Positions 1 through 51,215 of a stretch of 51,215 nt of DNA are shown one piece after another. The stretch's first letter is position 1, and the number at the start of each line of letters is the position of its first letter. The position numbers and the translations under genes are program-made. Below the pieces are notes generated by a model. It was not told the origin of the DNA. It was given only the letters and a program-made list of their open reading frames with translations, and ran no database searches. The stretch comes from a virus. Location of the stretch: the IMG/VR virus record IMGVR_UViG_3300035128_000044, positions 1-51,215 of that record; one strand, written 5' to 3'.

Positions 1-140
1 TGTCTAAAAAGGAAAAAACTTGTGACAAATGTAAAGTAGATGGCTATTGCTTGTACCAGGAATTTGACCTTGCAGAAGGCTGTAAAATAGTTATAGCCGA
101 TAAGGAAAAACAGGATAAAGAAGATGAGCCACTGGATTGA
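1..140 (+). CDS. Small terminase subunit candidate, C-terminal part (gene crosses the window edge)
   Basis: The frame is open from base 3 to the TGA at 138-140 and overlaps the large terminase start by 17 bases. It continues the frame that begins at 50900: the last base of the window plus bases 1-2 form CTG, after which the phase is kept. The combined protein would be about 151 residues. This C-terminal part is lysine and cysteine rich, with CDKC followed by two further cysteines (YC and GCK), a possible zinc-binding knuckle. The role as DNA-recognition subunit of the packaging motor is inferred from its position just before the large terminase and its small size, not from a family signature. 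Confidence 0.6.
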   Translation, partial: SKKEKTCDKCKVDGYCLYQEFDLAEGCKIVIADKEKQDKEDEPLD

Positions 141-2004
141 CAAATATCGAGATTTTAATAATCCATATTGGCCGCTTCCTTTGGATTATTCCGAGTTAAG
201 TTTGGACGGTCAGCGACAGGCCCGTTTAGGTGTTCTAACCAGAAGAAAAACTTTTTTGGATTTTGTTGTTGGTTGGTATTTCTTTCGCAATGTTTACCTA
301 AAAGGGGATAAAGAAACTTATTTCTACAAGGAAGGCCAATTGGAGTCTCCCGATTTTCACTACGATATGGAATGGGACATAGCCAAGTTTGCTAAGAATG
401 CCTACGCGGCTCCGAGAGGTAGTGCCAAATCAACGGTTATCACAGTTGAGAATACTTTGTATATGAGTCTCTGCGATGCACCAATTGATATAGGCTTATA
501 TTTTTCTACTGATAAGCAGAAGGACCCACGTTTTGACACCTTCATGTCCCAGTTGACTAATAATAAATTAATCATAGACGACTTTGGAATTCAAAAGCCC
601 AAACGAGGAACTGCTACTTGGAATCACTCCTATCTCCAATTACTAAATGGTTCTACTATCTCTGGTAGCAGTGTAATGGGAAAGGTTAGGGGTGGTCGTC
701 CAAGATTTCTTGTTCTCGATGATCCAGAGAATGACCCCGATAGTCCATCCGAGACAGCCAGACAGATTCTTATGGAGAAGTTTGAAACTATCCTCTTTAA
801 GAAACTTATCCCTATGCTTAATCCTGGCTCGATGATGTTTTGGATTGGAACATTAATTGATCGTAAATCTGCTTTGTATAGAGCCGTCCAAGGGGATGAC
901 CCCCGCTTCGATTATTGGAACAGAAAAGTTATTCGAGCTATTGCTTATGACCCTGATGACAAATCCAAATTTACCCTACTATGGCCGGAGAAATGGTCCA
1001 AAGATTACCTTGATGAGCAAAAAGGAGTTATAGGTGCTTCGGCTTTCGCGTCTGAATATTGCAATGAACCTATTTCAGAACAAGATAGAATCCTGAAAGT
1101 TGATGAACGTAAAAATGAATATACTGTTGAAGGAGATTTCGATTGGACTAATCCTCTTGCCAACACAAATAAAGTAAAATGGTGTGAAAGAGTTTTTGGA
1201 GATGAAAATGACCACAGAACCTATGAAGAAAAAGAAAAGCCGTTCAACGAGCTTGTTGGACCAATGTTTAAGTTCTTACTCTTTGACAAAGCACACGGGC
1301 TTACAAACAATCACGATTACTCGTGCATCGCTATCTGCGGGATCGATACTTTGGCGACTCTCTGGGTCCTGCACTTATGGCTCGGACGGGCCAAGGACGA
1401 TACTCTCATGCGGCTCATCTACGAATACGGGCTGGCTTGGCAGGTTCGGATTTTAGGAATTGAGTCGGTCTCTATACAAAAAACATTTGCGGAGGCTCTT
1501 ACTGAGTATATGCTGGAGCAGGGGGATATTAGAAATGACAAATGGAGAGGTCGCGTATTTCCTATTACATATCCAGCTAAGGAATCAAAGGCAGATAGGA
1601 TTGCTTCTTCTGAATGGAGATTTAACTCCGGTCGAATAAAGTATCCGGCACATCTTCAAGATAAATGGCCTTACAACCAATTATATGCTCAAACTGCTGA
1701 TTTTACTTTGGATTTAGCTTTGCTACAACATGACGATGCTATTGATACCATTTTAGGTATGCCCAAATATGTAATAAAGACTAAAGGTGGTAGATTCAAA
1801 AGGGAAAGAGGAAAAGATACTATTGAAGAAAAAATAAAACGTGGGGAGCAGTTTCATAATGGTCTTCCTATTCTTTCCGGGATTCCTCTAAATAAAATTA
1901 CTGATGAAATGACAAATATAATGGCTCACAAGGCCAGGGAACGTCAAAAGCGTCCAGATAACCGTAGGTTAGAAAGAAGAAATATACGAATCGTAAGACC
2001 ATAA
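124..2004 (+). CDS. terL: Terminase large subunit (DNA packaging ATPase-nuclease)
   Basis: 626 residues, the usual size for a phage packaging motor, which cuts concatemeric DNA and pumps it into the prohead. A Walker A-type loop (PRGSAKST, about residues 97-104) and a Walker B strand ending in two aspartates (FLVLDD, about 195-200) mark the ATPase half. The C-terminal half has the acidic pattern of an RNase H-like nuclease: LLFDKAHG near residue 385, an IES motif near 450 and QHDDAID near 540. The ATG at 124 follows AAAGAAG and overlaps the end of the upstream frame. It is the first of the head genes. Confidence 0.92.
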   Translation: MSHWIDKYRDFNNPYWPLPLDYSELSLDGQRQARLGVLTRRKTFLDFVVGWYFFRNVYLKGDKETYFYKEGQLESPDFHYDMEWDIAKFAKNAYAAPRGSAKSTVITVENTLYMSLCDAPIDIGLYFSTDKQKDPRFDTFMSQLTNNKLIIDDFGIQKPKRGTATWNHSYLQLLNGSTISGSSVMGKVRGGRPRFLVLDDPENDPDSPSETARQILMEKFETILFKKLIPMLNPGSMMFWIGTLIDRKSALYRAVQGDDPRFDYWNRKVIRAIAYDPDDKSKFTLLWPEKWSKDYLDEQKGVIGASAFASEYCNEPISEQDRILKVDERKNEYTVEGDFDWTNPLANTNKVKWCERVFGDENDHRTYEEKEKPFNELVGPMFKFLLFDKAHGLTNNHDYSCIAICGIDTLATLWVLHLWLGRAKDDTLMRLIYEYGLAWQVRILGIESVSIQKTFAEALTEYMLEQGDIRNDKWRGRVFPITYPAKESKADRIASSEWRFNSGRIKYPAHLQDKWPYNQLYAQTADFTLDLALLQHDDAIDTILGMPKYVIKTKGGRFKRERGKDTIEEKIKRGEQFHNGLPILSGIPLNKITDEMTNIMAHKARERQKRPDNRRLERRNIRIVRP

Positions 2005-2007
2005 TGG

Positions 2008-2036
2008 TTGAATTATTTTTAATTTTATGTTACAAT
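2008..2036 (+). promoter_or_regulatory. Sigma70-type promoter after terL
   Basis: TTGAAT at 2008-2013 and TACAAT at 2031-2036 are separated by 17 bases and lie just upstream of the gene at 2062. This would let the membrane protein, endonuclease and portal genes be transcribed separately from the terminase. It is a match to the general bacterial consensus only. Confidence 0.45.
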
Positions 2037-2061
2037 TAGAGAATGAGAAAGGACTACCTTT

Positions 2062-2358
2062 ATGTTTGATTGGGTTATTTATGCGATAATTGTGGTTGCA
2101 ATTTGTGTTACAGGTATGGTTATGATGCTTGCTTCGTTAGTAAGAGAGACTTGTAACCGATTAACTAAAACCAATGAACAACTTATGATATTGATTTCTA
2201 CTCGTAGTGGTAATGAAGCTGGGGCCAGAGCTTTAGTAGCCTCCGCAAGGTTGCCTCGTGGTAATTTATCAGGGGTTGTAAAACAGGAAAGCAAAAAAGA
2301 GGTAGAAAAGGAAAAAGAAAAACTGGGTGTTAGCTTTACAAAAGGTTATGGATTATGA
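2062..2358 (+). CDS. Small membrane protein, unknown function
   Basis: 98 residues with one strong hydrophobic segment near the N terminus (about residues 5-27), then a helical, charged tail ending in a Lys/Glu-rich stretch. The ATG follows GAAAGGA. The stop overlaps the next start in an ATGA arrangement, so translation is probably coupled to the HNH gene. The context between terminase and portal suggests a head or lysis accessory role, but no family is recognised. Confidence 0.7.
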   Translation: MFDWVIYAIIVVAICVTGMVMMLASLVRETCNRLTKTNEQLMILISTRSGNEAGARALVASARLPRGNLSGVVKQESKKEVEKEKEKLGVSFTKGYGL

Positions 2359-2897
2359 TTATTGATGGAATAAAACTTAAAGTTCATTCAGTTTACACTA
2401 ATTATGCCATTAGTAAATGTGGCAAGGTTTATGCTTTGCCAAGATTAACTCCACATGGTCATTATCGAAAAGGTCATTGGATGGCCCTAAATAGGATAAA
2501 TAAATATGGCCATTTAGATGTCCAATTATACATCCAAGGAAAAATAATTCATAAGTTGGTACATAGGCTCGTGTTGGAGACTTTTGTTGGCCCATGCCCA
2601 AAAGGAATGGAATGTCGTCACTTGGATGGAAATCCATCAAATAATAACTTAGATAATTTGAAGTGGGGAACCAAATCCGAAAATACCTATGATGCAGTAA
2701 GACATGGTACATTTTCCGGGTTGATTAAAGGAGATAAGAGGTCTAACGCTATCTTAACAGACAATAAGGTTAGAATCATAAAATATTTACGAAACATAGC
2801 TAAGTTTTCCTTGAAAGATGTTGCTTGGCAGTTCGATATTTCAATTCAACATGTACATAATATTTGTAAAGGTTATATTTGGAGCCACGTAACATGA
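2355..2897 (+). CDS. HNH homing endonuclease
   Basis: 180 residues. The N-terminal part resembles a NUMOD4-type module (residues 1-60). It is followed by an HNH core: VHRLV near residue 70, then CRHLDGNPSNNN at 87-98 and NLKWGT. A helix-turn-helix-like segment follows near 125-170 (DVAWQFDISIQHV). Free-standing HNH endonucleases of this type cut phage DNA and spread themselves. This one sits between two head genes and overlaps both neighbours by ATGA, so it has been placed without breaking the operon. No intron is visible around it. Confidence 0.88.
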   Translation: MIIDGIKLKVHSVYTNYAISKCGKVYALPRLTPHGHYRKGHWMALNRINKYGHLDVQLYIQGKIIHKLVHRLVLETFVGPCPKGMECRHLDGNPSNNNLDNLKWGTKSENTYDAVRHGTFSGLIKGDKRSNAILTDNKVRIIKYLRNIAKFSLKDVAWQFDISIQHVHNICKGYIWSHVT

Positions 2898-4909
2898 GTT
2901 ACACATATAAGTTGCCCAAGAATAAGGACGAAGCTTCTGAGGCTGTTGCTCATATTATATCCGAGGGACGTAGCAGGAGAAATCCAGAAAGTGTTAAATG
3001 GTTTATAGCACAGTATTATATGTCTGGGTTGCGTGAATTTACAAAAGTTGACTATACATCGGGAACAGTTACAATATCCTATCTTAATGAGCCCGGACTT
3101 CTTAAATTAAGATATGAGGACATAGTAGCCAAATATACAACCCAGCTTGGACGTTTACTTGCTATTGACATTTCTCCTAAAGTTTCCAAAAAAGGAGTTA
3201 GTTTAGACGGTGTTAGAAAATCCAGTATAGGGCAAGTAGTTCTTGATGAAGCTATTCCACAGGATAAAGTTGATAAACTTAAACTCGATATGGCTCCTCC
3301 TATTTTAATGTACGGAACTATAGGACTTGGGTTATGGGTTGAAGGTCCAGATAGTCACGGAATTGAAGTTATAATGCCTTGGGAACTTCTTCCTATTCCA
3401 GTTGATATAGCCGGACCAACCGATGTACGTGGGCTTATAAGAATGAGGTACGTTCCTTTGGAATGGTTAAAAGGTTTAGCTATTACTCCAAATGGTTCAA
3501 AATCCTATGTAGGTCTTAATGATATAGAGATTCCAAGCGGTGAAATGCCTATGGATATGGATTCATGGGGAGAGGGCATGATTACCCAGTCTGCTAACGG
3601 CGGTGGATTTTTCGTTAAAAATACTACCAAGGACGATGGTATGGCGAGTGGGTCTAAGAAAACTAAGAATCTTAAAAATGTTCCTGTAACTTTACTTGTA
3701 GAGGTTTGGACCGAAACGAGTGATGGTTATTTAGCAGAATACGCAATTTACGCTGGTATGACTAAATTCAAAGAACTCTATCGTTATGACCATACAAGTG
3801 CTAAATATCCTATGCCAACAAGAATAGTTCGAGGGACTACAGTTGGTAGTTTCTGGGGACGTTCTTTCGTTGACCAAATGATCCCCCTAAATAATGAACT
3901 TGAAATAGCTTTATCAAGTGTTTTCCAATCAGTAGCAGACTTCGATTTATATGGTTTACAAATGTGGCCTACTACTCTGGGAACTCCTCCACAGGCTCAT
4001 AGGGGGCAAGATGGTATCAAAAGAATAACTTTTGAACCCGATTATACCTGTCCAGATTTGAAACCATTTAATATTCAACCGGCCAAAATGACCGCTCCTC
4101 AATTGAAAGCATTAGAAATTGCTTCTGCTTTGATGGATAAGATTGCAAATCAACCCGCTGGATTAACAAGAGGGGAGGCTCCCGGACGTGTTGATAGTGG
4201 CCCCGCTATGGGTATGTTGATGGAAGCCTCAAGTATTCCCTTGTCTCCTGTTGCTAAAAATATAGCTATGGCTATGTCCGGTGAATATCGAGCTTTGTTA
4301 AGAATTTTGAAAGATAACTGGACTGACCAAAAAGTTGTAAGTATAACCAACCTCGATGACTCTCTCGCCGGTATCGTTTTGGATACAGATTCGGGAACTA
4401 TGCAACTATCACAAAATGCAATACCTTATCCCGATGAAGTTCTGGTAACAATCATGTCCGAAAGACCTGTCTCGATGGAACAACAAAAGGCAGAACTAAA
4501 GGAGGCATTTAAGGAAGGTAGAATAACACTTGATGAATTTAATTTCGAAGTTCGTAAAAGAGGTTTGGATATTCCTGTTGGGGATGAAATTGGTTGGCAG
4601 AACTACCGACGAGCTATGCTGGAAAATATAATTCTATTTGGAGATGGTAAAACGCCGGGAGAAGGTGTTATAGTTGGACCAGCCGATTTGCACCGAATAC
4701 ACTTAATGGTACTCCAAGCTTTCGTTGCAAGGCCAGAATTCTTTGTAGCCTCGCAGGAAGTACGTGATAAGTTCTATAAACATATAGATGAACACAAAGC
4801 TCAGATGGGTGATTTTCCCGATCAGCTTCCATATCCTGAGGAAACCGCGGAAGCTTCTCTTGGAATGATGGGCGGTGAAGGTGGAATGCCTCAATTGCCA
4901 ATGCAATAA
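2894..4909 (+). CDS. Portal protein
   Basis: 671 residues from the ATG at 2894, which overlaps the HNH stop (ATGA). A TTG 15 bases upstream is also in frame but less likely. The place between terminase and scaffold/capsid genes, the large size and the acidic/aromatic central region (PPILMYGTIGLGLWVEG near 130, GSFWGRSFVDQMIPLNNELE near 320) fit a podovirus-type portal, the dodecameric DNA gate. The C terminus is Met/Gly/Gln-rich. The call rests mainly on order and size. Confidence 0.78.
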   Translation: MSYTYKLPKNKDEASEAVAHIISEGRSRRNPESVKWFIAQYYMSGLREFTKVDYTSGTVTISYLNEPGLLKLRYEDIVAKYTTQLGRLLAIDISPKVSKKGVSLDGVRKSSIGQVVLDEAIPQDKVDKLKLDMAPPILMYGTIGLGLWVEGPDSHGIEVIMPWELLPIPVDIAGPTDVRGLIRMRYVPLEWLKGLAITPNGSKSYVGLNDIEIPSGEMPMDMDSWGEGMITQSANGGGFFVKNTTKDDGMASGSKKTKNLKNVPVTLLVEVWTETSDGYLAEYAIYAGMTKFKELYRYDHTSAKYPMPTRIVRGTTVGSFWGRSFVDQMIPLNNELEIALSSVFQSVADFDLYGLQMWPTTLGTPPQAHRGQDGIKRITFEPDYTCPDLKPFNIQPAKMTAPQLKALEIASALMDKIANQPAGLTRGEAPGRVDSGPAMGMLMEASSIPLSPVAKNIAMAMSGEYRALLRILKDNWTDQKVVSITNLDDSLAGIVLDTDSGTMQLSQNAIPYPDEVLVTIMSERPVSMEQQKAELKEAFKEGRITLDEFNFEVRKRGLDIPVGDEIGWQNYRRAMLENIILFGDGKTPGEGVIVGPADLHRIHLMVLQAFVARPEFFVASQEVRDKFYKHIDEHKAQMGDFPDQLPYPEETAEASLGMMGGEGGMPQLPMQ

Positions 4910-4951
4910 AACTAAAAAATCAATATAATAACCTGTTTGAAAGGAAAAGTA

Positions 4952-5989
4952 ATGTTCAAAAAAATGTGGAATAAATTCGGATTTTATAACCATAACGCAA
5001 GATTTTTTGCGGACGATGACGGTAGTGGTGTGGGTGACCCCGGTGTAGATGGTGGAAATGTAGGTGATGGACAAGGCGGCGGTGCTGGTGATACCGGTAA
5101 TAACAATAATAATGATAATAGCAATAATAACGACCAGAATCAGGGCAAGACCCCCTTCATGGAAATCACAGTTGATGGGGAAACACGACAATTAACTAAA
5201 GAAGAAGCTATCGCGTTATCCCAAAAAGCAGCCGGAGCAGAGAAAAAATTCCAAGAAGCCGCCGAAATGAGAAAACAAGCTCAGAATGGTTTACGAATCC
5301 AGGAATTATACACACGATTTTCCGACCCTAACCATGAGCCTACAGATGTTGAGATAAAAGAATTTGCTTCATTTATGAATATTTCAGCCGAGGAACTTAT
5401 GAGTAAGATAGATGGAAACTCAGTAGGTAACGCGAACGACAATAAAGGTAGTAACAACCACCAAGCAGGTAATACTAATTTTGACTTTGATGCAGAGTTT
5501 CAAAAGAGGTTTGGGAAAAACCCTGCGGAGGTTGCAGCAGGACTTGCTTACACCGAAAAGCAACATATCGAAAATTTTAAGCTAAATTTGCGAAAAGAAT
5601 CCGATAATATGGTTGACAAAGATGAGATTTTTGGTAAAATAATAATAGACGAGGATGAGAAGATTTCTCAGTCTCGTCAAGAAGTCATTAAAGAAGAAGT
5701 TTATGACGAGGTTCTCAGCAAAATTAAAGATGGCATAGATAAACAAACCGCTTTGACCGAGGCTATCCAAAAGGTACGCTCTCGTATCTCACGGTTTGGT
5801 ATATCCAGTAAGCCGGGACAATATCCTGTTACGTTAGGACTTGTTCCAGGACAGAGCTTGCCTACCGAGGTTACGTCTGAAAAGCCAATTGAAAGGGTTG
5901 ATGCTTCTGATGACAACGCAGAGACGAATTTTGTTAATAGATACCTGCAAAAGGGTATCAGTGCTCTGAGGTCAAAAGTTAAGAAATAA
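4952..5989 (+). CDS. Capsid scaffold / assembly protein
   Basis: 345 residues. The ATG at 4952 follows GAAAGGA; an in-frame TTG at 4937 is a weaker start. After a short basic N terminus comes a long Gly/Asp/Asn low-complexity stretch (about 20-70). Next is a short motif typical of phage scaffold N-terminal regions (VDGETRQLTKEEAI), followed by a mostly helical, charged body. Position directly before the major capsid gene supports a scaffolding role, and such proteins are usually lost from the mature head. Confidence 0.72.
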   Translation: MFKKMWNKFGFYNHNARFFADDDGSGVGDPGVDGGNVGDGQGGGAGDTGNNNNNDNSNNNDQNQGKTPFMEITVDGETRQLTKEEAIALSQKAAGAEKKFQEAAEMRKQAQNGLRIQELYTRFSDPNHEPTDVEIKEFASFMNISAEELMSKIDGNSVGNANDNKGSNNHQAGNTNFDFDAEFQKRFGKNPAEVAAGLAYTEKQHIENFKLNLRKESDNMVDKDEIFGKIIIDEDEKISQSRQEVIKEEVYDEVLSKIKDGIDKQTALTEAIQKVRSRISRFGISSKPGQYPVTLGLVPGQSLPTEVTSEKPIERVDASDDNAETNFVNRYLQKGISALRSKVKK

Positions 5990-6025
5990 ACCCATTTAAT
6001 TGTTTCCTTGTCGCTTTATACATTA

Positions 6026-6048
6026 GGAAGTTGAATTGTTCAATTTCC
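6026..6048 (+). other. Perfect 10-bp hairpin in the leader of the capsid gene
   Basis: GGAAGTTGAA (6026-6035) pairs with TTCAATTTCC (6039-6048) around a TTG loop, with one G-U pair. No T run follows, so it is not a simple terminator. It ends about 37 bases before the capsid start codon and could act as an mRNA stability or processing element for the most highly expressed gene. Confidence 0.5.
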
Positions 6049-6085
6049 ACAGAATTAAAAAAGTATATAGTGAAAGGTTACTGCA

Positions 6086-7657
6086 ATGACACAAGCGGTA
6101 GATTTACTTAGTGATATTGTCCGAGAGGAGCTTCCGCAGATGTTAATCGACATCGAGCCTACAGTTGCTCCTATGTTCTCCGAGATAAAGAGAACATCTA
6201 TGGGTGTAAAATCCCAAGAAGGTCTCGGTAAAGGCTATCAAGTTATTCATATCTATAATACTGGTTCCAGTGGTGCTTTGGAAAGTGGTGATCCACTTGG
6301 CCCTGGCATGACCTCTATTTCCGGCAACCAAGCTCAGCTTCTTGCTCTTGGTGATGCTGCTACAAATCAGGCTATTTTTCCAAAAGCTCAGGAAGTTCCT
6401 CACACAGGAGAGGTAAAAAGAACCCTTACTTTACATAAAGTAAATGGTAACTATAGTATTCCTGTAGCTTGGAAACAACTGGAAACTCTTAATGCGGCTC
6501 AGTTGGGTAAGGTCTTCCGTGATTTGAAGGCCGTTGCCAAACAAAAAGCCATTTATGAAGCCTCCAGCTTCTTTTCTCATTCTGTAACAAACAGTGCTGG
6601 TTACCCAAGTCAAGTTCTTGGTAGTATTTCTGCTATTGCAGAACATTCTTCTTGGACAGACTATATTGTAATAACACTGGATGAACAGTATGGAAGAATC
6701 GCCAACTTTATCAAAGGCCAAAAAGTTGATATTGTAGCCGATAGTTCTGGTACATTACAATCTGGTACGGCAACCGATGGAACAGATGTAAGAAATTATG
6801 CTACTTCGACCGCAAATTATATTATGCTTATCGTGGTTGATGTCGATTATCTTGGCAAGAAAATTACACTTCGTCCGGTTGATACTGGTACAGGGGGTTT
6901 GCCCGATTTTACGGCTGGTTACAGAACTGGTGGTGAAACACCCGGTGCGGCTGGTGATTGGATTTGTGCTGCAAATTCGACTATTTATACTTCTGGTGCT
7001 CGTCCTCAATATAGTTGGGGTTTGAACGATTGGGTAAAATCCTCTGGTCAAATTCTTGGTGGTGCTGATGGTGCTTCTGGTCTTGATTTGGACCTTTACA
7101 GTATGTTCAAAAGCCAAGTTGTTTCGGTTAATGCTTCATTAACAGACGACATAATTAATGCCTATATCGGTGGTTATCTGGATGCTTATCCAGGTGAAAC
7201 TCTCGATACAATTATAACGACTCAGGGTGTTCAACAGCAGTGGCTAAAACAATCCAGTCTTTATAATAATCGACAGAATTATGACCGCACAGGGAAATCC
7301 TTGAAATTCAAGGGTGGATGGACTTCCGTAGAATATGAATTCGGTGGAAGGAAATTCAACTGGGTTATAAGTCCAATGTGTTTGAGTAAAACACTTTACG
7401 GGCTTAAATTCAAAGGTAATAACCTGAAAAGATATGCTCCTCCGAAAATTGGTGGAACTTCGGAAATGATGGGTCCAGACCTTAACTTCCTTGCTCCACT
7501 TGCAGGACATAATGGAGTATTTATGGGTGTATCGGATAGTAATGGAAGACCTTTGGACTTGCTTCAAGCTCCATTCTGGTATTACGACCTCATCTGTCCA
7601 GAAGACCCGAGAGGTCTCAAATTCACCGGCCTAACTGAGGCCACAATGACGGTTTAA
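6086..7657 (+). CDS. Major capsid protein
   Basis: 523 residues, following the scaffold gene and preceded by GAAAGGT eight bases before the ATG. It starts with a helical N-arm, then long beta-rich sections (GTGGLPDFTAGYRTGG near 275) and a C-terminal region with FKGGWTSVEYEFGGRKFNWV near 405. It is followed at once by a strong terminator. Position, size and isolated strong expression context make it the best candidate for the HK97-fold shell protein. I could not identify the subfamily by eye. Confidence 0.8.
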   Translation: MTQAVDLLSDIVREELPQMLIDIEPTVAPMFSEIKRTSMGVKSQEGLGKGYQVIHIYNTGSSGALESGDPLGPGMTSISGNQAQLLALGDAATNQAIFPKAQEVPHTGEVKRTLTLHKVNGNYSIPVAWKQLETLNAAQLGKVFRDLKAVAKQKAIYEASSFFSHSVTNSAGYPSQVLGSISAIAEHSSWTDYIVITLDEQYGRIANFIKGQKVDIVADSSGTLQSGTATDGTDVRNYATSTANYIMLIVVDVDYLGKKITLRPVDTGTGGLPDFTAGYRTGGETPGAAGDWICAANSTIYTSGARPQYSWGLNDWVKSSGQILGGADGASGLDLDLYSMFKSQVVSVNASLTDDIINAYIGGYLDAYPGETLDTIITTQGVQQQWLKQSSLYNNRQNYDRTGKSLKFKGGWTSVEYEFGGRKFNWVISPMCLSKTLYGLKFKGNNLKRYAPPKIGGTSEMMGPDLNFLAPLAGHNGVFMGVSDSNGRPLDLLQAPFWYYDLICPEDPRGLKFTGLTEATMTV

Positions 7658-7677
7658 GTTCTTTGAAAATTGATTGT

Positions 7678-7749
7678 AACAGGGAGGCAACTGTTATTTT
7701 TCTTTTCCTCTCTCTGGTTGGTTTTAGGTTCAAACGCCTCCCTGTTTTT
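7678..7749 (+). terminator. Rho-independent terminator after the capsid gene
   Basis: AACAGGGAGGC (7678-7688) is complementary to GCCTCCCTGTT (7736-7746), with the T run at the end of the second arm. The loop is large (about 47 bases) and T-rich. The 11-bp GC-rich stem is the strongest terminator-like structure in the structural half. Confidence 0.8.
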
Positions 7750-7770
7750 ATAAATTTCTACTTTTGTAGA

Positions 7771-7799
7771 TTAGATAGCCAATTAATATTTGGTAGAAT
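7771..7799 (+). promoter_or_regulatory. Weak promoter candidate upstream of the beta-helix gene
   Basis: TAGAAT at 7794-7799 has a poor -35 (TTAGAT, 7771-7776) 17 bases upstream. The surrounding GGTAGAATA also occurs at the promoters near 20360 and 41835, which is the main reason to list it. Confidence 0.35.
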
Positions 7800-7825
7800 A
7801 GTTTAGTTAAGAAAGGATATGTAAT

Positions 7826-9622
7826 ATGGCTGCAACAGTCCCATTAAGACTCTCCGAAATGGTTCGTAAATATGGTTGGAATATACTTGCGTATCTTGCC
7901 AATCTTGGAATTAAAAACCTTGCGGAGGCTCAAATTTTATTTGTAGATGCAAATGCTACGGAAGCCTTGGATGCTGATGATAGTGTTCATGGTCATTCAA
8001 TAAAAACACCCCTCGCTACAGTTGATTATGCTATCGGTCTTTGTACTGCCAATGAGCGTTCTATTATTTTAGTCGCTCCGGGTCACTATGAAGATTTCGA
8101 TGATACTACAACTGGATTCGATGCAGATGTCGCCGGAATATCCATTATAGGAATGGGGGAAGGAAGTCTCCGTCCAAGATTTGATTTTAATCATGCTAAT
8201 TCAAAATGTATTATAGGTGCAGACGATATTACTTTGAAAAATCTTGTTTTCAGACCAAGTGTAACAGTTGTAGGAATCGGTTTGGATTTGGAAACTGGAA
8301 TTACTGGGTGTATCCTTGAAGATTTAGAATTTGCTATGGGGGAAGCCGGGGATGGCACAGATGAATTTGTTAAAGCTATTCATTTGACATCTGGAAATAA
8401 TGATACTGTAATGAAGAATGTTAAGATTTTCTCTCATGCAGATTGTGATGGAGCTACTCATGGAATCCATGTTGATGCTGCATCCCACAGACTAACATTT
8501 AATAATGTTATTATAGATGGTGCGTACACTAATGGTATCGCTGAGGACGCTGCTGGATTAAATCATATTATGGTCGGTTGCTCCGTTGATGTTGGAACAA
8601 CTAACTATGGTTTTAATGCAAGTTCTACTTTTGCCAAAAGAACTGGTAATCTTGATGCAGGAGCTTCCGAAGATACAGCAGAAAATCTCATTGGCCGTAA
8701 TGATAGTAATAATGCAGCCGATACTTCTGACGTAGTTGATAACAAAGATGGTTCTGTTCTTGAACGTCTTGAAGATATTAAAAATAGAGTTCAGGACCCC
8801 TCCGGCAGAACTGCTTCTGAATCTTTTTATGTTGACGCTGCTATTTCTTCCAGTGGAGACGGTTCTTCTTGGGAAAATGCTTTCAAGACAATAACAGAGG
8901 CTATAGCTGTTGCCACCACTGTTGGCGACAAGATTTTTGTAGCTCCCGGAGATTATGACGAAGATGCAACAGTTGCAGTAGCAACTAACGGTCTTCATAT
9001 TATTGGTCCCGGCCCTGAAACGCAGAACAAAGCAATGATTTATGGCAATGGTGGAGCTTACGATTTAATGACGATTAATGCCCACGAGGTAGTGATTGAT
9101 GGTATAGCTTTTTCTGATGCTAATGATAATTATGATGGTATTGTAATTGGAGGCTCCTCCGCAAGTTACAAAGTCACCATTCGTAATTGTCGTTTTGATG
9201 GCTGGGATGGTGAATATGGTATCCAAGCTGGTGCTGTTAATGATTGTCCTGATTTACTAATTGAAAATAATCTCTTCCGTAGTTGGAACACTGCTGCAAT
9301 TCAAGTAAACTGTACAAGGTCCTGCATCAGAAATAATATCTTCCATGTTGTTACGGATAAGATCGGCATTGAGCACGTTCCTGCTGGTGGTAATAGACCT
9401 GACAATGTTTATATTGATAACCTATTCAGTGGGGTTGCTAATGCTTCCACAACGGGTATCAAATTTACGGGTGCTCCCAGTAACGGTACTTGTATTACAG
9501 CAAGGAATTTATTTGCTGGGACATGGGACACTGTTATAACTCAGGTCGCCGCTTATGTTGGTATTAATAACTACCAAGGCAATGCCGATGGTGGGGTTTT
9601 AATAGACACCTGCTCAGGCTAA
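7826..9622 (+). CDS. Right-handed beta-helix surface protein with two tandem modules
   Basis: 598 residues. Two similar modules each open with a typical parallel beta-helix start: TPLATVDYAIG leading to ILVAPGHYED near residue 60-95, and AFKTITEAIAVA leading to FVAPGDYDED near 350-380. Each continues with repeated short strand-turn units rich in Asn, Asp and Ile. A polar linker with a short helical stretch (about 285-325) joins them. Such folds occur in tailspikes, head fibres and polysaccharide lyases. The location between capsid and neck genes favours a decoration or receptor-binding role; no catalytic residues can be assigned. Flanked by terminators on both sides, so it is its own unit. 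Confidence 0.72.
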   Translation: MAATVPLRLSEMVRKYGWNILAYLANLGIKNLAEAQILFVDANATEALDADDSVHGHSIKTPLATVDYAIGLCTANERSIILVAPGHYEDFDDTTTGFDADVAGISIIGMGEGSLRPRFDFNHANSKCIIGADDITLKNLVFRPSVTVVGIGLDLETGITGCILEDLEFAMGEAGDGTDEFVKAIHLTSGNNDTVMKNVKIFSHADCDGATHGIHVDAASHRLTFNNVIIDGAYTNGIAEDAAGLNHIMVGCSVDVGTTNYGFNASSTFAKRTGNLDAGASEDTAENLIGRNDSNNAADTSDVVDNKDGSVLERLEDIKNRVQDPSGRTASESFYVDAAISSSGDGSSWENAFKTITEAIAVATTVGDKIFVAPGDYDEDATVAVATNGLHIIGPGPETQNKAMIYGNGGAYDLMTINAHEVVIDGIAFSDANDNYDGIVIGGSSASYKVTIRNCRFDGWDGEYGIQAGAVNDCPDLLIENNLFRSWNTAAIQVNCTRSCIRNNIFHVVTDKIGIEHVPAGGNRPDNVYIDNLFSGVANASTTGIKFTGAPSNGTCITARNLFAGTWDTVITQVAAYVGINNYQGNADGGVLIDTCSG

Positions 9623-9648
9623 TTAAATATATACAAATAGAAATAGGG

Positions 9649-9682
9649 GATGTCCCCAACCTACGGGACATCTTCTATTCTT
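9649..9682 (+). terminator. Rho-independent terminator after the beta-helix gene
   Basis: GATGTCCC (9649-9656) and GGGACATC (9665-9672) form a perfect 8-bp stem with an 8-base loop, followed by TTCTATTCTTTTT. Confidence 0.8.
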
Positions 9683-9699
9683 TTTAAGGATATTAAAAG

Positions 9700-10716
9700 A
9701 TGAATTATAAAGACAAACCAATTGATGGCTCCCCAACCAACCATACCAATGCTGGCTCAGCAGCTTTTACTCATTTGGAAGATTCCCCAGGCCCTAATAT
9801 GAGTTATTATATTGACGGGTTTGTTCTTACAGGAGGAGCAACTGCGGATGGTTTTTCTCTTATAAGAAGGTCTTCAATCAAGTTTGATGCAACGGGTGAA
9901 AAAATAGAAGTGGCGGATAACGCGGCTTTAGAACCTGTAACAGGAGATTTTGCAATTGAGTTTGGGATAAAAGCTGAATCAACGGCTGTTAGTATAAGTA
10001 AAATTATCCACAAAGACGATGGATCGGATGACGGTTATATTGTTGAAATAGACTCCGCAGGTAAATTAAAAGTCACTGTTGGAGACGGCACTGATACTGC
10101 TACTGTCACTACTATAAATCCTATCAATGATAATACGTGGCATCATGTAATAGTGAATATTGATGCTGGTTCTGAAACTGGATTAAAGATATACGTTGAT
10201 GGCAAATTGGCCGTCTCAGCCGGAGCCGATTTATCCGATGTTGACAGTATAACAGGTGGTGCAACTGTACTAACTATTGGAACTGGGGTTAATAGTAAGG
10301 TTTTCTACCTGAGTACCGTTGGTCTTTATAAAGGTCAAATATTATCTGCTTCCGAGATTGAAACTCGTAGTGCTTGTGGTGCTGGAAGTAAATTCAAAGG
10401 AAATGAGACTGGAATATCAGCCGCATGGAATCTTGACGAAGGAACTGGGACTACCGTATATGATTTGGTTGGTTCTAATGATGGAACTATCACTAATGCA
10501 ACTTGGAATGATGGGGAAGGTCTTCCTGTTGATGAACATACTCTAAAGAAAACAATAAAATACAATACTGGTGTTTTAACAACCAGTGGTGTAATAGGAA
10601 ATACAGTTGCTAAATTTCCTCATCCGATAAAGGTAGGTAGAAATAACCCTATCAGAATTGATGAGACGGATGGAGCTTTTGGTCTCCAATTATTTTGGTT
10701 CATAGATAAAGGTTAA
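9700..10716 (+). CDS. LamG / concanavalin A-like lectin-fold virion protein
   Basis: 338 residues. The central part (about 60-225) has the hallmark laminin-G pattern: a [10 protein letters not shown] strand, [10 protein letters not shown], and a C-terminal [12 protein letters not shown] segment. Then follows a short [18 protein letters not shown] motif that normally begins another LamG unit. These jelly-roll domains bind glycans or act as structural spacers in phage fibres and decorations. It probably forms a surface structure with the beta-helix and fibre proteins. Enzymatic activity is not expected. Confidence 0.72.
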
Positions 10717-10721
10717 GAGCT

Positions 10722-10904
10722 ATGAGTATAAAACGAACATTGTATGAACTTGCTATGGGCAAGAGAGCTTACCTTAAAAAAGGTAAAAAGAAAAAAGTTA
10801 AAACCGTAAGAACTAAAGCCGTAGAAAGCAGTGCCAAAAAGAATTATGGGGTTGATTTAACCGCAGAACTCGCGGCACTGAGAAAGAGAGGACAGGGAAA
10901 ATGA
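10722..10904 (+). CDS. Small basic protein, unknown function
   Basis: 60 residues, very rich in Lys/Arg (KKGKKKKVK near residue 19), starting 5 bases after the LamG stop. The stop overlaps the next ATG (ATGA). It may be a minor virion or nucleic-acid-binding protein; no family is recognised. Confidence 0.6.
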   Translation: MSIKRTLYELAMGKRAYLKKGKKKKVKTVRTKAVESSAKKNYGVDLTAELAALRKRGQGK

Positions 10905-11125
10905 CACGACCCAAAGCCAACCCAAACAAAGCGGAAAAGAATCCAACTGTACCGGAACCTAATAAGGAACTTCCTCAAGTACCTGTTATACAAGTAAATG
11001 AGGCTGGTAGGAGACTAATAAATAAGCTGTGTGACATAGCTCTCAAGGTTGAAGGGGTTAAAAATTTGCAGGGCGTTAATTTAACCCTATCGTGTACGAA
11101 ACTAATTCCTTCGGAGAAACCATAA
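10901..11125 (+). CDS. Small hypothetical protein
   Basis: 74 residues with a Pro/Asn/Lys-rich N-terminal third and a helical C-terminal part. It overlaps the previous gene (ATGA) and the next one (TAATG), so it is embedded in a tightly coupled run of small genes. Function unknown. Confidence 0.6.
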   Translation: MTRPKANPNKAEKNPTVPEPNKELPQVPVIQVNEAGRRLINKLCDIALKVEGVKNLQGVNLTLSCTKLIPSEKP

Positions 11126-11505
11126 TGTTAGGAATGACAAGCATTTATAAACGTTCTGAGCACACATTTATAGGTGGGGAACTTGGAGAGTATATTAAAA
11201 ATCTTGCGGAGGAATCGAAAAGACCCTTATTTTTACTTCGTTATAATAAATTGGGTGTCTTTTGTATTTGTGAATGGATGTCCCCCAACAAAGATGTTTT
11301 TGTTGATGTTATGAATTTAGATAAGTCCCTTGGGAACTTTACAAGAGCTATGGCTGAGGAATTAAGGCATAGGCTATTTGCTCCTGTGTCATGTGCTGAA
11401 ACAAGTAAAGCCATAGCCTCCGCAGAGAGTGATTACTACCATATGAGGCAGGATGAAAATTCAGAAGAATGGGACCGTCAAGCAAGAGTTTTAAGTGGAG
11501 AATAA
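11125..11505 (+). CDS. Hypothetical protein of the virion operon
   Basis: 126 residues from the ATG at 11125, which overlaps the previous TAA and has GGAG upstream. An in-frame start at 11092 would lie inside the preceding gene. Mixed alpha/beta with a helical, acidic C terminus; two copies of the TGCGGAGG word lie in the gene, one in each orientation. No family recognised. Confidence 0.6.
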   Translation: MLGMTSIYKRSEHTFIGGELGEYIKNLAEESKRPLFLLRYNKLGVFCICEWMSPNKDVFVDVMNLDKSLGNFTRAMAEELRHRLFAPVSCAETSKAIASAESDYYHMRQDENSEEWDRQARVLSGE

Positions 11506-11507
11506 TC

Positions 11508-12278
11508 ATGTTGCAATGTAAATCATGGCGAGTTGCCGGGATTATGATATTCATATTAGGTATATCAATAATCTGGATGTCTATTGGGTGTGGGAATAAA
11601 GGTTTAGAAGAGAGTATTCCATCTGTTATTAACAATGTTGTACACATAAAAAATGTGACAGGCCATTGTCAAGGCAGTGGAGTTCTAATAGCTCCAGACT
11701 TGATTCTAACAGCGAGACATGTTGTGGAGGACAGTGATGAATTTATCATTACAACTAATGACGGTAAAAAATATAATTCCAATAGTGCTATATCCAGTAA
11801 AAAATATGACTTAGGTTTCATAAAATTAAATATTATGGTAACTTGTACAACAAGAGTTGGTGACATTAATGATTGCAGATTGGGGCAAACAGTTTTTGCT
11901 ATAGGCAGCCCTTATGGGGAAGAAAATTTCAATAGCGTTACTGCTGGCATTGTTTCTTCTTTAGCGAGAAACTTAGAAGAATTTGGTTTATCTGAAAGTT
12001 ATGGTTGGAGTTGTACGTTTCAGACTGATACTGCGGGTCATCCTGGTAATTCTGGTTGTCCTGTATATTCTTTAGACGGAAAAGTGCGTGGTATTTTAGT
12101 TGGAGGACAATCTAATGCCATAATTTATTGTGTCCCAGCTTGCTTAATTGCTAACGATTGTCAAGTTATTCAATTAATGTTTCTTATGGATGAGTATAAA
12201 AAAGAGACAGAGATTATTGATGAAGTTTATTACTATCAATATAGCGGTTATGGGAAAAATAATGCAAAGGTTAAATAG
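11508..12278 (+). CDS. Trypsin-fold serine protease with lipoprotein-like signal
   Basis: 256 residues from the ATG at 11508 (GTGGAG upstream). A basic N terminus and a hydrophobic segment (about 10-26) precede Cys28 in SIGC, a weak lipobox, so export and lipidation or anchoring are likely. The rest is a trypsin-like domain with the complete triad: His71 (TARHVV), Asp101 (YDLGF) and Ser182 (GHPGNSGCPV). The overall pattern is nearest the HtrA/Do-type S1 proteases, without a visible PDZ domain. A secreted protease among virion genes is unusual. It might process a virion protein, act in the host envelope during lysis, or alter the infected cell. Confidence 0.82.
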   Translation: MLQCKSWRVAGIMIFILGISIIWMSIGCGNKGLEESIPSVINNVVHIKNVTGHCQGSGVLIAPDLILTARHVVEDSDEFIITTNDGKKYNSNSAISSKKYDLGFIKLNIMVTCTTRVGDINDCRLGQTVFAIGSPYGEENFNSVTAGIVSSLARNLEEFGLSESYGWSCTFQTDTAGHPGNSGCPVYSLDGKVRGILVGGQSNAIIYCVPACLIANDCQVIQLMFLMDEYKKETEIIDEVYYYQYSGYGKNNAKVK

Positions 12279-12280
12279 TT

Positions 12281-12430
12281 ATGCCTTTAGGTCGTGACAT
12301 AGGAAAAAGTATAGCAGAATTAATTGCTGATAATAGGAAGAAAGGTAAGGCTCGTGGGGCTAACGGTAAGCCAAGAAAGAAAAGTCAGATTTTAGCTATT
12401 GCAATAAACGCTGCAAGAAAGAAGAAGTAA
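12281..12430 (+). CDS. Small basic protein resembling the DUF6496 family
   Basis: 49 residues, ATG at 12281. The sequence runs from an N-terminal IAELIADN helix to a Lys/Gly/Arg-rich middle and a C-terminal ILAIAINAARKKK. The pattern of a basic GKPRKK patch followed by an AIA-type helix resembles the small DUF6496 proteins seen in many phages, function unknown. It lies 2 bases before the next gene and 2 bases after the protease. Confidence 0.65.
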   Translation: MPLGRDIGKSIAELIADNRKKGKARGANGKPRKKSQILAIAINAARKKK

Positions 12431-12432
12431 TA

Positions 12433-12615
12433 ATGGCTCTTTCAATAAATGACAAAAAATGGATTAACACTAAATTTAAGGAGTTATCCGAGTTAGTGAC
12501 TAAGAACAGAATAGATATTGCTGTTCTTAAAGTTAAGGCTGGTGTGTGGGGCATTATTGGGGGTGCAATTCCTGTTCTAATAACTATAGCTATGTATTTT
12601 ATATTTAAGGGATAA
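12433..12615 (+). CDS. XhlA-like small membrane protein, candidate holin component
   Basis: 60 residues: an amphipathic, coiled-coil-like N-terminal half (KFKELSELVTKNRIDIAVLK), then one transmembrane segment (WGIIGGAIPVLITIAMYFIF, 39-58). This order, including the glycine-rich GIIGGAIP entry, matches the hemolysin XhlA / holin-like group in phages. It would sit in the inner membrane. It is the only holin candidate I see, and no endolysin lies beside it. Confidence 0.62.
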   Translation: MALSINDKKWINTKFKELSELVTKNRIDIAVLKVKAGVWGIIGGAIPVLITIAMYFIFKG

Positions 12616-12616
12616 A

Positions 12617-14182
12617 ATGATTACTGTGCCCTCATATTTAGGCGATTACCAGGCCAATTCGATAGTATATTTATTCTTTAATTCCTTCGGAAGTACAGAT
12701 GAATCTATTACTTTAACTGGGCTTGCCACCACAGATATTGAAGTTTATAAAAATAGTTCCATGACCCAAAGAAGTTCAGATTCGGGCTACACTTTAATCG
12801 ACACAGATGGTATTGATATAGATGGAGCTACTGGTTGTCATGGTATAGCCATAGATTTAAGTGATAACTCGGATTCTGGCTTCTATGCTGCCGGAAATGA
12901 TTATATGGTTATGGTTAATTCCGTAACAGTAAATGGGCAAACTGTTCGCTTCTGTGCGGGAGTTTTCTCAATTCAAAATAGATATAATTTAGCAGGAGTA
13001 GGAGATTACGCAGTTACACTTACTATCAGAACTACAGCCGGTTCCCCTTTATCCGGGGTCTCCGTGTGGGTTAACACCTCTAACGCAAGAAGTGGTTCAG
13101 TTGCCGGAACAAAAGTTACCGACTCTAATGGACAGGTTACATTCTACCTCGAATACACAACTTACTATGTCTTCTGTCACCTCTCAGGCTATACCTTTGC
13201 CTCCACAAACTTTACTGCTGCATCTGGGTCCGTGTCGTTTACAAAGGACATCGCAACAGCCATAAGCTCTGGTTCTTCATCTTTCTATGATGATAGCTTC
13301 TTAACAAGAGCTATTGACGATGTACGTCTTAATGTTGATGAACCAAAAGTAAGTGCCAAATACAGTGATGCTGAAATAATTAAATTATTAGAAAAATCTT
13401 ATATGTTTGTTCTTAGTGAAAAGAATAGATGTGACCAAACTCCAGCGGTAGTTAAACAAACTATAACAATAGTGGATGGTGTGACACAATATGTTTTACC
13501 ACATGTTATGGGTTCCTTCGAGGGTTTATATGCTGCTGGTCAAAGTGGAACTAAAATATTTTATGACGGCAGAGCACGTCTTAACCCATATGGACGTGGA
13601 GTTTGGTTGGAAGGACATACTCTTAATATTCAATCTACTGAGATGTTTGGCATTAGCAGGACACTTATTGCTGAATGGATTCCTAACGGTGTAGCCCGGC
13701 TTCATAATGGATTGTGCACCCTAAATTCAGATGGAGATGAGGTGACATTAGGAGCTACACCTAACGCTGGGGCTTTAGATACCCATGTTCAGGCTTACGC
13801 TGGAGGCGTAATAAGAATTTTAGGTGTGGATGGAACTAATGTCACTGGAAATATTTTACAGGAAAGAAATATTATTTCATATAACTCAACAACAAGAGTG
13901 GCTACCGTAGATGTGGCTTTTAGTCCTATTCCAGCAACGGATGACGGTTATATTTATTATGAAATAGCCCCAGCAATTCATAAGGGAATGGATATGGTTG
14001 TCTCTCTTTATGCAGCTTATCGAATAATGTCCATAGAAGGAAATAAGAAAAGAGCAGATGGAATCCTCCAAGCATTTAGAAATGAACTTAGAAATGTTCG
14101 TTTAACTGCGTATTATAGTAACATGCCAGAAGCACCGAGAGAAAGATGTGACAACTTCGATAATAGAAGATATAGGAGATAA
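12617..14182 (+). CDS. Head-tail adaptor / neck protein with an Ig-like carboxypeptidase-regulatory domain
   Basis: 521 residues. The N-terminal half is beta-rich and includes a domain near 130-215 (VTLTIRTTAGSPLSGVSVWV, then TDSNGQVTFYL) typical of carboxypeptidase regulatory-like folds, common in phage surface proteins. The C-terminal half (FLTRAIDDVRLNVDEP, then DAEIIKLLEKSYMFVL) is helical and resembles podovirus adaptor proteins that bind the portal ring. The two-part assignment is an inference from pattern and location. It starts right after the holin-like gene. Confidence 0.5.
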   Translation: MITVPSYLGDYQANSIVYLFFNSFGSTDESITLTGLATTDIEVYKNSSMTQRSSDSGYTLIDTDGIDIDGATGCHGIAIDLSDNSDSGFYAAGNDYMVMVNSVTVNGQTVRFCAGVFSIQNRYNLAGVGDYAVTLTIRTTAGSPLSGVSVWVNTSNARSGSVAGTKVTDSNGQVTFYLEYTTYYVFCHLSGYTFASTNFTAASGSVSFTKDIATAISSGSSSFYDDSFLTRAIDDVRLNVDEPKVSAKYSDAEIIKLLEKSYMFVLSEKNRCDQTPAVVKQTITIVDGVTQYVLPHVMGSFEGLYAAGQSGTKIFYDGRARLNPYGRGVWLEGHTLNIQSTEMFGISRTLIAEWIPNGVARLHNGLCTLNSDGDEVTLGATPNAGALDTHVQAYAGGVIRILGVDGTNVTGNILQERNIISYNSTTRVATVDVAFSPIPATDDGYIYYEIAPAIHKGMDMVVSLYAAYRIMSIEGNKKRADGILQAFRNELRNVRLTAYYSNMPEAPRERCDNFDNRRYRR

Positions 14183-14185
14183 CAA

Positions 14186-17100
14186 ATGACTCTTCTGTTC
14201 TCTGAAAGTGGTATGTCCGAAAACGCAGAAGTTTCCAATCCAGCCCTCCAAGGACTTTTTATTCCTGCAATAGATAACCCAGTAGGTTCAGATGGTTTTG
14301 GTATATCTATTCCCTGGGGAGGTGGGGATTCCGCGAGAAATTATTCAGAGTATGGTCCTTCGCAAAGCAACTCTGCGGAGGCTACACAGTTAAGAGACCT
14401 TGCAGACATATCTTTTGGTGGTAATATTTCTTTTGATACAGAGGGTTTAATTGGTCCCCAAGGAGTACAAGGACCTACTGGACCCCAAGGGCCGCAAGGA
14501 ATTCCGGGAGTGGCTTTTTTCCCAACTAATTTTATTACAGATTTTTCCGAAATTCAAAAAGATATTAATTCCGTGTGGGGTTCCGATGGTTCCGCGGATA
14601 CGATGTTATATGCCAGTGAAGTTATAAAAAAATGGAATATTACATGGTTACCTTTCGATATAGACTCTGGCGTTAGTGCTTGGAATGATGTATGTATGGA
14701 TTTGGATGGTTCCTTTATTTCAATAGCTTCCAATGGAAGTATTTTTTTATCGACTGATTCTGGAAGCAATTGGAGTGAAAAAATACCAGAGGTAGATAAT
14801 TTTAGTGCTATAAGCTGTAATACCCTGGGAAGTAAAATAGTTACTATAGGAGATAACAGTAAGTCGGAAGGAAATATATGGACATCAGATGATTATGGAG
14901 AGAACTGGAGTGAAGTTGCTGTCACAGGGGACGACCAACCAACTGGTTCTGATTTATGCTCAGGCACTACAGACCCAACAACATTATCTGATAGCGTATT
15001 TGAAACAAGAAGTATAGCTATAGATACGCCTATTACTTTGACAAGTGGCACTCAGTATGCTATTGTTGTTGGGGGTGTGGGCATAAATGGAACTGTCGGG
15101 GTGTATTGGTTAGCTAATGTGGGTAGTTACCCCAACGGTTCTGTTTATCATTCCCATGATGCGGGAGTAACATGGGACCAAAATGCTACGGGTTTATTAT
15201 ATGATAGCTGGTTTCAAACGTTTGAGGGTGCTGCTTATCGAGACCAATACACTCCTACTGGGTCTAATGGTTGGCAATGTTCTAATCTTAATTGGTTTGC
15301 ACAAACTTTTGTAGCATCCTCAACTTATGAGATTAGTAAAATAAACTTAAAATTAAAACGTAATTCCTCATTATCGGCGGGGACACTCACAGTAGGAATT
15401 CGGGCTGTTGCTCCATCAGGGACAATTAATGATGCTTTTCTTGGGGCAGGGGGTTCATTTGTTACGGTTGCGACCTCTTTTGGAGTAAGTCTTTCAACTG
15501 ATTTTGGAAGTAATTGGTCTTACTCATATCCCGATGGTGGAGCAACTAATTGGGAAAGAATAATTTGTAGTACTGATGGAACTTATATTTATACTTGGGA
15601 TGACAACGATAATATTTATCGAACTGCAAATGGAGGAACTTCTTGGGCTTCTACCACTCCTGCTGGAGGAGATACCTTTAGTCCTAACGATATAGCGATA
15701 AGTTCTACCGGACAATTTGTTATAATAGTTGGAAGTAATTCCACCGATACTTCTAAAAGTGCTTACTTGTCCTCTGATTACGGGGTTACTTGGACAGTGG
15801 TAAACCCAACTTCAAACGTTGTTGTGTGGGATGAGTGTACGATTGATAACTCCGGCAACACAATGACGGTTGTAGATTCTTCCTTAGGTTATTTTTATGC
15901 TTCTTTCGATGGAGGAACGACATGGAAGAGTCAAAATATTCCTGCCACATCCTCGGATAGAAGTTCAATAGCTATAAGTGGGGATGGCTCTCTTGGTGTT
16001 GTCTGTAATACCGATGATAACAACGAAGTATTTTATAATTCCGGCTATTACTCAGAGCTAACTATAACCGATACGCCAATAACCTCCGCAGGTCGCTCCT
16101 TAATGGATGATGATACTGCGGTGGATCAAGTTGTGACACTTGGGTTTACCGAAACTGCGGAGGATATTTCAGACCATATTTTTAGCGATGGCAGCGACCA
16201 CTTATTTATCAATCAAGATGTTACAATATCCTCCTCTCCTACTTTTGTGACGACCGATTTAACGGATATAACGGATAGTAATATTCCGTTTGTTGGGGCC
16301 GGTGGTTTTGAAGATAGTCCTATTACAACAGATGGAGTTGATATAACTGTTAGTGGTAATATAATAGCTGATACTATAGACTTAAATGATATTACAGATG
16401 GAAATGTTCCGTATATGTCCGGTTCTGGATTCGCGGATAGCCCTTTAACTACTGACGGAACCGATCTTGTTTCTACCGGAAATCTTACTATTAGTCATGG
16501 GGATTTTCATAGTGATTTAAGATTAATAGCAACATCCTGTGATTTAACTATTGGTTCTGGAACAGCATCTACAGTAGATGGTTGTGACTATACTGCTAAC
16601 CGAGAAAATAAGGGTGTTGCATTAAGAATGTTCCCAAATGGAACTTCACAATTATCTACCATACAATTATCTAATGACACGGATACCTCCAACTTTAGTG
16701 GCTTAGGAATTAGAGTAGATGAAGATACTGGGTACATAGAGCCTTTAGCCGCAGGTACTCCTGCTACGCCGTTAACAGTTTTAGATATAACAGTTGCCAC
16801 AACCTTCAGTAGTGCATTAACGGCTGATGATGTTGTTACTGTAAACGCAGATTCAAATACACAGGATATTTACCCACTTGCAGAGGATATGTATTCGTTA
16901 GGTAGAGTGGATAAATCATGGAACTCTTGTATTATAATGGACACCACTAACGGGAAACCGTACAGAATAGAAGTTATATCTGGAAGCCTGACGGCAACCA
17001 GTATTCTTGAGGCGGATTTATCTGCTTATTATAAGATGAATGACAATGCCGCTTCTACGGACGTTATTGATGAGACTGGAGTTAATAATGGAACAGCACA

Positions 17101-17680
17101 GCAGAACACAGAGGATATTGATACTACTGGTCTGATAAATGGAGCATTAACATTTAATGGTTCGTCTGATTATATAGACGGCGGAAATGACTCCTCTCTT
17201 GATTGGGGTAGTGGTGATGGAACTATAATGTGCATCTTTAAGCGTAATGGAAATCCCTCTGGCGATGAAGTATTAGTAATAAAAGGTGCAGTAGGTGGTG
17301 GACAGAAAACATATATGATACGATTAAATTCATCTGGTCAAGTTAATTTTTGGATGGATGATAATGTTGAGGCTAAACAAGTTACTACAACTGGGGGTTC
17401 GTACTGCGACAACGAATGGCATGTCATATTTGCTATTCGTGATGGGAACAATATGAGATTGATTGTCGATACGGAGGTAGTTACTCCAACTGATATAACT
17501 TCATTAGGTGATATAGATGATACTGAAAATTTGACATTGGGGGCATATAATTTATCAGGCTCGCAGGGCGATAGTGGTTTCTTTGGGGGAGCAATGGACT
17601 GTATAATGATATGGGCAAGAGCTTTAGATTCAAATGAGTATGGTTGGCTTTATAATTCTGGGAGTGGAAGAGAGATATAA
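14186..17680 (+). CDS. Large tail fibre: collagen-like stalk, BNR/Asp-box repeats and C-terminal LamG
   Basis: 1164 residues. A collagen-like Gly-X-Y run (GPQGVQGPTGPQGPQG, about 91-110) follows a short N-terminal region. Then come at least seven BNR-type repeats of the form SxDxGxxW between about 185 and 580: STDSGSNW, SDDYGENW, SHDAGVTW, STDFGSNW, TANGGTSW, SSDYGVTW, SFDGGTTW. A middle region has two LxDITD-type repeats and a DESP-like beta prism section. The C terminus (about 945-1164) is a LamG domain (YYKMNDNAAS, then ALTFNGSSDYID). This is a receptor-binding fibre with a sialidase-like propeller and lectin domain. Catalytic sialidase residues are not evident. Confidence 0.8.
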   Translation: MTLLFSESGMSENAEVSNPALQGLFIPAIDNPVGSDGFGISIPWGGGDSARNYSEYGPSQSNSAEATQLRDLADISFGGNISFDTEGLIGPQGVQGPTGPQGPQGIPGVAFFPTNFITDFSEIQKDINSVWGSDGSADTMLYASEVIKKWNITWLPFDIDSGVSAWNDVCMDLDGSFISIASNGSIFLSTDSGSNWSEKIPEVDNFSAISCNTLGSKIVTIGDNSKSEGNIWTSDDYGENWSEVAVTGDDQPTGSDLCSGTTDPTTLSDSVFETRSIAIDTPITLTSGTQYAIVVGGVGINGTVGVYWLANVGSYPNGSVYHSHDAGVTWDQNATGLLYDSWFQTFEGAAYRDQYTPTGSNGWQCSNLNWFAQTFVASSTYEISKINLKLKRNSSLSAGTLTVGIRAVAPSGTINDAFLGAGGSFVTVATSFGVSLSTDFGSNWSYSYPDGGATNWERIICSTDGTYIYTWDDNDNIYRTANGGTSWASTTPAGGDTFSPNDIAISSTGQFVIIVGSNSTDTSKSAYLSSDYGVTWTVVNPTSNVVVWDECTIDNSGNTMTVVDSSLGYFYASFDGGTTWKSQNIPATSSDRSSIAISGDGSLGVVCNTDDNNEVFYNSGYYSELTITDTPITSAGRSLMDDDTAVDQVVTLGFTETAEDISDHIFSDGSDHLFINQDVTISSSPTFVTTDLTDITDSNIPFVGAGGFEDSPITTDGVDITVSGNIIADTIDLNDITDGNVPYMSGSGFADSPLTTDGTDLVSTGNLTISHGDFHSDLRLIATSCDLTIGSGTASTVDGCDYTANRENKGVALRMFPNGTSQLSTIQLSNDTDTSNFSGLGIRVDEDTGYIEPLAAGTPATPLTVLDITVATTFSSALTADDVVTVNADSNTQDIYPLAEDMYSLGRVDKSWNSCIIMDTTNGKPYRIEVISGSLTATSILEADLSAYYKMNDNAASTDVIDETGVNNGTAQQNTEDIDTTGLINGALTFNGSSDYIDGGNDSSLDWGSGDGTIMCIFKRNGNPSGDEVLVIKGAVGGGQKTYMIRLNSSGQVNFWMDDNVEAKQVTTTGGSYCDNEWHVIFAIRDGNNMRLIVDTEVVTPTDITSLGDIDDTENLTLGAYNLSGSQGDSGFFGGAMDCIMIWARALDSNEYGWLYNSGSGREI

Positions 17681-17706
17681 TATAGATTTAAGAAGGAATA
17701 TAAAAA

Positions 17707-20343
17707 ATGGAAGATAGACCTTATTACCAATTTAATATTAGTTCGGCAAGAATGGATACAAGCGTCCCACCTAACCAAGTTAAACCCGGCTCTTTTGGCA
17801 GGTTAGTTGGTGTTGATGGAAGATTTAATGGGGCTTTACGAAATTATTATGGTAATAAATTACTTGTGGATTTGGATGCTGTTTCCGGTCTTGGGGACAT
17901 AGGCTCATACAATGGACCAGATTTTGTAAGACAGGTTACATTTCAGAAAAGAACAACCTCGACAGTTTATAGAGGTTTTGTTATTAGATGGGATTCTCAA
18001 AATGATACAACAAACGAGCAAATTGACCTTATATATACAACTGATAACGGAAGCAATTGGAGTACTCTTGCTATTTGGGCTGCTGGCAATGATATAACCT
18101 CTTCATTAGAAATTGATTGTACAGTTGATAGGGGCTACTTATTGGTGGCGGTAGATACAAAAACAACTAAAACTGTTTATTGGAATGGCTCTGCTTTGGT
18201 CACAGTTGACTCCGGTCCAGGGAACTTCGATAGTGAATTAGCCGCACCTACTTTTAATACCTCCGCAGTGGATACCAGTTATCAATTACAGGGAGATGGA
18301 ACCTACCAGATAGCTTGGAGATTCTATTCCTCTACGAGAGGTATTTATAGTGCTCTTAGTGCTCCTTTAACTGTTCGTTTAGACCATATTAAAACTACGA
18401 AAGCTACTGGAACTGTAAGTTTCTCCTCATCGGGTGGGGACTCTGGTTTATTAATAGATGGAGACCTTATAACTATAAACGGAAGAACTTATGAAGCAGA
18501 CGATGACTCTTCCTACGCTGGTGATGTACAAGTAGATATTTCTGGTTTAACTACAATTTTTGAATGTTGTCAGGCTCTTGCTGATGCTATTAATTCTGAC
18601 TCCTCCGCAGTGGTAACAGCCTCCGCTCAATCGGCAAGTGTTCTCCTTGAGTCTAAGGTTAGAGGAACCGCTGGCAATGCCTACACTCTTACAAAAACTG
18701 AGAATGGGGCTAACCAAGATGATATAACCGTTTCAGGCTCTACTTTGACAGGTGGGGGAGTAGTAACCTCCGAGCCAGAGACACAGGTGAAAATAACGAT
18801 TGACTTGCCTGATAATGATGAAGTTGTGTCTGGGGAGGAATTTAGTGACTTCGATGCTCTGTTTGATACTATAGACATTTTCAGAACCATAAATCTTGGA
18901 GACGCTAACGTCACTCAAGGAGCTATTTTTTATCTTGAGCAATCAATTTCTAAAACAGGTAACTGGGCCACATCTGGAACTTGGGACGCTTTAACTGTAA
19001 ATGTTGGAACTGTTGTCGATTCAGCTTTACCATTTCTAACCTTCTACGACCCTGAGAAAGATATAGTGACTGCTCCACCACAAAGCGGAACGATAGGGAG
19101 GTATGAGGGGCAAACGTACATGGCTGAGGCTGCTTCTGAAAACGGAGGTTATAATACTTTATTCAGTAGTTCAGAACACGCCTCTCCTGAATATTTTAGT
19201 ACATATAATAAGAGAATAGGAAATCCAGAAGAAGGTAGGGCTTTACGCTTTTTACCTGCGGGGGAATCCCTATTTCAACTTAATGATAATGCAATTGTTT
19301 ATATTTTCAAATCGGGGAAACTAAAACCGATTCAATTTACAGGGCTGCACAAGAAAAGAGGACTTGCAGGAAAGGAAGCCGCACACTCAAGTGGAAATTC
19401 TATATTTATGATTTCAGGTGTTGGACTGTGTATGCTTAATGGATCGGATGGCAGCATGGGGGCAATTACTGCTGCCGATAGAATTATCTTTGATGATTGG
19501 AAAAGTGATATATCAAACATAAAAAGTGGTTACGACTCCTTGATGAATGCCTCCTTCTTTTTGAATGTTTCCAGGGAAGAGATGTTAGTTATATGGCACT
19601 CTACTAAAGTTTGCACAATGATTGAGGGTGCAAATTTTGTGGAAGTCACGGACGGTACGGATATAGTATCTGGTAAAAAGAATAGATGCTTTTTTATCAC
19701 TCAGACTGGAAGAATTGTTTACCCGGATGTTTTATCTTCTGGTTCCGGCACAATGTGGGACATAAGTAGCTCTTATACATTAGATGGTACAGCCACCGCG
19801 ACAAGTTCTTCTACACTTACTGATGAAAATGCAATGTTGAACTCGGATATGGTTGGGGCTAAACTATATATGACTTCCGGTGCAAACGCAGGAGAAGGCA
19901 GAACAATAGCCACAATTGATAATACTACCAAGGTGATAACCTTTACATCTAATTTCGATAACGATATTAGCACTGGGGATACCTATTCCATAAGTCCAGT
20001 TCCATTTAGTGTTAGATTTCCTCCCCCAGTAAGCGAAAATATCACAAGATTCAATCGATGGGTTATGGCCGGGGTATCTCTAAAAGCCAGGAAGCTGTCA
20101 GGTTTTGACAATAACGTGAATAATAAATGGAGAGTGGGGGCTTATAGGAATAGTAGTTCGAGCCTTCACACAAATGTAGCATACCCAAGTGTGGATACGA
20201 ATCCGTCGGAATCTGCGGAGGATTTGAATATTGATGGTGTGGATATTGAACTTTACGTGGAGCAAATCTCTGCTGGAACAATTTTTGAATTAACTGACGC
20301 TGAGGTAAATCTGACCTTGACCGATTCTCGAAAAATGTCTTGA
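17707..20343 (+). CDS. Tail nozzle / stopper-like virion protein
   Basis: 878 residues, almost all beta. One Asp-box (TTDNGSNW) occurs near residue 120. An inserted Ig-like section rich in Ser/Gly/Thr spans about 225-360. The second half (AGESLFQLNDNAIVYIFKSG, then a DGSMGAI... region) has the look of the propeller that forms the nozzle in podovirus tails. Its place after the fibre and before the ejection proteins supports this, but I did not recognise a diagnostic motif. The gene ends inside the -35 box of the next promoter. Confidence 0.5.
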   Translation: MEDRPYYQFNISSARMDTSVPPNQVKPGSFGRLVGVDGRFNGALRNYYGNKLLVDLDAVSGLGDIGSYNGPDFVRQVTFQKRTTSTVYRGFVIRWDSQNDTTNEQIDLIYTTDNGSNWSTLAIWAAGNDITSSLEIDCTVDRGYLLVAVDTKTTKTVYWNGSALVTVDSGPGNFDSELAAPTFNTSAVDTSYQLQGDGTYQIAWRFYSSTRGIYSALSAPLTVRLDHIKTTKATGTVSFSSSGGDSGLLIDGDLITINGRTYEADDDSSYAGDVQVDISGLTTIFECCQALADAINSDSSAVVTASAQSASVLLESKVRGTAGNAYTLTKTENGANQDDITVSGSTLTGGGVVTSEPETQVKITIDLPDNDEVVSGEEFSDFDALFDTIDIFRTINLGDANVTQGAIFYLEQSISKTGNWATSGTWDALTVNVGTVVDSALPFLTFYDPEKDIVTAPPQSGTIGRYEGQTYMAEAASENGGYNTLFSSSEHASPEYFSTYNKRIGNPEEGRALRFLPAGESLFQLNDNAIVYIFKSGKLKPIQFTGLHKKRGLAGKEAAHSSGNSIFMISGVGLCMLNGSDGSMGAITAADRIIFDDWKSDISNIKSGYDSLMNASFFLNVSREEMLVIWHSTKVCTMIEGANFVEVTDGTDIVSGKKNRCFFITQTGRIVYPDVLSSGSGTMWDISSSYTLDGTATATSSSTLTDENAMLNSDMVGAKLYMTSGANAGEGRTIATIDNTTKVITFTSNFDNDISTGDTYSISPVPFSVRFPPPVSENITRFNRWVMAGVSLKARKLSGFDNNVNNKWRVGAYRNSSSSLHTNVAYPSVDTNPSESAEDLNIDGVDIELYVEQISAGTIFELTDAEVNLTLTDSRKMS

Positions 20344-20367
20344 CAGATTTCTAAAATGTGGTAGAAT
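20340..20367 (+). promoter_or_regulatory. Promoter for the ejection-protein genes
   Basis: TTGACA at 20340-20345 and TAGAAT at 20362-20367 with a 16-base spacer, 24 bases before the ATG at 20392. The -35 overlaps the stop codon of the preceding gene. Confidence 0.6.
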
Positions 20368-20391
20368 AAGTATTGAGAAAGGTTTTATTTT

Positions 20392-21462
20392 ATGGCTACT
20401 GATTTTTCGACATACTCAAAAAAGGTAGAGCAAGCTGCTGTTGACACAAGGAATATTGGGGATACCTCAATGGACCCCATTAAGAAAGCTGCTTCTTCGT
20501 TGCAAATGTCTTCTACGCCAACGACTAAATCTACCTCTGTTCCTCCGGGCATTAGAAGGCCAGTTTCAAGAACTCCGGCAGAACAACAGCAATCTTCTAA
20601 TATTTATTCCACGGTTGCGGATGCCGCGATTAAAAATTATGAACAACAAATACTTAGCACTCAGAAACAAGCCAACCGTTCTGCAAATGCTTTGGAAATG
20701 ACTGGAAAAGCTACAGAGGAATATATATCTAATCTTGATACTATTAATGAAAATTTTCAGAATAGAGTTTCCAGTACTCAGGAGGCATTTTCTGCTGCTG
20801 CTGAAAAAGCGGATGAATATGTCCAAGCTTCCAAAGGAAGGGTTAATGAGGTTCTCGCAAAGCTTGATGAGATAAATACACAGATAGCTAAAGACCGGGA
20901 TTTTGCTAAAGCACATGATATGCAAGCCGCTGTGCAAACATCCTTAGCTTCGATGAAAGCTGAGGAGAGAAACATTCTCGAAACTTACGGAACTGATAGC
21001 AAAGAATTTATGCAGTTCCAGCAGAGTAAAAGGGCTTCACTTACAACTATACAAAGTAATATTCAAGCTAATTATGCTAACCTTGCGGAGGACCACGCTA
21101 AAACATATTTGGGTATTGTTGAGAGTGCCTATACTAAATCGAATATGTATTTAGGTTATCAGGAACAACAGCATGTGGAAATGCTTAAATATCAAGCTGA
21201 GCAAGAGGCCGCTTATAATATGCAAGTTGCCCAATTCCAAACAAGTATTGAGCAATTAAAAATGGCTGGAAAGGAAAACTTAGCTAATTGGTTGATAGAA
21301 ACTCCTTCTTTTGCTATGGATTCTACTCCATTAGTTACTTTGATAGCGGACTTGGCTCAAACCCAGGAAGCTAATAGATTAGCAGAGAAACAAATGAATA
21401 GTTCTAACCAAGGAACAAGTTCAAGAACAGTAAATTCTTACTCTGGATTTAGGAGCTTATAA
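20392..21462 (+). CDS. Coiled-coil internal virion protein candidate
   Basis: 356 residues, nearly all helical and rich in Ala, Gln, Glu and Lys; long heptad-like stretches run from about 85 to 290. The N-terminal 80 residues are Pro/Ser/Thr-rich and disordered. With the next four genes it forms the block where podoviruses keep proteins that are packed in the head and ejected with DNA. No enzymatic domain is visible. Confidence 0.6.
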   Translation: MATDFSTYSKKVEQAAVDTRNIGDTSMDPIKKAASSLQMSSTPTTKSTSVPPGIRRPVSRTPAEQQQSSNIYSTVADAAIKNYEQQILSTQKQANRSANALEMTGKATEEYISNLDTINENFQNRVSSTQEAFSAAAEKADEYVQASKGRVNEVLAKLDEINTQIAKDRDFAKAHDMQAAVQTSLASMKAEERNILETYGTDSKEFMQFQQSKRASLTTIQSNIQANYANLAEDHAKTYLGIVESAYTKSNMYLGYQEQQHVEMLKYQAEQEAAYNMQVAQFQTSIEQLKMAGKENLANWLIETPSFAMDSTPLVTLIADLAQTQEANRLAEKQMNSSNQGTSSRTVNSYSGFRSL

Positions 21463-21466
21463 ATAT

Positions 21467-22708
21467 ATGGCAAGAGGACAAGATAAACCTACAGTGACCG
21501 GTGGTGGTGTTGATCCTTATGTTCAACAGTCTATGGCTCAAAATAAGCAGACAGCCAATAATAGATTACTGTCAGCTATGCAGGAAGCCTCCGCAAATAA
21601 AAGGGCGGCTACTGCCGAACAGGGTGCTAATCAACGCAATACTCAACAGGTACAAGCTGAGCAGGAGATGAACGCGGCTAATATGGCTATGCAAGATAGA
21701 AGAGCGGCAGAAGTCGAAAAGGGTCGAAGGGAAGATATGGAGTATAAGAGAACAATCGACCAGGCTCAAATGGCTCTTACAAAGGAATTGGAAGGCAATA
21801 GACTGGATTGGGAAAAGGCTAAAAATAGTCAGGATTTAGAAAGGGCCAAGGAGGCTGAGGATATTGAATTTGATTTAAGAAAATTAGATACCCTCTTTCA
21901 GGCACGACAAACTGCGAATAATAATAATATAATGACAACATTATTAAAAACAGGTCTTAAACGGGAGGAAGCCAAAGAAAAATTTATTACGGCACAACAG
22001 CAACAATCTATAGACGCGGAGCAAGCTACTGTTATCTACTCAAAAGTAAAAGAGGCTGCCTATAATGGAACTAAGGATATTTTAATCACTACGAAAAGGC
22101 CAGATGGAGTAATAGATAAATCCAAGGAAGGGGCAGAAAAATCTGTCATGGGAGCTTTGCAAAATCAAATATCACTTAACCGTTCAAAAGTAAATATTGA
22201 AGACTTACGTTCATCCCGTATTGGGGAATTGGAAACTAAAATAGTGAGTGGCCAGATAAATTTTACGGACCTGAGAAATGCAAGAGCTTCTATCGAAGGT
22301 GTCCAGCAGAACTTAGACGAAAAGATTGAGGAAGCATCGGGTATAAAGAAAGATTATCTCACTTGGCAACGTAATGAACTGTCAGAATTATTGGGCAACT
22401 TAAATGGTCTTGTTCATAGCAAAAGGAAGTTATTGACGGATGAGAATTTAACCATAGGTAGTCTGGCTTCGAGAGCCTTTGGCCCTATTGACGGTTTTAG
22501 TAGTAGTAGTCTCGCTAAAGGTATGAAAGATACCGGTATGGACTTCGAAGCGATGTGGGAAGAAATGTCTAAAAGTATTAATCCTCTTGCTCCTTTAGAA
22601 ATACCGGAAGGGGCATTCAAATCGAAAAGAGTGTTAGATTTTGCAAACTCTTTGAATAATATAATTAGTGGCACGCAAGCTGCAAACCTTGAGGAAGGAG
22701 TTCAGTAA
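21467..22708 (+). CDS. Gln/Ala-rich coiled-coil internal virion protein candidate
   Basis: 413 residues, helical, with a strongly Gln/Asn/Ala/Arg-rich N-terminal 120 residues and continuous heptad-like pattern to about 330. It starts 4 bases after the previous gene. Composition and location match DNA-ejection proteins. No known domain recognised. Confidence 0.6.
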   Translation: MARGQDKPTVTGGGVDPYVQQSMAQNKQTANNRLLSAMQEASANKRAATAEQGANQRNTQQVQAEQEMNAANMAMQDRRAAEVEKGRREDMEYKRTIDQAQMALTKELEGNRLDWEKAKNSQDLERAKEAEDIEFDLRKLDTLFQARQTANNNNIMTTLLKTGLKREEAKEKFITAQQQQSIDAEQATVIYSKVKEAAYNGTKDILITTKRPDGVIDKSKEGAEKSVMGALQNQISLNRSKVNIEDLRSSRIGELETKIVSGQINFTDLRNARASIEGVQQNLDEKIEEASGIKKDYLTWQRNELSELLGNLNGLVHSKRKLLTDENLTIGSLASRAFGPIDGFSSSSLAKGMKDTGMDFEAMWEEMSKSINPLAPLEIPEGAFKSKRVLDFANSLNNIISGTQAANLEEGVQ

Positions 22709-23104
22709 ATGGACCCAGTAACCATTGCAACTATTTTAGGACTGTTATATGGTGGAGCCAGCCTCGGTTCCAATATTATTGCCAAGAGGGGGGAACAAAA
22801 ACTTGGCATGGAACAAATCAGGTCCCAAGAACGTATGGCTTCTAATGAAAGGAAAGCCACTGAGGAGGCCACCAAAAAATCTCGAACCTCCGCAGAGAAA
22901 TATCTAAAGACTTTAATGGAAGAGAAAACAAAAGAACGTATTTCAGACAAAGAATCTTTAATGCTAAATTCTTTTCTTCAAAGTCAAGACCGTCAAATGG
23001 CTTTAATAATGCAAGCTATCCAAGGGGCTTCTCAAAGTCCATATACTTCTGTTAGTCCCGGTTCTTCTGCTGGTATGACAGGATTAATGAGAACAGGAGC
23101 ATAA
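22709..23104 (+). CDS. Small virion protein with N-terminal hydrophobic segment
   Basis: 131 residues. Residues 3-25 (TIATILGLLYGGASLGSNII) are hydrophobic and glycine-rich like a membrane-inserting helix. A charged helical middle and a Ser/Gly-rich C terminus follow. Such short amphipathic/hydrophobic proteins in the ejection block may help form the channel across the inner membrane. It begins directly after the previous stop. Confidence 0.58.
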   Translation: MDPVTIATILGLLYGGASLGSNIIAKRGEQKLGMEQIRSQERMASNERKATEEATKKSRTSAEKYLKTLMEEKTKERISDKESLMLNSFLQSQDRQMALIMQAIQGASQSPYTSVSPGSSAGMTGLMRTGA

Positions 23105-23107
23105 TCT

Positions 23108-23503
23108 ATGGCAACAGAATATAATCCAATGTTAGATGCTTTATACGGTCAGGGGGCAGAAACAGCCGCAGTAACGACTCCTGTAGCTGGAAAAGCTGCA
23201 ACAGGCATTGCTTCCAAATTAAAAGGTTTGTCTGGGCTAAAGACCGCTAAATTTGGTGGGACACTTCTTGCTTGGTTGCTTGCACAGAATTTAGCAGAAG
23301 GGATAGGAGCAGCCGGGGATAGAAAAGTTCAGAGTGCGGCCATTAAATCGCAAGAATTAATTAATTCCCCAGAAAATATGCTTGCAAGAATGGCTTTACC
23401 ACAAGCTCAAGAAGAGGAAAATTTTGCTCGTCAAGCTCTTTACCAGCACATAGCTGGGGGGGTTCTTGGACCATCCTTAGCCAAAGGAGAACAGGCTATA
23501 TAA
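23108..23503 (+). CDS. Small virion protein with internal hydrophobic segment
   Basis: 131 residues, with a Gly/Ala-rich hydrophobic section (about 48-68, FGGTLLAWLLAQNLAEGIGA) and helical flanks. It lies 3 bases after the preceding gene and 9 before the large ejection protein. Role inferred from context only. Confidence 0.58.
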   Translation: MATEYNPMLDALYGQGAETAAVTTPVAGKAATGIASKLKGLSGLKTAKFGGTLLAWLLAQNLAEGIGAAGDRKVQSAAIKSQELINSPENMLARMALPQAQEEENFARQALYQHIAGGVLGPSLAKGEQAI

Positions 23504-23512
23504 GGAAATTAA

Positions 23513-26500
23513 ATGGCAAAAGAGTATGACCTAAACCAAGACACGCCTTTTGGAATTGCATCCGCTGATTTTCCAGTGACATTTTATGACCGTCCCGGTT
23601 TAATGTTTAGTAATCTTCTCCGTGGCGATGTGGATGGCCTGACGAGAGCAATGTTATCTCCCGATACAATGTCCCCCAACCAGTTAAAAAGTATTCAAAA
23701 TGTTCTGCTTAAAGGGAAAAAACCTAATCCAATACTAAAAACAATTCTTGATGTAGCCACAAATCCATTAGTGATTGCTGGTCTTGCTGTTGGCTTGTGG
23801 AAGTTTCCGGTCGGTTCAACTTCTTCGCTTCTAAACCTGCGGAGGGGGCTACTACCCAAGGCTACTGCAATGGGGGCCAGAGCTTCATATCTCCATGATG
23901 CTATGCTTAATTTGAGGCATATTCCAGGCATGTTTGAAAATGTACTTGGAGTGACAAAGGAAACGACAGAGTTCGCTTCAAAACACTGGAGTAAGCTTGA
24001 TGATATTCTTACTAAAGCCGGACCTCTATCGAAAGCTGAAGGTTTTGCTGTATCGGCTCGTCTTGATGGTCTTCATAAAGCGGATCATTTTTTAGTTAAA
24101 TATTTACGCGATGAGCCGGAATGGAAGGCTTTTATGGGTGGCAAGGATGTTCCTATAGCTGTTGGTGTTCAGAACAACATGAGTCCAAAACTTATTAGTG
24201 TTTCGGATAAATTAAGAACTTGGTTTAACGGTATTCGGGGGGAATTAATGAAAAGTCCCGATGTTAAATCAAGAATAAAGAATGCTGTGGAAGCTAAAGG
24301 TCTTAAATTTGGTGAGGATGTTGTAGATTATTTTCCTCATCAAGGAGCTTACAATAAATACTATAAAGCTTCTCTTAGGGGAACAACAGGTGTTAATTAC
24401 AGAAAGTGGTTACATAAGGAAGTTGCAGAAAAAATAGGAAGAGAAGAAGTTCAAAGAATGGGGGGAATGATTCCTAACTTAGATGAGTTAGCTGAACTGG
24501 AAAATACTGGTGTTGTTAAACCTGGATTTACCAATATGGTGAGAACGGTTCTTGGTAGGAAAACAAATGAACTATCAGAGTTAGTTAAGAAAAATTGGTA
24601 TGATATAAAGTCACTTGGTTTGGACGAAGCTCACGAAAGAATAGAATTTATTAGGCGTATGGAAAAAACCCCTTATGCTAAGCATCTTGGTAGTCCTAAG
24701 AGAATGCGGGACACCTTGGATTCAATGGTGGGTGCTCTGCAAGAATCGGCATTCAAAGGACCTGATGCAGTTAAGACCGAATTATTAGAGATTGGAAAAA
24801 CCTTAGCTGAGCCAGCAAACTATTCTCTCAATCCTTGGGAAGCTACAGGTCGTTACATCAATTCAACTTCCTCCGCATATGCTTGGCATGGTACGGGTCT
24901 TGGTAAGAAAATAATGGACACAATCAATAAGCCCGGAGTATTTAGGGAAGCTCCTCATCTTGAATCTTACTTACTTGATGATATTCTTCCACATATCCAA
25001 GGACTTAAATCTTTTCCAGAGATGACTCGTTCACTTAATTATTCAGTTAGAAAAGAGAAGATTTTTAATTGGTTAAATAATCATCCTATGATAGATGGGA
25101 TAGTTGGGTCAGATAGAAAGAAATGGTTACTTGACTATTTTGGAAAATCAAAAGCACTTTCTTCCTCGGAAGCTTTGGGAGGCACTATAGCACATCATTT
25201 TTACCTAACCGCTTTGGGTGCTAACTTATCTTCTGCGTCAAAGAATTCACTACAGACATTTGTCACTACTATTAATTCTGTTGGTGCAAAAGGTATGTGG
25301 TATGGACTAAAAGGAGTAGCCGGACAGGAAGGTTTATTAAGTAAAATGCAGAAGTACCTTGGTTATATGGCGAAGGGTGTTAAGCATGAAGAGGCTTTTA
25401 ATACTGCATTTCCTGAATTCGTAAAGGATGCAGGTAACGCCTCCAAGATTGTCGATGCAATGTTAGCTGGTGATGTGGCAAGAGAAGGTTACGCTCGAAT
25501 AGTTCAAAAGACCGGGGTTGAAAAAATAAAGAAAGTCTTAATGGCTCCGTTTGCATCCTCGGAGGCTGGCAACAGATTACTTGCTTATTACGCCGGAAGA
25601 AATTCACATATAGCTCAAAACGCTTCAAAACTTGTAGAAGCAACAGAAGCGGCCAAGACCGCTTTATTTACAGAAGCCGGGGAAGTTGGTCAAACCCTTA
25701 ATATGTTTGCCAATTTTACTGGAGGTCCTTTAGGTTTACCAAGAGCTTTAATTAATATGGCTCCACAATATCGACAATTTATGCACTTTCCTCTTAGATT
25801 TATGGGTTACCTTCATGGGTCACTTCGCCTTGGGGCCGATCCAAATAAATTAGATTGGGGAACTATAGGTAGAGCTATGGCAGGTTCAACCACTGCTTAT
25901 TTTGCAGCAAGAAATTTATTAGGTGCAGATATATCTGGAGGTTTATTAACAGGTGCACTTCCATTACCCCAATACGAAAAATCTCCTTTTTATCCTTGGC
26001 CTCTTGTACCTCCAGTAGCTCAGATAGCCGGGGCCTCAGTCAAATCTCTTATGACAGGCGACATGTCGGGAATGGGTGACGTTGCAGGATTACTACTACC
26101 TGGTGGAATTGCAGCGAGAAGAGCCTATAAAAGTTTATCCCCAAAATTTGCAGACTATAAAAACCCCACTGCGGAGGGCCGAGTTCCCTTATATAATAAA
26201 GACGGTTCCTTAATAGGAGCAATGACTCCTATGGAATTAACTCTTAGAGCAGTGGGATTAAGACCAATGAGTGCCTCCGCAGAGTCGGGAGCGGCTAAAT
26301 GGTTGGTCTCCCAGAGAGATAGAATAAGAAGCTATAGGCGTGATTACACAATGGCTTTGTTCCAGAACGATACCACCAAGGCAGAAAAGATAAATAGGGA
26401 ATTCCAGAAAGTATATCCAGAGTTGGGAAAGATTCAAATTAAAAAGTCCGATATTACAGCCCTTGAGAATCGAAGACAAATATCAAGACTCCAGAGAATA

Positions 26501-26632
26501 AGCAAAGGTATTTCATCTTCCTATAGACCCCTGTTTGAACAGGTGATTGGTGAAGCATCCCTCGGCAAGATGACCGAAGACATCCAGATGAATGGTTTAG
26601 GAGCCTTAGAAAATTATCAAAATATTTTTTAA
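23513..26632 (+). CDS. Very large internal virion / DNA-ejection protein
   Basis: 1039 residues, mostly helical, with two hydrophobic sections: about 84-98 (PLVIAGLAVGLWKFP), and about 775-870 (YLHGSLRLGADP to a Gly/Pro/Leu-rich zone). In podoviruses the biggest head-internal protein sits last in the virion operon and spans the envelope with the smaller ones. I looked for a lytic transglycosylase catalytic motif and saw none. The gene ends immediately before a promoter, closing the structural half. Confidence 0.68.
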   Translation: MAKEYDLNQDTPFGIASADFPVTFYDRPGLMFSNLLRGDVDGLTRAMLSPDTMSPNQLKSIQNVLLKGKKPNPILKTILDVATNPLVIAGLAVGLWKFPVGSTSSLLNLRRGLLPKATAMGARASYLHDAMLNLRHIPGMFENVLGVTKETTEFASKHWSKLDDILTKAGPLSKAEGFAVSARLDGLHKADHFLVKYLRDEPEWKAFMGGKDVPIAVGVQNNMSPKLISVSDKLRTWFNGIRGELMKSPDVKSRIKNAVEAKGLKFGEDVVDYFPHQGAYNKYYKASLRGTTGVNYRKWLHKEVAEKIGREEVQRMGGMIPNLDELAELENTGVVKPGFTNMVRTVLGRKTNELSELVKKNWYDIKSLGLDEAHERIEFIRRMEKTPYAKHLGSPKRMRDTLDSMVGALQESAFKGPDAVKTELLEIGKTLAEPANYSLNPWEATGRYINSTSSAYAWHGTGLGKKIMDTINKPGVFREAPHLESYLLDDILPHIQGLKSFPEMTRSLNYSVRKEKIFNWLNNHPMIDGIVGSDRKKWLLDYFGKSKALSSSEALGGTIAHHFYLTALGANLSSASKNSLQTFVTTINSVGAKGMWYGLKGVAGQEGLLSKMQKYLGYMAKGVKHEEAFNTAFPEFVKDAGNASKIVDAMLAGDVAREGYARIVQKTGVEKIKKVLMAPFASSEAGNRLLAYYAGRNSHIAQNASKLVEATEAAKTALFTEAGEVGQTLNMFANFTGGPLGLPRALINMAPQYRQFMHFPLRFMGYLHGSLRLGADPNKLDWGTIGRAMAGSTTAYFAARNLLGADISGGLLTGALPLPQYEKSPFYPWPLVPPVAQIAGASVKSLMTGDMSGMGDVAGLLLPGGIAARRAYKSLSPKFADYKNPTAEGRVPLYNKDGSLIGAMTPMELTLRAVGLRPMSASAESGAAKWLVSQRDRIRSYRRDYTMALFQNDTTKAEKINREFQKVYPELGKIQIKKSDITALENRRQISRLQRISKGISSSYRPLFEQVIGEASLGKMTEDIQMNGLGALENYQNIF

Positions 26633-26640
26633 TTTTTCTC

Positions 26641-26669
26641 TTGACTTTCCTTTTTGATTTTGATATTAT
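26641..26669 (+). promoter_or_regulatory. Promoter upstream of the 61-residue protein
   Basis: TTGACT at 26641-26646 and TATTAT at 26664-26669, 17-base spacer. The upstream 20 bases (26631-26650) are identical to those at the next promoter (26890-26909), so the two are copies of one promoter module. Confidence 0.65.
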
Positions 26670-26703
26670 AAAATAAAAACTTAAAATTATACTGGAAAGA
26701 AAA

Positions 26704-26889
26704 ATGAAAATTGTATCCAAAACAGTTCATTTGGGCAAAGATGCTTATGTTCGTATAAATGCAGATGGTTCTTTTTCTGCATTAGCTTTTGGCTCTTTTA
26801 GTCCAAATCAAGTTGGTCTTAGATATGGATGGGTTTCAATTAAAAGAGAAGATTTACCCACTGATGTGATAAAATTATTAGAGAACTAA
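26704..26889 (+). CDS. Small hypothetical protein
   Basis: 61 residues, beta-rich (VRINADGSFSALAFGS), ATG at 26704 after GGAAAGA. It sits between two near-identical promoters and alone in its unit, which suggests an early, separately controlled gene. No family recognised. Confidence 0.65.
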   Translation: MKIVSKTVHLGKDAYVRINADGSFSALAFGSFSPNQVGLRYGWVSIKREDLPTDVIKLLEN

Positions 26890-26899
26890 AATTTTTCTC

Positions 26900-26928
26900 T
26901 TGACTTTCCATTTCATACTTTATATAAT
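26900..26928 (+). promoter_or_regulatory. Promoter of the tRNA-like RNA region
   Basis: TTGACT at 26900-26905 and TATAAT at 26923-26928, 17-base spacer. Transcription would start near 26935, about 20 bases before the tRNA-like element, and read through the ~500-base gene-free stretch. Confidence 0.72.
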
Positions 26929-26954
26929 ACAATTGTAATTGAAAAGTTAATATT

Positions 26955-27081
26955 GGTCGAGCAGCGTGTGGGAAACGATTGAGGGTATAGTCAAACTGGA
27001 AGCTCTATATCGCAGCACATTAACTTTTATAAGTTATAACTCTAAGCTACCCAGCAGCAGGTTCAAATCCTGCCTCGACCA
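26955..27081 (+). ncRNA. tRNA-like RNA with normal acceptor and T arms but an oversized middle
   Basis: GGTCGAG (26955-26961) is fully complementary to CTCGACC (27074-27080), a 7-bp acceptor stem. It is joined to a perfect T arm: GCAGG, loop TTCAAAT, CCTGC (27057-27073). The total length is about 127 bases against 73-90 for a tRNA, and I could not fold a convincing anticodon arm. A CGT/ACG mini-stem may be a D arm, TTGA/TCAA (26979-26994) a short stem-loop, and TAACTT/AAGTTA (27021-27036) a hairpin in an extended variable region. It could be a tRNA with an insertion, a decayed tRNA or a tRNA mimic. Confidence 0.45.
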
Positions 27082-27442
27082 TTTGGGACGCGACACACCA
27101 AGCCGAAGCCATTATATGAGAAATGAGGCAAAAAGGCGTGACTTAGCCTTTCAGGGTAAAGGCATTATTTTGAAAAGTTAATAATAAAACTGGATTTTCC
27201 AGTAATACGAAATCCTGTGAGCTACATGGTGGCTACAACAAAGTAAGCTTTCCTTACTTGTGCCAAAGTAGGAAGGAAGAACGATTGTAGAGTCGGTATA
27301 AGGGTAAAAGGTGTATATGGCAATAAGACCTTTGAGAGATAGTACCTCCATTAAAATCAACTAAATCCTGTTGAGTTACTGAGATGTCATTGCATGTGGA
27401 TGGGTAGTTATTATAAAAATAAAATCTGAAAGGAAAAGAAAA
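27082..27442 (+). other. Gene-free transcribed stretch with several hairpins
   Basis: No convincing gene. Readable hairpins: AAAGGC/GCCTTT just after 27130, ACTGGA-TTT-TCCAGT near 27190, AAGTAAG-CTTTC-CTTACTT near 27242, and AAAGGT/ACCTTT near 27310-27335. It continues from the tRNA-like element without a clear terminator and ends at the ribosome site of the gene at 27443, so it could be a long structured leader or a separate RNA. Confidence 0.4.
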
Positions 27443-27709
27443 ATGAAACGAACCAAAAAAGCAAGTACTACTAAAACTAAAGTTGAAAAACCTTCGGAAC
27501 AAATTAAGATTATCGTTCCACGGGAGGAAAGACTAATTGCTATTACTAAGCTATGCTCTGCGATAGAACTTACAGCAAGAGCTTTAAGCCAAGTTCCACA
27601 AGTAACAATATCCAATTGTTGCGTAACAAGTACTGAGAAAACTCCGGGTATTGAAATTGCAACTATGGATGCAGTCGCAAGAACTCATTACGTAGGAGGG
27701 GACGAATAA
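27443..27709 (+). CDS. Small hypothetical protein, first gene of the replication block
   Basis: 88 residues, ATG after GAAAGGAAAAG. The first 15 residues are Lys/Thr-rich (KRTKKASTTKTKV); then a helical section and a short C-terminal part follow. It lies 4 bases before the TOPRIM gene. No family recognised. Confidence 0.65.
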   Translation: MKRTKKASTTKTKVEKPSEQIKIIVPREERLIAITKLCSAIELTARALSQVPQVTISNCCVTSTEKTPGIEIATMDAVARTHYVGGDE

Positions 27710-27713
27710 TAAA

Positions 27714-28589
27714 ATGCCAGTTATAAAATATCAACATCAGAGATTAAATAGAAGTAGTTTGGTTATTATAGATTCAGCCAATGAAATTATTGAAGAATAC
27801 GAAGATGCAGGCTATGATTTAACCTTGCGACAATTGTATTATCAATTTGTGGCAAGAGATATTATTCCCAACAATGATAGGGAGTATAAGAGACTTGGGG
27901 GCATCATCAGCAATGCAAGATTAAATGGATTGATAGATTGGGACGCCATAATAGATAGGACTCGTTATCTAAGGAAAAATTCGCATTGGGAGTCTCCTCG
28001 TGAAATTATTGAGTCCTGTGCTGAGCAGTTCAAAATCGATCTTAGAGAAACACAAAAGGACTATGTCGAAGTCTGGATAGAGAAAGATGCGTTAATAGGT
28101 ATAGTGGATAGTGTTTGTGGACCTCTTGATGTTCCATGCTTTTCCTGTAGAGGTTATGTAAGTCAAAGTGCTATGTGGAGAGCGGCCAAAAGGTTGCTGG
28201 ATAAAGAAGTTTTCCACGATACACATATTTTACACTTAGGGGACCATGACCCAAGCGGTATTGATATGTCGCGTGATATAAAAGAACGTTTACATATGTT
28301 TGGCTCTAAGGTTGAGGTTCATCGAATAGCCTTAAATATGGACCAAGTAAAGGCTCAGAGTCCTCCACCAAATCCAGCTAAAATTACCGATAGCAGATGT
28401 GATTCCTACATTAAACGCTTCGGAACAAAGTCTTGGGAGTTGGATGCCTTGGAACCTTCTTTTTTGGATAATTTAATTACTGGAAGGATTAATTCTTTTA
28501 CGGACCAAGAAGAATTTGAGAATCAACAATTTATTCAAGACGAACACAGACAAACAATTATGCGTATAGCTAATAATATGGAGGAGTAA
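27714..28589 (+). CDS. TOPRIM protein resembling topoisomerase VI subunit A (Topo mini-A-like)
   Basis: 291 residues. The N-terminal part has TLRQLYYQFVARD (37-49), like the 5Y-CAP/winged-helix motif that carries the DNA-breaking tyrosine in Spo11/TopoVI-A; Tyr42 or Tyr43 would be the nucleophile. The TOPRIM domain follows: Glu123 in WIEKDA, and the DxD pair Asp177/Asp179 in LGDHDPSGID. Compact A-subunit homologues without the B ATPase (Topo mini-A) are known from phages and plasmids, and this fits. No B-like subunit is seen here. It could break or relax phage DNA during replication. It is the first large gene of the replication block. Confidence 0.66.
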   Translation: MPVIKYQHQRLNRSSLVIIDSANEIIEEYEDAGYDLTLRQLYYQFVARDIIPNNDREYKRLGGIISNARLNGLIDWDAIIDRTRYLRKNSHWESPREIIESCAEQFKIDLRETQKDYVEVWIEKDALIGIVDSVCGPLDVPCFSCRGYVSQSAMWRAAKRLLDKEVFHDTHILHLGDHDPSGIDMSRDIKERLHMFGSKVEVHRIALNMDQVKAQSPPPNPAKITDSRCDSYIKRFGTKSWELDALEPSFLDNLITGRINSFTDQEEFENQQFIQDEHRQTIMRIANNMEE

Positions 28590-28781
28590 ATGACACCAGA
28601 ACTATACAATTTAGTTCAGGAAACAATATCAGGAGGCTGTATTCTTGACATTAATATTATAAATGACTCCGACTTTATTGATTACATGAATGCTATAGAC
28701 TCTATTGAAAAGATTACTTCTAAACAATTAGTAGCAAAATGTATTATTGACTTTCAAAGATTTGAGGACTTGAGAAATTAA
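28590..28781 (+). CDS. Small acidic hypothetical protein
   Basis: 63 residues starting right after the TOPRIM stop, with GGAGGAG as ribosome site. Acidic, helical (NDSDFIDYMNAIDSIEK). No family recognised. Confidence 0.6.
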   Translation: MTPELYNLVQETISGGCILDINIINDSDFIDYMNAIDSIEKITSKQLVAKCIIDFQRFEDLRN

Positions 28782-28799
28782 ATATAAAGGGAAAGAAAA

Positions 28800-28988
28800 A
28801 TGAGTTTTAGAAAAACAAAAGCAGGAGTTACAATATGTCCATTTTTCACTTGGACATCCGAGAATATAGGCGAAATGTGCAAAAGTGAAAGTCACGAAGA
28901 CGATGTGAACCTAACCCATTGTACACATAAGGATAATCCAGACCACCTTGAAGGAAATTGTACAATAAAGAATTGCCCCTTATTATGA
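28800..28988 (+). CDS. Small cysteine-rich protein, possible metal binder
   Basis: 62 residues with six cysteines (ICPFF, EMCKS, THCTH, NCTIKNCPLL), spaced like a small metal-binding fold. It overlaps the start of the DNA polymerase gene by ATGA, so the two are coupled. The polymerase carries its own putative Fe-S cluster, so a direct link is possible but unproven. Confidence 0.62.
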   Translation: MSFRKTKAGVTICPFFTWTSENIGEMCKSESHEDDVNLTHCTHKDNPDHLEGNCTIKNCPLL

Positions 28989-31597
28989 TTGAGTTCAAAA
29001 GACATTCTGAGTGTGATAAATGTTTGTTGTGCCAATCGGCAAAGAATTCAGGACTTCCGACACGAGCACTTACACAGACCCTCGGCCCAACCAAAGAGAG
29101 AGCGGTCTTATTTGTAGGACAAAGCCCTGGACATAATGAAGATGTCCAGGCTTGCTCTTTCGTTGGATTTTCTGGGAAATTAGTAGAGGGTATGTGTAAA
29201 GCTTCAAAGTTAAGTATATATGCAGACATATATCTCGCCAATGCTTGTCGATGTAAACCTCCGCAGGGTGCTAATGAATCCCAATCTCAAATACGAGCTT
29301 GTCGTGAGTATTTAGTAGAGGATGTCGCTATATTGCAACAGTATTATAAGGAAGTAATTATCTTTGCTTTGGGAGCTAAAGCTTGTTATAGTACTCTTAA
29401 TATTAGTTCTTTGAATGAGACTCTTAAAAAACAAGGCAATTATAGTCCAGTATTGGGCAAGGTTCGGGTATTTGCTACATTTCATCCAGCAATGCTTGCT
29501 CCACATAGAAAACCAGGTTTAATTAGAGCCGTAGAAACTCACTTCTCTTTGCTAATCAGATATTTACAGGGTCGTTTTATTCCTAACAGTATTGAAGTAA
29601 CGCCGGAAGTATGTGGGGGTATACCCACTAAGACACCTGCGGAGGTTACGCTTGATATTGAAACATATGGTATTCTTTCGGGGCAGGAGCAGACTGTTTT
29701 TCATCCGATTAAATCAAAAGAAATAGATGGTATAGATTTTATTAATCAAGTCAAAACAGTCGGGTTTGGCTGGAGAGAGAATGGGAAAAAACTAAGAACT
29801 CCTTTATATTTATTCAAGTATAAAAGTCATAGGAATAGAATTCGGAGATGGTTAAGATTTATATCTCTAAACAATATTTTATGTGTTGGACAGAATATAA
29901 AGTTTGACCTTCTCTATTTAAGATATTGTGGCGATGCTGAGATACCTTATTGGATTGACCCCCGCAGGTTGAGGGTAGATGATACTCTTATTATGAGTTT
30001 TCTTCTATTTGAGCAACAACCTGAAAAAGGATTGAAGGAACTTTCAACCTTATTCGGTATTGCAGACTATTCCACTTCGGAAGTCACTGGAAAACATGGA
30101 AACGCTAAGTCTATACATGACCCGAAGTTACATTACTACCAATCACTTGATAATGCAGCAACATTAATTCTATATGAGGAGTTAAAACGTAGAATATTAG
30201 AAAAGTATGGACCGAATTCACCAAAGTTGTCACCTCTTAGTGCTTGGTGTCGTAACATGATTGTTTGGGACTGTGTTGACTTGGAAGCGAATGGTAGTGC
30301 ATTAAAGATACCGGAACTTCAAAAGTTTCACGACAAAGAAATTGATAATTGTAAGAAACTAAGGGAAGTATCGGAAAAATTTACTGGGATAAAACTTGCC
30401 GGAACTGGTTCGGATGCCCCGCTAAGACAACTTATGATGGATTGTGCAACAGAACTGCAAATAGGAGATAAAATTGAATGGACTAAAACAGGAAACATTT
30501 CGATTGGTATTGAAAATGTAAATCTTGTTAAGTCCGAAGTAAAGAAGCAAAAACTTTTCAAAAGTCGAAGCCTTAATATTAAAACTATTTCTCTCCTTCA
30601 TCAGTATAAAAAACGGTCAAAAATCACATCGACATATACGGGGCCATTATTAAATACTCCAAGGAAAGGTATTGTTACTCGGAATGGTGACATAGGCATT
30701 GTTTATCCTTCTTGGTATCCTGTTCCTTTATATGCCAGTAGAGGAGGAAGCAGTGATGATAAGTCTGGGGGGCAGATTCAAGGCAGATTTTCTTGTAAAG
30801 GCCCAGCCAGACAAACAGAGCCTAAAAGTATTAGGAAAGCTTCCCGGTCAAGATGGCCTAATGGAACATTGGTTGAATGTGACATGGCAGCAGACCATTT
30901 AAGGATGGCGGCTTTGCTGTCCGGCGATCCAATACTGCTCGAAGTTTATAACGATGAAACAAAAAGCCTGCATCACGAAACAGCGTTGACAATTTTTCCA
31001 GACGAACCTCGTGACGAATCGCCGGAAGCATTTAAGGAGCGGGAACCAGACAAATATAAACTTGGAAAGACTCTTAACTTTTTAATGATTTTTAGGGGTG
31101 GTCCAGAAGCATTCCAGAGAACAGCTTTGCAGGATTGTGGAATTGAGATTGGATTACATTTCTGTAGAAACGCTATAGATTCCTGGTTCAAAAAATATAA
31201 TGTGTACAAACAATGGCAGGATAGGATGATCCGGCTGGCCGCCGATAAGGGCTATCTTGAGATTCCTACTGGATGGTCTCGTACATTTGGTAGGGGCATG
31301 GCCAATATAGAGGGGCAAGTGGGGGAAGTATTAAACTTTCTCCACCAAGCCCCTTGTGCTCAGCTAACACAGTCGTGCCATTATAAAATAAAACATGAAT
31401 TTCTAAATAAAGATTACAAGAGTTTAATTGTATTAAATATTTATGATGCTCTCTTCAAAGATTCACCTGCGGAGGAAGAGGAAGCAACTACAAAAATTTT
31501 ATTTGATACAATGAATAATCCACCATTACTCCCAATATTCGAGCAATGGACAGAACATAAGGTAAAGTGGGCCGCAGAACTTAAGAGGTATAAATAA
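28985..31597 (+). CDS. DNA polymerase: Fe-S uracil-DNA glycosylase, 3'-5' exonuclease and family A polymerase in one chain
   Basis: 870 residues from the ATG at 28985. Residues ~1-195 match family 4/5 uracil-DNA glycosylases: N-terminal CDKC, GQSPGHNED...FVGFSGKL, NACRCKPP and HPAM. A DnaQ-type exonuclease follows (~200-385): LDIETYG, NIKFDLL and YQSLD. The polymerase part has motif A ECDMAADHLR (Asp633), motif B KLGKTLNFLMIF and motif C NIYDAL (Asp821). The steric-gate Glu of motif A appears to be His638, and the Glu after the motif C Asp is Ala. Such UDG-PolA fusions are known in some phages. It would copy the genome and remove or sense uracil. Confidence 0.85.
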   Translation: MIEFKRHSECDKCLLCQSAKNSGLPTRALTQTLGPTKERAVLFVGQSPGHNEDVQACSFVGFSGKLVEGMCKASKLSIYADIYLANACRCKPPQGANESQSQIRACREYLVEDVAILQQYYKEVIIFALGAKACYSTLNISSLNETLKKQGNYSPVLGKVRVFATFHPAMLAPHRKPGLIRAVETHFSLLIRYLQGRFIPNSIEVTPEVCGGIPTKTPAEVTLDIETYGILSGQEQTVFHPIKSKEIDGIDFINQVKTVGFGWRENGKKLRTPLYLFKYKSHRNRIRRWLRFISLNNILCVGQNIKFDLLYLRYCGDAEIPYWIDPRRLRVDDTLIMSFLLFEQQPEKGLKELSTLFGIADYSTSEVTGKHGNAKSIHDPKLHYYQSLDNAATLILYEELKRRILEKYGPNSPKLSPLSAWCRNMIVWDCVDLEANGSALKIPELQKFHDKEIDNCKKLREVSEKFTGIKLAGTGSDAPLRQLMMDCATELQIGDKIEWTKTGNISIGIENVNLVKSEVKKQKLFKSRSLNIKTISLLHQYKKRSKITSTYTGPLLNTPRKGIVTRNGDIGIVYPSWYPVPLYASRGGSSDDKSGGQIQGRFSCKGPARQTEPKSIRKASRSRWPNGTLVECDMAADHLRMAALLSGDPILLEVYNDETKSLHHETALTIFPDEPRDESPEAFKEREPDKYKLGKTLNFLMIFRGGPEAFQRTALQDCGIEIGLHFCRNAIDSWFKKYNVYKQWQDRMIRLAADKGYLEIPTGWSRTFGRGMANIEGQVGEVLNFLHQAPCAQLTQSCHYKIKHEFLNKDYKSLIVLNIYDALFKDSPAEEEEATTKILFDTMNNPPLLPIFEQWTEHKVKWAAELKRYK

Positions 31598-31765
31598 ATG
31601 AGTATTCAAAAAACACATAAGCTAAATGGTGTTCACTCTCTTTGTGGAAAAAAAGTTTTATCCTGCATTACTACATCTAAAATAGAGGATGTAAATTGTA
31701 TAAGATGTTTAAGAAAATTTAATAAAGAGGAGCAAAGTAATGCCAATTCCAAGAAAAACCGATAA
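31598..31765 (+). CDS. Small cysteine-containing protein, possible zinc finger
   Basis: 55 residues, ATG directly after the polymerase stop. Cysteines occur in SLCGKK, LSCITT and NCIRCL (CxxC), enough for a small zinc site. It overlaps the next gene by 26 bases in another frame, so it is a less secure call, but both the start context and the composition are coding-like. Confidence 0.5.
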   Translation: MSIQKTHKLNGVHSLCGKKVLSCITTSKIEDVNCIRCLRKFNKEEQSNANSKKNR

Positions 31766-32321
31766 GTACTATCGTTATAACATCCCAAATGTGGTAACGG
31801 TACAAATTGACACTCGTGAACAGATTCCTATGCTGTTCCCGGAGTTGATTAAAATAGGGGACCCAGAACTTACGTACAACAGCTTGCCGATTGGAGTCAA
31901 GGTCGAAAAAGCAAAGCTCGACTATGGTGACTATAGGCTAAAGGAGTACCCAGATATTTGTGTGTTTGAACGGAAAGCATCCCAACTGGAGCTTTACAAA
32001 AACATGAACGAAAGTCGGGATCGAATCCGTCAAGCTAAGGCGTTCAGAAAATTAGCTACTCAATGTAAATTCCCCTATCTGTTAATTGAATGTTCTCCAG
32101 CTGAATTACTGGCTAACGATGCTCGGGTAAAAAATCCAGAATTGTTGGTACATCGAATCAGTCTTGCTATTGCTAAATATAACCTTCGGGCTTTATTTAT
32201 CCCTTGGCGTAGTCGAGATGCAAATATTAGACGGAAAGTTGGTTGCTTAATGATTCACTTAATGCTTGGATGTGTTCTACAAGAATCGTTTGATGTTCCC
32301 CCCGTTTTATTAGAGGAGTAA
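31740..32321 (+). CDS. ERCC4/XPF-family nuclease
   Basis: 193 residues. The XPF-type nuclease core is complete: DTREQ (24-28), LDYGDY (60-65) and the FERKAS motif (76-81, the ERK catalytic triad). Such enzymes cut branched or 3'-flap DNA and recombination intermediates. There is no helicase or HhH domain, so it is a single-domain phage version. It follows the polymerase and fits replication repair or resolution of branched phage DNA before packaging. Confidence 0.85.
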   Translation: MPIPRKTDKYYRYNIPNVVTVQIDTREQIPMLFPELIKIGDPELTYNSLPIGVKVEKAKLDYGDYRLKEYPDICVFERKASQLELYKNMNESRDRIRQAKAFRKLATQCKFPYLLIECSPAELLANDARVKNPELLVHRISLAIAKYNLRALFIPWRSRDANIRRKVGCLMIHLMLGCVLQESFDVPPVLLEE

Positions 32322-32323
32322 TT

Positions 32324-32725
32324 ATGGATTATGACTTAAATAATTTTGAAGATGCTGTTGAGAAAGCAAAAAGCAAAGGTAAAATAGTAATAGAACCCTT
32401 GGAGAATGAATTACAAATAGATATAGATTCCAAAGAGCAATATATCTTATTTGCTACTCGAATGAAGGAATTAAACGAAAACTTCCATTGTATCTTTCAT
32501 TCCAAGGAGCTACCGTCCCAAGGGGGAGATTGGCGTAAGCATATTTACTTAAAATTAGCGGTAGACACTCCTATTCTCGAAAGAACAGCTCTTCAACTTT
32601 TTCTCGGGTCGGACCCGGTAAAGGAATATCTTTCCCTGTGCCTCGTTCAAATAGGGGACCCTCATCCAATCCTAATGTTTGAGAACCTGGACTTTACTGG
32701 ATGGGGAAAAAATTTATCAAAATAA
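32324..32725 (+). CDS. Hypothetical protein of the replication block
   Basis: 133 residues, mixed alpha/beta, with GGAG upstream of the ATG. No diagnostic motif. It is the last gene before a strong promoter and a short untranslated stretch. Confidence 0.6.
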   Translation: MDYDLNNFEDAVEKAKSKGKIVIEPLENELQIDIDSKEQYILFATRMKELNENFHCIFHSKELPSQGGDWRKHIYLKLAVDTPILERTALQLFLGSDPVKEYLSLCLVQIGDPHPILMFENLDFTGWGKNLSK

Positions 32726-32738
32726 ATAAAAAATAGTA

Positions 32739-32767
32739 TTGACAATGAATAGTATATATGCTATAAT
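32739..32767 (+). promoter_or_regulatory. Consensus sigma70 promoter
   Basis: TTGACA at 32739-32744 and TATAAT at 32762-32767 with a 17-base spacer: both hexamers are exact consensus, the best promoter in the window. It drives a ~160-base transcript that ends at the terminator at 32892-32934, then possibly the genes from 32954. Confidence 0.85.
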
Positions 32768-32774
32768 TAAGGTA

Positions 32775-32879
32775 ATGGAAGAACAAGGATATGACGGAAC
32801 TAAAATCATATCTTTTGACAACTGCATAACGCATAAAAGGAGTTCGACAGTCAACCTTACTTCTTCCACTTTTTTTTAA
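32775..32879 (+). CDS. Possible 34-residue leader peptide on a short RNA
   Basis: ATG at 32775, with AAGG upstream, stop at 32877-32879. It begins almost at the predicted transcription start. The product is Ser/Thr-rich at the C terminus and resembles nothing known. The ORF lies between a consensus promoter and a terminator, so the unit may be a small RNA, an attenuator or a leader peptide gene. Coding status is uncertain. Confidence 0.35.
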   Translation: MEEQGYDGTKIISFDNCITHKRSSTVNLTSSTFF

Positions 32880-32891
32880 CCTCCGCAGATT

Positions 32892-32934
32892 GGGAGTCAT
32901 GCTGGCAGCCGCCTCTTGGCTCCCGTCGTTTTTT
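32892..32934 (+). terminator. Terminator or attenuator of the short leader RNA
   Basis: GGGAGTCA (32892-32899) pairs with TGGCTCCC (32917-32924) over 8 positions including one G-U, then GTCGTTTTTT. One copy of CCTCCGCA (32880-32887) lies just upstream. Confidence 0.7.
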
Positions 32935-32953
32935 AACCAGAAAGGGAAATCAA

Positions 32954-33238
32954 ATGGGCTTTATGAGACGTGTACGAAAATCACTACAAGAGGGTCAAGG
33001 CCAAGACCCCGAACCCGTTTACCTCTTTTATCCTGACAAAGAAAAAGCAGGTGACATAGTTCATGCAATCCTTCAAAACGTTCCTTTCGATATAAACGTC
33101 AAAATTGTTACTGACGATAAATTGTGCAAACGCATTGGAGAAGGTATAACTAATGCAATCGCTACAAAACAACATAGTGTCATGGAAGGTTCAAAAGAAA
33201 AAGGATTAATAATCTTACCGGAGGATTTTAGAAAATGA
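32954..33238 (+). CDS. Small hypothetical protein
   Basis: 94 residues, ATG preceded by AAAGGGAAA. Basic N terminus, then a compact alpha/beta pattern (YLFYPDKEKAGDIVHAILQN). Ends in ATGA overlap with the next gene. No family recognised. Confidence 0.62.
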   Translation: MGFMRRVRKSLQEGQGQDPEPVYLFYPDKEKAGDIVHAILQNVPFDINVKIVTDDKLCKRIGEGITNAIATKQHSVMEGSKEKGLIILPEDFRK

Positions 33239-33399
33239 TTAAAGAATCTTTTTACTGGACAATTGCTTTTTATAAGAAACTATTTAATCTTAGAAAAACC
33301 AAATCTGCTAAAGCTATTTTTACTCTTGTAGCAGTCTTCACTTTTCCCATTGATTTTGTATTGGACATAATAAGAAGAAGTAGAGGGTTTTGGAAATGA
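33235..33399 (+). CDS. Small membrane protein
   Basis: 54 residues, coupled to the genes on both sides by ATGA overlaps. Residues 26-46 (KAIFTLVAVFTFPIDFVLDI) form one hydrophobic span, with basic residues on both sides. Function unknown. Confidence 0.62.
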   Translation: MIKESFYWTIAFYKKLFNLRKTKSAKAIFTLVAVFTFPIDFVLDIIRRSRGFWK

Positions 33400-33743
33400 T
33401 TCAACCAAATAAAAATATCAACAGGAGTACTTTTCAGAGACTTCAATCAGAAGCTTATGAGAGATTTCGAATAAACTTATTTAATGCTATTCAACAAAAG
33501 CTTAATGATTATGAAATGGGCTGGAAAGAATTAGCTCAGATGCTTAGCACTAATAGTGTGTATGAGGAATTCTTAAAAGTAGACAAGGACTCTGGTTTAC
33601 TAAGAATGATAACCGGGGATGAGCTTAAAGCTAAACTGGGGGACGACCCACTAACTTTGGAGGAACTTAACATGATAGCCAGTTGCTTCTCCTGTGATAT
33701 TCAAATTATATTTAAGCCCCGTTATCCTTACACGTGCACATAA
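33396..33743 (+). CDS. Hypothetical protein, possibly DNA-binding
   Basis: 115 residues from the ATG at 33396 (ATGA overlap with the previous gene). It has a long helix followed by a WKELAQML...LTLEELNMIASCF pattern that faintly resembles an Xre-type helix-turn-helix. It could be a regulator. No firm family. It is the last gene before a strong promoter. Confidence 0.5.
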   Translation: MIQPNKNINRSTFQRLQSEAYERFRINLFNAIQQKLNDYEMGWKELAQMLSTNSVYEEFLKVDKDSGLLRMITGDELKAKLGDDPLTLEELNMIASCFSCDIQIIFKPRYPYTCT

Positions 33744-33752
33744 AATTTATTC

Positions 33753-33781
33753 TTGACATCGAATAAAGCTTATGTTATAAT
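33753..33781 (+). promoter_or_regulatory. Sigma70 promoter of the recombination operon
   Basis: TTGACA at 33753-33758 and TATAAT at 33776-33781, 17-base spacer. The ATG of the Rad50-like gene lies 23 bases downstream after GAAAGGA. Confidence 0.82.
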
Positions 33782-33803
33782 ATAACTATTGAAAGGAAAA
33801 GAA

Positions 33804-35072
33804 ATGAAAATAGTAAAACTAACCGCAGAGAATTATAAAAGATTATCAGCCGTAGAAATCACCCCCGAAGGAAATTTAGTTCTGATAACTGGCAAGAATG
33901 AAGTTGGTAAAAGCAGTGTTCTTGATGCGATAACTGCCGCTCTATGCGGTGGACGCAATTTGCCGAAGGAGCCTATAAAACAAGGGGAGCATCGAGCTTC
34001 TATTGTTGTAGATATGGGCGACTATACCGTGACACGTAAATTCTTCGGCGAAAGAACTACCCTTAAGGTAGAACAAAAAGGGGAACTTACTTCAAAAATT
34101 TCAAGACCTCAAGAATTTCTTGACTCGATTGTCGGAAATATTTCATTTGATCCATTAGCTTTTTCCAAAATGCAGGAATCCGAGCAACGGAAATTAATTA
34201 TGGGTTTTGTCGGACTGGACCTAAGGGACCTCGACAAAAAGATTGAGGAAATAAAAGCCAGACGTTCTGAAATCCGCAAAGAGAAGGATATTGCTGAAAC
34301 CTTTGCAATGACGATAGAATACACGCCGGACATGCCCAATGAGGAGATTAAACTTGATGATTTATTTGCTGAAAAAAAATCTATCGAGGAATTCAATACA
34401 AAAGCAAATGAATCAAATTCACATCGAACATTATTAATTCAAAATTATAATAATATAGCTAATAATGCGAAGGAAACCGCCGCAGAGATTCAGCGATTAA
34501 CTGAAAAGCTTAAGAACCAACAAATACAGTGTACAGAAATTAAAGAGGAACTCGACCGTACCCCTGTTACTTCTCTGAAAAATATAAATGAGATAGAATC
34601 AAAAATAGTTAGCATCGGAGCCACTAACGAAAAAATAAAAAATAATCGTGACAAGAAAAACTACCAAAAACAAGTTGATACCCTTGCGGAGGAATATTCC
34701 AGCTTAGGTCAAAGCATTAAAGACATTGAGTTTGAAAAAGCTAAAAGGATGACCGACGCCAAAATGCCTATCGCTGGTTTAACCATTGCCGAAGATGGCC
34801 TCAGATTCAACAACATTCCTCTAAGCCAAGTAAATGATGCAAACAAAATAAAGATAAGCGTTGCAATTGGTATGGCAATGAACCCAAAGCTTAAAGTTCT
34901 TCGTGTTAATGGCAATGACCTTGATACAGCCAACTTGAAAGCTCTTGGGGAAATGGTCGCGGACAAGGACTACCAAATATGGGTGGAAAAAATAGATGAA
35001 TCCGGCAAGCTTGGTTTCGTTATCGAAGACGGGACCTTAACAGCTGATAAAACTGCGGAGGAACAAAAATGA
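33804..35072 (+). CDS. Rad50/SbcC/RecF-like SMC ATPase
   Basis: 422 residues. N-terminal LTAENYKRLSAVEITP and Walker A GKNEVGKSS (30-38) are typical of RecF/Rad50-type ATPases. A coiled-coil section (about 190-310) with no visible zinc hook follows, then a C-terminal lobe. The shortness and missing hook suggest a minimal Rad50/SbcC-like protein. It is coupled to the PD-(D/E)XK nuclease by ATGA, so the two probably form an ATPase-nuclease pair acting on DNA ends. A TGCGGAGG copy lies 8 bases before the next ATG and serves as its ribosome site. Confidence 0.82.
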   Translation: MKIVKLTAENYKRLSAVEITPEGNLVLITGKNEVGKSSVLDAITAALCGGRNLPKEPIKQGEHRASIVVDMGDYTVTRKFFGERTTLKVEQKGELTSKISRPQEFLDSIVGNISFDPLAFSKMQESEQRKLIMGFVGLDLRDLDKKIEEIKARRSEIRKEKDIAETFAMTIEYTPDMPNEEIKLDDLFAEKKSIEEFNTKANESNSHRTLLIQNYNNIANNAKETAAEIQRLTEKLKNQQIQCTEIKEELDRTPVTSLKNINEIESKIVSIGATNEKIKNNRDKKNYQKQVDTLAEEYSSLGQSIKDIEFEKAKRMTDAKMPIAGLTIAEDGLRFNNIPLSQVNDANKIKISVAIGMAMNPKLKVLRVNGNDLDTANLKALGEMVADKDYQIWVEKIDESGKLGFVIEDGTLTADKTAEEQK

Positions 35073-36094
35073 ATTTCGATAATCTAAATCTACTACCTAT
35101 GGCATGTCGCCAATCCACAATATCCTGTGCTTTACATTGTCCCCGCAAATGGTTCTGTCAATATAGACTTGGCATCACTCTTCGAGGTGGGGAACGAAAA
35201 GACTCTGCAAATCTTGGAACAGTATATCATAAATTCCAACAGCTTGGCCCCGGAAAAGAAAACGAAGTAAAAAAATGGGTTATGGATTGGCAGAAGGAAC
35301 TAATGGCTCAAGTCGATAAAGGAGAGGATTTAGATGGAAACATTCTTCATACCGCAACCCTGCTTACAGATTTATACAACAAAGCCTTAGTTATGGCCAA
35401 AATATTTTGGAAGAGATTTCCACAACCTTCTTATTTCAAAGTTTTAGGTTCCGAGATTCATCATAAAACTTATGTCGCTGGGTTGATGCTGGAAGGAACT
35501 ATTGATAAGCTTTTACTAAATACACAAGATAATCGTATTTGGATACGGGACCATAAATCTACCGGGGATACGATCGAAAAAGTATTTGCCGGAATTTCTT
35601 GGTCACTTCAAGGACGAATTTATAGGATAATCACTATGGATTATCTCAGAAAAGTTCTCGGAATGGAGGCCGTGGCAAGCGGATTTATTCTCGATGGAAT
35701 AATGTTCCCCGGCATAAAACTTTGCAAAACCGATATTAAAAATGCTAAAAGTTGGAATGTGTCCGAAGAAGAAGCATACCTCCGCAGGGTTGAAGAGTGG
35801 TATGACGATCAAATGGAAGCTGCTATTCGTTCCCGAAGTATGATGTTTAATGAGCCACTCTATCCCGATGAATTGCGAACTGATTTGGGTATGATGAAAC
35901 ATTTGGAAAGCTTAGGAAATCACCCAAAAGCTTACCGAAGAGACGAGTCCCGAAATTCTTGTTTTGTTTACAAGAAAACTTGTATATATCACGATTTATG
36001 TGAAACAAGTCCTGAGCAATGGGACGGTTTGTTTGGTACCAAGTATAGGATTGAAAAACCTGCGGAGGAAACTGAAAATGAAGAGAAGAATTAA
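35069..36094 (+). CDS. PD-(D/E)XK nuclease with Cas4/RecB-like features
   Basis: 341 residues. The nuclease core has an N-terminal GTVYHK helix (His54), Asp146 in GTIDKLL and the DHK motif at 161-163. Cysteines at 20, 24 and 30, and a C-terminal cluster (CVYKKTCIYHDLC), resemble the Fe-S site of Cas4/AddB-type nucleases. It probably resects DNA ends together with the upstream ATPase. The C terminus overlaps the next gene. Confidence 0.8.
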   Translation: MNFDNLNLLPMACRQSTISCALHCPRKWFCQYRLGITLRGGERKDSANLGTVYHKFQQLGPGKENEVKKWVMDWQKELMAQVDKGEDLDGNILHTATLLTDLYNKALVMAKIFWKRFPQPSYFKVLGSEIHHKTYVAGLMLEGTIDKLLLNTQDNRIWIRDHKSTGDTIEKVFAGISWSLQGRIYRIITMDYLRKVLGMEAVASGFILDGIMFPGIKLCKTDIKNAKSWNVSEEEAYLRRVEEWYDDQMEAAIRSRSMMFNEPLYPDELRTDLGMMKHLESLGNHPKAYRRDESRNSCFVYKKTCIYHDLCETSPEQWDGLFGTKYRIEKPAEETENEEKN

Positions 36095-36350
36095 AAAATT
36101 AATATGTTGGTTAATAGGGCACAAATGGACTTACGGGCCAAAGTGTTTGGGTAAGGTTGAAATACCTGGAGAAATGGTAAGCGATAAATGGTCCCAACCT
36201 ATATGTTGGTGTAAACGTTGTAGATTAACTGCTCCAAATCAGTGGGAAATCTACCAAAAATATTTTAAGGGGAAACCCGAAGGTTCTTTTACGAAAGGAA
36301 CACAGAATGAAAAGTTTTCTGGAAAAAGTAAGAAAAGTATTAAGCCATAA
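36078..36350 (+). CDS. Small cysteine-containing basic protein
   Basis: 90 residues from the ATG at 36078. A TGCGGAGG copy at 36061-36068 provides the ribosome site. Contains CWLIGHKW near the N terminus and ICWCKRCR in the middle, a probable zinc site. The C terminus is Lys/Ser-rich. It overlaps the nuclease gene by 17 bases and the next one by 44. Function unknown. Confidence 0.55.
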   Translation: MKRRIKKLICWLIGHKWTYGPKCLGKVEIPGEMVSDKWSQPICWCKRCRLTAPNQWEIYQKYFKGKPEGSFTKGTQNEKFSGKSKKSIKP

Positions 36351-36732
36351 TCAATTCTTGGCTGTAGCAATTGTAATTGTACTGTGTCTCAGCGTTTATC
36401 TGGTTGGTTGCGATAGCAAAACTACCAATCCCTTCAATAAGGAAGGAGCTAAAGTTACAAGGGTCGAGCTAAACAATGAAATTGATAAGTTCGCCGCCGA
36501 TATTGAATTGGCCTACGCAGATTTAGATAAGCAAGACATATTTAAGCAGAAGCTATTCGAGATAGGTTTAGTGGCTGCTCAGGGTGGAACAGTTGATCCA
36601 GTAGGAGCCGGGGTTACTTTACTTGGTATTCTTGGTATAGGTGCTGTGGCTGATAATAGAAAAAAGGACTCAATTATTAAAACATTAAAGAAATCACAAC
36701 AATCTAATACAGGTGAGAAAACAACAGCCTAA
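36307..36732 (+). CDS. Phage lipoprotein with C-terminal glycine-rich hydrophobic segment
   Basis: 141 residues. A hydrophobic segment (17-33) ends in YLVGC, a good lipobox with Cys35. A charged helical middle follows, then a second hydrophobic part (about 102-120, GAGVTLLGILGIGAVA). It would be an outer- or inner-membrane anchored lipoprotein. A spanin-like or superinfection-exclusion role is possible but not shown. It lies between recombination genes. Confidence 0.7.
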   Translation: MKSFLEKVRKVLSHNQFLAVAIVIVLCLSVYLVGCDSKTTNPFNKEGAKVTRVELNNEIDKFAADIELAYADLDKQDIFKQKLFEIGLVAAQGGTVDPVGAGVTLLGILGIGAVADNRKKDSIIKTLKKSQQSNTGEKTTA

Positions 36733-36747
36733 AATTGGAGCATTCAA

Positions 36748-37659
36748 ATGGTTGAAACAAATAACGTAAATCCAGTCGTAGATACGGCTCCTAATAAATG
36801 CCCAATAGTACCCTCTGATTGGATGGCTCTCGGTGCTGAAACCGGATACAAGCCAAAAAAAGCAGAGGAATTAAATCTCTATGTCGTAGGTCCAAGTGGG
36901 GAAGGTAAAACTACCTATATATCGAGTATCCATAATAATATGATTCTTGACTTCGATGAACGTGCGGAGGCCATTCCTGGGACTCGTTCTATTAGAATTC
37001 CAATCAAGAGCTATAGTCAATTAACAGATATAAGAGGAAAAATGTTAGATGACTATAAAGCTGGTAATAGGAGGTTTGTAAGAACTTCTATTGATACCTC
37101 TGATGAATGTATAGCCATGATTAAGCACCAACTGGAGAAAGAAAAGTCAGTCGAAGATATAACAGATTATCGCTCGGAGGGTTACGGATACAACTTAATT
37201 CTGCAAAGATTCTGGTCTATTATTTTAGATATTCAAATGGCCGGAATGTCTTGGGCTATTGCCGGGCATATAAAATATAAGAATGAGGTCGATCCTGCGA
37301 CTAAAAAAACTGTAACTCGTTTGAGGGATGCAGTTTATCCATGTGTCTCTAAAAAGATTCTTACCAAGTCGGACTTCAAACTCACCATTTACTGTCAACC
37401 GGAAACAGTAAAAACCACTCTTCCTCCTAAAATAGTTATGAATGGGGGGCAGAAAATAGAAGTTCCACAATCCAAAGAGGAGGTAGTAACTTCATATTTT
37501 CTTAACTCTTTAACTATAGATAAATACGGGACCAATAAAGCCAGTGGAGTCCCCACTATGCCAAGAAAAATACAGCTTCCGCTTATAGGAGGTTGGGACG
37601 TTTTCAAAGCCTATTATGAGAAAGCCGTAAATGAAGCCCGACAACGTTGGGGTTCGTAA
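36748..37659 (+). CDS. RecA-fold ATPase, Sak4-like annealing/recombination protein
   Basis: 303 residues. Walker A VGPSGEGKTTY (47-57) sits in a short N-terminal strand. The following IDTSDECIAM and ILDIQMAGMSWAIAGH regions fit the compact RecA-core fold called AAA_24, to which phage Sak4 proteins belong. These load on single-stranded DNA together with an SSB, and the next gene is an SSB-like protein. It probably takes part in phage recombination or replication restart. Confidence 0.74.
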   Translation: MVETNNVNPVVDTAPNKCPIVPSDWMALGAETGYKPKKAEELNLYVVGPSGEGKTTYISSIHNNMILDFDERAEAIPGTRSIRIPIKSYSQLTDIRGKMLDDYKAGNRRFVRTSIDTSDECIAMIKHQLEKEKSVEDITDYRSEGYGYNLILQRFWSIILDIQMAGMSWAIAGHIKYKNEVDPATKKTVTRLRDAVYPCVSKKILTKSDFKLTIYCQPETVKTTLPPKIVMNGGQKIEVPQSKEEVVTSYFLNSLTIDKYGTNKASGVPTMPRKIQLPLIGGWDVFKAYYEKAVNEARQRWGS

Positions 37660-37664
37660 TATTA

Positions 37665-37688
37665 AATAAAGTACTTTATTATTTTTTT
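37665..37688 (+). terminator. AT-rich terminator after the Sak4-like gene
   Basis: AATAAAGTACTTTATT (37665-37680) is a perfect palindrome, followed by ATTTTTTT. Stem is AT-rich, so termination may be partial, leaving some read-through to the SSB-like gene. Confidence 0.55.
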
Positions 37689-37703
37689 GTGAAAGGGTAA
37701 ACA

Positions 37704-38333
37704 ATGCCAGAAGACATGAATTTTGAGAGCTTGCTCGCAGATTTCAATCAAGCCTACCAGGATGCTGAGGAATTCTCAGACTGGATGCCACCGGATGACG
37801 AGTACGTTGTCGTGGTGACAAAATCGAACAAAGATGTCACGGAAAAGGATGACAAAAAAATGGGTTGGTGGAAACTAACCGCCAAGATTCTTGCTCCAGA
37901 AAATCCAGATTTGAATGGACAGGAATTTTGCCTTGGCTTCTACAATACCAATGCTTTAGGGATCCTTAAAGGACAGGTAAAAGCTTTGAATAGTGGCGTG
38001 GCCGTTAATTCGCTTGCGGAAGCTAATGCTATTTTTACAGCCGCAGTTGGAAAAGCTCTCCGCGTCAAAGTGGCTACCACGACATCCCGAAAGAACGGAC
38101 AGGAATACACAAATTGTTATATTCAGGAAGTCCTACCGGGTATTCAGATTGCCGATGAAAGCCAAGCGGCTTTGCCTCCTCAAGACGAATGTGGAGGAAG
38201 AACAGTCCCTCCTCAAGAGGAAGTACAGGTTCCACAACCGATAAATATCGAACAGCCTGCGCAGGCTCCGGTTATTATCGAACAACCAAATATGTCCGTT
38301 GGTGGATCGGGTCCTATTCCAAACACTCATTAA
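37704..38333 (+). CDS. Single-stranded DNA-binding-like protein
   Basis: 209 residues. The first ~140 residues are beta-rich with an OB-like pattern (EYVVVVTKSNKDVTEK, WWKLTAKILA, RVKVATTTSRKNGQEY), near the DUF669-type SSB-like proteins of phages. The last 60 are Pro/Gln-rich and disordered, as in many SSB tails, but there is no acidic tip. Directly after the Sak4-like gene, it is the likely partner for coating single-stranded DNA. Confidence 0.62.
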   Translation: MPEDMNFESLLADFNQAYQDAEEFSDWMPPDDEYVVVVTKSNKDVTEKDDKKMGWWKLTAKILAPENPDLNGQEFCLGFYNTNALGILKGQVKALNSGVAVNSLAEANAIFTAAVGKALRVKVATTTSRKNGQEYTNCYIQEVLPGIQIADESQAALPPQDECGGRTVPPQEEVQVPQPINIEQPAQAPVIIEQPNMSVGGSGPIPNTH

Positions 38334-38369
38334 AATAAGATTGTAAAAGACTAAAGTGTGGAAAAATTA

Positions 38370-38421
38370 GCCTCAAGGTATGTCGAAAATAACCTTGAAC
38401 CAGCCTTGAGGCTTTTCTATT
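38370..38421 (+). terminator. Terminator after the SSB-like gene
   Basis: GCCTCAAGG (38370-38378) and CCTTGAGGC (38404-38412) form a perfect 9-bp stem with a 25-base loop, followed by TTTTCTATT. Confidence 0.7.
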
Positions 38422-38432
38422 ACGAGGAAAAA

Positions 38433-38690
38433 ATGTGTGACCCAGACTATATTGAAGAACCAGAACAAAGAAAATGTCATCATTGTGAAACTTGTGAAGA
38501 GGATGGAGACATGATTAGGGAAGCCCACTGTGAGGGTGGTTTTGGACTACTTCACTGTGAAAGTTGCTCAGAGGAATGTGATATTTGCGGGGAACTCTAT
38601 TGTAAGGGACTCTTAGAGGATTTCGATGGGGGAGAAACATATGGAGATATTGTTATTTGTAAAAATTGTAAAGAGGACCTTGAGATATGA
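38433..38690 (+). CDS. Cysteine-rich zinc-binding-like protein
   Basis: 85 residues from the ATG at 38433 (GAGGA upstream). A GTG 75 bases upstream is in frame but inside the terminator. Contains many cysteines in CxxC pairs (KCHHCETC, HCESCSEECDICGELYC, CKNC), like a treble-clef or RING-type fold. Acidic overall. It ends in an ATGA overlap with the next gene. Function unknown. Confidence 0.66.
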   Translation: MCDPDYIEEPEQRKCHHCETCEEDGDMIREAHCEGGFGLLHCESCSEECDICGELYCKGLLEDFDGGETYGDIVICKNCKEDLEI

Positions 38691-39124
38691 GTGAAACTAT
38701 TAATATACCTGTTACCTTTAGTCCCCATTTTGTCAATAAACAGCCCAGAGGTTACTATCTTCTGGTTCAAAGATTATTTCGCAAGGGTTCTCCACATCTG
38801 GTTAAAAAGCAATTTATCGGTTATACCCAAAGTGGTTTAGTTATGACCGTTGGCTATAAAAGTAATATTATTAATCTATTCGGAATGACGATTTTCAAAC
38901 CGACATTAAATCAGGAAAGAGTTACATGGTTATCCGAGTGTTCAATTTTTCCAATGAGAATGGGTTTCAAAGCTTATATCCCAGTCTCAATTTTACAACC
39001 CTCCGCAGGGTCTGGGAAGATAGAAACAACCGCTACTTTCAGAGTAGATGAGGATTCCAGCACGTACTATATTAAAATAGGTAGAATCACAGCGGAGGTT
39101 CTACTGGGAAAGGTATCACTATGA
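38687..39124 (+). CDS. Hypothetical beta-rich protein
   Basis: 145 residues, mostly beta strands, basic, with ATGA overlaps at both ends. No family recognised. It lies in a run of small coupled genes. Confidence 0.6.
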   Translation: MSETINIPVTFSPHFVNKQPRGYYLLVQRLFRKGSPHLVKKQFIGYTQSGLVMTVGYKSNIINLFGMTIFKPTLNQERVTWLSECSIFPMRMGFKAYIPVSILQPSAGSGKIETTATFRVDEDSSTYYIKIGRITAEVLLGKVSL

Positions 39125-39642
39125 ATAAGAAGTGTATAAAGGAAGATTGTTTATATTTTGCTAATTATACAGATAAAATGTATCCTTGCTGTGAGTGTAT
39201 TGACATGACAGCTTTAGGAACTGTGTATACACACTTTAATCCTAAATCCAGAGTGCCAACGTTAGTTGGTAAAGAAACTAATTCCAAAGATGCTATCGAC
39301 GTGAATAAAATGGGTCAAAAAGAGTTTGATGAATTTATGGAATTTATTATCGAGAAGCATGTTAAGAACGTCATGTGCAATAAATCTGCTGAGTATGCTC
39401 AAGGTGGGGATAAATTACATAACTTTAGACGGGCGGCTCGAATGCACGACACTACGCCAATCGAGGCTTTGCGGGGAATGAAGTTGAAGCATGACTGTTC
39501 CATTGAGGATATGCTTGACGGTTTACGAGAAGGAAAAACATATAGCCAAGAATTATGGCAGGAAAAACTCCATGACCAAATCAATTATATTTTTTTAATG
39601 TGGGCCTTACTATATAAGGATAATGGGTGGGAACTAAAATGA
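39121..39642 (+). CDS. Hypothetical protein with possible zinc site, MazG-like phage protein
   Basis: 173 residues. An N-terminal cysteine cluster (KCIKEDCLYF, PCCEC) is followed by a helical part with EKHVKNVMCNKSAEYAQ, KLHNFRRAA and KLHDQINYIFLMW. The helical part resembles the MazG-like/dUTPase-like phage nucleotide-related proteins, although no catalytic set can be listed with certainty. It overlaps the following gene (ATGA). Confidence 0.5.
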   Translation: MNKKCIKEDCLYFANYTDKMYPCCECIDMTALGTVYTHFNPKSRVPTLVGKETNSKDAIDVNKMGQKEFDEFMEFIIEKHVKNVMCNKSAEYAQGGDKLHNFRRAARMHDTTPIEALRGMKLKHDCSIEDMLDGLREGKTYSQELWQEKLHDQINYIFLMWALLYKDNGWELK

Positions 39643-39947
39643 AAGTAAGTTCCGACTTATTCAATGGCTTGTTTGAATTTCTTGCTGCTCCGTTTATCTG
39701 GTTAAGCATACGAAATTTACTAAAAACTAAAAAGATTAATGGGGTCTCTTGGGTACATGTTGCCTTTTTCACACTATGGGGATATTGGAATTTATTCTAT
39801 TATCCTCATCTTGAGCAATGGTATTCCTTAGCCGGAGGAATTGCAGTGGTGATAACAAACTCAATTTGGGTTTGGTTTCTTATTAAATATAGTCGAAAGG
39901 GAAAAAATGGGCACAGCCATAGTGACATATACCGGCAAGATATTTGA
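39639..39947 (+). CDS. Three-helix membrane protein
   Basis: 102 residues from the ATG at 39639 (overlaps the previous stop). Three hydrophobic spans lie at about 6-24, 37-55 and 62-86, with SWVHVAFFTLWGYWNLFYYP in the middle, a pattern I have seen in many phage inner-membrane proteins of unknown function. It overlaps the HD gene by 41 bases in another frame. Confidence 0.62.
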   Translation: MKVSSDLFNGLFEFLAAPFIWLSIRNLLKTKKINGVSWVHVAFFTLWGYWNLFYYPHLEQWYSLAGGIAVVITNSIWVWFLIKYSRKGKNGHSHSDIYRQDI

Positions 39948-40533
39948 TTACTCGAATATACAGCCTTCTATGATTTGTATTGAGGATATTGCTCATAGCT
40001 TGGCTTTAACTAATCGTTATAATGGTATGACAAGATACCCTTATTCAGTTGCAGAACATTGTGTTAGAATGGCTTTATGTGATGACTTGCCGGGACATCC
40101 TTTAGCCAAGTTGTTACATGATGCAGCCGAGGCTTATATAGGTGATATTGTTAAGCCCTTCAAAGCTGGTTTGCGTTATTTGGAACATGGATTCGAGGAG
40201 AATGAACGTTATTACTATAAGATAGAGACGTTAGAGCACGAGATTCAAAATGCGATTCTAAAAGCTTTCAATATCAAAGTAAAGATGGGTCAACGAAACG
40301 AGGATTTGGATTGGATGTGGTTAAATTCATCCGAAGTAAAACATTCGGATATGGCTATACTTGCGGAGGAATGTAATGTACTAATGCCAGATAATGAGAT
40401 AAGTAAAAAGGAATTTGAAAAATGGCTCGCAGGTGTAACTCCATCAAAAACTGGATTAACACATTGGAATATATATCCTTGGTTGAAAGCGAGAACGTTA
40501 TATTATAACACTTTTAAGGAACTCACGAAATGA
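39907..40533 (+). CDS. HD-domain phosphohydrolase (YfbR-like)
   Basis: 208 residues. His30, His51 (SVAEHCVRMA) and His71-Asp72 (LLHDAAEAYIGD) make the HD metal set; a further acidic residue in the C-terminal half likely completes the site. Such proteins remove phosphate from deoxynucleotides, so a role in salvaging host or phage nucleotides is likely. Neighbours overlap at both ends. A TGCGGAGG copy lies at 40362. Confidence 0.8.
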   Translation: MGTAIVTYTGKIFDYSNIQPSMICIEDIAHSLALTNRYNGMTRYPYSVAEHCVRMALCDDLPGHPLAKLLHDAAEAYIGDIVKPFKAGLRYLEHGFEENERYYYKIETLEHEIQNAILKAFNIKVKMGQRNEDLDWMWLNSSEVKHSDMAILAEECNVLMPDNEISKKEFEKWLAGVTPSKTGLTHWNIYPWLKARTLYYNTFKELTK

Positions 40534-41435
40534 GCCTAAGTAAAGAAAGTATGCGAATTATATGTAATGGATTAAAAGCAAGAACAAGGCACGACTCCAT
40601 AGCTAAGTTGGCAGGATGTGACAAGGGTACTGTGTCTCGTATTAGCCGAAGTTCTTCAAGAATTATCTTTCTGAATGATACTCATTGTGGTAATAATACG
40701 GGGCTTACTCCACCAGCTTACCAATACAAATATATTGATAATCCAAAATCTGAGGATCAAAGAATCAGGAACAAATGGCATCGAGTTCAAAAGGAATGCT
40801 GGAGTTGGTATATAAAAACATTAAAATCACTTCAACCTTTTGATAAGTGCTTTATCTTGGGGGATATGATTGATGGGGATGGAGCACGTTGTGGGGGGAC
40901 TGAACATGTTGTATCGGATCGTACTGTTCAAGTTTCAATGGCTTATGAATGTGTTAAACAGGTCAAGACTAAATACTTCAATATGGTCTTTGGAACACCC
41001 TATCATACTGGAAATCAGGAAGACTTCGAGATTATTCTTGCGGAGAAATTAAACTGCAAGATTGGTGGCCATGAGTGGGAAAGTGTTAATGGTTGCACCT
41101 TCGACCTTAAACACAAGCAGGGAAATACAATGAACCCCGCAACATCCCTTTATAATGAGATTAGGGACCACAGGGAATGGGCAGCAGTAAATGAACAGCC
41201 AAAAGCTGATGTTATCGTAAGAGCACACACCCATAGATTTTGTATATATGAAGTGGAGGATACTATTGCAATCTCCCTTCCCGCGTTACAGGCCTATGGC
41301 ACTAAATTTGGAGCCAGGCAGTGTTCCAGAAAAGTACAATTTGGCTTGGTCGCAGTTGATGTTTGGCCGGATGGCTCGATTACTCCGCATGTTAGGATAG
41401 CCCAATTATCTTGTCATAAAACCAAAACCAATTAG
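40530..41435 (+). CDS. Metallophosphoesterase with N-terminal helix-turn-helix
   Basis: 301 residues. The first 40 residues form a helix-turn-helix (HDSIAKLAGCDKGTVSRISR). The catalytic set follows: D50-T-H52, GDMIDGDG (111-118), a GTPYH segment replacing GNHE, and RAHTHR near 232. This is the calcineurin-like phosphoesterase fold acting on nucleotides or DNA ends. The link of a DNA-binding head to the phosphatase is uncommon. It starts by an ATGA overlap with the HD gene. Confidence 0.8.
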   Translation: MSLSKESMRIICNGLKARTRHDSIAKLAGCDKGTVSRISRSSSRIIFLNDTHCGNNTGLTPPAYQYKYIDNPKSEDQRIRNKWHRVQKECWSWYIKTLKSLQPFDKCFILGDMIDGDGARCGGTEHVVSDRTVQVSMAYECVKQVKTKYFNMVFGTPYHTGNQEDFEIILAEKLNCKIGGHEWESVNGCTFDLKHKQGNTMNPATSLYNEIRDHREWAAVNEQPKADVIVRAHTHRFCIYEVEDTIAISLPALQAYGTKFGARQCSRKVQFGLVAVDVWPDGSITPHVRIAQLSCHKTKTN

Positions 41436-41446
41436 GAGAGTCAAAA

Positions 41447-41656
41447 ATGGCACGTAAATTTCAAGTTGGTGAAATTGTTAGACTAAACGACAAACAGGAT
41501 TTCCCTCTCCCACCTTCGTGGAAGTCTGGGGATAAGGGAAAAATATATGCTTACTTCGGGGGTCTCTATGGCTTGGAACACCATCCAAAGAAGCGGGATA
41601 CCTCTGTGGTGCACCTACGAGCCAGAGAAATCGATAAGGTCACGACCCCAAAATAG
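41447..41656 (+). CDS. Small SH3-like beta-barrel protein
   Basis: 69 residues, mostly beta (FQVGEIVRLNDKQDFP, then GDKGKIYAYFGGLYGL), ATG at 41447 after AGGAGAG. Pattern fits a KOW/SH3-type barrel. Function unknown. Confidence 0.6.
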   Translation: MARKFQVGEIVRLNDKQDFPLPPSWKSGDKGKIYAYFGGLYGLEHHPKKRDTSVVHLRAREIDKVTTPK

Positions 41657-41727
41657 TTATATTAAGTGTAACGATTGTATAGATTATAAGCTATATAAGG
41701 ACTTTTTCATTTTTTTTCTCCTCGAAA

Positions 41728-41771
41728 CCCCCGTAAGTGGTGCAGGTTGGCGACAAACCCACTTGCGGGGG
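41728..41771 (+). terminator. Very stable hairpin, likely terminator
   Basis: CCCCCGTAAGTGG (41728-41740) pairs with CCACTTGCGGGGG (41759-41771): 13 pairs with one G-U, loop of 18 bases. No long T run follows directly, so termination could be aided by another factor, or the hairpin could be a processing site. It lies between the SH3-like gene and a promoter. Confidence 0.5.
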
Positions 41772-41812
41772 GAATTTTAAGGAAAAAATATACTTTTTAG
41801 AACGCTTTTTTC

Positions 41813-41841
41813 TTGCAATAATGGCTTATAATTGGTAGAAT
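41813..41841 (+). promoter_or_regulatory. Promoter of the 41.9-42.6 kb small genes
   Basis: TTGCAA at 41813-41818 and TAGAAT at 41836-41841 with a 17-base spacer. The GGTAGAATA context also occurs at 7792 and 20360. Confidence 0.5.
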
Positions 41842-41888
41842 AATGAAAGTTGATTGATAATTTTAGTAATTATTTTTGGAGGTTGGAA

Positions 41889-42239
41889 ATGAAAGCTCGT
41901 AAAGGTTTAATGGTCAATGTTAAGAGTGGGGGGTGGGGCAGAGTATTAGAAGGGTGTGGCTCCACACATAAACCGGTACACTTAGAAGTCGGAAATACAG
42001 AATATCGAGTGTTGGCTACCAAATGTGCACTTCCCCTTGATAATCATAATTTTGCTAATACATTAATACAAAATATAGAAACTAAGATATGTATTGCAAT
42101 TAACGAGGATGATTTGATACCAGCTATATCCGAAATAACTTTGGACTTCCATGTCAACGGGATTCGTATAACAGATGATTTAAGTATAGAAAGTAAAAAA
42201 GCTATACTGCATAAAATGCTTGATACTCTGGGAGCGTAA
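41889..42239 (+). CDS. Hypothetical protein
   Basis: 116 residues from the ATG at 41889, with GGAGG upstream. Beta-rich (MVNVKSGGWGRVLEGCG), acidic C-terminal half. No family recognised. First gene after the promoter. Confidence 0.62.
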   Translation: MKARKGLMVNVKSGGWGRVLEGCGSTHKPVHLEVGNTEYRVLATKCALPLDNHNFANTLIQNIETKICIAINEDDLIPAISEITLDFHVNGIRITDDLSIESKKAILHKMLDTLGA

Positions 42240-42240
42240 A

Positions 42241-42486
42241 ATGAGTGTCCCATTAAAACAGAAGTGTTTGAAAAACTTTCTCATTCGATGCTGCTATTGG
42301 TACTATGTGAAAGTTCAGCCGATTATAATCGACTATGAATTTGATATGGAGTTTAAGAGGCTGCAAAAGATGGAAGAAGAAAGCGGCCAGGTTGAGAAAG
42401 ACTCTCCGACACAAATGATTTGGGGTGATACAGAAAGCCAGTACCCAGAATGGGTTAAAGAGTATATGGAGGACAAAAATGAATAA
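42241..42486 (+). CDS. Hypothetical protein
   Basis: 81 residues, one base after the previous stop. N-terminal basic/aromatic segment (NFLIRCCYWYYVKVQP) and acidic, Trp-containing C terminus. Overlaps the next gene. Function unknown. Confidence 0.58.
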   Translation: MSVPLKQKCLKNFLIRCCYWYYVKVQPIIIDYEFDMEFKRLQKMEEESGQVEKDSPTQMIWGDTESQYPEWVKEYMEDKNE

Positions 42487-42655
42487 TAGAAAAACACTTA
42501 GAAAAATTCTGCTGGTTATTCTTTTTCCGGCTTGGCTCCTTTTACTAATCGCGGCTATACTTTCCGATTTAATGGTTTTAGCTATGCACGACGAATGGGA
42601 CGGCCAAGCGGAGAAGTTAATTAGAGATTTGAAAGAAGCCCTATTCCGCTCATAA
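42479..42655 (+). CDS. Small membrane protein
   Basis: 58 residues, ATG at 42479 in a different frame, overlapping the previous gene by 8 bases. Residues 10-34 form a hydrophobic span (ILLVILFPAWLLLLIAAILS); the rest is charged. Could be a holin-like or envelope protein, but only by size and topology. Confidence 0.6.
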   Translation: MNNRKTLRKILLVILFPAWLLLLIAAILSDLMVLAMHDEWDGQAEKLIRDLKEALFRS

Positions 42656-42680
42656 TTTTGTTCAGTATGTTCCGTTAAAA

Positions 42681-42746
42681 TTATAGGACTTGTGGTTATC
42701 GGACTGAGACATTCGTTTCTGGTTATCGGACATTATATTATTGGAC
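42681..42746 (+). repeat. Four direct copies of TTATNGGAC in a 66-bp cluster
   Basis: Exact copies at 42681, 42696, 42723 and 42738, all on the plus strand, with start-to-start spacing 15, 27 and 15. The same word recurs seven times between 46487 and 46884 and once at 43975 in the hairpin there. The cluster lies in the gene-free stretch ahead of the promoter at 42830, so it is a probable binding array for a phage regulator or replication protein. Confidence 0.75.
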
Positions 42747-42829
42747 TTTATGAAAACGGAAAAATTCCGATATTGTTTTAGACAAATAGCCGGGTAAAAA
42801 ATTCCCCGAAAAAAAAATTTATTTTTCTC

Positions 42830-42857
42830 TTGCATTTTCATTTTTACAAGTTATAAT
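42830..42857 (+). promoter_or_regulatory. Promoter of the accessory block
   Basis: TTGCAT at 42830-42835 and TATAAT at 42852-42857, 16-base spacer. The TTTTTCTCTTG stretch before it also occurs at the two promoters near 26640 and 26900. Downstream, GGAGG precedes the ATG at 42930. Confidence 0.65.
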
Positions 42858-42929
42858 ATGAGTATATTCAATATTGTTTTACAGGTATACAGGTGAAACT
42901 TGTAAATGTTTTTTTAGGAGGTTTATAAA

Positions 42930-43139
42930 ATGGCTGAACAACAAATAGATAATTTAATTAATTACTCGCATTGTAAGAAATTCGCTTTACAATATGCAAA
43001 CGACCATAGAACTGGCTGGAAACCAAAACAAGTAAGCAAACAGTTTTTAGATGATTTGAATATTAAGGTTAGGATGTTAATCACGGGTGCAATTCAAAAA
43101 CATCCCACAAAAGGAAAAACAATTAAGGAACTACAATAA
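42930..43139 (+). CDS. Small hypothetical protein
   Basis: 69 residues, strongly basic and helical, ATG after AGGAGG. It is the first gene of the accessory block. No family recognised. Confidence 0.65.
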   Translation: MAEQQIDNLINYSHCKKFALQYANDHRTGWKPKQVSKQFLDDLNIKVRMLITGAIQKHPTKGKTIKELQ

Positions 43140-43322
43140 ATGATACATGAAGACACGACAACGGACTTAGGACATGATTTATATTTTTGTACCACTTGCG
43201 GTAAATATCATTCGCATAATTCTATTAAATTAGAACACCGCAAAATAGGTAAGGGACTTCAATTAGTCCCAGTTTGTCCAAATCCGGCTTGCAATAGCCA
43301 AAACATAACTAAATTCAAATAA
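43140..43322 (+). CDS. Small zinc-ribbon-like protein
   Basis: 60 residues starting right after the previous stop. FCTTCGKYH and PVCPNPAC give two CxxC-type pairs, typical of a zinc ribbon. Function unknown. Confidence 0.62.
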   Translation: MIHEDTTTDLGHDLYFCTTCGKYHSHNSIKLEHRKIGKGLQLVPVCPNPACNSQNITKFK

Positions 43323-43334
43323 CAGGGGGACATT

Positions 43335-43949
43335 ATGGAAACGATTGAATACAAAAATTACAGAATAGATATTGAGCAAGAAGATTATCCGCAAAATCCG
43401 CGAACAGAATGGGACAACTTAGGGGAAATGGTTTGTTTTCATAGCCGCTATATTTTAGAGGATAAAAACGAATTCAATTCAGCCGATGAATTTTATGAGT
43501 TTGAAAAAGAAAATAAAAGTTTGGTACTTCCTTTATTTTTATATGACCATTCCGGCTTGACTATAAATACAACGGGTTTTTCTTGTCCTTGGGATTCTGG
43601 GCAAGTTGGTATTATATATGTAACGTTTGAAAAAATTCGCAAAGAATATAATGTTAAAAGAGTATCAAAAAAACTTCTTGCAAGAGTAACGCAACTTCTA
43701 ATAAATGAAGTAAAAACCTACGACGATTATTTAACGGGCAATGTATATGGCTATAGTATAGACGGTGAAGATTATGTTGCGGGTTTTTATGGTTATAACC
43801 ATGAAACAAGCGGCTTGCTGGATAATGCCAAAAATGATATTGATTATATTATTGAGAAAAAAAGTAAGGAAAAAATAAAGGTGTTAAAAGAATTAATATT
43901 AAACAAAGTGCCTTTACAGTATAGAGCAAGCAAACTTGCTATAGAATAA
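43335..43949 (+). CDS. Conserved phage protein of unknown function
   Basis: 204 residues, GGGGG before the ATG. The sequence has a LFLYDHSGLTINT... motif (about 75) with a following CPWDSGQVGIIYV, and a helical C terminus. I have the impression that the HSG...CPWDSGQVG pattern is conserved in phage and plasmid proteins without a known function. Alone before a hairpin terminator. Confidence 0.65.
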   Translation: METIEYKNYRIDIEQEDYPQNPRTEWDNLGEMVCFHSRYILEDKNEFNSADEFYEFEKENKSLVLPLFLYDHSGLTINTTGFSCPWDSGQVGIIYVTFEKIRKEYNVKRVSKKLLARVTQLLINEVKTYDDYLTGNVYGYSIDGEDYVAGFYGYNHETSGLLDNAKNDIDYIIEKKSKEKIKVLKELILNKVPLQYRASKLAIE

Positions 43950-43969
43950 AACCCCCCTTTTCATCTTAA

Positions 43970-44016
43970 AGCACGTCCCATAATAACACCTCCTATTTGG
44001 GACGTGCTATCCTCTT
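43970..44016 (+). terminator. Long hairpin terminator
   Basis: AGCACGTCCCA (43970-43980) pairs perfectly with TGGGACGTGCT (43998-44008), then ATCCTCTT. The left arm ends in CACGTCCCATAA (43972-43983), the same 12 bases as at 46613-46624 in the repeat region. Confidence 0.65.
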
Positions 44017-44047
44017 AAAAAATTTTCAATCCTCCGCAGTTTTTTAC

Positions 44048-44076
44048 TTGTTTTCTGGTTACAAATAGACTATACT
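44048..44076 (+). promoter_or_regulatory. Promoter of the radical SAM gene cluster
   Basis: TTGTTT at 44048-44053 and TATACT at 44071-44076 with a 17-base spacer, 18 bases before the ATG at 44095 and its GGGGAGA ribosome site. It gives the cluster its own transcription after the hairpin terminator. Confidence 0.5.
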
Positions 44077-44094
44077 TTAATCAGGGGAGACGAT

Positions 44095-44232
44095 ATGAAA
44101 GAGCAAGAATATATTTGTAGTTGTGGCCAAGTAACGAAAGAGACGGAATTAAAAGGGGTTAAGGACGACAAAGGCTATTTCAGGTTGTCTTGTCCGAAAT
44201 GTCATAGTGGAAATATTAGGTTGAAACAATAA
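44095..44232 (+). CDS. Small zinc-ribbon protein
   Basis: 45 residues. CSCGQ near the N terminus and CPKCHSGN near the C terminus form a compact four-cysteine knuckle. GGGGAGA lies upstream of the ATG. First gene after the promoter. Function unknown. Confidence 0.6.
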   Translation: MKEQEYICSCGQVTKETELKGVKDDKGYFRLSCPKCHSGNIRLKQ

Positions 44233-44242
44233 GGGGAAAAAC

Positions 44243-44311
44243 ATGGGAATTATTTGGGTTTTAGCTTTTTGGGGTATTTTCTATTTTTTTGAACAGTGGG
44301 GGAAAAAATGA
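44243..44311 (+). CDS. 22-residue membrane micropeptide candidate
   Basis: ATG at 44243 with AAGGGG upstream. The product is almost wholly hydrophobic and aromatic (IIWVLAFWGIFYFFEQWGKK). It overlaps the next ORF start. Too short for certainty, but spacing and ribosome site are in order. Confidence 0.4.
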   Translation: MGIIWVLAFWGIFYFFEQWGKK

Positions 44312-44391
44312 AATATTTACTTACAAAAATCGATAGTGATTTTTATAATGTGTTAATACTGGCAATACTTGCTTATTTGAGCTTGTGCTAA
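44308..44391 (+). CDS. 27-residue membrane micropeptide candidate
   Basis: ATG at 44308 overlapping the previous stop, with a GGGGG run upstream. The C-terminal half is one hydrophobic helix (YNVLILAILAYLSLC) ending in Cys. With the preceding micropeptide it could form a two-part membrane complex or be a peptide substrate. Unproven. Confidence 0.4.
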   Translation: MKYLLTKIDSDFYNVLILAILAYLSLC

Positions 44392-44392
44392 T

Positions 44393-44560
44393 ATGAATAT
44401 ACCGGAAAATTGTAAAAAGTGTGTTGCTCAAAAAGTGTGTGACCATTTGGCCGGTTGTGCTTTTAAGGTGCGTAAAGGTAGAAGGAAAAGCAAGGTCGAA
44501 CGGATTAACGGCCAACACGAAACAGAACAGGAAAAGAGAAACAAGAAATTTGATTTTTAA
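44393..44560 (+). CDS. Small cysteine-rich basic protein
   Basis: 55 residues, one base after the previous stop. CKKC, VCDH and GCAF near the N terminus, then a highly basic middle (RKGRRKSKVER) and an acidic-basic tail. It could bind metal and nucleic acid. It lies 14 bases before the radical SAM gene, and its cysteines make it one candidate substrate. Confidence 0.5.
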   Translation: MNIPENCKKCVAQKVCDHLAGCAFKVRKGRRKSKVERINGQHETEQEKRNKKFDF

Positions 44561-44574
44561 TTGGAGGTTTTAAT

Positions 44575-45186
44575 ATGTATATTCAAATAACTACACGTTG
44601 CAATATGTCCTGTGAACACTGTTGTAATAATTGTACTTCCGAAGGGGAGGATATATCATTGAGTACTTTTAGAAAAGCTTTAACCTTCGATGAATATATT
44701 ACTATTGGCGGGGGTGAACCCACTTTACATAAGCACTTTTGGCAAATATTGGGGGAAAGTATCGCGGCGGCTGAATATGTCTGGCTTGCTACTAATGGTA
44801 GTCAAACACAAATTGCAATTGCTCTTGCGGCTATGGCAAGTAAAGGGGTGATAGGATGTGCACTTTCCCAAGATTATTATCACGATGAGATTGATGAAAG
44901 AGTAATTGAAGCTTTTACAAAAAAGAATAATTCAGGTAATGAAGATCATCGAGAAATTAGAGACGTTTCAGGGAATGAGATAAATGCGGGACGTTGTGAC
45001 TTTGGCGTCGAAGAACGTTGTTGTTGTGAAGACTTAATAGTAAAACCAAACGGGGACATTTTCGCTTGTGGTTGTGAAGACTCCCTGAAAATTGGGGATG
45101 TAAGAAAAGGTTACAACTTGCCCGATGAATGGGAAATCGGGGAATGTTGGAAAAAACAAGAAGTGAAACTTGCGGGGGTTAAATAA
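44575..45186 (+). CDS. Short radical SAM protein with a cysteine-rich C-terminal part
   Basis: 203 residues. The CxxxCxxC motif (Cys9, Cys13, Cys16 in TTRCNMSCEHC) and GGGEP (45-49) are the radical SAM signature, binding a 4Fe-4S cluster and S-adenosylmethionine. The C-terminal third has about six cysteines (RCDFGVEERCCCEDL, FACGCEDS), like an abbreviated SPASM domain. At ~200 residues it is shorter than most family members, so part of the usual barrel is missing. The ATG follows GGAGG. It could modify a peptide, a protein or a nucleic acid; the substrate is unknown. Confidence 0.72.
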   Translation: MYIQITTRCNMSCEHCCNNCTSEGEDISLSTFRKALTFDEYITIGGGEPTLHKHFWQILGESIAAAEYVWLATNGSQTQIAIALAAMASKGVIGCALSQDYYHDEIDERVIEAFTKKNNSGNEDHREIRDVSGNEINAGRCDFGVEERCCCEDLIVKPNGDIFACGCEDSLKIGDVRKGYNLPDEWEIGECWKKQEVKLAGVK

Positions 45187-45440
45187 TGGAAAAAATAAAA
45201 TCTACTCATTACGTTAGTGCGTTATTAAATTCAGACGGAAACTTAATTAATCCTTATCTGGTAAAAGATTCAGAAATTAAGTGTTGGAATTTGTGGGGTA
45301 GTTTAGTCTATTCGATTAAAAAAGATACTAAAGGATTGATTCCGATTCCTAAAAATTGCAGCGTTTACAGACAAAACGAAGGGGACGGAACATACTCTTA
45401 TATTATGGAAGAGGATAAAGCAGGAGAAGGCGTCATATGA
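45186..45440 (+). CDS. Hypothetical protein downstream of the radical SAM gene
   Basis: 84 residues, overlapping the previous stop (TAATG) and ending in ATGA overlap with the next ORF. Mixed, with a basic middle. No family recognised. Confidence 0.6.
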   Translation: MEKIKSTHYVSALLNSDGNLINPYLVKDSEIKCWNLWGSLVYSIKKDTKGLIPIPKNCSVYRQNEGDGTYSYIMEEDKAGEGVI

Positions 45441-45610
45441 AAGAGCGAGAAATAAAAGCCTTGATATTTATCGAAAACTTTTTAGGTCTGGTCGATGACA
45501 TGAAACAGTGATACGTCAAACCAGAAGAAAAGAAGTTGTTTGAAACTATAGTAGAAGAACTGAAAGAATATGAACAAAGAAGCAAACAACATAATAGATA
45601 TGGAAGATGA
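45437..45610 (+). pseudogene. Small helical gene interrupted by an in-frame TGA
   Basis: The ATG at 45437 overlaps the previous stop (ATGA). The first reading, 24 residues, ends at TGA 45509-45511, but the same frame stays open for 32 further codons to 45610 and gives a highly charged helical product (KPEEKKLFETIVEELKEY). This looks like a nonsense change in a ~57-residue gene, or less likely read-through of the TGA. TGA is used as an ordinary stop in many other genes here, so general recoding is excluded. Confidence 0.4.
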
Positions 45611-45698
45611 TACAGAATTTAAGGCCGGGCTTACGGGCAAGCCAGATATGTTTTCGGATGAACTACGTTATTTATGGGATAAAACTATTTTACAATAA
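45570..45698 (+). CDS. Small acidic hypothetical protein
   Basis: 42 residues, ATG at 45570, overlapping the extension of the preceding frame. Acidic and helical (MEDDTEFKAGLTGKPDMFSD). Last plus-strand gene before the putative origin region. Confidence 0.45.
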   Translation: MNKEANNIIDMEDDTEFKAGLTGKPDMFSDELRYLWDKTILQ

Positions 45699-45849
45699 AA
45701 CCTTTTTTGTTGTTTCTCTTCAATGGTTGGATTAACTTTAATGTTGTCCAGCTTTTTTTATTTGTCAATTCCTGGGGTGCTAAACATCCTAAAAAATATT
45801 TTGACGGCTTAGGTGGCGCCCTATGAATTCGATTTTTTGGAATGGGTAT

Positions 45850-45880
45850 AAAAAAAAAGCCGCCCTTTTATAGACGGCTT
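45850..45880 (-). terminator. Minus-strand terminator of the small-gene unit
   Basis: On the minus strand AAGCCGTC (45880-45873) pairs with GGCGGCTT (45864-45857), one G-U, followed by a T run (45858-45850). Almost the same hairpin ends the helicase unit at 47326. Confidence 0.78.
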
Positions 45881-45901
45881 GGTAAGTGGGGTTTAGTGTG
45901 T

Positions 45902-46072
45902 TTATTTTATGTTAGCAAATATATTATAAATTGTTGCCATTAAAATATGTTTTGGATTCTCAACTAAAAAACATATCACCCTTGCAATTTCGTCCTCGTT
46001 TAGTTCTTTTTCTAATTTCTTAATAGATTTACATATCTTATCAATATTGAAATGTTTTGCTTTTGTTTTCAT
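45902..46072 (-). CDS. Small helical protein
   Basis: 56 residues read right to left, ATG at 46072-46070 with AAGGGG upstream on the minus strand. Helical, Lys/Glu-rich (KSIKKLEKELNEDEIARVI) with a hydrophobic C-terminal half. A promoter lies at 46125-46153. No family recognised; size and placement beside the repeat region allow a regulatory role. Confidence 0.62.
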   Translation of the reverse strand: MKTKAKHFNIDKICKSIKKLEKELNEDEIARVICFLVENPKHILMATIYNIFANIK

Positions 46073-46124
46073 GTTTTTCCCCTTAAAAAGTTTTTGTGTT
46101 TAGTTTTCAAATAGCACTATTAAA

Positions 46125-46153
46125 AGTATAAATCATAAATGAGTAAAAAGTAA
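46125..46153 (-). promoter_or_regulatory. Minus-strand promoter for the 56-residue gene
   Basis: Minus strand: TTACTT (46153-46148), 17 bases, TATACT (46130-46125). It lies in the gap between the two small minus-strand genes. Confidence 0.45.
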
Positions 46154-46188
46154 ATTATTTAGAATAGATTAATACACTTTTTAATAAT

Positions 46189-46353
46189 TTAATTGCCGCC
46201 GTTTAAATAATGAACTCTTTCAGCTGCTTCTTTTTTGGAGTTGTAGTCGGATTCTGAAACCCAAATTCCTTTGGGTGTATAAAATCCTACCGTCCAAACA
46301 TCTTTGCTTGGATTTTCATCGGTTTGAAAATATGTTTGCAAATATACGTACAT
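46189..46353 (-). CDS. Small hypothetical protein
   Basis: 54 residues, ATG at 46353-46351, with AAGGGAA upstream on the minus strand. Beta-strand and aromatic content in the first half (YVYLQTYFQTDENPSKDVWT), then a helical section ending in NGGN. It resembles small proteins that accompany phage DNA genes, but no family is identified. Confidence 0.6.
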   Translation of the reverse strand: MYVYLQTYFQTDENPSKDVWTVGFYTPKGIWVSESDYNSKKEAAERVHYLNGGN

Positions 46354-46406
46354 GTTTTTTTCCCTTCATAAAATAATTATAAGTTGTGTTTAGAGATTCT
46401 TTATAA

Positions 46407-46435
46407 AGTATAACCTATTAATAAGGAAAAAGCAA
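46407..46435 (-). promoter_or_regulatory. Minus-strand promoter for the 54-residue gene
   Basis: Minus strand: TTGCTT (46435-46430), 17 bases, TATACT (46412-46407). It sits at the left end of the repeat region and points away from it. Confidence 0.55.
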
Positions 46436-46486
46436 AATAAATTTGTCAAAGATAGAGAATATTTTTTTTGTGGCGGTAGCGTGTGC

Positions 46487-46884
46487 GTCCAATAACACGA
46501 TTGTGGGTCTGATAATAAATCATTCTACAAGGTAGAAAAAACGGGAGTGTGTTCGGTGCTCATAATTTTTACAATAAGAACCGATAATCTCGCGGAATTA
46601 CCGCAGGAATGTCACGTCCCATAACCTGAATGAAACATAACAATTATTCTCGGACGTGCCCCCATTGATTACAGGCTGCATTCCGCATCATTATCGGACG
46701 TGTTAATCTGTTCTATGCTTTATTCATAATGAAACCAACACATTATAGGACTTTATAGTCCGATAACCATTCGACATTCCAATAACAACTCGATTTCCTA
46801 CGTGGGATTCAAGTCGATTTCGTGCGGAGTCCAATAATATCCTGGATTCTCGACCCCGTCTGACCCCCTGAAGTCGTCCGATAA
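46487..46884. repeat. Seven copies of TTATNGGAC in both orientations
   Basis: Exact matches: plus strand 46691 and 46743; minus strand (as GTCCNATAA) 46487, 46616, 46758, 46829 and 46876. Imperfect copies occur at 46507 and 46777. The copies at 46743 and 46758 face each other. Several are extended by GTG or AC at the right end. The same word forms the direct array at 42681-42746. Confidence 0.72.
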
Positions 46885-47015
46885 TGGTAGGCAAAGACCC
46901 TTCATATTTAGGACAACCCTTAAAATTCTCCATTCTACTTAGTAGAATATCCCCGATTCTACTTCGTATTCGTTCTAACGTTTAGAATTTTTCCTTCATA
47001 TTCTAAATTGTAGAA
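46523..47015. repeat. Five copies of a 15-bp palindrome TTCTAM-N3-KTAGAA
   Basis: Positions 46523-46537 (spacer AAG), 46933-46947 (TTA), 46957-46971 (degenerate right arm), 46973-46987 (CGT) and 47001-47015 (ATT). Arms differ only at the inner base. The dyad geometry (6-3-6) is typical of a small dimeric repressor or initiator site. Four lie within 83 bases. Confidence 0.75.
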
Positions 47016-47067
47016 AAAGTGCACCCCCGTTATTCGCTCAAAAATGAGAGGTGTACCCAGATGTGTC

Positions 47068-47308
47068 CTATGTAAAAATGTCACATAGGGTAAACTAATT
47101 TCTTATATAACAAGAGTTTACATTCGTGTACCCTATGTGCCTATGTATTTTCCTATTTGCTTTTTCACAACAAGAAAATTATATATAGGAAAGAAAAAAG
47201 AGAAAATAGCTGGGCACATAGGACACCAAATTTTTTAATCTCTGTAACATCTTTATTTATAATAACTTACAAGCGTTTTTCTGTACCCTATGTAATTTTT
47301 TACATAGG
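47068..47308. repeat. Seven copies of CCTATGT, partly as hairpins
   Basis: Plus strand at 47068, 47132, 47140 and 47287; minus strand at 47084, 47216 and 47302. The pairs 47068/47084 and 47287/47302 face each other, the latter with 9-bp arms CCTATGTAA/TTACATAGG around TTTT. Several copies are preceded by TAC. The operator-like palindrome at 49623 carries the related TACCCTATA. The array ends just before the helicase-unit terminator. Confidence 0.72.
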
Positions 47309-47325
47309 ACACGCATAGGATACAC

Positions 47326-47355
47326 AAAAAAAAAGCCGCCTCGCGGGAGACGGCT
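47326..47355 (-). terminator. Minus-strand terminator of the helicase unit
   Basis: Minus strand: AGCCGTC (47355-47349) pairs with GGCGGCT (47340-47334) with one G-U, followed by a run of nine T (47334-47326). Near-copy of the terminator at 45850. Confidence 0.82.
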
Positions 47356-47387
47356 ATATGGAGGGTATGAAGAGTGAAATGACTTAA

Positions 47388-47648
47388 TTAAATCTTTTCT
47401 TGAACGCCTTCAAATACATATACTCTTTTACCTATTTTACCTTTTCTGACTTTACTCATTTTCGGGAAAACACTACGAACTGCTTTACCAAAAACTCTAA
47501 TATTACAAGGACCATATCCTCGTGATATTATCCATTTTCTATAAACTTCATACAAAATTTTAACTTCTATCCAAACAGAATCGTCAGGTATAAATTCATA
47601 ATTTTCTCTTAAAAATATCTTACTCATTTTTATGCCAAAATTATTCAT
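47388..47648 (-). CDS. Stand-alone winged-helix protein, paralogue of the helicase C terminus
   Basis: 86 residues; ATG at 47648, one base after the helicase stop, with AAGGAG inside the helicase gene as ribosome site. It aligns over almost its whole length with residues ~370-442 of the helicase: FLRENYEFIP/YLRENYYYDS, YEVYRKWIISRGYGP/YKIYRIWCREKGYQP, FGKAVRSVFP/FGKEVLRAFP, VYVFEGV/HYVYEGL. This is the D5-type C-terminal winged helix that binds DNA in phage primase-helicases. It probably arose by partial duplication and could bind the same sites as a regulator or loader. Confidence 0.75.
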   Translation of the reverse strand: MNNFGIKMSKIFLRENYEFIPDDSVWIEVKILYEVYRKWIISRGYGPCNIRVFGKAVRSVFPKMSKVRKGKIGKRVYVFEGVQEKI

Positions 47649-47649
47649 A

Positions 47650-49032
47650 TTATTTCTCCTTCAATTTAGGTTTTGTTAAATACCCCTGGACTTCCGCTCC
47701 GACCTGGAACTTCAATCCCTCATATACATAATGCCTATACTCTCTTCCTCCGATCCTTCGTTTAGCAGTTTGTGGAAAGGCTCTAAGCACCTCCTTGCCA
47801 AATGTCCTATCGCTCATCGGCTGGTAGCCCTTTTCCCTGCACCAGATTCGATAAATCTTGTAAACAGTCTCGGTTCTAACACCCAATGGATATGTCGAAT
47901 CATAATAATAATTCTCTCTCAAATACATACCAGCCGGATTCGATTCCTCCTTAAACCTTCTCCAAACAGCCTCACTCGCTTCCGGCTTACAGAATCCTCC
48001 ATTAGCTTTTAGCTTCATCATACCCATAATAGCCCAATTCAGAATACCAGGCATCTCAGCTTCCAACTTCGCATCCAAATCTGGGTCAACCTCCGCAGTG
48101 TTTCGAACGAACGGCACAACTTTTAACCTTCTCCAGGTTCCCATACTCTTATCCGTGAAATTTGGAAAATCATTACAAAGAACCATAAGCTTCGCAGTTG
48201 CCTCGGCTGTAAATGCGTCTCCCCATTTTCTTTCAAAATCCAAACCATCGGCTCCGGTCCAGGTTTTAATAACAGCTTCGATCTGTGGTGTGAGTTCCTG
48301 CTCCGCGTCTCCGGCCACATTCAGCTTTTTCCCAAAGGTCATATAAAGTGAGAAATTATTACCAAACCTGCGGAGGGGTAAATCACTACAATTATTTCGA
48401 CCGAGCATATTTTTCATCGCTCTGGCAAACGTGCTCTTTCCGGCTGCCGCTTCCCCAATACATAAAAGGAAGCATTGGTATTCTTGGGTAGGCATTAATA
48501 GGTATCCAGCCCACATTTGAAGAAGTTCCTGTAATTCTTTATCCCCACTGGTAATTTCCTCCATAAATTGCAACCAACGAGTACATTTTGCATTTTCATC
48601 GAAATCATAGGGAAGCTTATTAATCGTGAAGAAATCTGGGGTCTTGGCCGATTTGGTAATCGTCCCATCCGGCATAAACGTTAAAATCCAATTATTTAAT
48701 ACAATTGCTTCAACCGTTTTATTCGGTTCTTTATCGGTAAGCCAAGTATTCAAAAGTCTACCGTACGGAATGTTGGCCTGGGCTTTAAGATTTAATCGAA
48801 TATTCTCAATTAGTTTTGTGCTTGCTTCGACATGGTTTTTCGCCGCGAACTTCACAAGAAAAGCTGTGAGATCATTTTTATTTACTTTTTGATAAACACT
48901 TCCATTCCATAGGTAGAAGTCGTCCCGCCAAAAAATTAGAACTTGTTTTTTCTCCCCATTGAATTGTTTATGGCCTATAGCCTGAAAGAACCCATATGCA
49001 ATTCCGGCTGGAGTTGGTTTATCCTTGTCCAT
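47650..49032 (-). CDS. SF3-type (D5-like) replicative helicase, no primase domain
   Basis: 460 residues, ATG at 49032. Walker A GEAAAGKST (193-201), Walker B-like KKLNVAGDAE (235-244), motif C with an asparagine sensor LMVLCNDFP (282-290), and an arginine pair at 301-302 (GTWRRLKVVPF) are those of superfamily 3 helicases. A D5-type N-terminal region precedes and a C-terminal winged helix (370-442) follows. The usual N-terminal primase part is missing, so priming must come from elsewhere. It would unwind at the neighbouring origin. Two TGCGGAGG words lie in the gene. Confidence 0.85.
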   Translation of the reverse strand: MDKDKPTPAGIAYGFFQAIGHKQFNGEKKQVLIFWRDDFYLWNGSVYQKVNKNDLTAFLVKFAAKNHVEASTKLIENIRLNLKAQANIPYGRLLNTWLTDKEPNKTVEAIVLNNWILTFMPDGTITKSAKTPDFFTINKLPYDFDENAKCTRWLQFMEEITSGDKELQELLQMWAGYLLMPTQEYQCFLLCIGEAAAGKSTFARAMKNMLGRNNCSDLPLRRFGNNFSLYMTFGKKLNVAGDAEQELTPQIEAVIKTWTGADGLDFERKWGDAFTAEATAKLMVLCNDFPNFTDKSMGTWRRLKVVPFVRNTAEVDPDLDAKLEAEMPGILNWAIMGMMKLKANGGFCKPEASEAVWRRFKEESNPAGMYLRENYYYDSTYPLGVRTETVYKIYRIWCREKGYQPMSDRTFGKEVLRAFPQTAKRRIGGREYRHYVYEGLKFQVGAEVQGYLTKPKLKEK

Positions 49033-49033
49033 A

Positions 49034-49546
49034 TTATTTCTTTCTATATAAATGTTCCTTCAAGGACCATATTCTCATTGCTGCTAACTCCCCTAATTTC
49101 ACTCTCTGTTTGTCGGTTATTTTGGGAGCTTTATTGTTAAATTTTGGATATTTTACTCGTTTTACCAAGCAATTTCCCCAGTCACTTTGGTATATTGAAA
49201 GAAGTCCAGCACGTTCCGGGATAAGTTCTAAAGCATCTTTTTCCAAATAATCGGGCACAGCAAACCATAATCCTTTTATTCGAGGACTATCATGATGATG
49301 CTCTTTCTTCCAATCCGCTTTCAAATCCTGTTTAGATACCTTAATTTCGACCTCATATATACAACCGGCTTTCGTAACTATAAGCATATCTAATTCATAT
49401 TGGAATCCGAGACCATATGAGACATTGGGAACTATTATATTTTGACGATAATTGAATTCTTGGGCTACTGCTATCTCTATATCTCCAGCATGTAGCTTTC
49501 TTTTTGTTATTTTACATTCTCCGAAGGTTCTCTGGTTGTTCTTCAT
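49034..49546 (-). CDS. MmcB-like PD-(D/E)XK nuclease
   Basis: 170 residues from the ATG at 49546. Longer in-frame starts lie upstream of the promoter and are not credible. The core reads YELDMLIV (Asp53) and YEVEIKVSKQDL (Glu67-x-Lys69), the D-ExK signature of MmcB/PD-(D/E)XK proteins involved in DNA repair. An HHHDSPR segment follows near 85. It is the first gene of the minus-strand helicase operon. Cutting of DNA during repair or replication is the likely role. Confidence 0.74.
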   Translation of the reverse strand: MKNNQRTFGECKITKRKLHAGDIEIAVAQEFNYRQNIIVPNVSYGLGFQYELDMLIVTKAGCIYEVEIKVSKQDLKADWKKEHHHDSPRIKGLWFAVPDYLEKDALELIPERAGLLSIYQSDWGNCLVKRVKYPKFNNKAPKITDKQRVKLGELAAMRIWSLKEHLYRKK

Positions 49547-49552
49547 TTCTAT

Positions 49553-49581
49553 ATTATAGCACAGTCTAAAATTAATTTCAA
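49553..49581 (-). promoter_or_regulatory. Minus-strand promoter giving an almost leaderless transcript
   Basis: Minus strand: TTGAAA (49581-49576), 17 bases, TATAAT (49558-49553). The start codon of the nuclease gene begins at 49546, so only 6 bases separate the -10 box and ATG, and transcription should start at or next to the A of ATG. Confidence 0.78.
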
Positions 49582-49622
49582 TACAATTTGCAGGTAAAAA
49601 TAAAAAAGTACCAACATTTTGC

Positions 49623-49639
49623 TTGTATACCCTATACAA
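49623..49639. promoter_or_regulatory. Operator-like palindrome overlapping the plus-strand -35 box
   Basis: TTGTATA-CCC-TATACAA is a perfect 7-bp inverted repeat with a 3-base spacer. It covers the -35 box of the promoter at 49623-49651, so a bound dimer would block it. The core TACCCTATA resembles the CCTATGT repeats of the putative origin. Confidence 0.6.
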
Positions 49640-49651
49640 TTTTGGTATAAT
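49623..49651 (+). promoter_or_regulatory. Plus-strand promoter of the late right-end operon, nearly leaderless
   Basis: TTGTAT at 49623-49628 and TATAAT at 49646-49651, 17-base spacer. The ATG at 49658 lies 6 bases after the -10 box, giving a leaderless or near-leaderless message. It diverges from the minus promoter at 49553-49581. Confidence 0.72.
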
Positions 49652-49657
49652 ACAAAC

Positions 49658-50005
49658 ATGGACATAGAACTTGGACCATATGATGAATTATTAATTGTTG
49701 TTTCAGCTTACGACGAAGGTCTGCGAGCAATTAATGTAATAGCCAGAAGTTTGAATAGAAGATCGTGGTTTTATTTCACTTTTACTAAGCCTGTTCTTAC
49801 TGACTTTGGTGACTTGCTTATATATAATTCAGTTACAAATAATGTGTATAGTTACAGAAATTCTCATCTTAAGTACCACTTACAAAAAACTGATTTATCA
49901 GAAAACATATTAAAAGAATTATATAGTAATAATTATTATAAACTGGATGAGGAATACGAGAAGTATCTTCCCGATGGTTACTTACAAGGGGGTCAAAATG
50001 GGTAA
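49658..50005 (+). CDS. Hypothetical protein, first gene of the right-end plus operon
   Basis: 115 residues from the ATG at 49658. Mostly alpha/beta with many tyrosines and asparagines (LYSNNYYKLDEEYEKYLPDGY). No ribosome site is present upstream because the message starts at the ATG. It may be a regulator or an early factor; no family recognised. It overlaps the next gene by 8 bases. Confidence 0.58.
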   Translation: MDIELGPYDELLIVVSAYDEGLRAINVIARSLNRRSWFYFTFTKPVLTDFGDLLIYNSVTNNVYSYRNSHLKYHLQKTDLSENILKELYSNNYYKLDEEYEKYLPDGYLQGGQNG

Positions 50006-50204
50006 GGGTAGTAGAAGAAGAAAAAGTTTTGTCTCTGCTGAACAATATCGAAGGAACTGGTTACGGATATTCGGAAAAAAATGTACAAGCTGTAATGGCA
50101 CAGGTGTTTTTTCCGCGGGGGGTGAATTGGGGGATAAAATTTGTACTGTTAGTCCTTGCCAAACATGCGATGGAGTTGGGTTTATAGAAAAAGGAAAGAA
50201 ATGA
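49998..50204 (+). CDS. DnaJ-type zinc-finger small protein
   Basis: 68 residues, ATG at 49998 with GGGGG upstream. Basic N terminus (GKGSRRRKSF) followed by two CxxCxG motifs (CTSCNGTG, CQTCDGVG), the repeat unit of the DnaJ cysteine-rich region, here as a free zinc protein. Such proteins occur in phages without a J domain. It overlaps the next start (ATGA). Confidence 0.7.
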   Translation: MGKGSRRRKSFVSAEQYRRNWLRIFGKKCTSCNGTGVFSAGGELGDKICTVSPCQTCDGVGFIEKGKK

Positions 50205-50632
50205 TTGATTTAGTCCCAGATGAACTTGACTTTGGATTCGGAAGTCTTTACGAGATTTCTTACTTGGAAAAAATATTTGGAATATCGAGACGTACTGCTT
50301 TTAAGTTTTTGAAAGCTTTACATATAGAGGCTTTTTACGTGGGAAAGAAAGTTTATTACAGTCACGTGAGTTTCAAACGCATTTTATTTGTTTTAAGTAA
50401 ACCCGGTAGTCCCGGATTCATTTTTCCTGGAAGCACTAAAAAGAATGATAGTCGTATCGATAAAGATAGTAATTACTTGACCGAAGTGACAAATGAAATA
50501 TTGGAAAAGGCGGCAGACCCGGCAATACTTGCCGAGATGGATGCTTCTACAGGAAAGAATCCCAATTTAATGAAACAGTTTATAGCTCGGCCAGTCGGAA
50601 GACCACGAAAAGATGAAAACAAAAGTAGTTAA
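50201..50632 (+). CDS. Helix-turn-helix DNA-binding protein
   Basis: 143 residues from the ATG at 50201 (overlaps the previous stop, AGGAAAG upstream). A helix-turn-helix of the excisionase/MerR-type winged family is visible at about 18-50 (LEKIFGISRRTAFKFLKALHI). The C-terminal end has an AT-hook-like GRPRK motif. It could be a regulator or a second packaging-related DNA-binding protein, since the terminase follows. It overlaps the DUF4326 gene. Confidence 0.62.
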   Translation: MIDLVPDELDFGFGSLYEISYLEKIFGISRRTAFKFLKALHIEAFYVGKKVYYSHVSFKRILFVLSKPGSPGFIFPGSTKKNDSRIDKDSNYLTEVTNEILEKAADPAILAEMDASTGKNPNLMKQFIARPVGRPRKDENKSS

Positions 50633-50903
50633 TCTAAAATATTCAGAATATGATGTGTTTATTGGAAGACCCTCAAAGTGGGGGAATCCCTTTTATGTGG
50701 GTGGTCTTCAAGACCGGAGTAAAGCTTGCGAAAAGTTTAAGATATGGCTTGCCGGAAAGATAAAAGCTCCTCATGGTCAAGTTCCTCCAACTAAAGAAGA
50801 AATAATTAAAGAATTGAAAGGTAAAAGACTTGGATGTTATTGTGCCCCTTTGGAATGTCACGGGGATGCCTATGTAGAAATTTGTGAGGGGGGGTTTGGG
50901 TGA
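50613..50903 (+). CDS. DUF4326 protein
   Basis: 96 residues. The family pattern is clear: VVNLKYSEYDVFIGRPSKWG at the N terminus (residues 5-24), GNPFYVGG, and a C-terminal GKRLGCYCAPLECHGDA. The function is unknown in the literature I recall; conserved Cys and His suggest a metal site. It overlaps the previous gene by 20 bases and the small terminase start by GTGA. Confidence 0.86.
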   Translation: MKTKVVNLKYSEYDVFIGRPSKWGNPFYVGGLQDRSKACEKFKIWLAGKIKAPHGQVPPTKEEIIKELKGKRLGCYCAPLECHGDAYVEICEGGFG

Positions 50904-51215
50904 GTAACAAAATAGAAAAATTATCTCCTGAAGATGTTGCGACTACTTTGGTGTCTTTTAATGACCCCAATCTCGTGCTAAGTTTGTTCCGACAACTTGG
51001 TTGGGGACTATCCTTCGAGATAAAAGAAACTCTATCAATTGCCCAACAAAATATTAATTTAGGAGCAAAACTATCTGCAATAAAACATTTAAGAACTTTA
51101 CTTCGGGAAGCAGCCGAAGCAGCGGGTTACTATGGAAAAGTCACCCAAACTATTAGTGGTGGGGACGGCACATCTAAAACTTTCTCTGCTAAACAAATTG
51201 CTAACGCACTAAAAC
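50900..51215 (+). CDS. Small terminase subunit candidate, N-terminal part (continues at base 1)
   Basis: GTG at 50900 overlaps the previous stop (GTGA). 105 codons plus one base are in the window; joined to bases 1-2 the reading continues to 140. The N-terminal part is helical (LSPEDVATTLVSFNDPNLVLS) with a LREAAEAAGYYGKV helix, typical of small terminases. A Gly/Ser linker (SGGDGTSKTFSAK) leads to the C-terminal cysteine part. Start codon choice is not certain. Confidence 0.62.
   Translation, partial: MSNKIEKLSPEDVATTLVSFNDPNLVLSLFRQLGWGLSFEIKETLSIAQQNINLGAKLSAIKHLRTLLREAAEAAGYYGKVTQTISGGDGTSKTFSAKQIANALK

Follow-up and report, generated by a model that had tools for sequence, protein, structure and literature searches.

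A candidate SF3-type replication origin beside an independent box array in an uncultured phage genome

The C-terminal domain of SaPI Rep recognizes an iteron origin directly downstream of the rep gene, and Cch2 of SCCmec binds direct repeats 3′ of its own gene, which constitute a putative origin (PMC7581432). The plasmid pRN1 depends on a stem-loop of 100 bp located 3′ of orf904 (stem 21 nt, loop 58 nt), and a similar arrangement was proposed by the same authors for phage BIP-1 (PMC4234260). The alpha protein of P4 is an SF3 helicase with a C-terminal winged-helix origin-binding domain (1ka8). In Streptococcus thermophilus phage Sfi21, a 302-bp non-coding PER element is reported to serve as an origin (PMC6356513).

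The window analyzed here spans an entire IMG/VR virus record (51,215 bases), in which an SF3 helicase gene lies beside an array of CCTATGT words (array C; Table 1). As for SaPI Rep and Cch2, the helicase gene stands directly before a non-coding iteron array; in those systems specificity resides in the helicase C-terminal domain and binding as two hexamers has been proposed, which is counted as a further likeness. Unlike them, the window protein carries an RFX-type winged helix whose DNA binding is a prediction, a stand-alone duplicate of the winged helix and a terminator separate the helicase gene from the array, and a second, unrelated box array adjoins. pRN1 shares with the window an SF3 helicase with a C-terminal winged helix, an origin 3′ of the gene and similarly spaced inverted repeats (21-nt stem and 58-nt loop versus 21-nt arms 49 nt apart), but its protein has a fused archaeo-eukaryotic primase and its repeat is interpreted as a stem-loop rather than as inverted iterons (PMC4234260). 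P4 is comparable by protein and not by iteron sequence, and our winged-helix model matched 1ka8 weakly (E 0.2) relative to RFX domains. In Sfi21, too, a short element without coding capacity lies within the replication module, and no A-type boxes were noted there; its origin is experimental, whereas that of the window is predicted. On the basis of these precedents and the RFX-type winged-helix evidence, array C is best interpreted as this helicase's origin and is probably a replication origin. The overall arrangement that we consider likely is an SF3-type origin at array C beside an independent A element and B operators.

No likely gene was identified in the ∼1,030 bp from 46354 to 47387, which are bordered by an ORF at 46189–46353 (−) and the helicase operon at 47388–49639 (−). 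A 69-aa ORF at 46724–46933 (−), overlaps A boxes, and no relative of it was observed. A previous sequence-only reading had described a gene-free candidate origin with minus-strand units on both sides, next to an SF3 helicase and its winged-helix paralogue, and this description of the surroundings is accurate: two small minus-strand ORFs lie on the left, and the helicase with its 86-aa winged-helix paralogue (−) lies on the right. Family A comprises seven exact copies of TTATNGGAC/GTCCNATAA (46487−, 46616−, 46691+, 46743+, 46758−, 46829− and 46876−) and the near-copies TTCTCGGAC (46647) and TCCAATAA (46778). Family C comprises seven copies of CCTATGT/ACATAGG (47067+, 47083−, 47132+, 47140+, 47216−, 47287+ and 47302−). 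Five TTCTAM-N3-KTAGAA palindromes had also been counted, but only four exact copies of the family B palindrome TTCTAMNNNKTAGAA are present, the fifth (46957) being merely a half-site. The observed counts of 7 (A), 4 (B) and 7 (C) are all far above shuffle expectation: in 2,000 dinucleotide shuffles, A had a mean of 0.051 (maximum 2), B a mean of 0.001 (maximum 1) and C a mean of 0.104 (maximum 2). Family A also occurs outside this 0.9-kb region, at 42681–42746 and 43975 (the latter a single box inside a hairpin), copies that the earlier account did not include. A DNA search of isolated phages with the region gave no matches, and an Rfam search gave a sub-threshold match only.

Table 1. Features of the window, with positions counted from its first base
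Feature	Position	Strand	Remark
Second A-box cluster, four direct copies	42681–42746	+	spacing 15, 27, 15
Main A-box cluster, seven TTATNGGAC and TTCTCGGAC at 46647	46487–46884		
Left boundary block GGTAGAAAAAA..GTGCTCATAATTTT	46523–46570	+	begins with palindrome B1
Palindrome B1 TTCTACAAGGTAGAA	46523–46537		
Degenerate copy of clade block CCCCCC-TCGGCCCC-N18-GGTCAAAGACCTC	46854–46906	+	after the last A boxes
Palindromes B2 (46933), B3 (46973), B4 (47001) and half-site (46957)	46933–47015		
Array C, candidate replication origin	47063–47323		∼10 CCTATG(T)-like words; center of dyad at ∼47177
Outer left arm GTGTCCTATGTAAAAA	47063–47078	+	inverted repeat I5
Inner left tandem iterons TACCCTATGTGCCTATGTATTTTC	47129–47152	+	inverted repeat I4
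AT-rich core with TATATATAGG, candidate unwinding element	47153–47201		between inner inverted iterons
Inner right inverted iterons	47202–47226	−	one good and one degenerate copy; I4
Outer right iterons TGTACCCTATGT / ACATAGGACAC / GCATAGGATAC	47282–47323		
Intrinsic terminator of helicase operon	47334–47355	−	between 86-aa gene and array C edge
86-aa RFX-type winged-helix protein	47388–47648	−	paralogue of helicase C terminus, 36% identical
SF3 (D5/P4-type) helicase, 460 aa	47650–49032	−	C-terminal RFX-type winged helix
MmcB-like nuclease-fold protein	49034–49639	−	first gene of the operon
Strong sigma-70-like promoter of helicase operon, TTGAAA-N17-TATAAT	49553–49581	−	
TGTATACCCTATACA dyad in divergent promoter region	49624–49638		has TACCCTAT in common with array C

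Array C is organized as a large dyad, in which 59 of 129 paired positions are complementary; sampled windows had a mean of 33.6 (S.D. 5.2) and a maximum of 53. Its inner arms, 21 nt long and 86% complementary, lie 49 nt apart and flank a core with an AT content of 76–78% (50-bp windows spanning 47145–47209). The outer arms, GTGTCCTATGTAAAAA and TTTTTACATAGGACAC, are perfect inverted partners of 16 nt, the right one at 47297–47312. The iterons are noncoding and directly 3′ of the helicase operon, with 64 bp between the 86-aa gene and the edge of the array.

The product of the helicase gene matched DUF5906 (2.3e-13) and PHROG primase/helicase families (down to 5.1e-71), and its C terminus matched the Pfam family RFX_DNA_binding (4.5e-11). 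When compared by sequence with solved structures, the 86-aa paralogue matched RFX5 (E 0.00095) and RFX1 (E 0.022), and a model of the winged helix (pLDDT 87) gave fold matches to RFX5 (E 2.4e-5) and RFX1 (E 2.2e-4). From this fold, and from the architecture, position and recurrence of array C, we infer the following course of events: the C-terminal RFX-type winged helix of the helicase would bind the inverted iterons, helicase rings would assemble on either side of the AT-rich core and melt it, and replication would start there. The stand-alone 86-aa winged helix, a protein not seen in L006, L008 or L040, would probably compete for, or regulate, the words of array C. The TGTATACCCTATACA dyad upstream may be an autoregulatory site for the 86-aa protein or the helicase. 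The iteron words (GTNNCC) resemble the half-site of the RFX X-box, a possible lead. In four relatives, a GC-rich hairpin-like leader (GGGGGG..CCCCCC) shortly precedes the helicase start codon (L040:6990–7070, L006:2760–2820, L008:4060–4120 and L071:5900–5990) and could control helicase expression.

Single-sequence IMG/VR searches with the helicase and the MmcB-like gene gave no matches, and relatives were found by an IMG/VR terminase search and an alignment search; the close ones are all metagenome contigs, many of them incomplete. The helicase was present in 3 of 26 terminase-related records searched (46–58% identical), and a helicase alignment search yielded 28 loci with identities down to 23%, some of which are the same records. 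In the closer relatives, the ORF-free stretch 3′ of the helicase carries a locus-specific repeat word (GTGTCCTATG in L040, GTAGCCTATG in L008, GTACCCTAC in L006 and GTCCCATA in L071). In the distant relatives the array layout recurs with different words, as would be expected if every initiator had its own specificity.

To quantify this layout, 26 SF3-helicase loci were scanned under a strict definition, in which a single 7-mer had to occur as a tandem pair and again as an inverted pair, with at most one mismatch. Fourteen instances were located within 500 bp 3′ of the end of the helicase match (14.3 kb searched) and two elsewhere (301.9 kb), the latter at distances of 521 and 654 bp in the 3′ direction from those same helicase genes. 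All 16 instances therefore follow an SF3 helicase match on its 3′ side by less than 660 bp, although the independent cases are fewer because of near-duplicate loci (e.g. L091, L092 and L094; L090 and L093), and the scan, having been devised after inspection of k-mer lists, quantifies the pattern rather than discovering it. The words differed between phages (GTGTCCT, GTCCCAT, TTGTTCC, AGGGGGC, TGCGTCG, TGATGAG, CATGGCG and TTGTGTA). The window itself, despite its clear dyad symmetry, gave no strict match, owing to a degenerate inner copy and a tandem spacing of 8 rather than 9–10.

For 20 of the 38 loci examined with a general inverted-repeat score, the best spaced repeat 3′ of the gene exceeded all 12 control windows; the isolated phages Pan4, CheetoDust, SW18, LP-030-2, CoN_Ph25 and phi-SC181 belong to this set. 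In SW18, a phage of S. thermophilus, inverted arms matching at 18 of 18 positions and spaced 72 bp apart lie right behind the SF3-type primase/helicase gene. No such array was detected 3′ of the helicase in about half of the 38 loci, including most of the isolated phages tested (for example Sasha, B8b and PTXU04). The window also fell below this test, since the 450 bp examined end before most of array C owing to the intervening 86-aa gene. Array C supports a rule that can be tested from sequence: in many SF3-helicase phages, inverted iterons around an AT-rich core would be found just 3′ of the gene, which would give both the origin and the binding word of the helicase. Two other repeat arrangements were seen in relatives. 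About a dozen TTTTCGTCAAA-like repeats occupy the place of array C in L031 (4900–5380), with no SF3 helicase nearby, and reach as far as the promoter that precedes the following plus-strand gene. Dispersed CTCCGCA / CTGCGGA words, ∼20 per locus, occur in L071 and L072 (the record of L008) and also in L023, L031 and L035.

The A boxes are distributed differently. A cluster occurs at the same ORF-free place in at least 12 terminase-related loci, which include loci with an SF3 helicase (L006, L008, L040 and L071) and loci with an AAA_25-type (RepA-like) helicase (L023, L024, L025, L032 and L035), the latter assignment having been run on L035 and the other loci recognized by eye from similar sequences. 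The consensus MGTCCGATAAY was derived from 65 boxes in 13 loci that were collected by an exact 9-mer, which restricts its information to the flanks and the free position; two of the loci (L024 and L025) are near-identical. An alignment of nine phages defined a common core, in which two A boxes at a distance of 16 bp are followed by CCCCCC-TCGGCCCC and after that by GGTCAAAGACCTC. The left boundary block is kept in some relatives, has a DNA match to G026 and lies within ∼450 bp of the skew switch described below. A stringent A-box pair pattern was found in 14 of 2.9 million viral contigs, several of them with other gene content.

The conclusion held with the highest confidence is that A and C are separate elements that differ in their distribution, and it is plausible that they are read by different proteins. 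The sequence-only reading had taken all three repeat families as iterons of one origin and had proposed comparison with related phages; in that comparison C tracks the helicase, A is kept with unrelated helicases and B is mostly absent, so that array C retains its origin-like character while A and B fall outside it. A composite origin that spans the whole 0.9 kb and needs A, B and C would fit the adjacency of A and C in the SF3 phages of the clade and the large bipartite A arrays of L101, L099 and L110. We regard it as improbable, given that A is kept next to helicases of unrelated type and is found again at promoters, that C follows the helicase, that B is mostly missing in relatives and that GC skew at A does not have the direction of an origin.

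Skew was analyzed in an exploratory manner, with window sizes of our choice. At the A cluster, plus-strand GC skew drops from between +0.2 and +0.35 to between −0.1 and −0.35, and this switch is located at the left edge of A in nearly every relative, also where the strand of the neighboring genes is unchanged. The steepest fall occurred within ∼400 bp of an A cluster in the window and in G026, G037, G012, G022, G010, L032, L037, L025, L008, L006 and G033, where the 38.5-kb cluster of G012 and the 22.3-kb cluster of G033 were matched by hand over the “main cluster” of the script and that of G010 is a box pair only. In SF3 phages the minus-strand operon alone would explain the change. However, where plus-strand genes lie to the right, the steepest drop was still close to the cluster (38300 versus 38466 in G012, 37300 versus 37378 in G022 and 2840 versus 2951 in L032), and plus-strand genes within 4 kb to the right had GC3 skews of −0.26, −0.40 and −0.36, respectively. 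Position thus counts beyond gene strand, although an operon that was formerly inverted may also account for this. Other plus-strand blocks of these three phages mostly had GC3 skews of +0.2 to +0.3, with exceptions in G022 (−0.01 at 4–8 kb and −0.16 at 14–24 kb).

A fall from + to − is the direction expected where forks meet, and the skew check suggested with the sequence-only reading therefore places no initiation at A. One explanation treats the A cluster as a terminus of replication or a polar barrier to forks, with an origin 3–8 kb to the right from which short leftward and long rightward forks meet at A. The direction of the switch, its persistence with plus-strand helicase genes to the right (G012, G022 and L032), the negative GC3 skew of those genes and the tendency of A boxes to face each other (+ on the left, − on the right) in L040, L101 and L099 are all consistent with this. 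It is nevertheless judged unlikely: the negative domain is short and may be the relic of a formerly inverted operon of the minus-strand kind that SF3 phages have, the A boxes of L031 are all in one orientation with the steepest drop >1 kb away, only weak shifts were observed in G029, G036 and G027, and the second A cluster, before promoters, has no comparable skew switch. Array C is not located at an origin-type minimum either: around it the skew again changes from + to −, which is a maximum, and the minimum is displaced to the right by ∼2.3 kb, to about 49.6 kb. This counts against the origin reading of array C without deciding it.

The second A cluster of the window lies 83 bp to the left of a promoter-like TTGCAT-N17-TATAAT (42830–42858, by eye) of an operon of tiny genes. 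Second A clusters upstream of TTGC-N17-TATAMT promoter-like sites were observed in four phages (the window, G012, G022 and G026), these sites having been identified by eye with a −35 that matches TTGACA at just three positions, under the threshold of the promoter scan. Such placement, ∼80 bp ahead of a promoter-like sequence, and the occurrence of TACCCTAT both in array C and in the divergent-promoter dyad at 49624 could indicate that A, B and C are all transcription operators for early/late switching with no role in replication. Against this, the promoter scan identified no promoter-like site within array C, which is located after a terminator and fits the 3′ origin architecture of many SF3 phages, and we consider a purely transcriptional role quite unlikely. 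The B palindromes, in turn, are probably ordinary dimer operators. Conservation in relatives is lacking: beside the A cluster, G037 has two exact copies (and one more elsewhere) and G012 has one, and the other records scanned had none.

For A, any specific role is assigned with low confidence. The array would be an independent, clade-wide control element read by a protein other than the helicase, and would most likely couple transcription with replication or fork arrival, acting both here and before an early-type promoter. A more specific proposal, which we offer only tentatively, is that TTATNGGAC arrays are an undescribed replication-control locus, of fork-meeting or initiator type, common to several otherwise unrelated phage lineages, read by one conserved or host-encoded protein and marking the main strand-asymmetry switch. 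DnaA box arrays and the Tus-Ter and RTP fork traps resemble A in having multiple asymmetric short words in both orientations near a strand-skew switch, but DnaA boxes differ from A boxes in sequence, and copy number and spacing differ as well. For a fork trap, the direction of skew is the one feature that fits; no Tus or RTP homologue was identified, and a literature search for TTATCGGAC gave no title on phage replication among the matches listed.

It could also be argued that A boxes are DnaA boxes of the host, given that TTATN is shared with TTATNCACA, the boxes are 9-mers with a free fifth position in bipartite facing arrays, and their presence in unrelated phages fits a host-encoded reader. 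This appears very improbable: the A clusters contain no canonical TTATNCACA-like boxes (TTWTNCACA), a triple A-box pattern was absent from 771 genomes of two phyla, and the 11 matches to the pair pattern in genomes, with two to four boxes each and several in ORFs or GC-rich DNA, were judged to be chance. A host search in genome contigs with the terminase alignment gave no matches. Comparison of the proteins of the two A-box phage groups revealed genes in common, none of which was recognized as a DNA-binding regulator. A helix-turn-helix (HTH) protein (50156–50632) was considered as the reader and rejected, as it follows the terminase clade and is missing from other A-box phages. Phages with different replication modules keep one additional control element, both in an equivalent location beside a positional skew switch and before promoters, and the identity of its reader would show how such uncultured phages link early transcription and replication.

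The HTH protein itself is conserved beside the terminase clade-wide with no PHROGs match, and is possibly the small terminase subunit. Arrays of up to ∼20 A boxes were seen in L101 (97,868 bases; 3850–4330), L099 (5040–5480) and L110 (830–1660); those of L110 lie partly within an ORF, where they read as SDN.
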